Source: Fundidesulfovibrio magnetotacticus (GTDB taxonomy: Bacteria > Desulfobacterota > Desulfovibrionia > Desulfovibrionales > Desulfovibrionaceae). Taken from it: a stretch of DNA of 34,911 bases. This document shows positions 1 to 34,911 of the stretch, piece after piece (positions within the stretch are counted from its first letter, which is position 1; the number at the start of each line of letters is the position of its first letter). The stretch covers positions 1 to 34,911 of the forward strand of contig NZ_BLTE01000026.1 in NCBI RefSeq assembly GCF_013019105.1, read 5' to 3'. A program made the translations under genes and the position numbers. Under the pieces are notes generated by a model, which had not been told where the DNA came from, made no database searches, and saw only the letters and a list, made by a program, of their open reading frames with translations.

Positions 1-869
1 GAGTCGCCGGTCTTGGCCAGCTCCACGCACTTGAAGGGGCGCAGGTAGGCCACGGAGCAGCGGTCGGGGTCGTAGACGTAGACGCGGTCGTATTTGGTTC
101 CGGAGTCGTCGTCCTTGGCCAGGTAGCGGTCGATGGTCACCTTCATGCGCCCGAAGGGCGTCTCCAGCACCATCACGGCCATCACCAGGGTCTGTTCCGA
201 GGCGTTGGTGTTCACCGTGATGCGCCCGGCCTGGTTCCAGTTGGCCACCTTGCGCGCCTGCACGGGGCCCACCAGCAGGATGCCCGGCTCGCCGCCGGCC
301 TCGTAGCAGGCCTGGGACATCTCCAGGAACTTGGCCTCGTTGAAGTCGTTGCCCGAGGCGTAGGTGGCGAAGGACTTGTCGTTGGTGGCCACGAAGCCTT
401 CCAGGCCCTTCATCTGGCGCGCGCTGCCGGAGTCGCCCGCCGAGGCGGCGGCGTTGTTCAGGGCCGCGTATTCCAGCTCCGTGTTCAGGTACTTGAGGCT
501 CTTGTCCATCTCGTAGCGGGTCAGGCTCTTGCGCCCGGCCGGGGTCACGGCGTCCAGCGTGCCGGAAATCTTGAAGGAATCCTCCAGGATCTGGCAGTAG
601 TTGGACATGCGCTTGGGCACGATGCGGTCCGTGGCCACGGCGTCGGAGCCTTCGATGGCCTTGTTGGTCCCGGTGGGGGACTTCAGTTCGTCCTCCAGCC
701 ACTCGTGCAGCACGTTGCGGGCCTTGAGGGGCTTGAGCGAGGAAACGAACGGGGTCTTGTGCGGCGTGATGGTCTGGATCATGTTCTCCAGATCCTCGAA
801 GATGGTGTCCTTCATCTCGCGCACGCCGGCGCCGGAATTGGAATAGTAGGACGTGAGGGAATCGGCCAT
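1..869 (-). CDS. Phage major capsid protein, SU10/DUF5309-like (partial)
   Basis: I translated the minus strand from the ATG at 869-867, which follows AAGGAGG at 880-886 with 10-nt spacing. The frame stays open to the window edge, giving about 289 residues with the C-terminus missing. The protein begins MADSLTSYYSNSGAGVREMK and continues with TPHKTPFVSSLKPLKARNVLHEW, a 'trigger/threshold' N-terminus typical of the SU10-type major capsid family (DUF5309). Later landmarks are ALNNAAASAGDSGSARQMKG, ILLVGPVQARKVANW and a C-terminal FGRMKVTIDRYL region, as expected of an HK97-fold shell protein. It would assemble the procapsid. The scaffold-like gene lies 50 bp upstream on the same strand, which is the usual scaffold-capsid order. 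Family assignment is from remembered motif pattern, not a search. Confidence 0.75.
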   Translation of the reverse strand, partial: MADSLTSYYSNSGAGVREMKDTIFEDLENMIQTITPHKTPFVSSLKPLKARNVLHEWLEDELKSPTGTNKAIEGSDAVATDRIVPKRMSNYCQILEDSFKISGTLDAVTPAGRKSLTRYEMDKSLKYLNTELEYAALNNAAASAGDSGSARQMKGLEGFVATNDKSFATYASGNDFNEAKFLEMSQACYEAGGEPGILLVGPVQARKVANWNQAGRITVNTNASEQTLVMAVMVLETPFGRMKVTIDRYLAKDDDSGTKYDRVYVYDPDRCSVAYLRPFKCVELAKTGD

Positions 870-919
870 CGCGGAAGTTCCTCCTTACGCGTGTTACATG
901 TTGAGGGTCGCAGGCGCGC

Positions 920-1846
920 CTAGACTCCGGAGAGTTCCAGGTAGCGCAGCAGATCGCCTTCGCGGGCCTGACCGGCCTTCACGCGGGACTTGAGGGCCGC
1001 CAACTCGGCGGCGTCTCTGGCCCGGGCGGGGCGGTCGTCGTCCAGGACGCCCGCGCGGGCGAGATCGGGGGGGCTCATGCGCCCGGCCACGGCCTGGCGG
1101 ATTCTCGCGCGCGGGTCCGCGCCGCCGGGCTGGGGCATGGGGGTGGGCATTTCACGGTTGACGCCAAGCTCGCTCAGAAGGCCCTCACGGAGATGGCCAT
1201 ACAGTTCGAGGAACGCACCGGGAGTACGTTCAACGGCCTCCATGTAAGGACGCCTCACCTTTACAGGCAGACTGTTGACGTAACCGGAAAGCCTGGTGTA
1301 AATCTCGCCGAACAGCGGGTCCGCCGACTGAAGCACGCTCAGCAGGACGTTGTTGTTGACGTCCTTGCGTTTGGCGCGGCGCGCCATGGCGGCCTGCAGG
1401 GCCAGCTGGCGGTTCTGGACCATGGCCTGCCACTGCATGCGGGCCATGGGGTCCATGGGCGGGGGCGGCACGTCGGGGATGCCGTCGCCGTCCAGGTCGA
1501 TGCCTTCCAGATGATGGGCCATGCCGGGCTGGGCGATCACCGCGCGCAGGATGTCCTGGAAGGGCGGGACGGCTCCGGAGCCGGGCATGGACCGGGGACC
1601 GGGCTGAGCCTGTTGAGCGGGCTGGAACTGTCCGGGAGCGGCCTGGCCCTGCTGGAACCGCATCTGCTGGCCCATGGGGTCGAAACCGGCCTGGGGCTGT
1701 TGCGCGTAGGCTTCGGGGAACTGCGACTCTTCCGGGCTGATGCCGACCGAGACATCCAGGGCCCGCTCGTACCGCAGGCGCTTCAGGGCCTGCTGGTCCG
1801 CCGGGTTCAGGGCCGAGGCGGCTCCTGTGGGAGTGGGGTAAGGCAT
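920..1846 (-). CDS. Phage scaffold-like / capsid-associated protein
   Basis: This 308-aa protein starts at an ATG preceded by a strong GAGGAGG. Residues 45-100 are Gln/Pro/Gly-rich and look disordered. A single calcium-loop-like DLDGDGIPD lies at 117-125, followed by a Pro run and an Arg/Lys/Ala/Gln-rich helical segment. The C-terminus (about 245-308) is charged and helical. I do not recognise a catalytic domain. Position directly before the capsid gene, low complexity and helical charged ends fit a scaffolding or capsid-assembly protein, but this is inferred from synteny. Transcription probably starts about 50 bp upstream in the 68-bp repeat at 1894-1961, and the capsid gene follows in the same operon. 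Confidence 0.6.
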   Translation of the reverse strand: MPYPTPTGAASALNPADQQALKRLRYERALDVSVGISPEESQFPEAYAQQPQAGFDPMGQQMRFQQGQAAPGQFQPAQQAQPGPRSMPGSGAVPPFQDILRAVIAQPGMAHHLEGIDLDGDGIPDVPPPPMDPMARMQWQAMVQNRQLALQAAMARRAKRKDVNNNVLLSVLQSADPLFGEIYTRLSGYVNSLPVKVRRPYMEAVERTPGAFLELYGHLREGLLSELGVNREMPTPMPQPGGADPRARIRQAVAGRMSPPDLARAGVLDDDRPARARDAAELAALKSRVKAGQAREGDLLRYLELSGV

Positions 1847-1893
1847 TCGGGGCTCCTCCTCTGAGGTGGTTTGTTCCCTGGCGTGATTGCCAA

Positions 1894-1961
1894 GGTCCCC
1901 CGAATTCTATGCAGGTAGATTTTTATTTCAGCCCACATAGCGCTATGTGGGTAAAAAGTTG
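1894..1961. repeat. 68-bp direct repeat, copy 1
   Basis: This 68-bp segment is identical, as far as I can read, to 3037-3104. It begins GGTCCCCCGAATTC and ends GTAAAAAGTTG, and contains the perfect 20-bp palindrome CCCACATAGCGCTATGTGGG at 1932-1951. It sits just upstream of the scaffold-like gene on the minus strand. It is much more AT-rich than its surroundings. Sequence identity breaks off sharply on both sides. Confidence 0.95.
1904..1951 (-). promoter_or_regulatory. Candidate promoter with palindromic operator (copy 1)
   Basis: Read on the minus strand, the repeat holds CTGAAA (1931-1926), a 16-nt spacer and TAGAAT (1909-1904), a reasonable sigma70-type promoter. The perfect palindrome 1932-1951 abuts the -35 box. 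Its centre is about 44 bp upstream of the predicted start near 1897, a position typical of an activator that contacts RNA polymerase. It would drive the scaffold and capsid genes. Confidence 0.55.
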
Positions 1962-2041
1962 GGCGAGAGACGAAATTTTTTCAGCTGGCCCTGACGGGCG
2001 TTCGGAGTAAGCCTGACAACCGAGATGACAGCAGGTCAGTC

Positions 2042-2101
2042 ATGGACAGGCTTGTCCGGCGTCTACAAGATGCGGTATTCCAACAAGCAGGAGTCCCATG
2101 A
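2042..2101 (+). CDS. Possible 19-aa leader peptide
   Basis: A 19-codon ORF (MDRLVRRLQDAVFQQAGVP) ends in a TGA that overlaps the ATG of the next small ORF as ATGA. The ribosome site is weak (CAGGT, 6-nt spacing). It is supported only by its exact coupling to the chain of small ORFs behind it. An alternative 49-codon ORF in another frame (2025-2174) overlaps it. Confidence 0.2.
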   Translation: MDRLVRRLQDAVFQQAGVP

Positions 2102-2202
2102 ATCTCAAGACATTCGCCAAGCCACTGATTCTCGAACTCCTCAAATTCGCCATTGGCTTCACGCTTGCATATAAATCCCTGGAATTACTAGGAAAAATCT
2201 GA
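2098..2202 (+). CDS. Small membrane peptide, 34 aa
   Basis: The ATG at 2098 follows CAGGAG with 5-nt spacing. The peptide begins MNLKTFAKPLILELLKFAIG and has one hydrophobic segment at about residues 9-25 flanked by lysines, so it is probably a single-span membrane peptide. The stop TGA (2200-2202) overlaps the next ATG as TGATG, implying translational coupling. Codon and base composition are AT-richer than the flanking genes. Function is unknown; a phage lysis/holin-like or superinfection-exclusion peptide is conceivable but not shown. Confidence 0.45.
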   Translation: MNLKTFAKPLILELLKFAIGFTLAYKSLELLGKI

Positions 2203-2339
2203 TGCGCTGGGAATATCTCGAACTCAACGATGAGCAAACACGCCTCGGGAAGACCATTTCGAAAACAATTGGATGGACAGCACTTGCCTCGTTCAACATT
2301 GCGTACCTGATCAAGCTATACTGCGAATGGGGTAAATAA
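2202..2339 (+). CDS. Small membrane peptide, 45 aa
   Basis: Forty-five residues beginning MRWEYLELNDEQTRLGKTIS; AGGA lies about 9 nt before the ATG. A charged N-terminal half is followed by one hydrophobic segment (about 22-40, GWTALASFNIAYLIKLY). Start and stop both overlap neighbours (TGATG upstream, TAATG downstream), so it is the middle member of a coupled trio. I do not recognise a family. The tight packing and the hairpin that closes the chain are the reasons for calling it a gene. Confidence 0.45.
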   Translation: MRWEYLELNDEQTRLGKTISKTIGWTALASFNIAYLIKLYCEWGK

Positions 2340-2443
2340 TGCAGATCAAACGCCTTCTCACTGGCATAGCATATTATTTTGCCATATCGTTCCTTTATTT
2401 AGGCGCATACATTAAATTTGCCTCAATCTCTTGCGTTCGATGA
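2339..2443 (+). CDS. Small membrane peptide, 34 aa
   Basis: The ATG overlaps the preceding TAA as TAATG. The peptide begins MQIKRLLTGIAYYFAISFLY and is almost wholly one aromatic-rich membrane span after a short basic start. The stop at 2441-2443 is followed at once by a strong hairpin (2444-2467), which marks the end of a transcript. No family recognised. Confidence 0.45.
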   Translation: MQIKRLLTGIAYYFAISFLYLGAYIKFASISCVR

Positions 2444-2467
2444 CCGGGCGCTCTGGTGAGCGCCCGG
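2444..2467. terminator. Bidirectional hairpin terminator candidate
   Basis: CCGGGCGCTC (2444-2453), loop TGGT and GAGCGCCCGG (2458-2467) form a perfect 10-bp stem. It starts on the base after the stop of the last small ORF and lies 8 bp from the stop of the convergent minus-strand gene at 2475. There is no clear T-tract on either side, so efficiency is uncertain. Confidence 0.65.
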
Positions 2468-2474
2468 CATCTAC

Positions 2475-2876
2475 TTAAGGCAGAGACGGAGCATCCCCCC
2501 TGATTCGATCGAGATCGTCCTCCGTGAGATAATGGTTGGCAGGAGTCTGTGTGTTCTCCAGATAGGTTTCAGCGGCCAACGCAGCACCCTCTCCCATACC
2601 CAAAGCCCCGGCCAGGTTCTTCGTCCCTGCCAACGTTGCAGCGGCAGTTGCCGCAGCAGCCGCTCCTGTCCCTTCCTTGATTTCTTCATGGGTTCTCGGT
2701 CGCATCTCCGCCTGATCGGCAGTGGTCACGAACTCGAATCCCTTGGGCGGGGTATCCTGCGGTCTGCTCAAAGCGTCCTTGACCCAACTGAACGCGCCTA
2801 TGTAACCGGCTAACCCTCCGACTTTTCGCCCGAGCCTTCCCAACTGTGCCTCTCCGTGTTGATTCAAGAGTCCCAT
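2475..2876 (-). CDS. Small phage-region protein with Ala/Gly-rich segment
   Basis: I take the ATG at 2876 (MGLLNQHGEAQLGRLGRKVG), which has AGGAG with 6-nt spacing; two in-frame ATGs lie upstream (2882 and 2927). The product has 133 aa. A Gly-rich N-terminus with a weak hydrophobic stretch (GGLAGYIGAF) is followed by an acidic linker, then an Ala/Gly-rich helix-prone segment (AAAAATAAATLAGTKNLAGA) that could insert in or lie on a membrane. The C-terminus is acidic and mentions no known motif. The repeat copy at 3037-3104 places a promoter about 165 bp upstream. Its role is unknown; a virion or lysis-related minor protein is possible from context. Confidence 0.6.
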   Translation of the reverse strand: MGLLNQHGEAQLGRLGRKVGGLAGYIGAFSWVKDALSRPQDTPPKGFEFVTTADQAEMRPRTHEEIKEGTGAAAAATAAATLAGTKNLAGALGMGEGAALAAETYLENTQTPANHYLTEDDLDRIRGDAPSLP

Positions 2877-2878
2877 TT

Positions 2879-2995
2879 TCATCTCCTGCTGCTGGGGTTG
2901 CGGGCACATGGAGAGTCGGCATCCCACGGATGCTCCCCCTCCGGCCGTCCGGCCCCTCGCTCGTACAACGCACAGAAGCGCCAGGTTGCCTCCAT
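2879..2995 (-). CDS. Possible 38-aa leader ORF
   Basis: An ORF beginning MEATWRFCALYERGAGRPEG ends two bases before the ATG of the 133-aa gene at 2876. Its ribosome site is weak (AAGG). It lies between the repeat-borne promoter and that gene, so it could be translated from the same message, but nothing besides position supports it. Confidence 0.2.
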   Translation of the reverse strand: MEATWRFCALYERGAGRPEGEHPWDADSPCARNPSSRR

Positions 2996-3036
2996 GCCCT
3001 TGACCGGCGGAGCGGCCGGGCCTTCTCAGTGCCCAG

Positions 3037-3104
3037 GGTCCCCCGAATTCTATGCAGGTAGATTTTTATTTCAGCCCACATAGCGCTATGTGGGTAAAAA
3101 GTTG
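3037..3104. repeat. 68-bp direct repeat, copy 2
   Basis: Exact second copy of 1894-1961, offset by 1143 bp, with the palindrome at 3075-3094. It is the right-hand limit of the phage-like region: the next recognisable gene (3234) is an ordinary lipoprotein. Confidence 0.95.
3047..3094 (-). promoter_or_regulatory. Candidate promoter with palindromic operator (copy 2)
   Basis: Same architecture as the first copy: CTGAAA (3074-3069), 16-nt spacer, TAGAAT (3052-3047), with the perfect palindrome abutting the -35 box upstream. It points at the 133-aa gene on the minus strand and predicts a start near 3040. Confidence 0.55.
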
Positions 3105-3233
3105 AAAATTCCTTTCTCCGGTTCCTGCCCGCTTTTCCGGCCTGCGCGGGTTGATCAAACGCGCCGTCGATGCCACTATCGGACTGCGGCGGCCCGCCAG
3201 GGCCGCGTACACCCCAGACATCCAGGAGCTTCC

Positions 3234-3494
3234 ATGCGCGCCCTCGCCATCCTCTGCCTGCTGGCCCTCGTGGCCTGCGCCCCCGCGAAAAAGCCTTCCT
3301 TCGACGCCGCCGACGCCAACAAGGACGGCAAGATCTCCCTCCAGGAGTTCAAGAACCTTTTCAAAAGCTCCGCCCAGGACAAGGCCGAGGAGCAGTTCAA
3401 CCGCTACGACGCCAACCGCGACGGCCTCTTCGACGGATCGGAGTACGACCTCTGGAATCAGGTCGGCTCCGACGACAGCCTGCGCCAGTGGTAG
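3234..3494 (+). CDS. EF-hand lipoprotein
   Basis: An 86-aa protein. The ATG at 3234 has CAGGAG 5 nt upstream. The N-terminus MRALAILCLLALVAC is a lipoprotein signal with lipobox LVAC, so Cys15 would be lipidated and the mature protein anchored on the envelope. Two canonical EF-hand loops follow: DANKDGKISLQEF (27-39) and DANRDGLFDGSEY (59-71), with Asp/Asn at positions 1, 3 and 5 and Glu at 12. The pair should bind Ca2+. Such small calcium-binding lipoproteins are common in this group with no defined partner. It is isolated, with a short GC hairpin (3503-3521) behind it. Confidence 0.8.
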   Translation: MRALAILCLLALVACAPAKKPSFDAADANKDGKISLQEFKNLFKSSAQDKAEEQFNRYDANRDGLFDGSEYDLWNQVGSDDSLRQW

Positions 3495-3825
3495 CGGCTT
3501 CGCCCGCGCGGTGAGCGCGGGCGCGTCCTTGAACGCGCCCCGCCGCGCGATCTGCCAGCGGCGGAGGCCTCTTCCGGCCGGTGCGCGCGACCTGGACAGT
3601 CGCGCAGACCGCCCTGGGGACGCCTCCTCGCGAATGTGACGGCCAGCCAAGGAGCCAACGGCGGGGGGGGGAGACCGACGCCTCCTCACGAACCAGGCGA
3701 CCGGGGCTGTCCTGCAGTGGTGATTGATTCCGCAAGGGCAGGAGGGCATCCGCACGCCGGACAGGCGCGCCGGATGGCCCGGCATCGGATCGCGGGGCCT
3801 GAAGGGATCGCAGCCGACCGGGGCG
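3495..3825. other. 331-bp intergenic region
   Basis: No convincing gene on either strand; open frames here are extensions of antisense frames from the neighbours. Two small perfect hairpins are visible: CCCGCGC/GCGCGGG (3503-3521, 5-nt loop) and GCGCGAC/GTCGCGC (3585-3605, 7-nt loop). Neither has a T-tract. They lie between convergent genes and may act as weak terminators. Confidence 0.5.
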
Positions 3826-4548
3826 TCAGTCCCTGGCCAGCACCAGCACGTCCGCCCGGGCGGCCCCGGCGGCGGCCAGCGCTCGGCAGCAGGCCTCCAG
3901 GGTTGCGCCCGTGGTCATCACGTCGTCCACCAGGAGCACGCGACGCCCCCGGACGGACTCGGGCCTGGCCTCGAAGGCTCCGCCCAGGTTCTCCAGGCGC
4001 TCCCGGGCCTTGAGCTTGCTCTGGGGACGGGTGGCGCGCGTCTTGCGCAGCGCCTCCGGGTCCATCGGTGCGCCCAGGCCCGCGGCCACGCGCCGGGCCA
4101 GCTCCAGGCTCTGGTTGTAGCCTCGTCGCGCCAGACGCCAGCGGTGCACCGGCACGGCGGCCACCACCTCGGGGGCCGGGTCCAGGCCGCCCGGCCGCGC
4201 GGCGTGCAGGGCGTGGGCGTGCAGCAGAAGCTCCCCGGCCAGATGCAGCCCGGCCAGACGCCCTCCGAACTTGAGCCCCAGCACCAGATCGCGCAGCACG
4301 CCCCGGTATGCCCCGTAAAAACCCGCCGTGCTCCACGGACGCGGGCGCGTCCGGCATTTCCCGCACAGCCCCGGCGTCTGGGCGTCCATCTCCGTGAGCG
4401 CCGCGCAGCCGGTGCAGAAGCCCCCCAGACGCGGGCGAAGCTCCCCGGCGCACTCCCCGCACAGCCAGGGGCCGCCGGTCACGGCCCCGCACACCTGGCA
4501 GCGCGTCCCGGCCAGGGCGCGCAGGGCCTCACGCAGCCGGAGGATCAC
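3826..4548 (-). CDS. comF: ComF family phosphoribosyltransferase-like protein
   Basis: A 240-aa protein with the ComF plan. An N-terminal zinc-ribbon-like part has Cys pairs CQVC, CGEC, CTGC and CGKC (about residues 17-65). A central YRGVLRDLVLGLKFGGR motif follows, and a C-terminal PRTase domain carries VPVHRWRLARRGYNQSLELA and the PRPP loop VLLVDDVMTTGATLEA. ComF is needed for DNA uptake in transformable bacteria, and homologues occur widely without shown competence. The ATG overlaps the stop of the upstream flavin reductase gene (ATGA at 4545-4548), so it is the last gene of a three-gene operon. Length fits the family (about 230-245 aa). Confidence 0.88.
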   Translation of the reverse strand: MILRLREALRALAGTRCQVCGAVTGGPWLCGECAGELRPRLGGFCTGCAALTEMDAQTPGLCGKCRTRPRPWSTAGFYGAYRGVLRDLVLGLKFGGRLAGLHLAGELLLHAHALHAARPGGLDPAPEVVAAVPVHRWRLARRGYNQSLELARRVAAGLGAPMDPEALRKTRATRPQSKLKARERLENLGGAFEARPESVRGRRVLLVDDVMTTGATLEACCRALAAAGAARADVLVLARD

Positions 4549-5153
4549 GTCCTGGACGCCTCCCAGGCCCGGGCCGCGTAGGCGCGCAAAAGCTCGTGCG
4601 CCGCGCCGTCAGCCTCCAGGTCGCCCGGCCCGTCCAGTCCCTTGAGGCACAGCGGCTCGCCCAGGGTCTTGCCCAGGGGCAGGAAGAAGTACTTGAGCGT
4701 GAGCAGCGCCCCCTCGAAGAGCCGCTCGCCCCGCGTACGCCCGGCCACCAGGCAGGCCAGGGCGCGTCCCGGCGGCAGCGCGGCCAGGGCCGGGTCGTGC
4801 GCCTCGCGCAGGGCGTAGAAGCGCTGCGCGCGGTCGATGAAGCCTTTGAAGCGCCCCGGGAGGTGGTAGAAGTAGATGGGCGAGGCCGCCAGCACCAGGG
4901 GCGCGGCCAGGATGCGCGCGAACGCCTCCTCGGTCCGGTCCCGGCGCTCCAGCACGCAGCGGTGCCCCGGCGAGCGGGCGCAGGCCTGGCACCCCAGGCA
5001 GGGCAGGAGGTCCAAGTCGCGCAGGGCGAGGATCTCGGGGTCGGCCCCGGCGTCGGCCAGGCCCCGGGCCAGGAGCCGCGCGGCCTGGTCGGTGTTGCCG
5101 CCCGCGCGGGGGCTGCACGCCAGGATCAGGGGACGGCCGGGCGCGGGATGCAT
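4545..5153 (-). CDS. Flavodoxin-fold NAD(P)H-dependent oxidoreductase
   Basis: A 202-aa protein of the NADPH-dependent FMN reductase / iron-sulfur flavoprotein type. It begins with beta-strand LILACSPRAGGNTDQAARLL, the FMN phosphate-binding loop. CLGCQAC and a further Cys (GHRC) at about 52-69 are the compact cysteine cluster seen in Isf-like members. ASPIYFYHLPGRFKGFIDRA contains the flavin-contacting PIYF/W motif. It would transfer electrons to small acceptors in the cytoplasm; the substrate is not predictable. It starts 7 bp after the MBL gene and overlaps comF by 4 bp. Confidence 0.82.
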   Translation of the reverse strand: MHPAPGRPLILACSPRAGGNTDQAARLLARGLADAGADPEILALRDLDLLPCLGCQACARSPGHRCVLERRDRTEEAFARILAAPLVLAASPIYFYHLPGRFKGFIDRAQRFYALREAHDPALAALPPGRALACLVAGRTRGERLFEGALLTLKYFFLPLGKTLGEPLCLKGLDGPGDLEADGAAHELLRAYAARAWEASRT

Positions 5154-5160
5154 CGGGGCG

Positions 5161-5787
5161 TCAGCGGGCGAAGTCGCTGAAGTAGGGGTTGTGCAGCTTC
5201 TCCTGGGTCACGGTGGTCTCTGGTCCGTGGCCGGGATAGAGCACCGTCTCGCCCGGCAGGGTGAAGAGCTTCGAGCGCACCGCCTCCAGGAGCGTGTCCA
5301 GGCTGCCGCCGGGGAAGTCCGTGCGGCCGATGGAGCGGTAGAAGAGCACGTCGCCGGTGAAGGCGACCCCGGCCTTGGGGAAGTGATAGGTCAGGCTGCC
5401 CGGGGAGTGCCCAGGGGTGGCCAGCACGCGGCAGGGCTGGCCCAGGAGCTCCGTCTCGCCCTCGGCCAGGTCCTGGAAGGCGTAGGGATTGAGCCTGGGC
5501 AGGCCCATGAAGCCGCCCTGGCCCAGTTCGGAGTCCAGAAGCACGCGGTCCGCCGCCCCGGCGTGCACCGTGGCCCCGGTGGCCTCAGCCAGGGCCTTCA
5601 CCCCGTAGGCGTGGTCGAAGTGCAGGTGGGTGAGCAGGATGTGCGTGAGCGTCGCTCCGCAGCGCTCCAGGTGGCGCAGCATGGGCGCGGGATCGCCCCC
5701 CACGTCCACGGCCACGGCCGAGGCCCCTTCCACGGCAAGGTAGCTGTTGGTCTCCAGGGGTCCAAGGGAATACATCTCGACCTGCAT
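5161..5787 (-). CDS. MBL-fold hydrolase, glyoxalase II-like
   Basis: I start at the ATG at 5787 (MQVEMYSLGPLETNSYL), which has GGAGGAGC in front; a start 15 codons upstream has no ribosome site. The protein has 208 aa with the metallo-beta-lactamase metal motif THLHFDHAYG (His54, His56, Asp58, His59). GHSPGS, FTGDVLF and YPGHGPETTV supply the remaining metal ligands. The N-terminal GPLETNSYL and the overall size match single-domain hydroxyacylglutathione hydrolase-like enzymes that cleave thioesters; the exact substrate is unknown. First gene of the MBL-flavin reductase-comF operon. Confidence 0.85.
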   Translation of the reverse strand: MQVEMYSLGPLETNSYLAVEGASAVAVDVGGDPAPMLRHLERCGATLTHILLTHLHFDHAYGVKALAEATGATVHAGAADRVLLDSELGQGGFMGLPRLNPYAFQDLAEGETELLGQPCRVLATPGHSPGSLTYHFPKAGVAFTGDVLFYRSIGRTDFPGGSLDTLLEAVRSKLFTLPGETVLYPGHGPETTVTQEKLHNPYFSDFAR

Positions 5788-5858
5788 GCGCTCCTCCAGA
5801 CGGGAATGACGTTCCACCGGCGCATAGCCCATGCGGCCCCGCCGGGCAAGCGCGCCCC

Positions 5859-5893
5859 TTGCCGAGGCCTTGCCGCCGGGCTAGAGTCCGGCC
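5859..5893 (+). promoter_or_regulatory. Promoter for the GGDEF-TPR gene, leaderless arrangement
   Basis: TTGCCG (5859-5864), a 17-nt spacer and TAGAGT (5882-5887) lie directly before the ATG at 5894. Only six bases separate the -10 box from the start codon, so transcription should begin at or next to the A of ATG. No Shine-Dalgarno sequence is visible. Confidence 0.5.
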
Positions 5894-8293
5894 ATGACGC
5901 CAAGCCCCACAGCACCCCGACGCGCCAGCCTCACCCGCCACGACCTCGTCGCCTCCGAGCACGTCCTGCGCGACGCCCTGCGCGACTTCGTGGCGTTCAA
6001 GTCCTCCAGCCTCTACTTCCCGCCCCCGGGCGCTGGCCAGGACACAGAGCCGGCATGGCTCAAGGGCGAGCAGAAGCTGCTTTTGCCCCTCTCACAGGGA
6101 GGCGCGCCCCTGGGCGTGTTCATGGCCAAGGGCGTGCGCGGCCTCCAGGCCAGGACCCTGCCGCTGCTGGCCCAGGCCGCCCGGCTCTGCCTGGAGAACC
6201 TGGCCCTGGCCAAGGCCCTGGACACCGACCCCGTCACGGGCCTGGGCAACCGCCAGTGCCTGCTGGACGCCCTGGAGCGCGAGATCGGGCTGGTGCAGGC
6301 AAGCATCCTTCCCGGCCAGGCCAGCTGGCAGGAGGCCCCGGCCGAAGCGCGCGGCGGCTTCGGCCTGGTGCTCTTCGACGTGGACTACTTTTCCTGGGTG
6401 AACCAGAACTACGGGCACCTCTACGGCGAGACCACCCTGGCCCGCCTGGGGGCGCTCCTGGCGGCCAAGGCCCCCGAGGGAGCGGCCCTGGCCCGCCTGG
6501 AGGAAGACCTCTTCGCCGTGCTCCTGCCCGGGGCCTCGGCCGCGCGCTGCCTGGACCTGGCAGAGTCCGTGCGCGCGGCGGCCGCCGAGGAGGTGTTCGA
6601 CTACGCCGTCACCGGAGAACGCATCCGCCTGACCCTGAGCGCCGGCTTCGCCCTCTACCCGCGCGACCTGCACGGCGGACAGCTGGCCGCCCCCGCCGGG
6701 GAGGCCGCCCGCGTGCTGGTGCAGAAGGCCCGCAAGACCCTCTCCGCCGCCAAGGACCTGGGGCGCGACCAGGTGATGAGCTTCGGCAAGCTCCTGCGCG
6801 AGGGCGGCCAGATACTGGAGCGCCTGCCCCTGGGACGTCTGGCCGTGAGCCTGGGACGCGCCGCCGACGCCAAGGAGGGCATGCGCTTCCTGGTGTGGTC
6901 GCCGCGCTTCGAGGGCGCGCGCCAATTGGCCCGCGACGGCGGCCACCGCGTGCTGGGGCGCTATCCGGCCATGGTCAAGGGCGAAATCATCCTCATGGAG
7001 GCCCAGGAGGACGTGTCCTACGCCGAGGTGCTGCACCTCACCGACGCCTCCTGGACCCTGGAGCCCGGCGACCGCCTGCTCCTGGCCCAGGACCCCGAGG
7101 ACTCCTTCCCCGGCCGGGAGGACCCCGCCGAGCCCCCCCGGCGCGACATGGCCAGCGGGCTCCTGGGCCACCGCGACTTCATCCGGCGCTTCACCCAGGC
7201 CCGCGAGGGCGAGCAGGCCTTCACCCTGGCCCTGGTGCGCCTGCCCGACCCCGGCCAGGACCGGGGCGCGTCCGGCGGCTCGCGGGCCGAGGCCAGCATC
7301 CAGGAGCTGGCGGCCCTGTGTCGCGACCACTTCGGGCAGGAGCTCCTGGGCGGGCGCTTCTCCACCGGCAGCCTGATCCTCTACGTGCCCGGGCAGGCTC
7401 CGGCGGCGCTCCGGGAACGCTTCCAGGCCCTGGCGGAGCTGGCCCGGGAGCGCCTGGGCCTGGCGCTCTCCATGGGCCTGGCCGGGCATCCCTTCCTGAG
7501 CTACGGCAAGGCCGACGTGCTGGAGAACTGCCGCAAGGCCCTGGACCACGCCCAGTTGATCCAGGACGGGCCGAGGCTGGCGCTCTTCGATTCCATCTCC
7601 CTGACCATCAGCGCCGACCGCCTGTTCACCCTGGGCGATCTCTACGGCGCGGTGGAGGAGTACCGGCTGGCGCTCCTGGCCGACGAGGGCAACGTGCTGG
7701 CGCGCAACTCGCTGGGCATCTGCCTGGGCAGGCTCGGGCGCATGGCCCAGGCCCGGGCGGAGTTCGAGCGCGTGCTGGCCCTGGAACCGCGCAACCAGAT
7801 GGCCCTGTACAACCTGGGCCACGCCTGCCAGCGCCTGGGCGAGGAGAAGACCGCGCGAAAGGCCTTCCAGCGCTGCCTGAAGCTCAACCCCCAGGACGTC
7901 TACAGCCTCCTGCGCCTGGGCCGCATGGCCGAAGACGCGGGCAAGCCCGCCAACGCGCGCGGCTACTACCAGAAGGCCCTGGCCCTGCCGGGAGGCCCCA
8001 GGCTGGTGACGCGCCACCTGGCCCGCCTCGCCCAGGCCCAGGGCCGCGCGGACGAGGCCCGCGAGCACCTGCAGCAGGCCCTCCTGCAAGACCCCAAGGA
8101 CGCCTTCTCGCTGAACCTCCTGGCGCGCATCTACCTGGACGCCGGGGAGGACCCGGCCATCGCCGAGGCCCTGGCCCGCCAGAGCGCGGCCCTGCGCCCG
8201 GACCAGGGCCAGTTCTGGAAGGACCTGGCCCGCGCCCTGGAGGCCCAGGGCAAGACCGAGGAGGCGAGGCAGGCTTTGGGACGGGCGGGCTGA
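5894..8293 (+). CDS. Degenerate GGDEF-like protein with C-terminal TPRs
   Basis: A 799-aa soluble protein. Residues about 20-105 look like a GAF-type sensor. A GGDEF-family domain follows (about 110-290): TDPVTGLGNR (111-120), FDVDYFSWVNQNYGHLYGE (161-179) and, where the catalytic loop should be, RLEEDLF (201-207), so the GG(D/E)EF signature is lost. A second, more degenerate domain (about 435-580) has STGSLILYVPG at the loop position and SMGLAGHP near its end. From about 600 to the end come TPR-type helices (LARNSLGICLGRLGRMAQAR, ALYNLGHACQRLGEEKTARK and others). It probably cannot make c-di-GMP; it may bind nucleotide or act as a scaffold. No membrane segment. The gene is divergent from the MBL operon. 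Confidence 0.78.
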   Translation: MTPSPTAPRRASLTRHDLVASEHVLRDALRDFVAFKSSSLYFPPPGAGQDTEPAWLKGEQKLLLPLSQGGAPLGVFMAKGVRGLQARTLPLLAQAARLCLENLALAKALDTDPVTGLGNRQCLLDALEREIGLVQASILPGQASWQEAPAEARGGFGLVLFDVDYFSWVNQNYGHLYGETTLARLGALLAAKAPEGAALARLEEDLFAVLLPGASAARCLDLAESVRAAAAEEVFDYAVTGERIRLTLSAGFALYPRDLHGGQLAAPAGEAARVLVQKARKTLSAAKDLGRDQVMSFGKLLREGGQILERLPLGRLAVSLGRAADAKEGMRFLVWSPRFEGARQLARDGGHRVLGRYPAMVKGEIILMEAQEDVSYAEVLHLTDASWTLEPGDRLLLAQDPEDSFPGREDPAEPPRRDMASGLLGHRDFIRRFTQAREGEQAFTLALVRLPDPGQDRGASGGSRAEASIQELAALCRDHFGQELLGGRFSTGSLILYVPGQAPAALRERFQALAELARERLGLALSMGLAGHPFLSYGKADVLENCRKALDHAQLIQDGPRLALFDSISLTISADRLFTLGDLYGAVEEYRLALLADEGNVLARNSLGICLGRLGRMAQARAEFERVLALEPRNQMALYNLGHACQRLGEEKTARKAFQRCLKLNPQDVYSLLRLGRMAEDAGKPANARGYYQKALALPGGPRLVTRHLARLAQAQGRADEAREHLQQALLQDPKDAFSLNLLARIYLDAGEDPAIAEALARQSAALRPDQGQFWKDLARALEAQGKTEEARQALGRAG

Positions 8294-8316
8294 GGAGAGG
8301 AGACGGCCCGCTGACG

Positions 8317-8347
8317 ACATGTACAGGATGCCGAACATGTCTGTACG
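8317..8347 (+). promoter_or_regulatory. YefM-YoeB type operator
   Basis: TGTACA (8320-8325) and TGTACG (8342-8347) lie 22 bp apart, two helical turns. ACATGT is also repeated (8317-8322 and 8335-8340). The YefM antitoxin of E. coli recognises TGTACA cores in its own operator, so this is very likely the autoregulatory site, 14 bp upstream of the antitoxin start. Confidence 0.6.
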
Positions 8348-8360
8348 CAAGGAGCACCGC

Positions 8361-8615
8361 ATGGACGCCATCACCTACACCAGCGCCCGCGAGAATCTCG
8401 CGCAGACCATGGATCGGGTCTGCGACGATCACGACCCCGTGGTGATCACACGCCGCAAGGGGCGCAACGTGGTCCTGGTCAGCCAGGAGGACTGGAGCGC
8501 CCTCGAAGAGACGGCCTACCTCCTGCGCAGCCCCGCCAACGTGGCCCGGTTGCGCCGGAGTATCGCCGACGCCGACCGGGGCGCCCACGAACCCAACACC
8601 CTGCTCGACGAATGA
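8361..8615 (+). CDS. yefM: YefM/Phd family antitoxin
   Basis: The ATG at 8361 has AAGGAG 6 nt upstream; in-frame ATGs further upstream fall inside the operator and are unlikely. The 84-aa protein begins MDAITYTSARENLAQTMDRV and has DDHDPVVITRRKGRNVVLVS, the Phd/YefM DNA-binding fold. WSALEETAYLLRSPANVARL is the bridge to the toxin-neutralising tail. It should bind YoeB and repress the operon together with it. It overlaps the toxin gene as ATGA. Confidence 0.92.
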   Translation: MDAITYTSARENLAQTMDRVCDDHDPVVITRRKGRNVVLVSQEDWSALEETAYLLRSPANVARLRRSIADADRGAHEPNTLLDE

Positions 8616-8872
8616 TCCGCCTGATCGCCTGGACGCCCGGCGCATGGGAAGACTACCTCTGCTGGCAACGAACCAACAAGGCAATGCTGCGCAAGCTCAA
8701 CGAACTCATCCTGGCCGTCTGCCGTTCCCCCTTTGAAGGGATCGGCAAGCCCGAGCCCCTGCGCTTCGACCTGGGCGGATCGTGGTCCAGGCGCATCGAC
8801 GCGGAACACCGCCTCTTGTACCGCGACGAGGAAGAAACCCTCGTCGTCCTCGGCTGCAGATACCATTACTGA
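8612..8872 (+). CDS. yoeB: YoeB toxin, ribosome-dependent mRNA interferase
   Basis: An 86-aa Txe/YoeB protein, the family's usual length (E. coli YoeB has 84). By alignment with E. coli YoeB, the catalytic Glu46, Arg65 and His83 correspond to Glu48 (GKPEPL), Arg67 (DAEHRLLY) and His85, with the terminal Tyr86 also kept. WSRRI and CRYHY are family hallmarks. All active-site residues are present, so it should be functional. It cleaves mRNA in the ribosomal A site and is neutralised by YefM. Its start overlaps the antitoxin stop by four bases. Confidence 0.93.
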   Translation: MIRLIAWTPGAWEDYLCWQRTNKAMLRKLNELILAVCRSPFEGIGKPEPLRFDLGGSWSRRIDAEHRLLYRDEEETLVVLGCRYHY

Positions 8873-8881
8873 GGGAGCACC

Positions 8882-9244
8882 ATGAAGCCCATCGACCTGC
8901 TCGCCGCCGCATCGTCCATTGAGGCCCTCTGGTCGCCCCGCGTGGCCGCGAGGATCAACGACACCTTCGTGAAGCTCGCGCGCATCCGGGGCGAGTTCGT
9001 CTGGCACGCCCACGAGGCCGAGGACGAGATGTTCCTGGTGCTCTCCGGCAGGCTCTGCATCAAGTTCCGCGACGGCGACGCGTGGCTCGAGCCCGGCCAG
9101 GCCCTGGCCATCCCGCGCGGCGTGGAGCACTGCCCCTACGCCCCCGAGGAGGTGTGCATCCTCCTGGTGGAGCCCGCCACCACCGTGAACACCGGAGACG
9201 CCCAAGGCGACGGACGCACGCAGGACGGGCCGGTCTGGCTCTAG
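8882..9244 (+). CDS. Single-domain cupin protein
   Basis: A 120-aa protein; GGGAG lies 6 nt before the ATG. Cupin motif 1 is complete (His42, His44, Glu49, Gly56 in EFVWHAHEAEDEMFLVLSG). Motif 2 is also present (Gly72, Pro78, Gly80, His83 in PGQALAIPRGVEH), giving a 3-His/1-Glu metal site. Short stand-alone cupins of this type include sensors and isomerases; no substrate can be assigned. It lies 9 bp behind yoeB and may be read through from the toxin-antitoxin promoter. Confidence 0.82.
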   Translation: MKPIDLLAAASSIEALWSPRVAARINDTFVKLARIRGEFVWHAHEAEDEMFLVLSGRLCIKFRDGDAWLEPGQALAIPRGVEHCPYAPEEVCILLVEPATTVNTGDAQGDGRTQDGPVWL

Positions 9245-9290
9245 CGCGCAAACGCCAGACCGGAATCGGCGCGGAAGCGCCCGCCGGGCC

Positions 9291-11756
9291 TCAACCCTTG
9301 AAGAACCGCAGCCGCAGGGCGTTGGTGACCACCGACACCGAGCTGGCCGCCATGGCCGCCCCCGCGATCATGGGCGAGAGCGTTGGGCCGCCGAAGGCGT
9401 GCAGCACGCCTGCCGCCACCGGGATTCCCAGCACGTTGTAGGCGAAGGCCCAGAACAGGTTCTGGCGGATGTTGCGCACCGTGGCCCGCGCCAGCGCCAA
9501 GGCCGTGACCACCCCGCGCAGGTCCGCGCGCAGGAGCACCACGTCGCCGGTCTCGATGGCCACCCCGATGCCCGAGCCCATGGCCAGCCCCACGTCCGCC
9601 GCCGCCAGGGCCGGGGCGTCGTTGATGCCGTCGCCCACCATGGCCACCGTGAGGCCCTGGGCCTTGAGCTCGTTCACCTTGGCCGCCTTGCCCTCCGGAC
9701 CCACGCCCGCGAACACCTCGTCCACGCCAGCTTCGCCCGCCACGGCGTGGGCCGTGCGCGGCGTGTCGCCCGTGAGCATCACCACCCGCACGCCCATGGC
9801 CTTGAGGCGGCGCACCACCTCCGGGGCCTCGGGGCGCAGGGCGTCTGCCACCGCCAGCACCCCCAGCGCACGGCCGGACTCGGCCGCGTAAAGGGGCGTC
9901 TTGCCCTCGGAGGAGAATACCTCGCCCAGTTCCAGGAGCCCGGGGGGAAGCTCCACCCCCTCCTCGGCAAGCCACCCGGCGCGGCCCACAAGGCACGGCT
10001 TCCCGGCCACCTGGGCCGCCGCGCCCTTGCCCGGCACGGCGCGGCCCGCCGCCGCCAGCGGCAAAACGATCCCCCGCGCCTGGGCCGCGTGGACCACCGC
10101 CTCGCCCAGCGGATGGGCGGAGCTGCTCTCCACCGCCGCCGCCACGGCAAGCAGCCGGTCGCGCGCGACGCCCGGCGCGGGCTCCACGTCGGTGAGCGCG
10201 GGCTTGCCCAGGGTGAGGGTCCCGGTCTTGTCCAGCACCACGGCGTCCACTCCGGCGGCCGCCTCCAGGGCGCGCCCGCTCTTCACCAGCACGCCGAGCC
10301 TGGCCCCGCGCCCGGTGCCCACCATGATGGACGTGGGCGTGGCCAGACCCATGGCGCACGGACAGGCGATGACCATCACCGAGACGAAGATGCGCAGCGC
10401 GAACCCCGCACCCTCGCCCGCCAGCAGCCAGGCCGCGGCGGACAGGGTCGCCAGGGCCATCACGGCCGGGACGAAGTGCAGGCTCACGCGGTCGGCCAGG
10501 CTGGCCAGCGGGGCCTTGGAGCCCTGCGCCTCGCGCACCAGGCGCACGATGCGCGCGAGAACCGTGTCTCGCCCCACGCGCTCGGCGCGCATGGTCAGCG
10601 CGCCCAGGGCGTTGAGCGTTCCCGAGGCCAGCGGATCGCCCGGGTTCTTGGCCACGGGCTCGCTCTCGCCCGTGAGCATGGATTCGTCCACCTCGCCCGC
10701 GCCCTCCAGCACCACGCCGTCCACGGGCACGCGCTCTCCGGGGCGCACCAGCAGGAGATCGCCCGGTCGCACGGCGCGCACGTCCACGCGCTCCTGGCCG
10801 CCGTCCCGCAGGCGCGTGGCCTGCTCGGGCGCGAGGCTCAGAAGCGCCTTCACGGCCTCGGTGGTGCGCGCCTTGGAGCGGGCCTCGAAGTACTTGCCCA
10901 GGGAGACGAGGGCCAGGATCACCGCGGCGGACTCGTAGTAGAGTTCGTGGGCCTTGTGCGCGCCGCCGTGGGCGAAGAGGATCGTCCCCGTGTTCCACAG
11001 CGAGGCCGCCAGGGCCGCCCCCGTGCCCAGGGCGATGAGCGAGTCCATGGTGGGCCCGCCGCGCAGCAACGCCGGGATCCCCGCCGTGTAGAAGCGCCTG
11101 CCCAGCCAGACCAGCGGGGCCGTGAGCGCCAGTTGCGTCAGGGCGTAAGCGCCCGGCGAGGCGTCGGGGGAGAGGAACGCGGGCAGCGCAAGCCCCACCA
11201 TGGGGCCCATGGCCACCACGAGCACCAGCGCGCCCAGCGCAAGCTGCGGCCCCAGGGCGCGGCGTTGCTCCTCCAGGCGCAGGGCGGCCTCGCGCTGCTG
11301 CTCCTCGAAGAGCGATTCGTCCTCGTCCTGGACCTCCGAGGCCGTGAAGCCCAGGCCCTCGATGCGCCGGATCACCGCGTCCAGGCCCGGTCCGCCGGGC
11401 TCCAGCTCCAGTTCGCCCGTGCCGGAGGCCAGGTTCACGCGCACGGCGCGCACGCCCTCCATGGACCCCACCACCTTCTCGATGCGCGAGGAGCACGAGG
11501 CGCAGTGCATGCCCCCGATCACCAGCCGCGAAGACTCGGCGGGCCTGGGCAGCACCAGCTCGAAGCCCAGCGCCTTCACGCGCTCCGCAACGCCCTCCGG
11601 GGTGACCACGGCCGGGTCGAAGCGCAGCCGCAGGGTCTCCCCGGCCAGGTTCACCGAGGCCTCCGCCACGCCGGGCATACCCCCGACCACCTTTTCGATG
11701 CGCGCCGAACAGGCCGCGCAATGCATGCCCCGCACCGGCATCTGACGCTCTTCCAT
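9291..11756 (-). CDS. copA: Cu+-exporting P1B-type ATPase
   Basis: I start at the ATG at 11756 (MEERQMPVRGMHC), which has GGGAG in front, giving 821 aa. Two N-terminal heavy-metal domains carry MHCAAC (11-16) and MHCASC (83-88). Then come eight expected membrane helices and the actuator TGES. The transmembrane CPC metal site is in VIACPCAMGLATP, the phosphorylation motif is DKTGTLT, and HP (SSAHPLGEAV) and GDGINDAPAL mark the ATP domain. AYNVLGIP and MAASSVSVVTNALRL in the last two helices are the Cu+ subclass (P1B-1) signature. It pumps Cu+ (or Ag+) out of the cytoplasm. It is divergent from cbiK with only 55 bp between the start codons. Confidence 0.95.
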   Translation of the reverse strand: MEERQMPVRGMHCAACSARIEKVVGGMPGVAEASVNLAGETLRLRFDPAVVTPEGVAERVKALGFELVLPRPAESSRLVIGGMHCASCSSRIEKVVGSMEGVRAVRVNLASGTGELELEPGGPGLDAVIRRIEGLGFTASEVQDEDESLFEEQQREAALRLEEQRRALGPQLALGALVLVVAMGPMVGLALPAFLSPDASPGAYALTQLALTAPLVWLGRRFYTAGIPALLRGGPTMDSLIALGTGAALAASLWNTGTILFAHGGAHKAHELYYESAAVILALVSLGKYFEARSKARTTEAVKALLSLAPEQATRLRDGGQERVDVRAVRPGDLLLVRPGERVPVDGVVLEGAGEVDESMLTGESEPVAKNPGDPLASGTLNALGALTMRAERVGRDTVLARIVRLVREAQGSKAPLASLADRVSLHFVPAVMALATLSAAAWLLAGEGAGFALRIFVSVMVIACPCAMGLATPTSIMVGTGRGARLGVLVKSGRALEAAAGVDAVVLDKTGTLTLGKPALTDVEPAPGVARDRLLAVAAAVESSSAHPLGEAVVHAAQARGIVLPLAAAGRAVPGKGAAAQVAGKPCLVGRAGWLAEEGVELPPGLLELGEVFSSEGKTPLYAAESGRALGVLAVADALRPEAPEVVRRLKAMGVRVVMLTGDTPRTAHAVAGEAGVDEVFAGVGPEGKAAKVNELKAQGLTVAMVGDGINDAPALAAADVGLAMGSGIGVAIETGDVVLLRADLRGVVTALALARATVRNIRQNLFWAFAYNVLGIPVAAGVLHAFGGPTLSPMIAGAAMAASSVSVVTNALRLRFFKG

Positions 11757-11772
11757 ACGCCGCTCCCGGGCA

Positions 11773-11801
11773 TTGGCTCCTGGGGGGAAGTCTGCTAGGG
11801 C
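11773..11801 (+). promoter_or_regulatory. Candidate promoter for cbiK
   Basis: TTGGCT (11773-11778), 17-nt spacer, TAGGGC (11796-11801). The ATG at 11812 is ten bases after the -10 box, leaving a leader of only a few nucleotides and no Shine-Dalgarno. The -10 match is poor, so this is tentative. Confidence 0.35.
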
Positions 11802-11811
11802 TACCCCTCCC

Positions 11812-12612
11812 ATGCACGCGCCCTTGAAAGTCCTCGTGGTGGCCGCCCACGGCTCCTCGCACCCGCTGGCCCGCGCCGCCCTGGGCGGCTTCGCGGACCA
11901 CGTCCGGGCGCTCGCGCCGGACAGGCCAATCCACCTTGCCTATACCGCTTTCCGGCGTTCCGGCAACCACCCCGCCTCGGCCGGGGCACAGGAACGGGAG
12001 CTGCCCCGCGTGCTGGAAGGGCTCGAACGCCTGGGCGCGCCGGTGGAACTGGCCGTGCTCTCCCTGCACGTGGTGGCGGGGGACGAGTTCGAGCGCACGC
12101 GCCTGGCCGTGGAGGCCTTCGCGCGGGGCCAGGGCGTTCCGGCGCGGCTTTCGGGACCGCTGCTCGCCCGCCCGGAGGACGCCCCCCAAGTGGCCCGCGC
12201 CCTGGCCGGGGAGTTGAAAGCCCTGCCGCCGGGCGAGGCCGCCGTGCTCATGGGCCACGGCGCAGCCGGGGAGGCCCAGCAACTCTACCGCGAGCTGGCC
12301 CGGGAGCTCCAGGCCCTGGCCCCGTTGGCCCGCCTGGGCGTGCTGGAGGCCGCCGATCCGGCCGATCCCCTGCACATCCGGGCCATGGCGGCGGACCTGG
12401 CCGCGCGCGGCGTGCGCCGGGCCACCCTCGCGCCGCTGCTCACCGTGGCCGGACGCCACGCCCACAAGGACCTGGCCGGGGAACAGCCCGGCTCCTGGCG
12501 CTCGGCGCTGGCCGCCCACGGCATCGACAGCCCGGCCGACCTGCGCGGGCTTGTGGAGCGCGAGGCCTTCCGCGCCCTCTGGGCCGGACGCCTGGCCGGA
12601 CTCCTGGCCTGA
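11812..12612 (+). CDS. cbiK: Anaerobic sirohydrochlorin cobaltochelatase
   Basis: A 266-aa protein of the CbiK class. It opens with VLVVAAHGSSHPLARAAL and contains AYTAFRRSG. The metal/tetrapyrrole residues His149 (VLMGHGAAGE), Glu179 (LGVLEAADP) and His216/His218 (AGRHAHKDLAGEQPGSW) match the His-Glu-His set of the family. It inserts Co2+ into sirohydrochlorin in the oxygen-independent cobalamin pathway. Desulfovibrio species carry cytoplasmic and periplasmic CbiK forms; this one has no signal peptide and should be cytoplasmic. An in-frame TTG at 11773 falls inside the promoter, so I prefer the ATG at 11812. Confidence 0.92.
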   Translation: MHAPLKVLVVAAHGSSHPLARAALGGFADHVRALAPDRPIHLAYTAFRRSGNHPASAGAQERELPRVLEGLERLGAPVELAVLSLHVVAGDEFERTRLAVEAFARGQGVPARLSGPLLARPEDAPQVARALAGELKALPPGEAAVLMGHGAAGEAQQLYRELARELQALAPLARLGVLEAADPADPLHIRAMAADLAARGVRRATLAPLLTVAGRHAHKDLAGEQPGSWRSALAAHGIDSPADLRGLVEREAFRALWAGRLAGLLA

Positions 12613-12713
12613 GCGGCCCCAGGCCGGAGGGGCGTCCCTGTGCGCGGGGGGGGCGGCCGCTCCGGACAGGTCGCGGCCGTGCGCTCCGCCGGGCGACCAG
12701 CCCACGCGCCCGC

Positions 12714-13799
12714 TCAGCCCTTGCCGCGGCCGATCCAGCCCTTGCGCCGGAAGTAGAAAAGCATCCCCACCGCCACCGCGCCCATCACGCCCAGCACCCC
12801 GAAGTAGCCGTAGCGCCACTTCAGCTCGGGCATGTACTCGAAGTTCATACCGTAGAGACCGGCCAGGAACGTGAGCGGGATGAAAAGCGTGGAAAACATG
12901 GCCAGCACCTTCATGATCTCGTTGGTGCGCAGCCCGATCTTGGAAAGGTAGAGCTCCACCATGCTCGAGAGCAGGTCGCGGAAGGTCTCCACGGTGTCCA
13001 TCACCTGGATGGTGTGGTCGTAGAGGTCGCGCAGGAAGAAGACGGTGGAGTCCTTCACCAGTTCCGTGCCGCCTTTCTCCAGGCGGGCCACCACCTCGCG
13101 CAGGGGGAAGATGAACTTGCGCAAGAAGAGCGCCTGGCGGCGCAGGCCGTTCAACTGCTCCAGGTGCCTGGGCAGGGCCGAACGCAGGAGCTGCTCCTCG
13201 ATCTCCTCGATGTCCTCGCCCATGCGCTCCAGCACCAGGAAGTACTGGTCCACCACGGCGTCCAGGAGGGCGTACATCAGATAGTCCGCGCCGTAGTTGA
13301 GGATGCGCCCCTTCTTGGAGAGCAGGCGGCGGCGCACCTCGTCGAAGGCGTCGCCGCCCGGGCGTTCCTGGAAGGTGAGCAGGAAGTGCCTGCCCAGGAT
13401 GAAGCTCACCTGCTCGTCCTTCACGGCGCGCGCCTTCTCGTCCCAGGTGAGCATCTTGAGCACCACGAAGACCGTGCCGTCGCCCAGCTCCTCCATCTTG
13501 GGGCGCTGCCCCGTGTGCACGATGTCCTCCACCACCAGCGAGTGGAGCCGGAACACCTCGGCCGCGCGGTTCACCACCTCCATGTCGTGCAGGCCGTCCA
13601 CGTTCACCCAGCGCACCTGCGGCCCCTCGTCGAAGCAGGCGCACTCCTGGAGGCGTTCAGGGCGGTCCACGCGCGCGCCCTCGGAGTCGTAGGTGATCAT
13701 CTCCACGGTGACGGGCTCGTGGCGCTCCTCGCCCACGTAGAGGGGCGAGCCGGGCGCGCGGCCCACGGTGCGGCTGCGGCGGCGCAGGTATTCGAGCAT
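12714..13799 (-). CDS. corA: CorA magnesium/cobalt transporter
   Basis: I start at the ATG at 13799 (MLEYLRRRSRTVGRAPG), which has CAGGAG 8 nt upstream, giving 361 aa. The large soluble N-domain contains VRWVNVDGLHD and LVVEDIVHTGQRPK. A long stalk helix is followed by two C-terminal membrane helices, the first ending in the YGMNFEYMPEL selectivity motif (GMN). The basic tail KGWIGRGKG fits CorA. It forms a pentameric channel for Mg2+ and Co2+. It is convergent with cbiK, and Co2+ supply to that enzyme is a plausible but unproven link. Confidence 0.94.
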   Translation of the reverse strand: MLEYLRRRSRTVGRAPGSPLYVGEERHEPVTVEMITYDSEGARVDRPERLQECACFDEGPQVRWVNVDGLHDMEVVNRAAEVFRLHSLVVEDIVHTGQRPKMEELGDGTVFVVLKMLTWDEKARAVKDEQVSFILGRHFLLTFQERPGGDAFDEVRRRLLSKKGRILNYGADYLMYALLDAVVDQYFLVLERMGEDIEEIEEQLLRSALPRHLEQLNGLRRQALFLRKFIFPLREVVARLEKGGTELVKDSTVFFLRDLYDHTIQVMDTVETFRDLLSSMVELYLSKIGLRTNEIMKVLAMFSTLFIPLTFLAGLYGMNFEYMPELKWRYGYFGVLGVMGAVAVGMLFYFRRKGWIGRGKG

Positions 13800-13882
13800 G
13801 GCGGTTCTCCTGGGAACGTCCTCTAGGGGACAACCCGCCGGGACCACAAGCCCCCGCGCCATTTCTCCGCTGTTTTTCCCAT

Positions 13883-13900
13883 CTATCGCCCCCGCGATAG
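13883..13900. promoter_or_regulatory. Inverted repeat in the transporter operon promoter
   Basis: CTATCGC, four C bases and GCGATAG form a perfect 7+7 inverted repeat 74 bp before the DASS transporter ATG. A weak promoter (TTTTTC or TTTTCC around 13873-13879; GATAGT/TAGTCT around 13896-13903) would place the repeat across its spacer and -10 box, a common repressor position. Confidence 0.45.
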
Positions 13901-13973
13901 TCTGCTTGTCCGCCCCGGGCTACACGCCCACCATCGAGCGGCGCACCGCGCGGCGTATTCAAGGAGGTGGCCC

Positions 13974-15530
13974 ATGGCCAACGGGACGGCCCAGTCAGTC
14001 AACACATGCAAGGGAGGGCTCGGAACCTACGTGTCCGAGAACCTCACACTCTGCGGCCAGAGCCCCAAGGCCACGTGGATCGGCTACGCGGCGGCCTGGG
14101 CGCTCTTCTTCCTCATCCTCAAGGTGCTCCCGCTGCCCTCGGGGCTCAAGCCCGAGGGCATGAGCGTGCTGGCGGTGCTCGTGTGGGCGTGCGTCATGTG
14201 GGTCACGGAGGCCATGCCCGTGGGCATCGCGGGCATCTCCATCCCCACGCTGCTCATCCTCACCAGGGCCATCCCCTGGAACAACGGCAACCCGCCCATG
14301 GGCCAGGCCTTCTCCGGCTTCACCACCCACGAGGTCTGGCTTTGCCTCTTCGCCTTCTTCGCCGGGGCCATCATCCAACTCCTGCGCATGGACAAGCGCA
14401 TCGCCCTGGCCATCCTGGACAAGCTCAAGGCCTCCAGCGTGGGGCGCATCATCTGGGGCATGTTCTGGGTGAACGTCGTGCTGGCCTTCCTGATCCCGGC
14501 GGCCAACGCCCGCGCCGCCACCGTGATGCCCGTGGTCCAGGGCGTCACCGCCCTCCTGGGCGACTCCCACGCCGAGCGCGAGGCCAAGAAGGCCATCGTC
14601 ATCCAGGCCATGGTCTACGCCTCCATGATCTCGGGCCTGTTCATCCTCACCGGGCACATGCCCAACCTGATCATGACCGGCCTCTTCGAGAAGAGCGGCC
14701 TGCGCAACCTCGGCTATTTCAACTGGATGGTGCTCCACGCGCCCTATCTCATCCTGTTCGCCCTCATCCAGTGGTGGGTGCGCGTGCACTTCAAGACGGC
14801 GGGCGTCTCCATCCCCGGCGGCCACCAGGAAATCAGCCGCCAGCACCGGGAGCTGGGGCCCATGTCCGGCCCCGAGAAGGCCATGCTGGCGGTCTTCGCC
14901 GTCGTGGGCCTGCTCTTCATGACCGGCAAGGGCTCGCCCGTGGTGCTCCACACCTATCAGCTGGGCATCGTGGGCCTGGTGGGCATCATGATCCTCTTCA
15001 TCCCCGGCCTGTTCCCCTTCAAGTGGAAGGCCGTGCAGGACCGCACCACCTGGGGCACCTTCCTCCTGCTGGGCGGGGCCATCACCATGACAGACGCCAT
15101 GGCCAAGTCCGGCCTGGCCGCCTGGATGGCCGACCACATCCACGCCCTGGTCGCGGGCATGAACTGGTGGCAGACCCTCCTGGTGATGATGCTGGGCACC
15201 CAGGTGCTGCGCCTGGGCATGCTCTCCAACGTGGCCGCCGTGGCCATGCTCGCGCCCATCATGTTCGCCATGGCCCCCAAGGTGGGCCTGCACCCCGTGG
15301 CCTTCACCCTGCTCATCTGCAACGTGGACACCTTCGCCTTCCTCTTGCCCACGCAGATCACCGCCGCCGTCATCGCTTACGGCACCAACACCTTCTCCAC
15401 CGCCGACTACGCCCGGGCGGGCTGGGTGTGCTCCCTGCTGGCGGTGGTCTTCGGCATCCTGGTCATGGCCCCCTGGTACGCCCTCTGGGGCCTGCCCGTC
15501 TGGAACCCCAACGCCCCCTGGCCCTTCTAA
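13974..15530 (+). CDS. DASS/SLC13 family anion transporter
   Basis: A 518-aa polytopic membrane protein with about 12 hydrophobic spans; AAGGAGG lies 7 nt before the ATG. The family plan is clear: a conserved entry region VTEAMPVGIAGISIPTLLIL, then two substrate/sodium hairpins. The first, LIPAANARAATVMPVVQGV, resembles the PSNTAR-type motif of CitT/DIT1 proteins with Ser-Asn-Thr altered. The second is MLSNVAAVAMLAPIMFAMAP. Members import sulfate, di- or tricarboxylates, so the sequence alone does not give the substrate. Its stop is 10 bp before the AprA-like gene, so the two are co-transcribed and the imported anion is probably linked to that enzyme. Confidence 0.88.
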   Translation: MANGTAQSVNTCKGGLGTYVSENLTLCGQSPKATWIGYAAAWALFFLILKVLPLPSGLKPEGMSVLAVLVWACVMWVTEAMPVGIAGISIPTLLILTRAIPWNNGNPPMGQAFSGFTTHEVWLCLFAFFAGAIIQLLRMDKRIALAILDKLKASSVGRIIWGMFWVNVVLAFLIPAANARAATVMPVVQGVTALLGDSHAEREAKKAIVIQAMVYASMISGLFILTGHMPNLIMTGLFEKSGLRNLGYFNWMVLHAPYLILFALIQWWVRVHFKTAGVSIPGGHQEISRQHRELGPMSGPEKAMLAVFAVVGLLFMTGKGSPVVLHTYQLGIVGLVGIMILFIPGLFPFKWKAVQDRTTWGTFLLLGGAITMTDAMAKSGLAAWMADHIHALVAGMNWWQTLLVMMLGTQVLRLGMLSNVAAVAMLAPIMFAMAPKVGLHPVAFTLLICNVDTFAFLLPTQITAAVIAYGTNTFSTADYARAGWVCSLLAVVFGILVMAPWYALWGLPVWNPNAPWPF

Positions 15531-15540
15531 GGAGGTCCCC

Positions 15541-17298
15541 ATGCCACGCATGGCCCAGAATCCCGTGAACCTCGACGCCGTGGAAACCGTGCGCGTCGAC
15601 TGCGACATCCTCATCATCGGCGGCGGCAACGCCGGATGCTTCTCCGCCGTGGAAGCCGCCAAGATCGACCCCTCCCTCAAGGTGGTCATCATGGAAAAGG
15701 CCCAGATCATGCGCTCCGGCGCGTGCTCGGCGGGCATGGACGCCATCAACACCTACATCCCCGAAGGCAAGACCCCCGAAGACCTCGTGCGCTGGTGCCG
15801 CTCCCAGGTGGGCGGAGGCCCTCTGCGCGAGGACCTGGCGCTCTCCAACGCCCGCGAACTCAACGAAGCCGTGGACGACCTCGAACGCTGGGGGCTGCCC
15901 ATCCTGCGCGACGACAAGGGCAACATCCGCTACCGGGGCGCCTGGGACATCTCCATCCACGGCGAGCAACTCAAGCCCATCATGGCCGAGAAGGCCATCG
16001 AGGCCGGGGCGCAGGTGTACAACCGCGTGGCCTGCACGCAACTCCTCATGCACGAGGGCCGCTGCGTTGGCGCGCTGGGCTTCGGCGTGCGCGACGGCAA
16101 GTTCTACGTCTTCAACGCCAAGGCCACCATCAACGCCACCGGCGGCGCGGCCGGGCTCTACAAGTCCTACACCGCCGACGCCACCGACTCCCACCACCAG
16201 ATCTGGATGTGCCCCTACTGCGTTGGCACCGGCTACGCCGTGGGCATCCGCCAGGGCGCTGAAATGACCTCCATGGAGCAGCGCTGGGTGGCCACCCGCA
16301 CCAAGGACTTCTGCGGCCCCGTGGACACCATCTCCGTGGGTTACAAAGCCCCCATCATCAACGCCAAGGGCGAACGCATCATGCGCGAACGCTACGCCCA
16401 CCTGGGCGCGGACAAGGCCCCGCGCTACATCCGCGCCAACGCCCCCATGGAGGAATGGCTCGCCGGACGCGGCCCCACCTACTGCGACACCCGCGACATG
16501 GACCCCGAACTCGCCAGCCAGATGATGACCGACTACCTCAACGAACGCCCCAGCTTCGTCCTCTTCCTGGCCAGCAGGGGACAGGACCCCACCAAGGAAC
16601 CCATCGAAATCTACGGCTCCGACCCCTACATCGTGGGGGGGCACACCCAGTCCGGCTTCTGGGTGGACCTCGACCGCATGACCACCGTCCCCGGCCTCTT
16701 CGCCGCGGGCGAAACCGCCGGCGGCAACCCCAACAAGTTCGTGGGAGGCTGCGCCGCCGAAGGCAAGATCGCCCTGCGCGGGGCCGTCCAGTACATCCAA
16801 AACCTCGAACTCCCGGACCCCGATCCCGCACAGATCGAGGCCGAAAAAGCCCGCGTCTTCGCACCGCTGCTGCGCGGCCAAGACTTCGACGGCGTGGCCG
16901 CCCTCGAAATGGAAGAACGGCTCCAGCGCCTCATGGACGAATACGCGGGAGGAACCAGCCAGTTCTACCGCACCAACGAGGAACGCCTGGACTACGCCCT
17001 CAAACACCTGGACGTCCTCAAGGACCAGACCCGCTTCCTCAAGGCCAGGGACCTCCACGACCTCATGAGCGTCCACGAAGTGATCGACCGCCTCGACGTG
17101 GCCGAGGTGCTCTGCCATCACCTGAAATTCCGCAAGGAAACCCGCTGGCAAGGCTGGCAGACCCGCGCAGACTACCCCGACACCGACCCGGCCTACGACT
17201 GCCACGTGGAAAGCCGCAGGAACCTGGAAACCGGGGAGATCGAGACGTTCACCCGGCCCTACGAACAGATCGTGCCGGGAGACCGCTACAAACCCTGA
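15541..17298 (+). CDS. Short AprA-like FAD-dependent oxidoreductase
   Basis: A 585-aa flavoprotein of the fumarate reductase/AprA superfamily; AAGGAGG lies just before the ATG. The FAD Rossmann motif is at 24-40 (LIIGGGNAGCFSAVEAA), with MTTVPGLFAAGETAGGNPNK (380-399) and CAAEGKIALRGA as the second FAD contact. MEQRWVATRTKDFCGPV (245-261) parallels the AprA segment around its substrate Arg. YIVGGHTQSGFWV (363-375) parallels the AprA active-site His region, giving His368 and Trp222 (HHQIWM) as candidate catalytic residues. Canonical AprA is about 620-665 aa, so this is a short paralogue. APS reduction is one option; reduction of another anionic substrate is the other. The AprB-like ferredoxin gene follows. 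Confidence 0.85.
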   Translation: MPRMAQNPVNLDAVETVRVDCDILIIGGGNAGCFSAVEAAKIDPSLKVVIMEKAQIMRSGACSAGMDAINTYIPEGKTPEDLVRWCRSQVGGGPLREDLALSNARELNEAVDDLERWGLPILRDDKGNIRYRGAWDISIHGEQLKPIMAEKAIEAGAQVYNRVACTQLLMHEGRCVGALGFGVRDGKFYVFNAKATINATGGAAGLYKSYTADATDSHHQIWMCPYCVGTGYAVGIRQGAEMTSMEQRWVATRTKDFCGPVDTISVGYKAPIINAKGERIMRERYAHLGADKAPRYIRANAPMEEWLAGRGPTYCDTRDMDPELASQMMTDYLNERPSFVLFLASRGQDPTKEPIEIYGSDPYIVGGHTQSGFWVDLDRMTTVPGLFAAGETAGGNPNKFVGGCAAEGKIALRGAVQYIQNLELPDPDPAQIEAEKARVFAPLLRGQDFDGVAALEMEERLQRLMDEYAGGTSQFYRTNEERLDYALKHLDVLKDQTRFLKARDLHDLMSVHEVIDRLDVAEVLCHHLKFRKETRWQGWQTRADYPDTDPAYDCHVESRRNLETGEIETFTRPYEQIVPGDRYKP

Positions 17299-17393
17299 GC
17301 GCGGGTCGTCTACGTGCTCCGGCGAACAGGCGGCGCACTGAGGACAAGCTGGGCGTCGCGTTGAAGAAGAGTGAGGCGGCGATCCGTGGGCCA

Positions 17394-17434
17394 GCGGGGC
17401 GCTGCCCCGCACCCCCGACGGGGCTCCGCCCCGT
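17394..17434 (+). repeat. Tandem perfect hairpins between the AprA- and AprB-like genes
   Basis: GCGGGGC-GCT-GCCCCGC (17394-17410) and ACGGGGC-TCC-GCCCCGT (17418-17434) are two near-identical 7-bp stems with 3-nt loops, seven bases apart. They resemble dispersed GC-rich palindromic units. No T-tract follows, so they may stabilise or attenuate the operon transcript rather than end it. Confidence 0.7.
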
Positions 17435-17507
17435 GCCCCGGCCGCCGCGCGAGGCGACGACAACGACGCGCAACGGGTCAAACACCATCAACCGAGAGGA
17501 GGCCGCC

Positions 17508-17837
17508 ATGCCGCCTATTGTCGATCCCAAAAAGTGCAACGGCTGCGAGGGCCGGGAAGAGTCGTTCTGCGAGGAGGCCTGCCCGGGGGACCTGATGTAC
17601 GTGGGCGCGGACGGCAAGTCGCACTGCCACGCGGCGCGCGATTGCTGGGACTGCATGTCCTGCGTGAAGATGTGTCCGCGCGGGGCCATCGAGACGAAGA
17701 TGCCCTACCAGCTAGGCTACCACAAGGCGACGCTCAGGCCCATCATGGGCAAGGACAGCATCACCTGGAAGTGCACGGACATCCACGGAAAGACGGTGAT
17801 GTACCGCTACCGCAATCGTCTGGAGCGCAAGGGCTGA
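17508..17837 (+). CDS. Short AprB-like 2x[4Fe-4S] ferredoxin
   Basis: A 109-aa protein; GAGAGGAGG precedes the ATG. Cluster I ligands are Cys10, 13, 21 and 25 with the C-x2-C-x7-C-x3-CP spacing found in AprB, not the usual ferredoxin spacing. Cluster II is Cys46, 49, 52 and 56. Trp47 in CWDCMSC matches the AprB CWECYSC tryptophan that lies on the electron path to FAD. After the clusters, ATLRPIMGKDSITWKCTDIHGK resembles the AprB beta-sheet region, but the long C-terminal arm that wraps around AprA in the canonical enzyme (about 150-167 aa in total) is absent. It should pass electrons to the AprA-like protein 209 bp upstream. Confidence 0.88.
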   Translation: MPPIVDPKKCNGCEGREESFCEEACPGDLMYVGADGKSHCHAARDCWDCMSCVKMCPRGAIETKMPYQLGYHKATLRPIMGKDSITWKCTDIHGKTVMYRYRNRLERKG

Positions 17838-17874
17838 GGCTGCGGGCCTGCCCGGCCGGGCCTGTAGTGCGCGG

Positions 17875-17935
17875 GTCCGGCCGGGCGCTGGCTGCCGACG
17901 CGGGCGGGCATGTCCGTGCGGCAGCCTGCCCGGAC
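17875..17935 (+). terminator. Imperfect hairpin behind the ferredoxin gene
   Basis: GTCCGG (17875-17880) pairs with CCGGAC (17930-17935) and GGCTGCC (17890-17896) with GGCAGCC (17920-17926), enclosing a 23-nt loop. It lies 38 bp after the ferredoxin stop and before the regulator's own promoter. It has no T-tract, so it is a candidate terminator or mRNA-end structure. Confidence 0.4.
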
Positions 17936-17980
17936 CGATTCCCGGCCTCGATGCGCGCCGGGCGATAGGCGCCTGGGCGC

Positions 17981-18008
17981 TTGACGCGGCAGGGGCCGTC
18001 ATTATTGT
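17981..18008 (+). promoter_or_regulatory. Promoter for the Crp/Fnr gene, leaderless arrangement
   Basis: TTGACG (17981-17986), 16-nt spacer, TATTGT (18003-18008): a good sigma70 match. Only six bases lie between the -10 box and the ATG at 18015, so the message should be leaderless. Confidence 0.6.
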
Positions 18009-18014
18009 GAGCCC

Positions 18015-18722
18015 ATGGCGGGCATGGACGCTAATGTGGAGTGGCACCTGGCCAAGGGCGGCTTTTTCGACGGCCTTGAGCGCGAGTTCGAGGCCTTTCG
18101 GGCGTTGGCGACGCGGCGGCTGGTGAAGAAGAACGACGTGGTTTTTTTCGAGAACGATCGTTGCACCCGCTGTTTCTATCTGGACGAGGGGGCGGTGAAG
18201 ATCTTCCGGATTTCGCTGCACGGGAAGGAGCCGACGTTCTTCATCCGTTCGCCGGGCGAGATGTTCGGGCTGGCCGAGGTGGTGGGCGGCGAGTCCCGCA
18301 AGTGTTCGGCCCAGGCCCTGTCGGACGGGGTGATCCTGGAGATCGGGCGCGACGACTTCCTGGGGCTGATGCTTGGCCATCCGTCCATGGGCCTGCGGGT
18401 GATCGAGGTGCTGGGGCGTCGCATCCGGTACCTGACGGGCCAGTTGGAGAACCTGATGACGTGCGGCGTGGCCACGCGGCTTCTCAAGCTGCTGGTGTGC
18501 CTCTCGCACGACGAGATCGCGCAGGCCAGGGGCGGTCCGGCCCAGGTGCCGGTGCGCCTGACGCAGGGCCAGATGGCCTCCATGACGGGCTCCTGCCAGC
18601 AGACGGTGAGCGAGACGCTGGCGGGCTTCGAGCAGCGCGGGCTCATCAAGGTGGGTCGGGGGCGGATAACACTGTTGGACATCGAGGGCGTGTTCGAGGC
18701 TTTGGCTACGGAATCTTCCTAA
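18015..18722 (+). CDS. Crp/Fnr family transcriptional regulator
   Basis: A 235-aa protein. The cyclic-nucleotide-type beta-barrel spans about 15-120 (CFYLDEGAVKIFRISLHGKE, SPGEMFGLAEVVGG), followed by the dimer helix (about 120-150). The C-terminal winged helix contains LTQGQMASMTGSCQQTVSETLAGFEQRGLI (about 182-211). The N-terminal four-cysteine [4Fe-4S] motif of true FNR is absent, but a CxxC pair (Cys50, Cys53) sits at the edge of the barrel. The cAMP-binding RSA motif is not evident. It probably senses a redox, gas or metabolic signal and may control the preceding transporter-AprA/B genes. The ATG at 18024 is an alternative start. Confidence 0.88.
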   Translation: MAGMDANVEWHLAKGGFFDGLEREFEAFRALATRRLVKKNDVVFFENDRCTRCFYLDEGAVKIFRISLHGKEPTFFIRSPGEMFGLAEVVGGESRKCSAQALSDGVILEIGRDDFLGLMLGHPSMGLRVIEVLGRRIRYLTGQLENLMTCGVATRLLKLLVCLSHDEIAQARGGPAQVPVRLTQGQMASMTGSCQQTVSETLAGFEQRGLIKVGRGRITLLDIEGVFEALATESS

Positions 18723-18763
18723 TCATTCCAGCTTTCTCTGTAGTCCGCGCATTCGATTCCTGT

Positions 18764-18832
18764 TTTCCTACCTGGAAACCGAGGGGCACGCCATGTATGC
18801 TGGCTGTCCTGTATAATGATTTCCTACCTGGA
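18764..18832 (+). promoter_or_regulatory. Promoter region with 13-bp direct repeats
   Basis: A perfect TATAAT (18812-18817) lies 22 bp before the lipoprotein start, with no good -35 box 16-18 bp upstream. TTTCCTACCTGGA occurs twice (18764-18776 and 18820-18832), 56 bp apart. The second copy supplies the GGA of the ribosome site and straddles the expected transcription start. Confidence 0.5.
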
Positions 18833-18839
18833 GGGTCGC

Positions 18840-20366
18840 ATGCGTTTGTCGTTGCGTCTGGCGTTGTGCGTGGTGTTGTTCGGGTTGTGCGGGTGTATGG
18901 GGACATCGAAGAAGGCTCACCTGATGGCCGAGGACAACCTCTACAAGCCCGTGGAGTACGTCAACGCGGCCCAGCCCGGGCCTACCGTGCTCGTGCTGCC
19001 GGGGCAGGTGAGCGCATGGAGTTACGAGTTCCTGGGCAAGGTGAACGCGCAGGGCCTGCGTGATTTCGCCGAAGTGGAGATGGGCAAGTGCAACTTCAAG
19101 GTGCTGGACCGGGTGGAGAACCCGGCCATGCTCCAGGAGGTGGCCATCGCCGCGAATCTGGGCGAAGGCGCGGTGATCGGCAAATTCAAGAAATTCAAGT
19201 TCACCCCGCCGCACTGGGTGGTGGTGTTCGACGTGATCGAGGTGACCCCGCGCTCCACGGGCTTCAAGTACACCGACAAGGCCATGGCCGGGCTGGCCGG
19301 CTCGTTGATGGGCGGGATGATCTTCGGCCAGCTGGGCGCGAAGATCGGCGAAGCGACGCTCGGCTCCATCAGCTCGGCCGAGGAGCAGCGCGAATGGGCC
19401 ATCAGCCTGCGCTACCGGGTGATCGACGCCGTGTCCGGCGTGACGGCGCACGAGGGCCAGTTCCAGGACAAGACCACGGTCTACCGCGAGATCAAGGGCT
19501 TCATGGGCTTCGACACGCACGAGGCGGGCGGCGGCCAGCTTTCCACCTCGGTGCAGCGCATGGTGCAGCAGGCCATCAGGGAGATCGACGAGAAACACAA
19601 GCTTCCCGCCATGGCGGCGTTCGAGGCCGAGAAGGCCAAGCGCGAGAAGGCCATCGCCCGCGCGGCGGCTGAGAAGCCAGCTCCCCCGGCCAAGAAGGGC
19701 AAGAAGGACGAAGCGCCCGTGGCCGAGGGCGTGGCCTGCACCATGACGAGCCTGGGCGCGGTTTCCTGCCTGGTGCCCACGGGGTGGACCACGGCGGCGT
19801 TCCCCACGCTGGGCGCGCAGGGGCAGGCCCAGGCGCTGGGCGGCGGCGGGCAGTCCTCGGCCCTGGCCATGAGCCTGGCCACCCAGGCCGCGGGGCCGCT
19901 GGTGACGCTGACCATGCCCGGCTCGGTGCTGGGCACGGCGTTCAGCGGCGTGGCCATCAACGGCCCGGACGTGGACGGACGCCTGATCATGGTGCCAGCG
20001 CAGGCCTGCAAGGGCGATCCGGCGGTGCTCCAGGCCATGCTGGAGAAGCACTTCCAGCAGAGCTCCCTGGTGCAGGGCCTGGGCGTGGAGACGGTGGAGG
20101 CCCAGGGCGGCCAGCGCCCCATCCAGGTGTACAAGTACATCCGGGTGGAGCGGCGCAAGGTGGAGAGCAACGAGCCCCAGACCACCTCCGGCGCGGACAC
20201 GGGGCAGGGCAACTCCAAGATGGTGTCGGTGCCGCACTACCTGAACATCGCGGTGGCCGTGATGCCCAAGGGCGACCAGATGGTGGTGGCCCTGCTGATG
20301 GTGCCGGAGGAGCGCTTCGTGCCGCAGCTTGAAGGGTTCCGCAAGCTGGTGGGCTCCATCAGCTAG
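18840..20366 (+). CDS. Large lipoprotein of unknown function
   Basis: A 508-aa protein; GGAGG precedes the ATG at 18840. MRLSLRLALCVVLFGLCGC is a lipoprotein signal, lipidated at Cys19. Domain 1 (about 40-265) has VLVLPGQVSAWSYEFLGKV and an internal glycine-rich helix (MAGLAGSLMGGMIFGQLGAK, about 146-165) that could insert in a membrane. A Lys/Ala/Pro linker (about 270-300) follows. Domain 2 (about 305-508) starts CTMTSLGAVSCLVPTGWTTA and ends LVALLMVPEERFVPQLEGF-like, resembling the 'P-x-GW' periplasmic fold of DcrB/PsbP-like proteins. I do not recognise a specific family. It is probably an envelope protein, expressed singly, with a strong terminator behind it. Confidence 0.7.
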   Translation: MRLSLRLALCVVLFGLCGCMGTSKKAHLMAEDNLYKPVEYVNAAQPGPTVLVLPGQVSAWSYEFLGKVNAQGLRDFAEVEMGKCNFKVLDRVENPAMLQEVAIAANLGEGAVIGKFKKFKFTPPHWVVVFDVIEVTPRSTGFKYTDKAMAGLAGSLMGGMIFGQLGAKIGEATLGSISSAEEQREWAISLRYRVIDAVSGVTAHEGQFQDKTTVYREIKGFMGFDTHEAGGGQLSTSVQRMVQQAIREIDEKHKLPAMAAFEAEKAKREKAIARAAAEKPAPPAKKGKKDEAPVAEGVACTMTSLGAVSCLVPTGWTTAAFPTLGAQGQAQALGGGGQSSALAMSLATQAAGPLVTLTMPGSVLGTAFSGVAINGPDVDGRLIMVPAQACKGDPAVLQAMLEKHFQQSSLVQGLGVETVEAQGGQRPIQVYKYIRVERRKVESNEPQTTSGADTGQGNSKMVSVPHYLNIAVAVMPKGDQMVVALLMVPEERFVPQLEGFRKLVGSIS

Positions 20367-20671
20367 ATCTGGAGGGAAAGGAGAACAAGACGGCGCGGGG
20401 GCGAAGGCTCCCGCGCTTTTTTGTTGGGGGGGCATGCCCCGCATCGCGCGGCCATCACCGCGCCAAGAGCGGCCGCCAAACCGTCGATTGGCAGAGAATG
20501 CCGGGAGGTCGCCCGTGGACGTTGAGGTAGTCTGCGGGGCACCCCCCTGATCTTCTTGGAGCGCGCATGGCGCCACCGCCGGGGCTGATGCCGTGTGCCT
20601 TGCATCACTTGGCGAATCGCCAGAACGGCTGAGCCGGGGATCGAAAAGCCTGAGGCGAGCAAGCGCGGCGC
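20367..20671. other. Intergenic region between convergent genes
   Basis: Apart from the terminator at 20393-20422, I see nothing coding here. Short open frames have no ribosome site or recognisable product. Confidence 0.5.
20393..20422 (+). terminator. Rho-independent terminator of the lipoprotein gene
   Basis: GCGCGGGGGC (20393-20402), a 4-nt loop and GCTCCCGCGC (20407-20416) form a 10-bp stem with one G-T pair, followed by six T residues (20417-20422). Confidence 0.9.
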
Positions 20672-21649
20672 TTAACGCCCTCCAGCACAGAGGCTCCTCT
20701 CGGTCCATCGCTCGGGCCGGGCCCCACGAATGTGGTTCTTGCACTTGTCATACGTACACACGCGGCACAACTGCTCGTCTGTACACACATCCGCCCGGAC
20801 CATGATCTCGGCTATGCCGTCGAATCGCTTCTCGAACAGCGACTCGACATCCCCCACTATCCTGCGAGCCTCTTCAAGCGACAACTGCATCGGCAGGACG
20901 AGGTGAAAATCGACATGTATGAATCGCCCGGCCTTCCAGGCACGAAGTTTGTGGATGGAGATCCACTCGGGAATCCGCGCCTCGTTCAACAACTCGCAGA
21001 TCTCCCTGACAAGGTCTTCGTCGGTCTCGTTCATGAGACCTTTGACGGCTTCCCTGACCAGCCCGTACCCAGTCCACAGGATGTTGACCGCCACGACGCA
21101 TGCGATGAATCCATCCAACCAAAGCCAGCCCGTAAGCAACACGCCCCCGAGACCGACCAGAACGCCGGCTGTCGTATACACGTCTGCAAGGACATGCTTC
21201 CCGTCGGCCACAAGGGTGATCGAACGCGTACGCCGCCCCTGCCGCATCAGGTACAACCCCAGGGCCAAGTTCATAGCCGAAGCAAGCACAGACACGAGAA
21301 GCCCGTAGTCCAGGCGGGTCAACTCCTGCGGGGCCAACACCCTGGGGACCGAGGCGTACAAGACGCACCCTGCGGCCACGATGATCAAAACCCCTTCGAA
21401 CAACGCGGAAAAATACTCGACTTTGCCGTGCCCATAAGGGTGGTTGGCGTCAGGGGGGCTTTTTGCCAGATGGATGCTCCACATGGCGAATGAACTCGCA
21501 ATCACGTTGATGATCGACTCCATGGCGTCGGACAGGAGCGCCGCAGAGTTCGTGACAGAGTATGCCGTAAACTTAAAAACCAATATCACCAGCCCGGCGA
21601 CGAAAGAGATCCTGATCGCACGCTGCTGCAACCGGCCCGAATCAATCAT
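20672..21649 (-). CDS. Cation diffusion facilitator transporter with unusual metal site
   Basis: A 325-aa CDF protein with six membrane helices and a C-terminal cytoplasmic metal-binding domain (about 210-300). SAALLSDAMESIINVIAS is helix 2, HPYGHGKVEYFSALFEG the conserved loop, and VADGKHVLADVYTTAGV helix 5. Helix 5 keeps HxxxD (His152, Asp156). In helix 2 the aligned pair is Glu44/Asn48 instead of His/Asp and Asp, so specificity may differ from the Zn2+ or Fe2+ types. The C-terminus adds a cysteine-rich tail (VCTDEQLCRVCTYDKCKNH), absent from typical members. It would export a divalent metal in exchange for protons. GGAG lies 7 nt before the ATG. Confidence 0.9.
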   Translation of the reverse strand: MIDSGRLQQRAIRISFVAGLVILVFKFTAYSVTNSAALLSDAMESIINVIASSFAMWSIHLAKSPPDANHPYGHGKVEYFSALFEGVLIIVAAGCVLYASVPRVLAPQELTRLDYGLLVSVLASAMNLALGLYLMRQGRRTRSITLVADGKHVLADVYTTAGVLVGLGGVLLTGWLWLDGFIACVVAVNILWTGYGLVREAVKGLMNETDEDLVREICELLNEARIPEWISIHKLRAWKAGRFIHVDFHLVLPMQLSLEEARRIVGDVESLFEKRFDGIAEIMVRADVCTDEQLCRVCTYDKCKNHIRGARPERWTERSLCAGGR

Positions 21650-21972
21650 TCAAGCACTCCGCGTTCGAATTCCACGACACAGTCATCACCAAGCCACGGA
21701 CAGCCCTCCGCCCCCTGCGGGTTCATGCCCGACGGAAACGCAACGGGTGTGACGCCTGACGAACCCGGCCAGCCCCCCGCATGCCGTTCGAGACGAAGGG
21801 CCCGAACGGACCGCCCGGCGTGCCCAAAGGACCGCGCCTGCCAGACCGGACACCTCTCCACGGGGGCAGACGCTCTCATTCATCCTGCGGCGCGCACCCA
21901 AAACCTGGGGAGCAGCGCACGGGAGGAGCTCAGCGATACCGTTGCCGCGCGGCATCCTGCCCGCGAAGACGC
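21650..21972. other. Intergenic region with a possible coupled micro-ORF
   Basis: No recognisable gene. On the minus strand a frame ending at 21646 overlaps the CDF start as ATGA; its possible starts give 77 codons (from 21879) or 26 codons (MNPQGAEGCPWLGDDCVVEF...). Neither has a clear ribosome site, so this may be leader sequence only. Confidence 0.35.
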
Positions 21973-22557
21973 CTACCGGGCAGGGATCTTCACGTCGTCG
22001 TCGTCAAATACGGCGTTCGACGCCCCCGGATGACAGGCTATGCAATTCGAGAGTGAACCGACACTCCCCTTCGCCAAGGCCGCCTGGTCAATCTTCCGGT
22101 GCTTGTGCTGTATGTACGGGACGTCTGTTATTCTCTCGGGGGAGGCCCCGCCAAGGCTCTTGGTGATCTTTCGCCCGATTTTCGCCCCGGCATTGTCCGA
22201 ACTGTTCGAAGCCAGGTACCCGGAAACGTCGTTCCATTGCTGTGGAGAGAGCGTCACGTCGTTACCGAAATGACTCCCGAGCGCAGCCATGATATTTGTC
22301 CATGACTTTGCAGGCAACAGCACCGGAACATAGGCCCAGTGACACCGGCCGCACGCGTCGGCATAGGTGGCGTTAACGGCCGTCTGCGCATGGCTTCTGC
22401 CGCCATGCGCATCCCTGTCCGGCCTCTTTCCGCCCTCCCTTCGCTCATGCCGCCCGTGCTCATCATACTCGTCGGCAATCGAATACACCCCGATACCCAG
22501 CAGAAGGATAGCTACCGCCGAAAGCGTTGCAAGGAACCCTTTACGCCTTCTCTCCAT
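21973..22557 (-). CDS. DHC-type dihaem cytochrome c
   Basis: A 194-aa protein; GGAGGAG precedes the ATG at 22557. A basic start (MERRRKGFL) and one hydrophobic helix (about 8-26, LATLSAVAILLLGIGVYSIA) form a signal or membrane anchor. A His/Arg/Asp-rich linker follows. The first haem site CGRCH is followed by WAYVPVLLPAKSWTNIMAAL and HFGNDVTLSPQQW, the hallmark of the dihaem cytochrome c (DHC) family. The second haem site CIACH is followed by PGASNAVFDDDDVKIP. It acts in periplasmic electron transfer. DHC genes often sit beside a cytochrome b561 gene; none is seen here. Confidence 0.9.
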   Translation of the reverse strand: MERRRKGFLATLSAVAILLLGIGVYSIADEYDEHGRHERREGGKRPDRDAHGGRSHAQTAVNATYADACGRCHWAYVPVLLPAKSWTNIMAALGSHFGNDVTLSPQQWNDVSGYLASNSSDNAGAKIGRKITKSLGGASPERITDVPYIQHKHRKIDQAALAKGSVGSLSNCIACHPGASNAVFDDDDVKIPAR

Positions 22558-23146
22558 GGCAATCTCCTCCGGTATGCAGTCTCTCGAAAACCATCCTCCG
22601 GCGTCGACACTTCGCGCCATGCCTCCCCGCAACCGCATCACCCCCTCGCCCCCGGGAGCACTGTCCAGCGGACACCATCGCGTCCTGAGGCCCATGTGAT
22701 CGACTCCATCCAGTTGGCCATACATCAAATCTATAAAATGACAATCACAACTTGTGCACATGAAAATCAAGTTCAGCGCACATTTTTGCGTTTGACCATG
22801 ATTCTCATGAACCGATACAACAGTCGCACGCACCCATTCAACATATACGGAAGTTTCTCTTTGGCCTGCAACGGATTGAGCCCCCGCCAGCAGAACCAGG
22901 CCGACGGGACGACGCGGGGCCTGCAGGCGTCGTGGGGTCGGCGGGACTGGACAGGCAACGCGCAGAGAGGTGAAGGAACGCTGGACAAAGAGACAGGAAC
23001 AGCCCGGCGACACCGCCCCACGCGGCCTGCAGGGACTCAGGCCGGGGCGAGACCGCGAACGAGTCCGCCGGGGCGTCCTTCGGCCGCCCTTGTAGCACAG
23101 CGCGCGCCAACGCCTCTCCGGGCCGCTCCTACCCGGAATGCATGAA
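22558..23146. other. Long noncoding stretch upstream of the cytochrome gene
   Basis: About 590 bp without a convincing gene. The part from 22690 to 22860 is markedly AT-rich for this genome and probably holds the cytochrome promoter. On the minus strand TATAGA (22735-22730) has no good -35 box, but the inverted repeat AACTTG-N13-CAAGTT (22749-22773) is centred about 38-41 bp upstream of the expected start, suggesting an activator. A long imperfect inverted repeat lies at 22920-23033. Confidence 0.4.
22920..23033. repeat. Imperfect 18-bp inverted repeat around a 78-nt interior
   Basis: CCTGCAGGCGTCGTGGGG (22920-22937) pairs with 23016-23033 at 15 of 18 positions. Inner bases (TCGGCGGGACT against AGCCCGGCGACACCG) allow further pairing. 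The segment could fold into one long hairpin RNA on either strand. No gene overlaps it. Confidence 0.45.
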
Positions 23147-23176
23147 GACAATAAAAACGGGGGCCGAAGCCCCCGT
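23147..23176 (-). terminator. Rho-independent terminator of glgP
   Basis: On the minus strand ACGGGGGC (23176-23169), loop TTCG and GCCCCCGT (23164-23157) form a perfect 8-bp stem with a stable tetraloop. TTTTTATTGT follows. It lies 32 bp after the glgP stop. Confidence 0.92.
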
Positions 23177-23207
23177 CCTGTTTGCGTCCTTCTTCTCGTC
23201 TCCCGCG

Positions 23208-25781
23208 CTATTGCGGGTCCGCCCACTTGATGAGGCCCAGGGAGTGGCTGTCCAGGAGCAGCGGGTGGTGCGGCAGGATGCGCACGGTGTAGCCGAAGCG
23301 CCCGGCCTCGATGGGCATCACCTCGCCGGTGAAGCGCTGCCAGCCGTCGTCGGTGCGTTCGCCCGGCTGCATGATGGTGGTTTCGCGCTGCACGAACTTG
23401 CCCTCGAAGTCCACCGGCCCCGAGTAGACCTCCACGCGCACGTCCTGCGGCCGGATGCCGTTGAGGCTGATCTCCGCCGAAACGAGGATCGGCTCGCCCA
23501 CATAGATCTGCTGGGGCTGCGCCGCGCGCACGTCGCGGATCATCAGGCTGGACCACTTGGTCATCATTTCCATGCGCCACTGGGCCAGGTCCTTGGCGGC
23601 GGCGAAGTCGTCCTTCACCAGGCGGTTGTAGTTCTCGATGGCCGGGCCGTAGGCCACCTTGGCGTAGTCCTCCACCATGCGGTGCGAGGAGAACCAAGGC
23701 CCCAGAACCCGGATGGACTCCTTCATCTTCTTGATCCAGCCGCGCGGCAGGTTGCCGTGACCGCGATCGTAGAAGGTGGGGATGATCTCGTTCTCCAGCA
23801 CGTTGTAGAGCATCTGGGACTCCACGAAGTCCTGGTACTGCTGGTCTTCGTATTCCTCGCCCTGGCCGATGGCCCAGCCCAGGGAGTTGTCCGACCGCCA
23901 GGCCTCGGCCCACCAGCCGTCGAGGGTGGAGAAGTTCAGCACGCCGTTCATCATGGCCTTCATGCCCGAGGTGCCGCAGGCCTCCAGGGGGCGGCGCGGG
24001 TTGTTGAGCCACACGTCGCAGCCCTGGTACATGTAGGAGGCCACCTCCATGTCGTAGTCTTCAAGGAAGACCATGGAATAGCGGCACTCGGGCGTTCCGC
24101 ACATCTGCACGAGCTGCTGGATGTACTTCTTGCCCTCGTTGTCGTGGGGGTGGGCCTTGCCCGCGAAGATGAACTGCACCGGCTTGGGCGACTCGGAGAG
24201 GATCTTGATGAGCCGCTCCTGGTCGGAAAGCAGCAGCGTGGCGCGCTTGTAGGTGGCGAAGCGGCGGCCGAAGCCGATGGTCAGGGCCTGGGGGTCCAGC
24301 ACCTCCTCGGCCATCTGGAGTTCCTTGCGCTTGGCCCCGCGCGCCAGGAGCTGGTCGTGCAGCTTGCGGCGCACGAAGTCGATGAGCCGCTCGCGCAGGC
24401 GCTCGTGGGTGCGCCAGAGTTCGGCATCGGAGATGGCCTCCACCTGGTCGAACACGCGGGTGCAGTCCGGGTCCTCGCGCCAGTTGGAGCCCATATAGCG
24501 GTCGAAGAGCTGGGCCAGGTCCGGGGCCACCCAGGTGGGCGCGTGGACGCCGTTGGTCACCGCGCCGATGGGCACGTCCTCCACGGGGTACTGGGGCCAG
24601 ACGCGTTTCCACATGTTGCGCGAGACGAAGCCGTGCAGGATGGACACGCCGTTGCTGATGCGCGAGAGGCGCAGGGCCAGCACGGTCATGCAGAAGGGTT
24701 CGGCGTCGTTGCGGGGGTCTTCCCGGCCCAGGGCCAGGAACACCTTCCAGGCCAGGCCCAGCTTGCGGGCGTAGTCCTCGAAGTAGGGCTGCATGAGGTC
24801 GGGCGGGAAGCGGTCGTTGCCCGCCGGGACCGGGGTGTGCGTGGTGAAGATGCTGGAGGAGGCCACCAGTTCGGCGGCGGCCTCGAAGGTGAGCCCGGAG
24901 CCCTCCATGAAGCGGCGAATGCGCTCCAGGCCCGCGAAGGCAGAGTGGCCCTCGTTCATGTGGATCACCTTGGGCTTGAAGCCCAGGATGTCCAGGAGCT
25001 TGATGCCGCCGATGCCCAGGAGGATCTCCTGCCAGAGGCGCATCTCCAGGTTGCCGCCGTAGAGCCGGGTGGTGATCTGCTTGAAGTGGGGCGGGTTCTC
25101 GGCGATGTTGGTGTCCATCAGGTAGAGGCTCACACGCCCCACGGCCACCTTCCAGATCTGGGCCTGGACGCGCTCGCCCTTCAGGTCCACCGAGACGAGC
25201 AGGCGCTTGCCGTCCTCGCCGGTGGCGGGGGTCATGGGCATCTGCTCGAAGTCGTAGATGGGGTAGCGCTCCTGCTGCCAGCCGTCGGGGGAGAGGTACT
25301 GGCGGAAGTAGCCCTGCTGGTAGGCGAAGCCCACGGCCACCAGGGGCACGCAGAGGTCGGAGGCGCTCTTGAGGTGGTCGCCCGCCAGGATGCCCAGGCC
25401 GCCCGAGTAGATGGGCAGGGCCTTGGAGAGCCCGTACTCGAAGCTGAAGTAGGCGATGGCCGGCTCTTTGTTCTCGCCCTCGGGGAAGGGGATGGAGATG
25501 GTCTTCTTGGCCAGGTAGGCGCTCAGGCTCCTCTGGAGTTCGCCCACGCGGTCCAGGAAGAACTGGTCGGCCGCCAGGGCCTCCAGGGTGCGCTGGGGCA
25601 GCCTGTTCAGGAAGCCCACGGGGTTGCCTTCGCACTCCCTCCACAGCTTCTGGTCCACCTGGGCGAAGAGTTCGCTGATCTCGGTGTTCCAGGCGAACCA
25701 GCAGTTGTAGGCCAGTTCCCAGAGGCCCTTGAGCTTCGGGGGCAGCTTCGGGACGACGCTGTAGACTTGCAAAGGTTGCAT
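23208..25781 (-). CDS. glgP: Alpha-glucan (glycogen/maltodextrin) phosphorylase
   Basis: I start at the ATG at 25781 (MQPLQVYSVVPKLPPKLKGL), which has AAGGA in front, giving 857 aa. It belongs to the alpha-glucan phosphorylase branch in which the N-terminus starts with a DUF3417-like segment (LWELAYNCWFAWN). AYFSFEYGLSKALPIYSGGLGILAGDHLKSAS is the substrate-proximal region, HMNEGHSAF lies mid-protein, and RPLEACGTSGMKAMMNG holds the PLP-binding Lys. It releases glucose-1-phosphate from stored glucan in the cytoplasm. It is monocistronic, with its own terminator, and divergent from dut. Confidence 0.95.
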   Translation of the reverse strand: MQPLQVYSVVPKLPPKLKGLWELAYNCWFAWNTEISELFAQVDQKLWRECEGNPVGFLNRLPQRTLEALAADQFFLDRVGELQRSLSAYLAKKTISIPFPEGENKEPAIAYFSFEYGLSKALPIYSGGLGILAGDHLKSASDLCVPLVAVGFAYQQGYFRQYLSPDGWQQERYPIYDFEQMPMTPATGEDGKRLLVSVDLKGERVQAQIWKVAVGRVSLYLMDTNIAENPPHFKQITTRLYGGNLEMRLWQEILLGIGGIKLLDILGFKPKVIHMNEGHSAFAGLERIRRFMEGSGLTFEAAAELVASSSIFTTHTPVPAGNDRFPPDLMQPYFEDYARKLGLAWKVFLALGREDPRNDAEPFCMTVLALRLSRISNGVSILHGFVSRNMWKRVWPQYPVEDVPIGAVTNGVHAPTWVAPDLAQLFDRYMGSNWREDPDCTRVFDQVEAISDAELWRTHERLRERLIDFVRRKLHDQLLARGAKRKELQMAEEVLDPQALTIGFGRRFATYKRATLLLSDQERLIKILSESPKPVQFIFAGKAHPHDNEGKKYIQQLVQMCGTPECRYSMVFLEDYDMEVASYMYQGCDVWLNNPRRPLEACGTSGMKAMMNGVLNFSTLDGWWAEAWRSDNSLGWAIGQGEEYEDQQYQDFVESQMLYNVLENEIIPTFYDRGHGNLPRGWIKKMKESIRVLGPWFSSHRMVEDYAKVAYGPAIENYNRLVKDDFAAAKDLAQWRMEMMTKWSSLMIRDVRAAQPQQIYVGEPILVSAEISLNGIRPQDVRVEVYSGPVDFEGKFVQRETTIMQPGERTDDGWQRFTGEVMPIEAGRFGYTVRILPHHPLLLDSHSLGLIKWADPQ

Positions 25782-25876
25782 GGGCGATCCTTTTTGAGGT
25801 TTTAGCACCAACTACATGCCAGTCCTTGGCGACAATGGCAAGGAATCCCACGAGCCGGAGCGGTCCATTTTTCTCT

Positions 25877-25904
25877 TTTGTCCCGGCGGCAAAAAGGCTA
25901 GAAA
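25877..25904 (+). promoter_or_regulatory. Candidate dut promoter
   Basis: TTTGTC (25877-25882), 16-nt spacer, TAGAAA (25899-25904), predicting a start about 25 bp before the dut GTG. Confidence 0.4.
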
Positions 25905-25936
25905 CCGTGTTCCGACAACGTTCCCTAGGAGCCGCC

Positions 25937-26407
25937 GTGACCTGCCAGCCCAAGCCCGTCCCCCTGAGGGTGAAGTTTCTCCATCCCGTCTGGGAGGAAT
26001 TCCCCCTGGAGCCCGCCACGCAGGGCTCCGCGGGCATCGACCTGCGCGCCGCCATGGACGTGCCCGCCGTGGACATTCCCCCCGGGGGACGCCACGCCTT
26101 CGGCACGGGCCTGGCCATCGAGATCGCCGAGCCGGGCCTGGCCGGGTTCGTCTATTCCCGCTCGGGCCTCGGGGCCAAGCACGGCCTCACCGTGGCCCAG
26201 GGCGTGGGCGTCATCGACCCCGACTACCGGGGGGAGATCGTCGTCTGGCTGCTCAACACCTCCGAAACCCACAAGACCGTCGCGCGAGGGGAGCGCATTG
26301 CCCAGCTTCTCGTCATGCCCTACCGGCAGGCGGCCATCCAGGCCGCAGACGAGCTGGGCGACACGAGCCGAGGAGCCGGCGGCTTCGGCCACACCGGCTC
26401 CGTCTGA
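25937..26407 (+). CDS. dut: dUTP diphosphatase
   Basis: I use the GTG at 25937, which has AGGAG 5 nt upstream; an ATG-initiated 193-aa version would be too long for the family and has no ribosome site. The resulting 156 aa is standard for trimeric dUTPase. All five motifs are present: GSAGIDLRA, YSRSGLGAKHGL, GVIDPDYRGEIVVWLLN, RGERIAQLLV and RGAGGFGHTG. It hydrolyses dUTP to dUMP, keeping uracil out of DNA and feeding dTMP synthesis. It is followed 122 bp later by argD on the same strand. Confidence 0.95.
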   Translation: MTCQPKPVPLRVKFLHPVWEEFPLEPATQGSAGIDLRAAMDVPAVDIPPGGRHAFGTGLAIEIAEPGLAGFVYSRSGLGAKHGLTVAQGVGVIDPDYRGEIVVWLLNTSETHKTVARGERIAQLLVMPYRQAAIQAADELGDTSRGAGGFGHTGSV

Positions 26408-26529
26408 CCCCCCCCAGCCGATGGGGGAAAGCCTCCGGCGGCCAAGGGGCTGCGCCCTCTGGACTCCCGTATAGGCTGCGGAATGTACCGAAACCGTTGC
26501 GAAAACAGCAACGGAGAGAGAGGCTTCCC

Positions 26530-27729
26530 ATGAGCGACGCATTCGACGCCCTGAAAGAACGGACCCAGGCGTCCGTGATGAACACCTACGGCCGCTACCC
26601 CCTGGCCCTGGCCAAGGGCAGCGGCTGCACCCTGCACGACCTGGACGGCCGCGAATACCTCGACCTCCTGGCGGGCATCGCAGTGGCCAACCTGGGCCAC
26701 TCCCACCCCGAGATCGCCGACGCCCTGGCCCGCCAGGCCCGCGAGCTGGTGCACGTCTCCAACCTCTTCTTCCAGACGCCCCAGGTGGAGCTGGCCGAGG
26801 CCCTGCTGGGCACCTGGGGTCCGGGGCGCGTCTTCTTCTGCAACTCCGGGGCCGAGGCCAACGAGGGGGCCATCAAGCTCGCCCGGCGCTACCAGCGCAC
26901 CGTGCGCGGGCAGGACCGCTTCGAGGTGATCACCCTCACCAGCTCCTTCCACGGCCGCACCCTGGCCACCCTCACGGCCACGGGTCAGGACAAGGTGAAG
27001 GAGCACTTCCAGCCGCTGCCCGAGGGCTTCGTCACCGTGCCCGCTGGCGACCTGGAGGCCCTGCGCGCGGCCTTCACCCCGCGCACTGCCGCCGTGCTCC
27101 TGGAGGTGGTGCAGGGCGAGGGCGGCGTGAAGCTCTTCCCCGAGGCCTACCTGCGGGGCGTGCAGGCCCTCTGCCGCGAGCAGGGCGCGCTCTTCATGGT
27201 GGACGAAATCCAGACCGGCATGTGCCGCACGGGCCGCTGGTGGGCCCACCAGCACCACGGGCTCGAGCCCGACGTGTTCACGGCGGCCAAGGCCCTGGCC
27301 AATGGCCTGCCCATGGGCGCGGTGCTGGCCACCGAGGAGGTGGCCCGGGGCTTCGAGCCCGGCAGCCACGCCACCACCTTCGGGGGAACGCCCCTGGTCT
27401 GCGCCGCCGCCCTCAAGACCGTGGAGATCATGCACCGCGAGCGCATTGCCGAGCGCGCCGCCCGCATGGGCGACTTCGCCCTGGCCCTCTTCGCGGACGT
27501 GGCCGCCCAGAACCCGGGCAAGGTGAAGGAAGTGCGCGGCCTGGGCCTGATGATCGGCATCGACCTCGCTTTCGACGGCCAGAAGGTCTGGGAAGAGCTC
27601 ATGAAGCGCGGCTTCATCCTGAACCTCACCCAGGGCACCGTGCTCAGGCTCCTGCCGCCCCTGGTGATCGAGCAGGAAGAGCTGCGCCGCTTCGCCCAGG
27701 CCCTCTCCGACGTGCTGGCCGGCCAGTAG
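26530..27729 (+). CDS. argD: Acetylornithine aminotransferase
   Basis: A 399-aa class-III PLP aminotransferase; GGAGAGAGAGG precedes the ATG. VMNTYGRYPLALAKGSGCTL is the ArgD-type N-terminus. CNSGAEANEGAIKLARR is the PLP-phosphate region, SFHGRTLATLTATGQ contacts the cofactor and VDEIQTGMCRTG includes the Asp that pairs with the pyridine N. FTAAKALANGLPMGA carries the Schiff-base Lys and TFGGTPL closes the site. It makes N-acetylornithine in arginine synthesis and may also serve as succinyldiaminopimelate aminotransferase. Length and motifs are normal. A strong terminator follows. Confidence 0.93.
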   Translation: MSDAFDALKERTQASVMNTYGRYPLALAKGSGCTLHDLDGREYLDLLAGIAVANLGHSHPEIADALARQARELVHVSNLFFQTPQVELAEALLGTWGPGRVFFCNSGAEANEGAIKLARRYQRTVRGQDRFEVITLTSSFHGRTLATLTATGQDKVKEHFQPLPEGFVTVPAGDLEALRAAFTPRTAAVLLEVVQGEGGVKLFPEAYLRGVQALCREQGALFMVDEIQTGMCRTGRWWAHQHHGLEPDVFTAAKALANGLPMGAVLATEEVARGFEPGSHATTFGGTPLVCAAALKTVEIMHRERIAERAARMGDFALALFADVAAQNPGKVKEVRGLGLMIGIDLAFDGQKVWEELMKRGFILNLTQGTVLRLLPPLVIEQEELRRFAQALSDVLAGQ

Positions 27730-27758
27730 CCTGCTCCTCCCGGCAACGACCACGAAAA

Positions 27759-27946
27759 GGCGCGCCCGGAGACGGGCGCGCCTGAGGCTGCTGAAAAAGT
27801 TGGCTTTGCGGCTTTTTCAGCAGCCCTGCGCGAAGCGCAGCCTGGAGCAGGGCGGCTTTGCCGCCCGTAAGCGGCTCCCACAAACCCCGTTTCGGGGTTT
27901 GTCATCCAGCTGAGGCGCACCCGGAGACGGGCGCGCCTTCTCTTTT
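27759..27946 (+). repeat. Six-hairpin cassette flanked by duplicated terminator
   Basis: In order: GGCGCGCCCG-GAGA-CGGGCGCGCC (27759-27782); a 14-bp stem GGCTGCTGAAAAAG with 12-nt loop (27786-27825); CTGCGC-GAA-GCGCAG (27826-27840); GGGCGGC-TTT-GCCGCCC (27850-27866); ACAAACCCCG-TTT-CGGGGTTTGT (27880-27902); then GGCGCACCCG-GAGA-CGGGCGCGCC (27914-27937), a near-copy of the first, followed by TTCTCTTTT. The last is a proper terminator for argD. The first is the same stem cut from its T-tract by the intervening roughly 130 bp. Confidence 0.85.
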
Positions 27947-28192
27947 GGCGTCAAAATTCCGGGACGGGTTCGCGGGCGGCAATCCCGCCCCTGATCCCCC
28001 CCCCGGGCCCTCCATCCGGGCCTGGGGGGAACCCGGCGCCGCCAGCGAAACCACGAGCCGACTTGTCGACGCTCTGAACAGTGCGCCCGTGAGGTCAGGG
28101 CCTGGGAGGGCGAAGCGCCATGGCCATGCGGCCCCTTTCGTGTGCCGCCTCGGGCGCCCGGCTTCAACCCCATCGGCCGGGCGCATTCCGGC
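27947..28192. other. Noncoding region before the glycosyltransferase
   Basis: No gene recognised. A C-run/G-run pair around 27995-28030 can form an imperfect GC-rich hairpin. Together with the hairpin cassette, 27730-28192 is 463 bp without a gene. Confidence 0.4.
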
Positions 28193-28996
28193 TCACCGGG
28201 GCGTAGCGGCGGCGCGCGCGGAGCGCACCAGGCGTTTGGACTCCTCCAGCAGCCTTGCCCAATTGGCCGAGCTGTGCACGTTCACCGCGCGGTTGTCGTG
28301 GGTGCGCACGGAGTAGAGCGTCCGGGGCACGTGGAGGAAGCGCGCCCCGGCCAGGGCGAAGCGCAGGTAGAGGTCGTGGTCGTTGGCCAGGTAGGTCTCG
28401 TCGTACCAGCCGCAGCGCTCGTGCAGGGAGCGGCGGTAGAGCTTGGAGACCCCGCAGAGGTACCAGTCGCGGAAGCAGCGATCGAAGCTGTAGTCGGGCA
28501 CCTTGAACTCGCGCAGGATGCGCATGGCGTCGTCGAAGACGAACATGTCGGAATAGACGAAATCCGCCTCTCCTGCGTCCAGGGGCCGGGCCAGGGTGCT
28601 CACCATCTGGGGGTGCAGGAGGTCGTCGGAGGCCACGTAGGTGCAGTAGTCCCCTCCGGCGGCGCGGAAGCCCCGGTTGTAGGTGGGCGTGGAGCCTCGG
28701 TTCGTCTCGTTGCGCAGCACCGTGAGCGTGCGGCCCTCCCGGCGGTAGCGCGGGTGCACAGTGCGCTCGATCACGTCCGCGGCCTCGTCGTAGTAGGAGG
28801 CGAAGGAGGCCGTCTCGTCCGCCACGTCGGCGGCGAAGCGCTCGATCACCTGGCGCGTCTCGTCGGTGGAGCAGTCGTCCACCACCACCAGTTCGATGTT
28901 GGGCCAGTCCTGGAACCAGATGGAATCCAGGCACGCGCCCAGGTAGCGGGCCTGGTTGTACGTGGGCACGACGACGGAGACGAGGGGGCAGGACAC
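28193..28996 (-). CDS. Family 2 glycosyltransferase
   Basis: I prefer the GTG at 28996 (VSCPLVSVVVPTYNQARYLG), which has GGAG 6 nt upstream and the usual short lead-in to the first strand; GTG/ATG starts at 29086/29080 give 30 or 28 more residues with no ribosome site. The protein has about 267 aa. GT-A features are VSVVVPTYNQ, ELVVVDDCSTDET, NETNRGSTPTYNRGF and YVASDDLLHPQM, with the SDD acting as the metal-binding DxD. AFDD-like VFDDAMRILREF and YLANDHDLYLRFALAG, the acid/base region, follow. It transfers a sugar from a nucleotide sugar to an envelope glycan; acceptor unknown. No membrane helix. The gene stands alone rather than in a polysaccharide cluster. Confidence 0.9.
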   Translation of the reverse strand: MSCPLVSVVVPTYNQARYLGACLDSIWFQDWPNIELVVVDDCSTDETRQVIERFAADVADETASFASYYDEAADVIERTVHPRYRREGRTLTVLRNETNRGSTPTYNRGFRAAGGDYCTYVASDDLLHPQMVSTLARPLDAGEADFVYSDMFVFDDAMRILREFKVPDYSFDRCFRDWYLCGVSKLYRRSLHERCGWYDETYLANDHDLYLRFALAGARFLHVPRTLYSVRTHDNRAVNVHSSANWARLLEESKRLVRSARAAATPR

Positions 28997-29171
28997 GGAC
29001 TTCTCCACGGTTGGCGTTGGGGCGCATCGTTGCACGGCAATGCCCGGCGAACGGTGGGTACCGCAATCGCCGGGAGGCATCAACACAAGGCGGCGGAACT
29101 CCGCGCGGGACCGGCGGGAGACCCGGGACGGGAAGGCGCGGCGGCCTCCCCGCTCCGGGACTGATCGGGCG

Positions 29172-29822
29172 TTATTTGCAGAACTTTATGGAGTCCATGA
29201 CCTGGCGCAGCGTGGGCTGGGCGGCCTGGAACTCCTCGTTGGAGCTGTAGGCCATCAGGTTGATGTAGAAGTTCTGGCCGTCGTAGCACTGCCAGATGAT
29301 GCGCTGGATGCCGTTGGTCTGGGGCGCTTCCACCACCTCCCAGCCGATCACGCCGCACTTCTTTTTGGGGTCGCCGTCGTCGCGGCGCTTGGCCTCCAGG
29401 AGCTTCTTGATCTTGATGTCCTCCTTGGCGGACTTCAGGCTCGCGTCCACGGAGGCCTTGGCCGGGAAACTGGGCTGCATCTGGGTCATGTGCAGGGTGA
29501 AGCCCATGGTGGAGCCGGGCTTCTGGAAGCTTACGGAGTCGGACTCGGGCTCGCCGGAGACCTTCTCCCACCCGGCCGGGATGGTGAATTCCAGGTTGCG
29601 CGCCGTGTTCTTGAAAGTGGTGGCCTGGGCCAGGGGCTTGGAGACGCCTCCGGCAAAGCCCTTGCCGCCCTGTCCCTGCGCGGGCGCGGGGGCCTTGTCC
29701 TTCTTGGTCACGGCGTCCAGGCCCTGCTGGAGCACTCCGAACTGGGCCAGGGCCGGGAGGGCGAAGGCGAGCGACAGGATGCAGACGCCGAGGGCGATGG
29801 AGAGGCGAAAGCGTTTGTTCAT
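29172..29822 (-). CDS. Secreted protein of unknown function
   Basis: I start at the ATG at 29822, preceded by GAGGAAG, giving 216 aa. MNKRFRLSIALGVCILSLAF and the following ALPALA form a Sec signal peptide with cleavage expected before QFG. A Lys/Ala/Gln/Gly linker follows, then one domain (about 65-216) beginning NLEFTIPAGWEKVSGEP, with FTLHMTQMQPSFPA and CGVIGWEVVEAPQTN. The end is LRQVMDSIKFC. The 'F-x-I-P-x-GW ... M-x-SIKF' plan resembles PsbP/DcrB-like periplasmic domains. Three Cys in the mature part could give one disulfide. The substrate is unknown. It has its own promoter. Confidence 0.75.
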   Translation of the reverse strand: MNKRFRLSIALGVCILSLAFALPALAQFGVLQQGLDAVTKKDKAPAPAQGQGGKGFAGGVSKPLAQATTFKNTARNLEFTIPAGWEKVSGEPESDSVSFQKPGSTMGFTLHMTQMQPSFPAKASVDASLKSAKEDIKIKKLLEAKRRDDGDPKKKCGVIGWEVVEAPQTNGIQRIIWQCYDGQNFYINLMAYSSNEEFQAAQPTLRQVMDSIKFCK

Positions 29823-29907
29823 GGGCTTCCTCGCGGTGAAGGGTGCAGGACGTGACGCTGTGCCGCGCCGGGGCGTCCGCCGGTCGGCGGGTAACCCCAT
29901 CCTGAAC

Positions 29908-29936
29908 TCTCTACGACATGTCGGGCGGGTGTTCAA
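29908..29936 (-). promoter_or_regulatory. Promoter for the secreted protein gene
   Basis: On the minus strand TTGAAC (29936-29931), a 17-nt spacer and TAGAGA (29913-29908). It lies just behind the stop of the 1427-aa gene and predicts a leader of about 80 nt. Confidence 0.6.
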
Positions 29937-29939
29937 GCC

Positions 29940-32900
29940 CTAGGGGCGGTCCGAAGGGGAGGCGGCCATGGCCTCGTGCAGGCGCAACGCCTGCAGGCAG
30001 AAGGCTTCCAGGCGGGCCTCGGCCAGTTGCGGGAAGGGGTTGCCGTCGGTCTCCAGGCAGAGCAGGGGCAGCTTGCCGCGCGCGTGGGCGGGGAGGCGGC
30101 GCACGCGCCCGGGGTGCAGACGGGCCAGGGCGTCGGTGTCGAAGCGTCGGACCAGGGCGGCTTCGGCCAGCCGGGCGGGCATGCAGCCGAAAGGCCCCAT
30201 GGCGAGCACGCCGCAATAGGGGGCCAGGATCTCCTGGAAGGCCCCGCCCACCGTGAGCACCGCCTCGCCAGTGAGCAGGGGCGACACGTAGGGCGCGGCG
30301 GCGCGCACCAGGGCCTCGACCGGGGAGGCGTGGAGGCCCGTGAGCCCCGAGGGGGCCAGCGCCGCGCGCGCCTGCCTCCAGGCCAGGCGCTTGAACCACT
30401 GGCGCACCCTGCCCGCGATGCCGCTGGGCCGGGTGATGCCCCGGTTCTGGAGCCAGTCGGTGTAGAAGACCCACTCGCTCACCGGGGCCGTGCGCACGGC
30501 GATGCCATCGGCCGCGAGGCGCTCCAGGAGTCCCTGGCGGGAGATGGGGTCGTGGCGCACGAAGATCTCCCCTGCCAGCAGCACCACGGGCACGTCGCGC
30601 ACGGGCGCGCGCAGCGGAAGGCGCGCCAGGGCCAGCGCTTCGCGGCGCATGGTGTCCAGCGCCTCGCGCCAGGAGCGCGCCATGGCCTCGCCGATGCGCT
30701 CGCGGGCGATGTCCCAGGCGGCCAAGGCGTCGGCCGGGTCGCACGCGGCGGCCAGGAGCATGGAGCGGGCCTCTTCGAGGAAATCCCCGGCAGCGACGCC
30801 GCGCCAGATGGCCAGGGTCACGGCCGCGCCCAGCCCCTGGTAGCCGTTGTCGGCCGTGGCCGAGAGCACGGCGGCGTCCGGGATGGCGTTGCGGGCGATG
30901 AGCTTGCGGGTGAAGCGTTCGTACTGCCCGAAGCGGCAGGGTCCCTGCGCGCCGGGCATGAAATAGAGCGTCACCTCGTTGGCGGGTCGCGTCTCCAGGT
31001 GCTCCAGGAGCGTGCCCACGGTGAGCTGCAGGGGCAGGCATTCCTTGCAGCTGGAGTTGCCCCGGCCCAGCTTGAGGGCCTCGTCGTCGGCGGGCGGCAG
31101 GGCCAGGGCGCGGATGCCCTGGCCGCGCAGGGCATGGGCGCTGAGCGTGGAGGCCACGGGGTTCATGCTGGGCAGCGCCAGGGTCACGCGGGGGTGGCGC
31201 AGGGGGAGCCATTCGCCGGAGGAGGCGCGCACGCCCGGCTCCCGGCCGCGCGGTTCCACCCGGGCGGGGACGCACGCGGCCGCCGCCCGGGGGCGCGAGG
31301 CGCGCGGGGCGCGTTGGTGACTGCGCGCGATGTCCAGGAAGGCTTCCAGGCGCGTCTCGATGCCCGCGTCGGCGGTGTGGCTGTCCACCTCCAGCACCAA
31401 TGAGGGACGCGGCCCCATCTCGTCGCGGAAATAGCCCAGCAGGAAGGAGTCCGGGCCGCAGGAGAAGTTGGTGACAAAGGCCCCGAAGAGCCGGGGATGC
31501 GCACGGGCGGCCCGCGCGGCGGCCAGGATGGTGCGCCCCTGGCCCCAGTACATGGTGAAGTCGTCCCGGGCGTGCGGGTCCATGGGGAGCATGTCGCAGG
31601 GGATCACCAGCGCCCCCCGAGTGGCCAGCTTTTCGGGCACGGCCTTGTTGGCCTCGGCCGCGAAGGCGTTGTAGGCGCGTCCGAAAAGGACCACGCCCGT
31701 GAGGCCGGTGTGGGCGTCCAGCCGAGCCATGGCCTCCCGTCCCAGGGCGTCCAGGTCCGCGCGGCAGGCGGCCTGGGCCTCGACCCCGGCCCGGAAGGCG
31801 CGGCGCGCGGCGCGCGCGTCCGCGCCCAGGGCTCGGGCCAGCTCCGTGAAGGGGCGCTCGCAGTGGGGGAGACCCTGCCGGAAGTCCAGCGTGGGCGTGT
31901 GCAGGCGTCCGGCGTAGGCCTCCAGTTCGGGAAAGGCCCCGCGCAGGTAGAAGGGCTCGCCCTGGAGGAGCACGCAGGTGCAGGAGTCCGCCTGGCCTCC
32001 GGCCTCGGGCACGGAGCGCACGTGGGGCAGAAAGAGGTGGTCCGGCCGCTGGGTCAGGAGGTCGGCCAGGAAGCCGTGGGCCAGCTCCGCCGGGTGGCAC
32101 AGGGCCGCGAGGCGGCGCTTGATTCCCTCCGGTTCGGCGCGCCGCGCGAGCAGGGGCTCGTGGCCCAGTTCGCGAAAGAAGGCCGCGAAGAGGGGGTAGT
32201 AGGTATTGGTCAGGTAGGAGCGGGAGATGCCCACGGTTGGGCGGCCGGGCAGGGGGGCCTGGTGGTCGCGGAAGACGCGGCGCTGGCGGGCTTGCACGAA
32301 GTCCAGCTCCCGGGCGTCGGCGGAGCGGCCCTGGCGCAGGTTCTCGAAGCGGTTGCAGATGCCCCCGAAGGGGTGCACGCGCCCGGCCACTTCGATGCGC
32401 TCGATGCGGCAGCCCCTGTCGCAGCCCTGCTGTCCGCCGCGTCCGCCCCGGCAGATGAAGGGCGCGCGGCGCGAGGCCTCGCGCCCGGCCAGGGCGTCCA
32501 GGTCGAAGTCGCCCCGGGGCAGGAGGCCCTCGTCCTGTCTGCGGGCCACCTCCAGGGCCACGCCTAGCGCGCCCATGAGGCCGGGCTCCGGCGGCACCAC
32601 GATGCGCCGCCCCGTGAGCATGGCCATGGCCGCTGGCACGGCCCGGTTGTAGCAGACGCCGCCCTGCATGAAGATGCGCCGCCCCACGGGGCGGTTGCCC
32701 TTCACGCGCGTGACGTAGTTGAGGCACACCGAATGGGCCAGTCCGGCCAGGATCTCGGGCAGGGGCATGCCCTCCTGGGCGGCGCGCTTGATGTCGGAGC
32801 CGATGAAGGCGGAACACTGGTCGTTGAAGTCCGGCGTGGCGTCCGCCGCGAGGGCCATGGGGGCGATGTCCGCCGTGGGCACGCGCAGAGACTCCCACGC

Positions 32901-34223
32901 CGCCTCCTCCAGGAAGGAGCCCGTGCCCGCGCTGCAGGCCTCGTTCATGGCCGCGTCGCAGGGGCGTCCCTTGTCCAGCTGGGTGTATTTGGCGTCCTGG
33001 CCGCCGATCTCGAAGATGGTGTCCACGTCGGGATCGTAGTGAACGGCGGCGGCTGCGTGGGCCACGATCTCGTTGATGGCCGCCGTGGCCCCGGCGTGGA
33101 GCGCCGCGATGGCGCGGCCCGAACCCGTTACGCCCAGGCCCTGGATGCGCGCGCGGCCCTCCAGCGTCCGGGCCAGCGCGGCATAGACCCGGCGGGAGGC
33201 CCCCACGGGGTCGCCCCCGGTGCGCAGGTATTCCCCGGCCAGGACCGCCCCGTCGCGCAGGCGCACCACCACGCCCTTGGTTGTGGTGGAGCCCACGTCC
33301 AACCCGGCCACGGCCACGTCCCCGGGGCGAGCCTCGACGCGGGGGGCGTGCTTGAAGTCCACCAGGCCCAGGGTCTCGCGCAGGGGTTTGCGGCGGGCGA
33401 AGCTGCGGGCGCGGCCCGTTACCGGATCGCCGTGGCCTGGCGGCGCGGGGCGGCGGTTTTCGGCCCAGAGGGCGGCGCCCAGGGCCTCGAACCAGGGGGC
33501 CTCTGGGGGGACGGTCAACGCGGGCAGCTCCTGACGCAGGAAGCGCACGAGGAAGGGGTTCGCGGCGCAGCCACCCGTGAGGAGCACCGGAGCGGGCGGC
33601 AGCCCTTCAAGAAGCTCCAGGCACCTGAGGGCCATCATACGCCCCAGCCCGGCCACCACGGAGGACTTGTCCGCGCCCTTGTTCAGGGCGTGGGTGCAGT
33701 CGGACTTGCAGAACACGGAGCAGCGCCCGGACACGGCCCAGGGCTGGGCCTGGGGGTCCAGGCCGGGCAGGTCTTCCACCGCAAGGCCCATGCGCGCCAG
33801 TTGCTGGGCCAGGAATTCGCCGGTGCCCGAGGCGCATTTGTTGCCGGACTGGATGTCGCGCACGCGCCCGGAGGCGTCCAGGGCATAGGCCATGAAGGTC
33901 TCGCCCCCGGCGCTGAGCACCGTGCAGGGGCCGTCGTCGCCGCCCCGGACGCGGCTGGCGGCCAGCTCCACGGCTTCGGGTTCGCTCAGGGAGGGCAGGC
34001 GGGTGAGGGTGCGCAGGCTTCGGCCCGTTACGGCCACGTGCAGCCCGCACCAGTCGGGAAGTTCCTCGATCAGGCGACGCAGGGTGCCGGCCGGGTCGCC
34101 GCCGTGCGGCACGCTTGCGGTGAAAATCGGTCCCTGCGCGGCCCTGCCGGTGCGCAGCCGTACGGCGCTGACGGAGGTGGCCCCCAGGCAGATGCCCAGG
34201 GAGTCGGGAGGGTTGAGGGGCAT
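29940..34223 (-). CDS. Giant acyl-CoA dehydratase activase-related protein
   Basis: A 1427-aa cytoplasmic protein. Two ASKHA ATPase modules of the BadF/HgdC type are in tandem. The first (about 1-260) has LGICLGATSVSAVRL, SGNKCASGTGEFLAQQ and LLTGGCAANPFLV. The second (about 300-560) has VAGLDVGSTTTKGVV, IFEIGGQDAKYTQLD, NEACSAGTGSFLEE, NDQCSAFIGSDIKRA and GGVCYNRAV, with the cysteines that hold the bridging [4Fe-4S] in HgdC dimers. A Cys-rich link (ICRGGRGGQQGCDRGCRIER) follows. A DUF2229-like domain (TVGISRSYLTNTYYPLFAAF) and a C-terminal HgdB-like part make up the rest. Such proteins couple ATP to low-potential electron transfer; the substrate is not known, and no dehydratase subunits are nearby. 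Confidence 0.88.
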   Translation of the reverse strand: MPLNPPDSLGICLGATSVSAVRLRTGRAAQGPIFTASVPHGGDPAGTLRRLIEELPDWCGLHVAVTGRSLRTLTRLPSLSEPEAVELAASRVRGGDDGPCTVLSAGGETFMAYALDASGRVRDIQSGNKCASGTGEFLAQQLARMGLAVEDLPGLDPQAQPWAVSGRCSVFCKSDCTHALNKGADKSSVVAGLGRMMALRCLELLEGLPPAPVLLTGGCAANPFLVRFLRQELPALTVPPEAPWFEALGAALWAENRRPAPPGHGDPVTGRARSFARRKPLRETLGLVDFKHAPRVEARPGDVAVAGLDVGSTTTKGVVVRLRDGAVLAGEYLRTGGDPVGASRRVYAALARTLEGRARIQGLGVTGSGRAIAALHAGATAAINEIVAHAAAAVHYDPDVDTIFEIGGQDAKYTQLDKGRPCDAAMNEACSAGTGSFLEEAAWESLRVPTADIAPMALAADATPDFNDQCSAFIGSDIKRAAQEGMPLPEILAGLAHSVCLNYVTRVKGNRPVGRRIFMQGGVCYNRAVPAAMAMLTGRRIVVPPEPGLMGALGVALEVARRQDEGLLPRGDFDLDALAGREASRRAPFICRGGRGGQQGCDRGCRIERIEVAGRVHPFGGICNRFENLRQGRSADARELDFVQARQRRVFRDHQAPLPGRPTVGISRSYLTNTYYPLFAAFFRELGHEPLLARRAEPEGIKRRLAALCHPAELAHGFLADLLTQRPDHLFLPHVRSVPEAGGQADSCTCVLLQGEPFYLRGAFPELEAYAGRLHTPTLDFRQGLPHCERPFTELARALGADARAARRAFRAGVEAQAACRADLDALGREAMARLDAHTGLTGVVLFGRAYNAFAAEANKAVPEKLATRGALVIPCDMLPMDPHARDDFTMYWGQGRTILAAARAARAHPRLFGAFVTNFSCGPDSFLLGYFRDEMGPRPSLVLEVDSHTADAGIETRLEAFLDIARSHQRAPRASRPRAAAACVPARVEPRGREPGVRASSGEWLPLRHPRVTLALPSMNPVASTLSAHALRGQGIRALALPPADDEALKLGRGNSSCKECLPLQLTVGTLLEHLETRPANEVTLYFMPGAQGPCRFGQYERFTRKLIARNAIPDAAVLSATADNGYQGLGAAVTLAIWRGVAAGDFLEEARSMLLAAACDPADALAAWDIARERIGEAMARSWREALDTMRREALALARLPLRAPVRDVPVVLLAGEIFVRHDPISRQGLLERLAADGIAVRTAPVSEWVFYTDWLQNRGITRPSGIAGRVRQWFKRLAWRQARAALAPSGLTGLHASPVEALVRAAAPYVSPLLTGEAVLTVGGAFQEILAPYCGVLAMGPFGCMPARLAEAALVRRFDTDALARLHPGRVRRLPAHARGKLPLLCLETDGNPFPQLAEARLEAFCLQALRLHEAMAASPSDRP

Positions 34224-34262
34224 GGGCGGCAGGTCGCCCGGCGCTGTGCGATCCGCCGGGCG

Positions 34263-34911
34263 CTAGTCCATTTCCTGGACCAGGGCCTGGATTTCCTCCC
34301 GGATGATCTTGGCGGCGGCAGCCGGGACGGTCTTGCGGATCTCGGCCAGCAGCTCCTGGCGCAGGGCGTCCAGGTCGTCGCGGGAGACCAGGGCGGACTG
34401 GTCCGGCGCGGGGGCGGATTCCAGCGCGGCGAGGCGTTGGGCCATGGCGTCCAAGGCCTCCTGGAGCGGCGCGGTATCCGCCGGGGCGGACACTGCGTCC
34501 AGACGCGCGGCCAGCTCGTCGAGGCGGGCCGTCGGATCGGCCTGGGGCTCTGGGAGGCTGGCCTTGAAGGCCTCGATGCGGGCATCCACAAGGGCGGCCA
34601 GAGCCTCTTCGTCGAGGGGTTCAGACGCGGGAGGCAGCTGTGCCGCCACGGCGTCGCGGACGCGCTCGACCAGGGCCTCTTCGTCCAGGACGGGAGCGGG
34701 CTCCGCCTGGGGCATCTCGGCCAGGACGTCGGCCTTGAGGCGCTGCGCCAGGGCCTCTTCGTCGAGGGGTTCGGGCGCGGTGGGCATCTGTGCCATCACG
34801 GCGTCGCGGACACGCTCGATGAGGGCCTCTTCGTCCAGGGCGGGAACGGGCTCGGCCTGGGGCATTTCGGCCAGGACGTCGGCCTTGAGGCGCTGCGCCA
34901 GGGCCTCTTCG
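34263..34911 (-). CDS. Tandem-repeat acidic protein (partial)
   Basis: The start lies beyond the window; the frame is open from 34911 to the stop at 34263. The protein is built of acidic, Ala/Leu/Glu-rich 50-residue repeats of the form LDEEALxERVRDAVxAQxP...EPLDEEALAQRLKADVLAEMP. A predicted coiled-coil segment (LDELAARLDAVSAPADTAPL...) and a C-terminus KIIREEIQALVQEMD follow. No catalytic motif is visible. It is 40 bp upstream of the 1427-aa activase gene on the same strand, so the two may be co-transcribed. Repeats and Pro spacing suggest an extended scaffold or a regulatory tail of a longer protein. Function unknown. Confidence 0.75.
   Translation of the reverse strand, partial: EEALAQRLKADVLAEMPQAEPVPALDEEALIERVRDAVMAQMPTAPEPLDEEALAQRLKADVLAEMPQAEPAPVLDEEALVERVRDAVAAQLPPASEPLDEEALAALVDARIEAFKASLPEPQADPTARLDELAARLDAVSAPADTAPLQEALDAMAQRLAALESAPAPDQSALVSRDDLDALRQELLAEIRKTVPAAAAKIIREEIQALVQEMD
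34601..34911 (-). repeat. 150-bp tandem repeat in coding sequence
   Basis: GCCTCTTCGTCGAGGGGTTC-type units recur at 34603 and 34753, and the third copy begins at 34903 at the window edge. The period is exactly 150 bp (50 codons), with only scattered differences between copies, so the frame is kept. Confidence 0.85.

Follow-up and report, generated by a model that had tools for sequence, protein, structure and literature searches.

In the 34,911-nucleotide stretch of Fundidesulfovibrio magnetotacticus DNA analyzed here (the window), the gene for a DASS permease is followed by those for an AprA-like flavoprotein, an AprB-like ferredoxin and a CRP/FNR-family transcription regulator. From sequence comparison, we tentatively favor the view that these genes make up a module with which dissimilatory sulfite and sulfate reducers take up and reduce one particular anion; it would provide Dsr with sulfite, and its substrate is most likely a small anion of sulfonate type and not APS. 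Observed among this and related loci are the operon, the homology of its products, a separate clade of the flavoprotein with kept and changed residues, the exchange of transporter families, a palindrome, a tie to DsrA and the occurrence in hosts without Sat.

Organization of the locus

The following features were assigned in the window:

13884..13899, no strand: palindrome TATCGCCCCCGCGATA, 75 bp upstream of the permease start; probable operator
13974..15530, + strand: DASS (divalent anion:Na+ symporter) permease, 518 aa; TIGR00785 201.3 bits (cut-off 198.6), PF00939 219.6 bits
15541..17298, + strand: AprA-like FAD flavoprotein, 585 aa; NF005331 595 bits (cut-off 557); best PDB chain 8a8o_A
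17508..17837, + strand: AprB-like ferredoxin, 109 aa; eight cysteines for two [4Fe-4S] clusters; no C-terminal arm
18015..18722, + strand: CRP/FNR-family transcription regulator, 235 aa; PF00027 and PF13545 over cut-offs

The trio of permease, flavoprotein and ferredoxin genes, given in a preliminary description of this DNA, was confirmed, with the regulator gene next to it. The flavoprotein gene starts with the ATG at 15541, preceded by AAGGAGG, leaving the gap of 10 bp after the DASS gene as described before, and is separated from the ferredoxin gene by 209 bp; in relatives the latter gap is mostly 10-60 bp, with 197 bp in L007. Related loci number 43, with flavoprotein identities of 64-92% and three of them truncated by a contig end. 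The AprB-like gene is present in 42 of them and a regulator homologue in 37 within the stretch available for each locus, and this grouping of genes exceeds chance. Long minus-strand open reading frames (for instance 13995-15752 and 15463-17481) were rejected as high-GC shadow frames. No Rfam match was detected in the window, and between 13700 and 18900 neither promoter-like (1 vs a shuffle mean of 0.5) nor terminator-like sequences (2 vs a mean of 2.6) were in excess.

Classification of the flavoprotein and ferredoxin

In the tree, neither canonical AprA nor FrdA nor the assimilatory (P)APS reductases include the window flavoprotein, which forms a third tight clade together with the proteins of the 43 further loci. 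The supports were 97/97 for this window type (21 rows), 86/98 for the assimilatory type (9 rows) and 98/100 for the canonical AprA clade; the rooting is unsure, with long outgroup branches and one outgroup row (L006) in a wrong frame, and the three clades are independent of it. Since the tree places the flavoprotein outside both groups, it is neither a member of the FrdA/SdhA clade nor a canonical AprA accompanied by qmo genes, and the separate module put forward in the preliminary description is upheld.

The flavoprotein scores above the cut-off of NF005331, the NCBIfam model of the adenylyl-sulfate reductase alpha subunit, and this is the name that NCBIfam already gives to proteins of the window type; the relative in G040 falls just below the cut-off with 554.1 bits. 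Membership in canonical AprA was rejected by TIGR02061 (388.9 bits vs a cut-off of 641.75) together with the separate tree clades, and the canonical AprA of this genome lies elsewhere (C8). Membership in FrdA/SdhA was rejected by TIGR01812 (140.6 bits vs a cut-off of 567.3), by the tree placement and by the motifs HPT and CRGxGG, which are replaced by VATRTK and SVGYKA in the window protein while both are found in the genome's own SdhA/FrdA-type protein (L005). The lack of these motifs disfavors the fumarate-reductase-like reaction considered in the preliminary description. The predicted structure (mean pLDDT 71.7) bears out the AprA/MtPAPSR fold only, its pocket segments lying partly below 50.

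The 34 relatives aligned all retain the eight cluster cysteines of the AprB-like ferredoxin together with the CWDC Trp, in agreement with the AprB cysteine spacing and electron-path Trp noticed initially. Two extra cysteines, C40 (33/34) and C89 (34/34), are peculiar to the window type, being absent from the four canonical and three assimilatory AprB proteins aligned. The score against TIGR02060 is 71.8 bits, below the cut-off of 135.65, and the PDB matches include 8a8o_C (72.7 bits) and AprB 1jnr_B (68.6 bits). The missing C-terminal arm of AprB is reflected in the length, 101-118 aa in the window type vs 148-162 aa in canonical AprB.

Residues of the substrate pocket

Residues are given in A. 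fulgidus numbers, and the alignment holds 51 rows of the window type, five of them repeating a genome. N74, W234, E258, R265, R317 and H398 are common to the canonical, assimilatory and window types, and the AprA substrate Arg and His are kept, in line with the preliminary description. We take N74, W234, R265, R317 and H398 to be the sulfo-site residues. AprA-like paralogues in other contexts are without N74, R265, R317 and H398 (L139) or without W234, R265 and R317 (L140).

Seven changes, Y235M, F261W, G274D, T314R, D439E, G227T and M365E, are found in at least 96% of the 51 window-type rows, while the same columns are invariant in six canonical and nine assimilatory rows. Further changes relative to canonical AprA are E/S141R, Q145D, Y/M95W, F277S and L278V; W144 is as in canonical AprA. 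Columns specific to one class are about as numerous in each (seven for the window type, four for the assimilatory type, six for the canonical type), so that these counts alone are no proof of a new substrate. PAPS as the substrate is disfavored, since K120, R121 and S122 of the Methanothermococcus thermolithotrophicus enzyme MtPAPSR, described as its PAPS determinants in PMC10322725, correspond in the window type to a variable residue, W (50/51) and D (51/51), respectively.

Exchange of the transporter

The DASS permease shares only 23-24% identity with TtdT and CitT of E. coli, and its PDB matches cover both NaDC and NaS types. Sulfate can be a cargo of DASS transporters. Beside the flavoprotein gene, the transporter is of DASS type in 21, TTT in 11 and TSUP in 7 of the 41 sources, with none seen in 2. 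On the flavoprotein tree the transporter type changed seven times, at least five of them for DASS on well-supported branches, as counted on 37 of the 41 rows (leaving out L037 and L045, both DASS, L014 and L016). According to PMC5812351, known ligands of TTT systems carry two carboxylates or other groups, and also include sulfolactate. An HdrA-like gene was found in 10 related loci.

CRP/FNR regulator and palindrome

The consensus TATCG-N6-CGATA was found in 20 of 39 upstream regions vs two or fewer in each of 30 shuffles. Exact copies amount to 29 sites in 26 of 44 sources (683,759 bases), while the best other sequence among 60 permutations of the half-site gave 4 sites. The palindrome precedes the DASS, TSUP and TTT versions alike, and even with one mismatch allowed the window contains no site other than the copy at 13884-13899. 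The exact form is missing from 18 of the 44 sources, several gut lineages (including L031 and L036) having none, and one exact copy sits in the assimilatory locus L086. Because no site with at most one mismatch was found in 60 kb around the genome's own apr/qmo, sat and dsrA genes (L083, L143, L144), there is no evidence of palindrome control over these genes. Gln195 in the recognition helix of the regulator is kept in 36 of 36 aligned proteins. The palindrome is probably the operator of the module's CRP/FNR regulator. Besides the regulator and its palindrome, the exchange of transporter families and MtPAPSR as the closest solved relative are observations beyond the preliminary description.

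Association with DsrA

In a sample of 297 Desulfobacterota genomes, DsrA was present in 144 overall, in all 13 with the window type and in none of the 8 with the assimilatory type. The association with DsrA gave values of 4.9e-6 (Fisher) and 6e-5 (hypergeometric), both uncorrected for relatedness of the genomes. Beyond this sample, DsrA was found in 48 of 51 and Sat in 46 of 52 genome handles with the window type, these handles outnumbering the distinct genomes (duplicates G040/G373, G089/G371, G118/G379, G328/G374 and G349/G380). Canonical AprA is also present in 12 of the 13 genomes. Sat, CysD and canonical AprA were not found in three DsrA-bearing hosts of the window type, Ca. Bilophila (G377), Mailhella (G385) and G313; of the two short AprA-like genes in G377, one belongs to the window type.

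The assimilatory relatives adjoin genes that we take, from our own reading of the sequences, to be CysPTWA/CysDN-like, cysteine synthase-like and sulfite reductase-like. Around the window type, no sulfate activation or assimilation gene was recognized among the clustered neighbors, with singletons scanned in part. An assimilatory role was rejected on the clade, the gene neighbors and the DsrA contrast; sulfate assimilation via APS, one of three initial readings, is further disfavored by the three hosts without Sat, CysD and canonical AprA. The interpretation in the preliminary description is thus supported in part: the separate module holds, assimilation via APS and the fumarate-reductase-like reaction are disfavored, and a sulfonate is the reading that the sequences appear to favor.

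Proposed reaction

In the sulfonate reading, the permease (DASS here, TTT or TSUP elsewhere) would import a small sulfo-bearing dianion, for which an organosulfonate, for example a carboxy-sulfonate, is the most likely candidate. Ferredoxin would deliver two electrons to the [4Fe-4S] pair of the AprB-like protein, an HdrA-like complex encoded behind the module being the possible electron source in other lineages, and the electrons would reach the FAD in the AprA-like subunit by way of the conserved Trp. By analogy with the mechanism proposed for APS reductases, N5 of the reduced FAD could then attack the sulfur, with formation of a flavin-sulfite adduct and departure of the remainder of the molecule; sulfite would be set free and reduced by DsrAB. 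The dedicated CRP/FNR protein may switch the module via TATCG-N6-CGATA. It is the substrate class, the direction, the electron donor and the product that we infer in this scheme.

A more specific version, possible but on balance doubtful, is that the enzyme acts as a flavin-dependent reductive desulfonase, which would apply AprA-type chemistry to an imported organosulfonate and supply Dsr with sulfite while requiring neither glycyl-radical or lyase chemistry nor ATP-consuming sulfate activation, under its own CRP/FNR regulator and operator. We know of no precedent for reductive C-S cleavage by such flavin chemistry. If the proposal is true, the present name APS reductase is wrong for the whole clade, and the module marks an uptake route for a sulfur compound in Desulfovibrionaceae, Bilophila and soil or sediment Desulfobacterota. 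Sulfide arises from more than sulfate in sulfate reducers and gut sulfite reducers, and any new route to sulfite alters the list of H2S source compounds. The soluble binding protein of the TTT version (TctC) opens the ligand to direct screening.

Alternative substrates and direction

The protein could, although we consider it unlikely, be a second, Qmo-independent APS reductase, which uses APS from Sat or, in Sat-less Bilophila, from neighbors, with the permease importing sulfate or APS. The NF005331 score, the kept sulfo-site residues, W144 and the presence of Sat in most hosts agree with this role, but positions shared by APS and PAPS reductases are altered, three DsrA-bearing hosts are without Sat, CysD and canonical AprA, sat does not adjoin the module, and TTT systems are known for organic acids. 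Imported APS is the main rival because APS reductase is the name that PMC11610557 gives to AprAB in Sat-less Bilophila. B. wadsworthia, which has two AprAB clusters much as G377 has two short AprA-like genes, grew better with 10 mM APS, a result not linked to any gene (PMC11610557).

It is improbable that a sulfur-free organic acid is reduced or oxidized after import by DASS, TTT or TSUP, as by fumarate reductase or tricarballylate dehydrogenase. Di- and tricarboxylates are cargo of DASS and TTT, the enzymes belong to the same superfamily, and TTT genes lie upstream of L140, a distant AprA-like protein which is closest to PRK08275 and shares 27% identity with the window protein. The window protein, however, has the AprA residue set and is without HPT and CRGxGG, L140 has lost W234, R265 and R317 from this set, and the window type is associated with DsrA genomes.

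That the substrate is an inorganic sulfur anion, with thiosulfate as the foremost candidate, cleaved to sulfite and sulfide via flavin attack on the sulfone sulfur, is quite improbable as well, even with the sulfo-site retained and a host range of Dsr bacteria. Thiosulfate respiration in T. muris proceeds in the absence of PhsABC, and this bacterium has AprAB while lacking Sat and QmoAB, but this AprAB, whatever its type relative to the window type, was undetected in the proteome on taurine, sulfolactate and thiosulfate (PMC10507020), and TTT systems are not known to take up thiosulfate. The reverse direction, in which sulfite is joined to an organic acceptor for removal and the transporter exports the product, is highly improbable: AprAB is reversible and TSUP includes sulfite/sulfonate exporters by the name of PF01925, but TTT systems serve uptake with a periplasmic binding protein (PMC5812351), and the hosts feed on sulfite.

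Comparison with known systems

The assimilatory NF005331-type reductases of Desulfobacterota (L084-L088, L092) fall under the same NCBIfam model and have a short armless AprB, but are 38-42% identical to the window type and differ in the DsrA count given above. Canonical AprAB-QmoABC is alike in the sulfo-site residues, the FAD flavoprotein, the two-cluster beta subunit with its Trp and the tie to DsrA, and HdrA-type donor genes are found in some window-type lineages; it is 31-42% identical, and the window type differs by its changed pocket and the absence of adjoining sat or qmoABC. MtPAPSR (PDB 8a8o, PMC10322725), the best PDB match of both subunits, shares the short alpha subunit, a beta subunit of 104 aa without arm and the catalytic residues of APS reductases, but is about 40% identical, belongs to a separate clade, carries the PAPS determinants and is encoded next to sulfate activation genes, unlike the window gene. 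Bilophila wadsworthia QI0013, a Sat-less sulfite reducer with two AprAB-like clusters, compares with G377; the available part of PMC11610557, in which its AprAB is read as APS reductase, does not analyze transporters, regulators, clades or pockets. In sulfonate systems of SlcHFG type, C-S cleavage is carried out by SuyAB, while the gene lists around the window type, a minority of these neighbors being library-scanned, show no lyase or glycyl-radical enzyme. SlcHFG (TTT) resembles the proposed module as a tripartite importer of carboxylate type that takes up a sulfonate, from which sulfite is passed to Dsr (PMC5812351, PMC10507020).

Organization of the module and its host genome

The window forms the start of its contig in a host genome of 4.46 Mb, and the module consists of four genes.

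13974-15530, plus strand, DASS permease
15541-17298, plus strand, AprA-like flavoprotein (start at 15541 with a good ribosome-binding site)
17508-17837, plus strand, AprB-like ferredoxin
18015-18722, plus strand, CRP/FNR regulator

The DASS gene and a CorA transporter gene (12714-13862, minus) are divergent, and the module palindrome described below sits between them. Other neighbours are a YefM/YoeB-type toxin-antitoxin pair (8358-8872, plus), a copper-type P-ATPase gene (9291-11813, minus) and a gene for a CbiK-like sirohydrochlorin cobaltochelatase (11773-12612, plus; 97.7 bits, below the NF047852 cut-off of 400), relatives of which also lie near the module in loci L035 and L096. A phage-type major head protein gene at the contig start (3-869, minus; phrog_1328, 4e-69) is probably the end of a prophage. 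The host genome also carries canonical AprA (1092 bits to TIGR02061) on contig C8, together with Sat and DsrA; this aprA is preceded by an AprB-like gene and followed, according to the gene calls, by three genes that match qmoABC in size and order, the first two being HdrA-like by blastp.

Scanning 84,980 species genomes with a method that detects close relatives only identified 43 related loci, 42 of them with the AprB-like gene and 37 with a regulator homologue within the sequence examined per locus. The hosts include Desulfovibrio, Solidesulfovibrio, Fundidesulfovibrio, Nitratidesulfovibrio, Bilophila, Mailhella, Desulfarculus, Desulfomonile, Desulfobulbaceae, Desulfocapsaceae and other Deltaproteobacteria or bacteria. 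The module was present in 5 of 6 other genomes of the host's genus, the sixth being only 66% complete, and in 12 of the 59 genomes of the relatives search, the host's own counted. The nearest named relative of the host is Fundidesulfovibrio agrisoli (flavoprotein identity 92%).

The flavoprotein represents a third class

Among PDB entries the closest sequence match of the flavoprotein was the alpha subunit of Methanothermococcus PAPS reductase (492 bits; 343 for A. fulgidus AprA), and a Foldseek search with a predicted model of medium confidence gave a matching result. NCBIfam model NF005331 names it adenylyl-sulfate reductase alpha (595 bits, cut-off 557), and window-type proteins already carry the APS reductase name in databases. 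Pairwise identity within the window type is at least 64% (median 76%), but only 32-46% against assimilatory and 31-42% against canonical proteins. A tree of 39 rows separated three clades, one per type, with support of 97/97 for the window type, 98/100 for the canonical type and 86/98 for the assimilatory proteins plus MtPAPSR, the short PAPS reductase of Methanothermococcus thermolithotrophicus. The proposal in the preliminary description of a separate module outside canonical AprA is thus borne out; its fumarate-reductase-like option is disfavoured, since the FrdA/SdhA motifs HPT and CRGxGG, both visible in the host's own SdhA/FrdA-type protein, were not found in the flavoprotein.

The column comparison covered 51 rows of the window type, five of which repeat a genome, together with 6 rows of the canonical and 9 of the assimilatory class. 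Fifty-five were identical across all three classes, including N74, W234, E258, R265, R317 and H398 (A. fulgidus numbering), which we take to lie at the sulfo group and the flavin. At seven other positions, where both known classes share one fixed residue, the window type has a different one (227 G to T, 235 Y to M, 261 F to W, 274 G to D, 314 T to R, 365 M to E and 439 D to E). By the same test, four columns were peculiar to the assimilatory class and six to the canonical class, so that the window type stands on a par with the other two classes and is no outlier. MtPAPSR is described as retaining the catalytic residues of APS reductases, with K120, R121 and S122 as its PAPS residues, and Q145 of A. 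fulgidus would clash with a 3'-phosphate (PMC10322725); at the three MtPAPSR positions the window type differs, having a variable residue, W and D. The AprB-like protein, unlike canonical AprB, is without the C-terminal arm. Two extra cysteines, C40 (17625-17627; kept in 33/34 relatives) and C89 (17772-17774; 34/34), occur in the window type only, being absent from the 4 canonical and 3 assimilatory AprB proteins compared.

Exchange of the transporter

The flavoprotein gene is whole in the window and in 40 of the loci. Among these 41 sources the upstream transporter was DASS in 21, TTT in 11 and TSUP (TauE) in 7; none was seen in 2, one of which (L016) lies at a contig end. The DASS gene of L042 comes after a small ORF, the TTT genes of L017 and L023 are divergent, and the DASS of L030 and L019 is of a distant subtype (30-33% identity to the window DASS). 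The flavoprotein tree needs 7 transporter changes; counting well-supported branches alone, the DASS label still requires at least 5 (37/41 rows labelled). Known TTT ligands are carboxylates and sulfolactate (PMC5812351). A single substrate for all three families would most simply be an organic anion or sulfonate; sulfate as the sole substrate is disfavoured because it would leave TTT unexplained.

Genes for PhnD-like periplasmic phosphonate-binding proteins (PF12974) were found near the distant DASS subtype in L030 (6998-7711, preceded by its own palindrome), L089-L091 and L019. In L140 (G403:C66) the gene next after a TctC-TctB-TctA operon encodes a distant flavoprotein of the AprA-like kind (2671-4263, minus; 27% identity to the window protein), with a GltD-like protein gene in the same run. 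This is an independent coupling of TTT transport with the AprA-like flavoprotein superfamily.

Co-occurrence with DsrA and Sat

A sample spread over Desulfobacterota comprised 297 genomes, of which 144 have DsrA; types were assigned by identity. DsrA was present in all 13 genomes with the window type, as against none of the 8 with the assimilatory type. Among further genome entries with the window type, in which several genomes appear twice, DsrA was detected in 48/51 (not in G364, G369 and G384). Sat was detected in 46/52 entries, the exceptions being G313, G369, G377, G382, G384 and G385; CysD was above cut-off in none of 10 entries tested, these six included. Canonical AprA is present in G369 and G382, and Sat is therefore probably missing from these assemblies. 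DsrA is present in G377 (Ca. Bilophila), G385 (Mailhella) and G313, but neither canonical AprA nor Sat was found in these draft assemblies, for which a completeness value is available for G313 only (83%). B. wadsworthia QI0013 is independently stated to be without Sat (PMC11610557). Such hosts would make no APS, barring enzymes other than those searched for. All six genomes with no Sat hit carry the TTT version (L031, L036, L039, L040, L141 and L023), and every DASS or TSUP version observed was in a genome with detected Sat, a pairing that could reflect shared ancestry in gut lineages.

A common palindrome

The palindrome TATCG-N6-CGATA was found in 20/39 upstream regions, whereas none of 30 shuffles gave more than 2. 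Exact copies occur at 29 places in 26/44 sources, ahead of DASS, TSUP and TTT/AprA-like genes and, in L030, ahead of the regulator gene; one site falls in an assimilatory locus. The runner-up among 60 half-site permutations has 4 sites, and TATCG tops all 1024 half-sites by sources (26; next 19). No exact copy was found in 18/44 sources, gut lineages notable among them. The neighbouring CRP/FNR protein presumably binds this palindrome, which differs from the consensus sequences of CooA (TGTCGGCnnGCCGACA) and HcpR (TTGTGAnnnnnnTCACAA) (PMC545781).

Proposed function and comparison with known systems

The favoured reading, at a little under even odds, is uptake of a small anion with a sulfo group and its reduction to sulfite, on which Dsr would then act. 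Such chemistry would be taken over from APS reductase, with the organic remainder as leaving group. What speaks most strongly against it is that Bilophila AprAB has been interpreted in print as an APS reductase, with growth on added APS (PMC11610557). That growth experiment is tied to no gene, and two AprAB-like clusters are present in the strain.

In Ca. Bilophila the second of two short AprA-like genes (L139, G377:C44, 10776-12368) is followed by a gene for a 75-aa ferredoxin and has neighbours resembling genes of organic-acid metabolism; its product lacks R265 and H398 and is nearest to PRK08275.

Neither the third clade nor the exchange of transporters nor the putative operator was described in the literature searched, which lay mostly outside subscription journals. 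T. muris is described as having AprAB but neither Sat nor QmoAB (PMC10507020).

Ferredoxin would serve as electron donor for the window enzyme, the window itself carrying no HdrA-like donor gene. Ten loci, most of them from outside Desulfovibrionales, have an HdrA-like gene (best model NF040770, HdrA2, below cut-off) downstream of the AprB-like ferredoxin gene, followed in L015 and L023 by AsrA/AsrB-like (Flox-like) genes. This arrangement resembles the Qmo/Hdr set-up described for AprAB in some sulfate reducers (PMC10504309).
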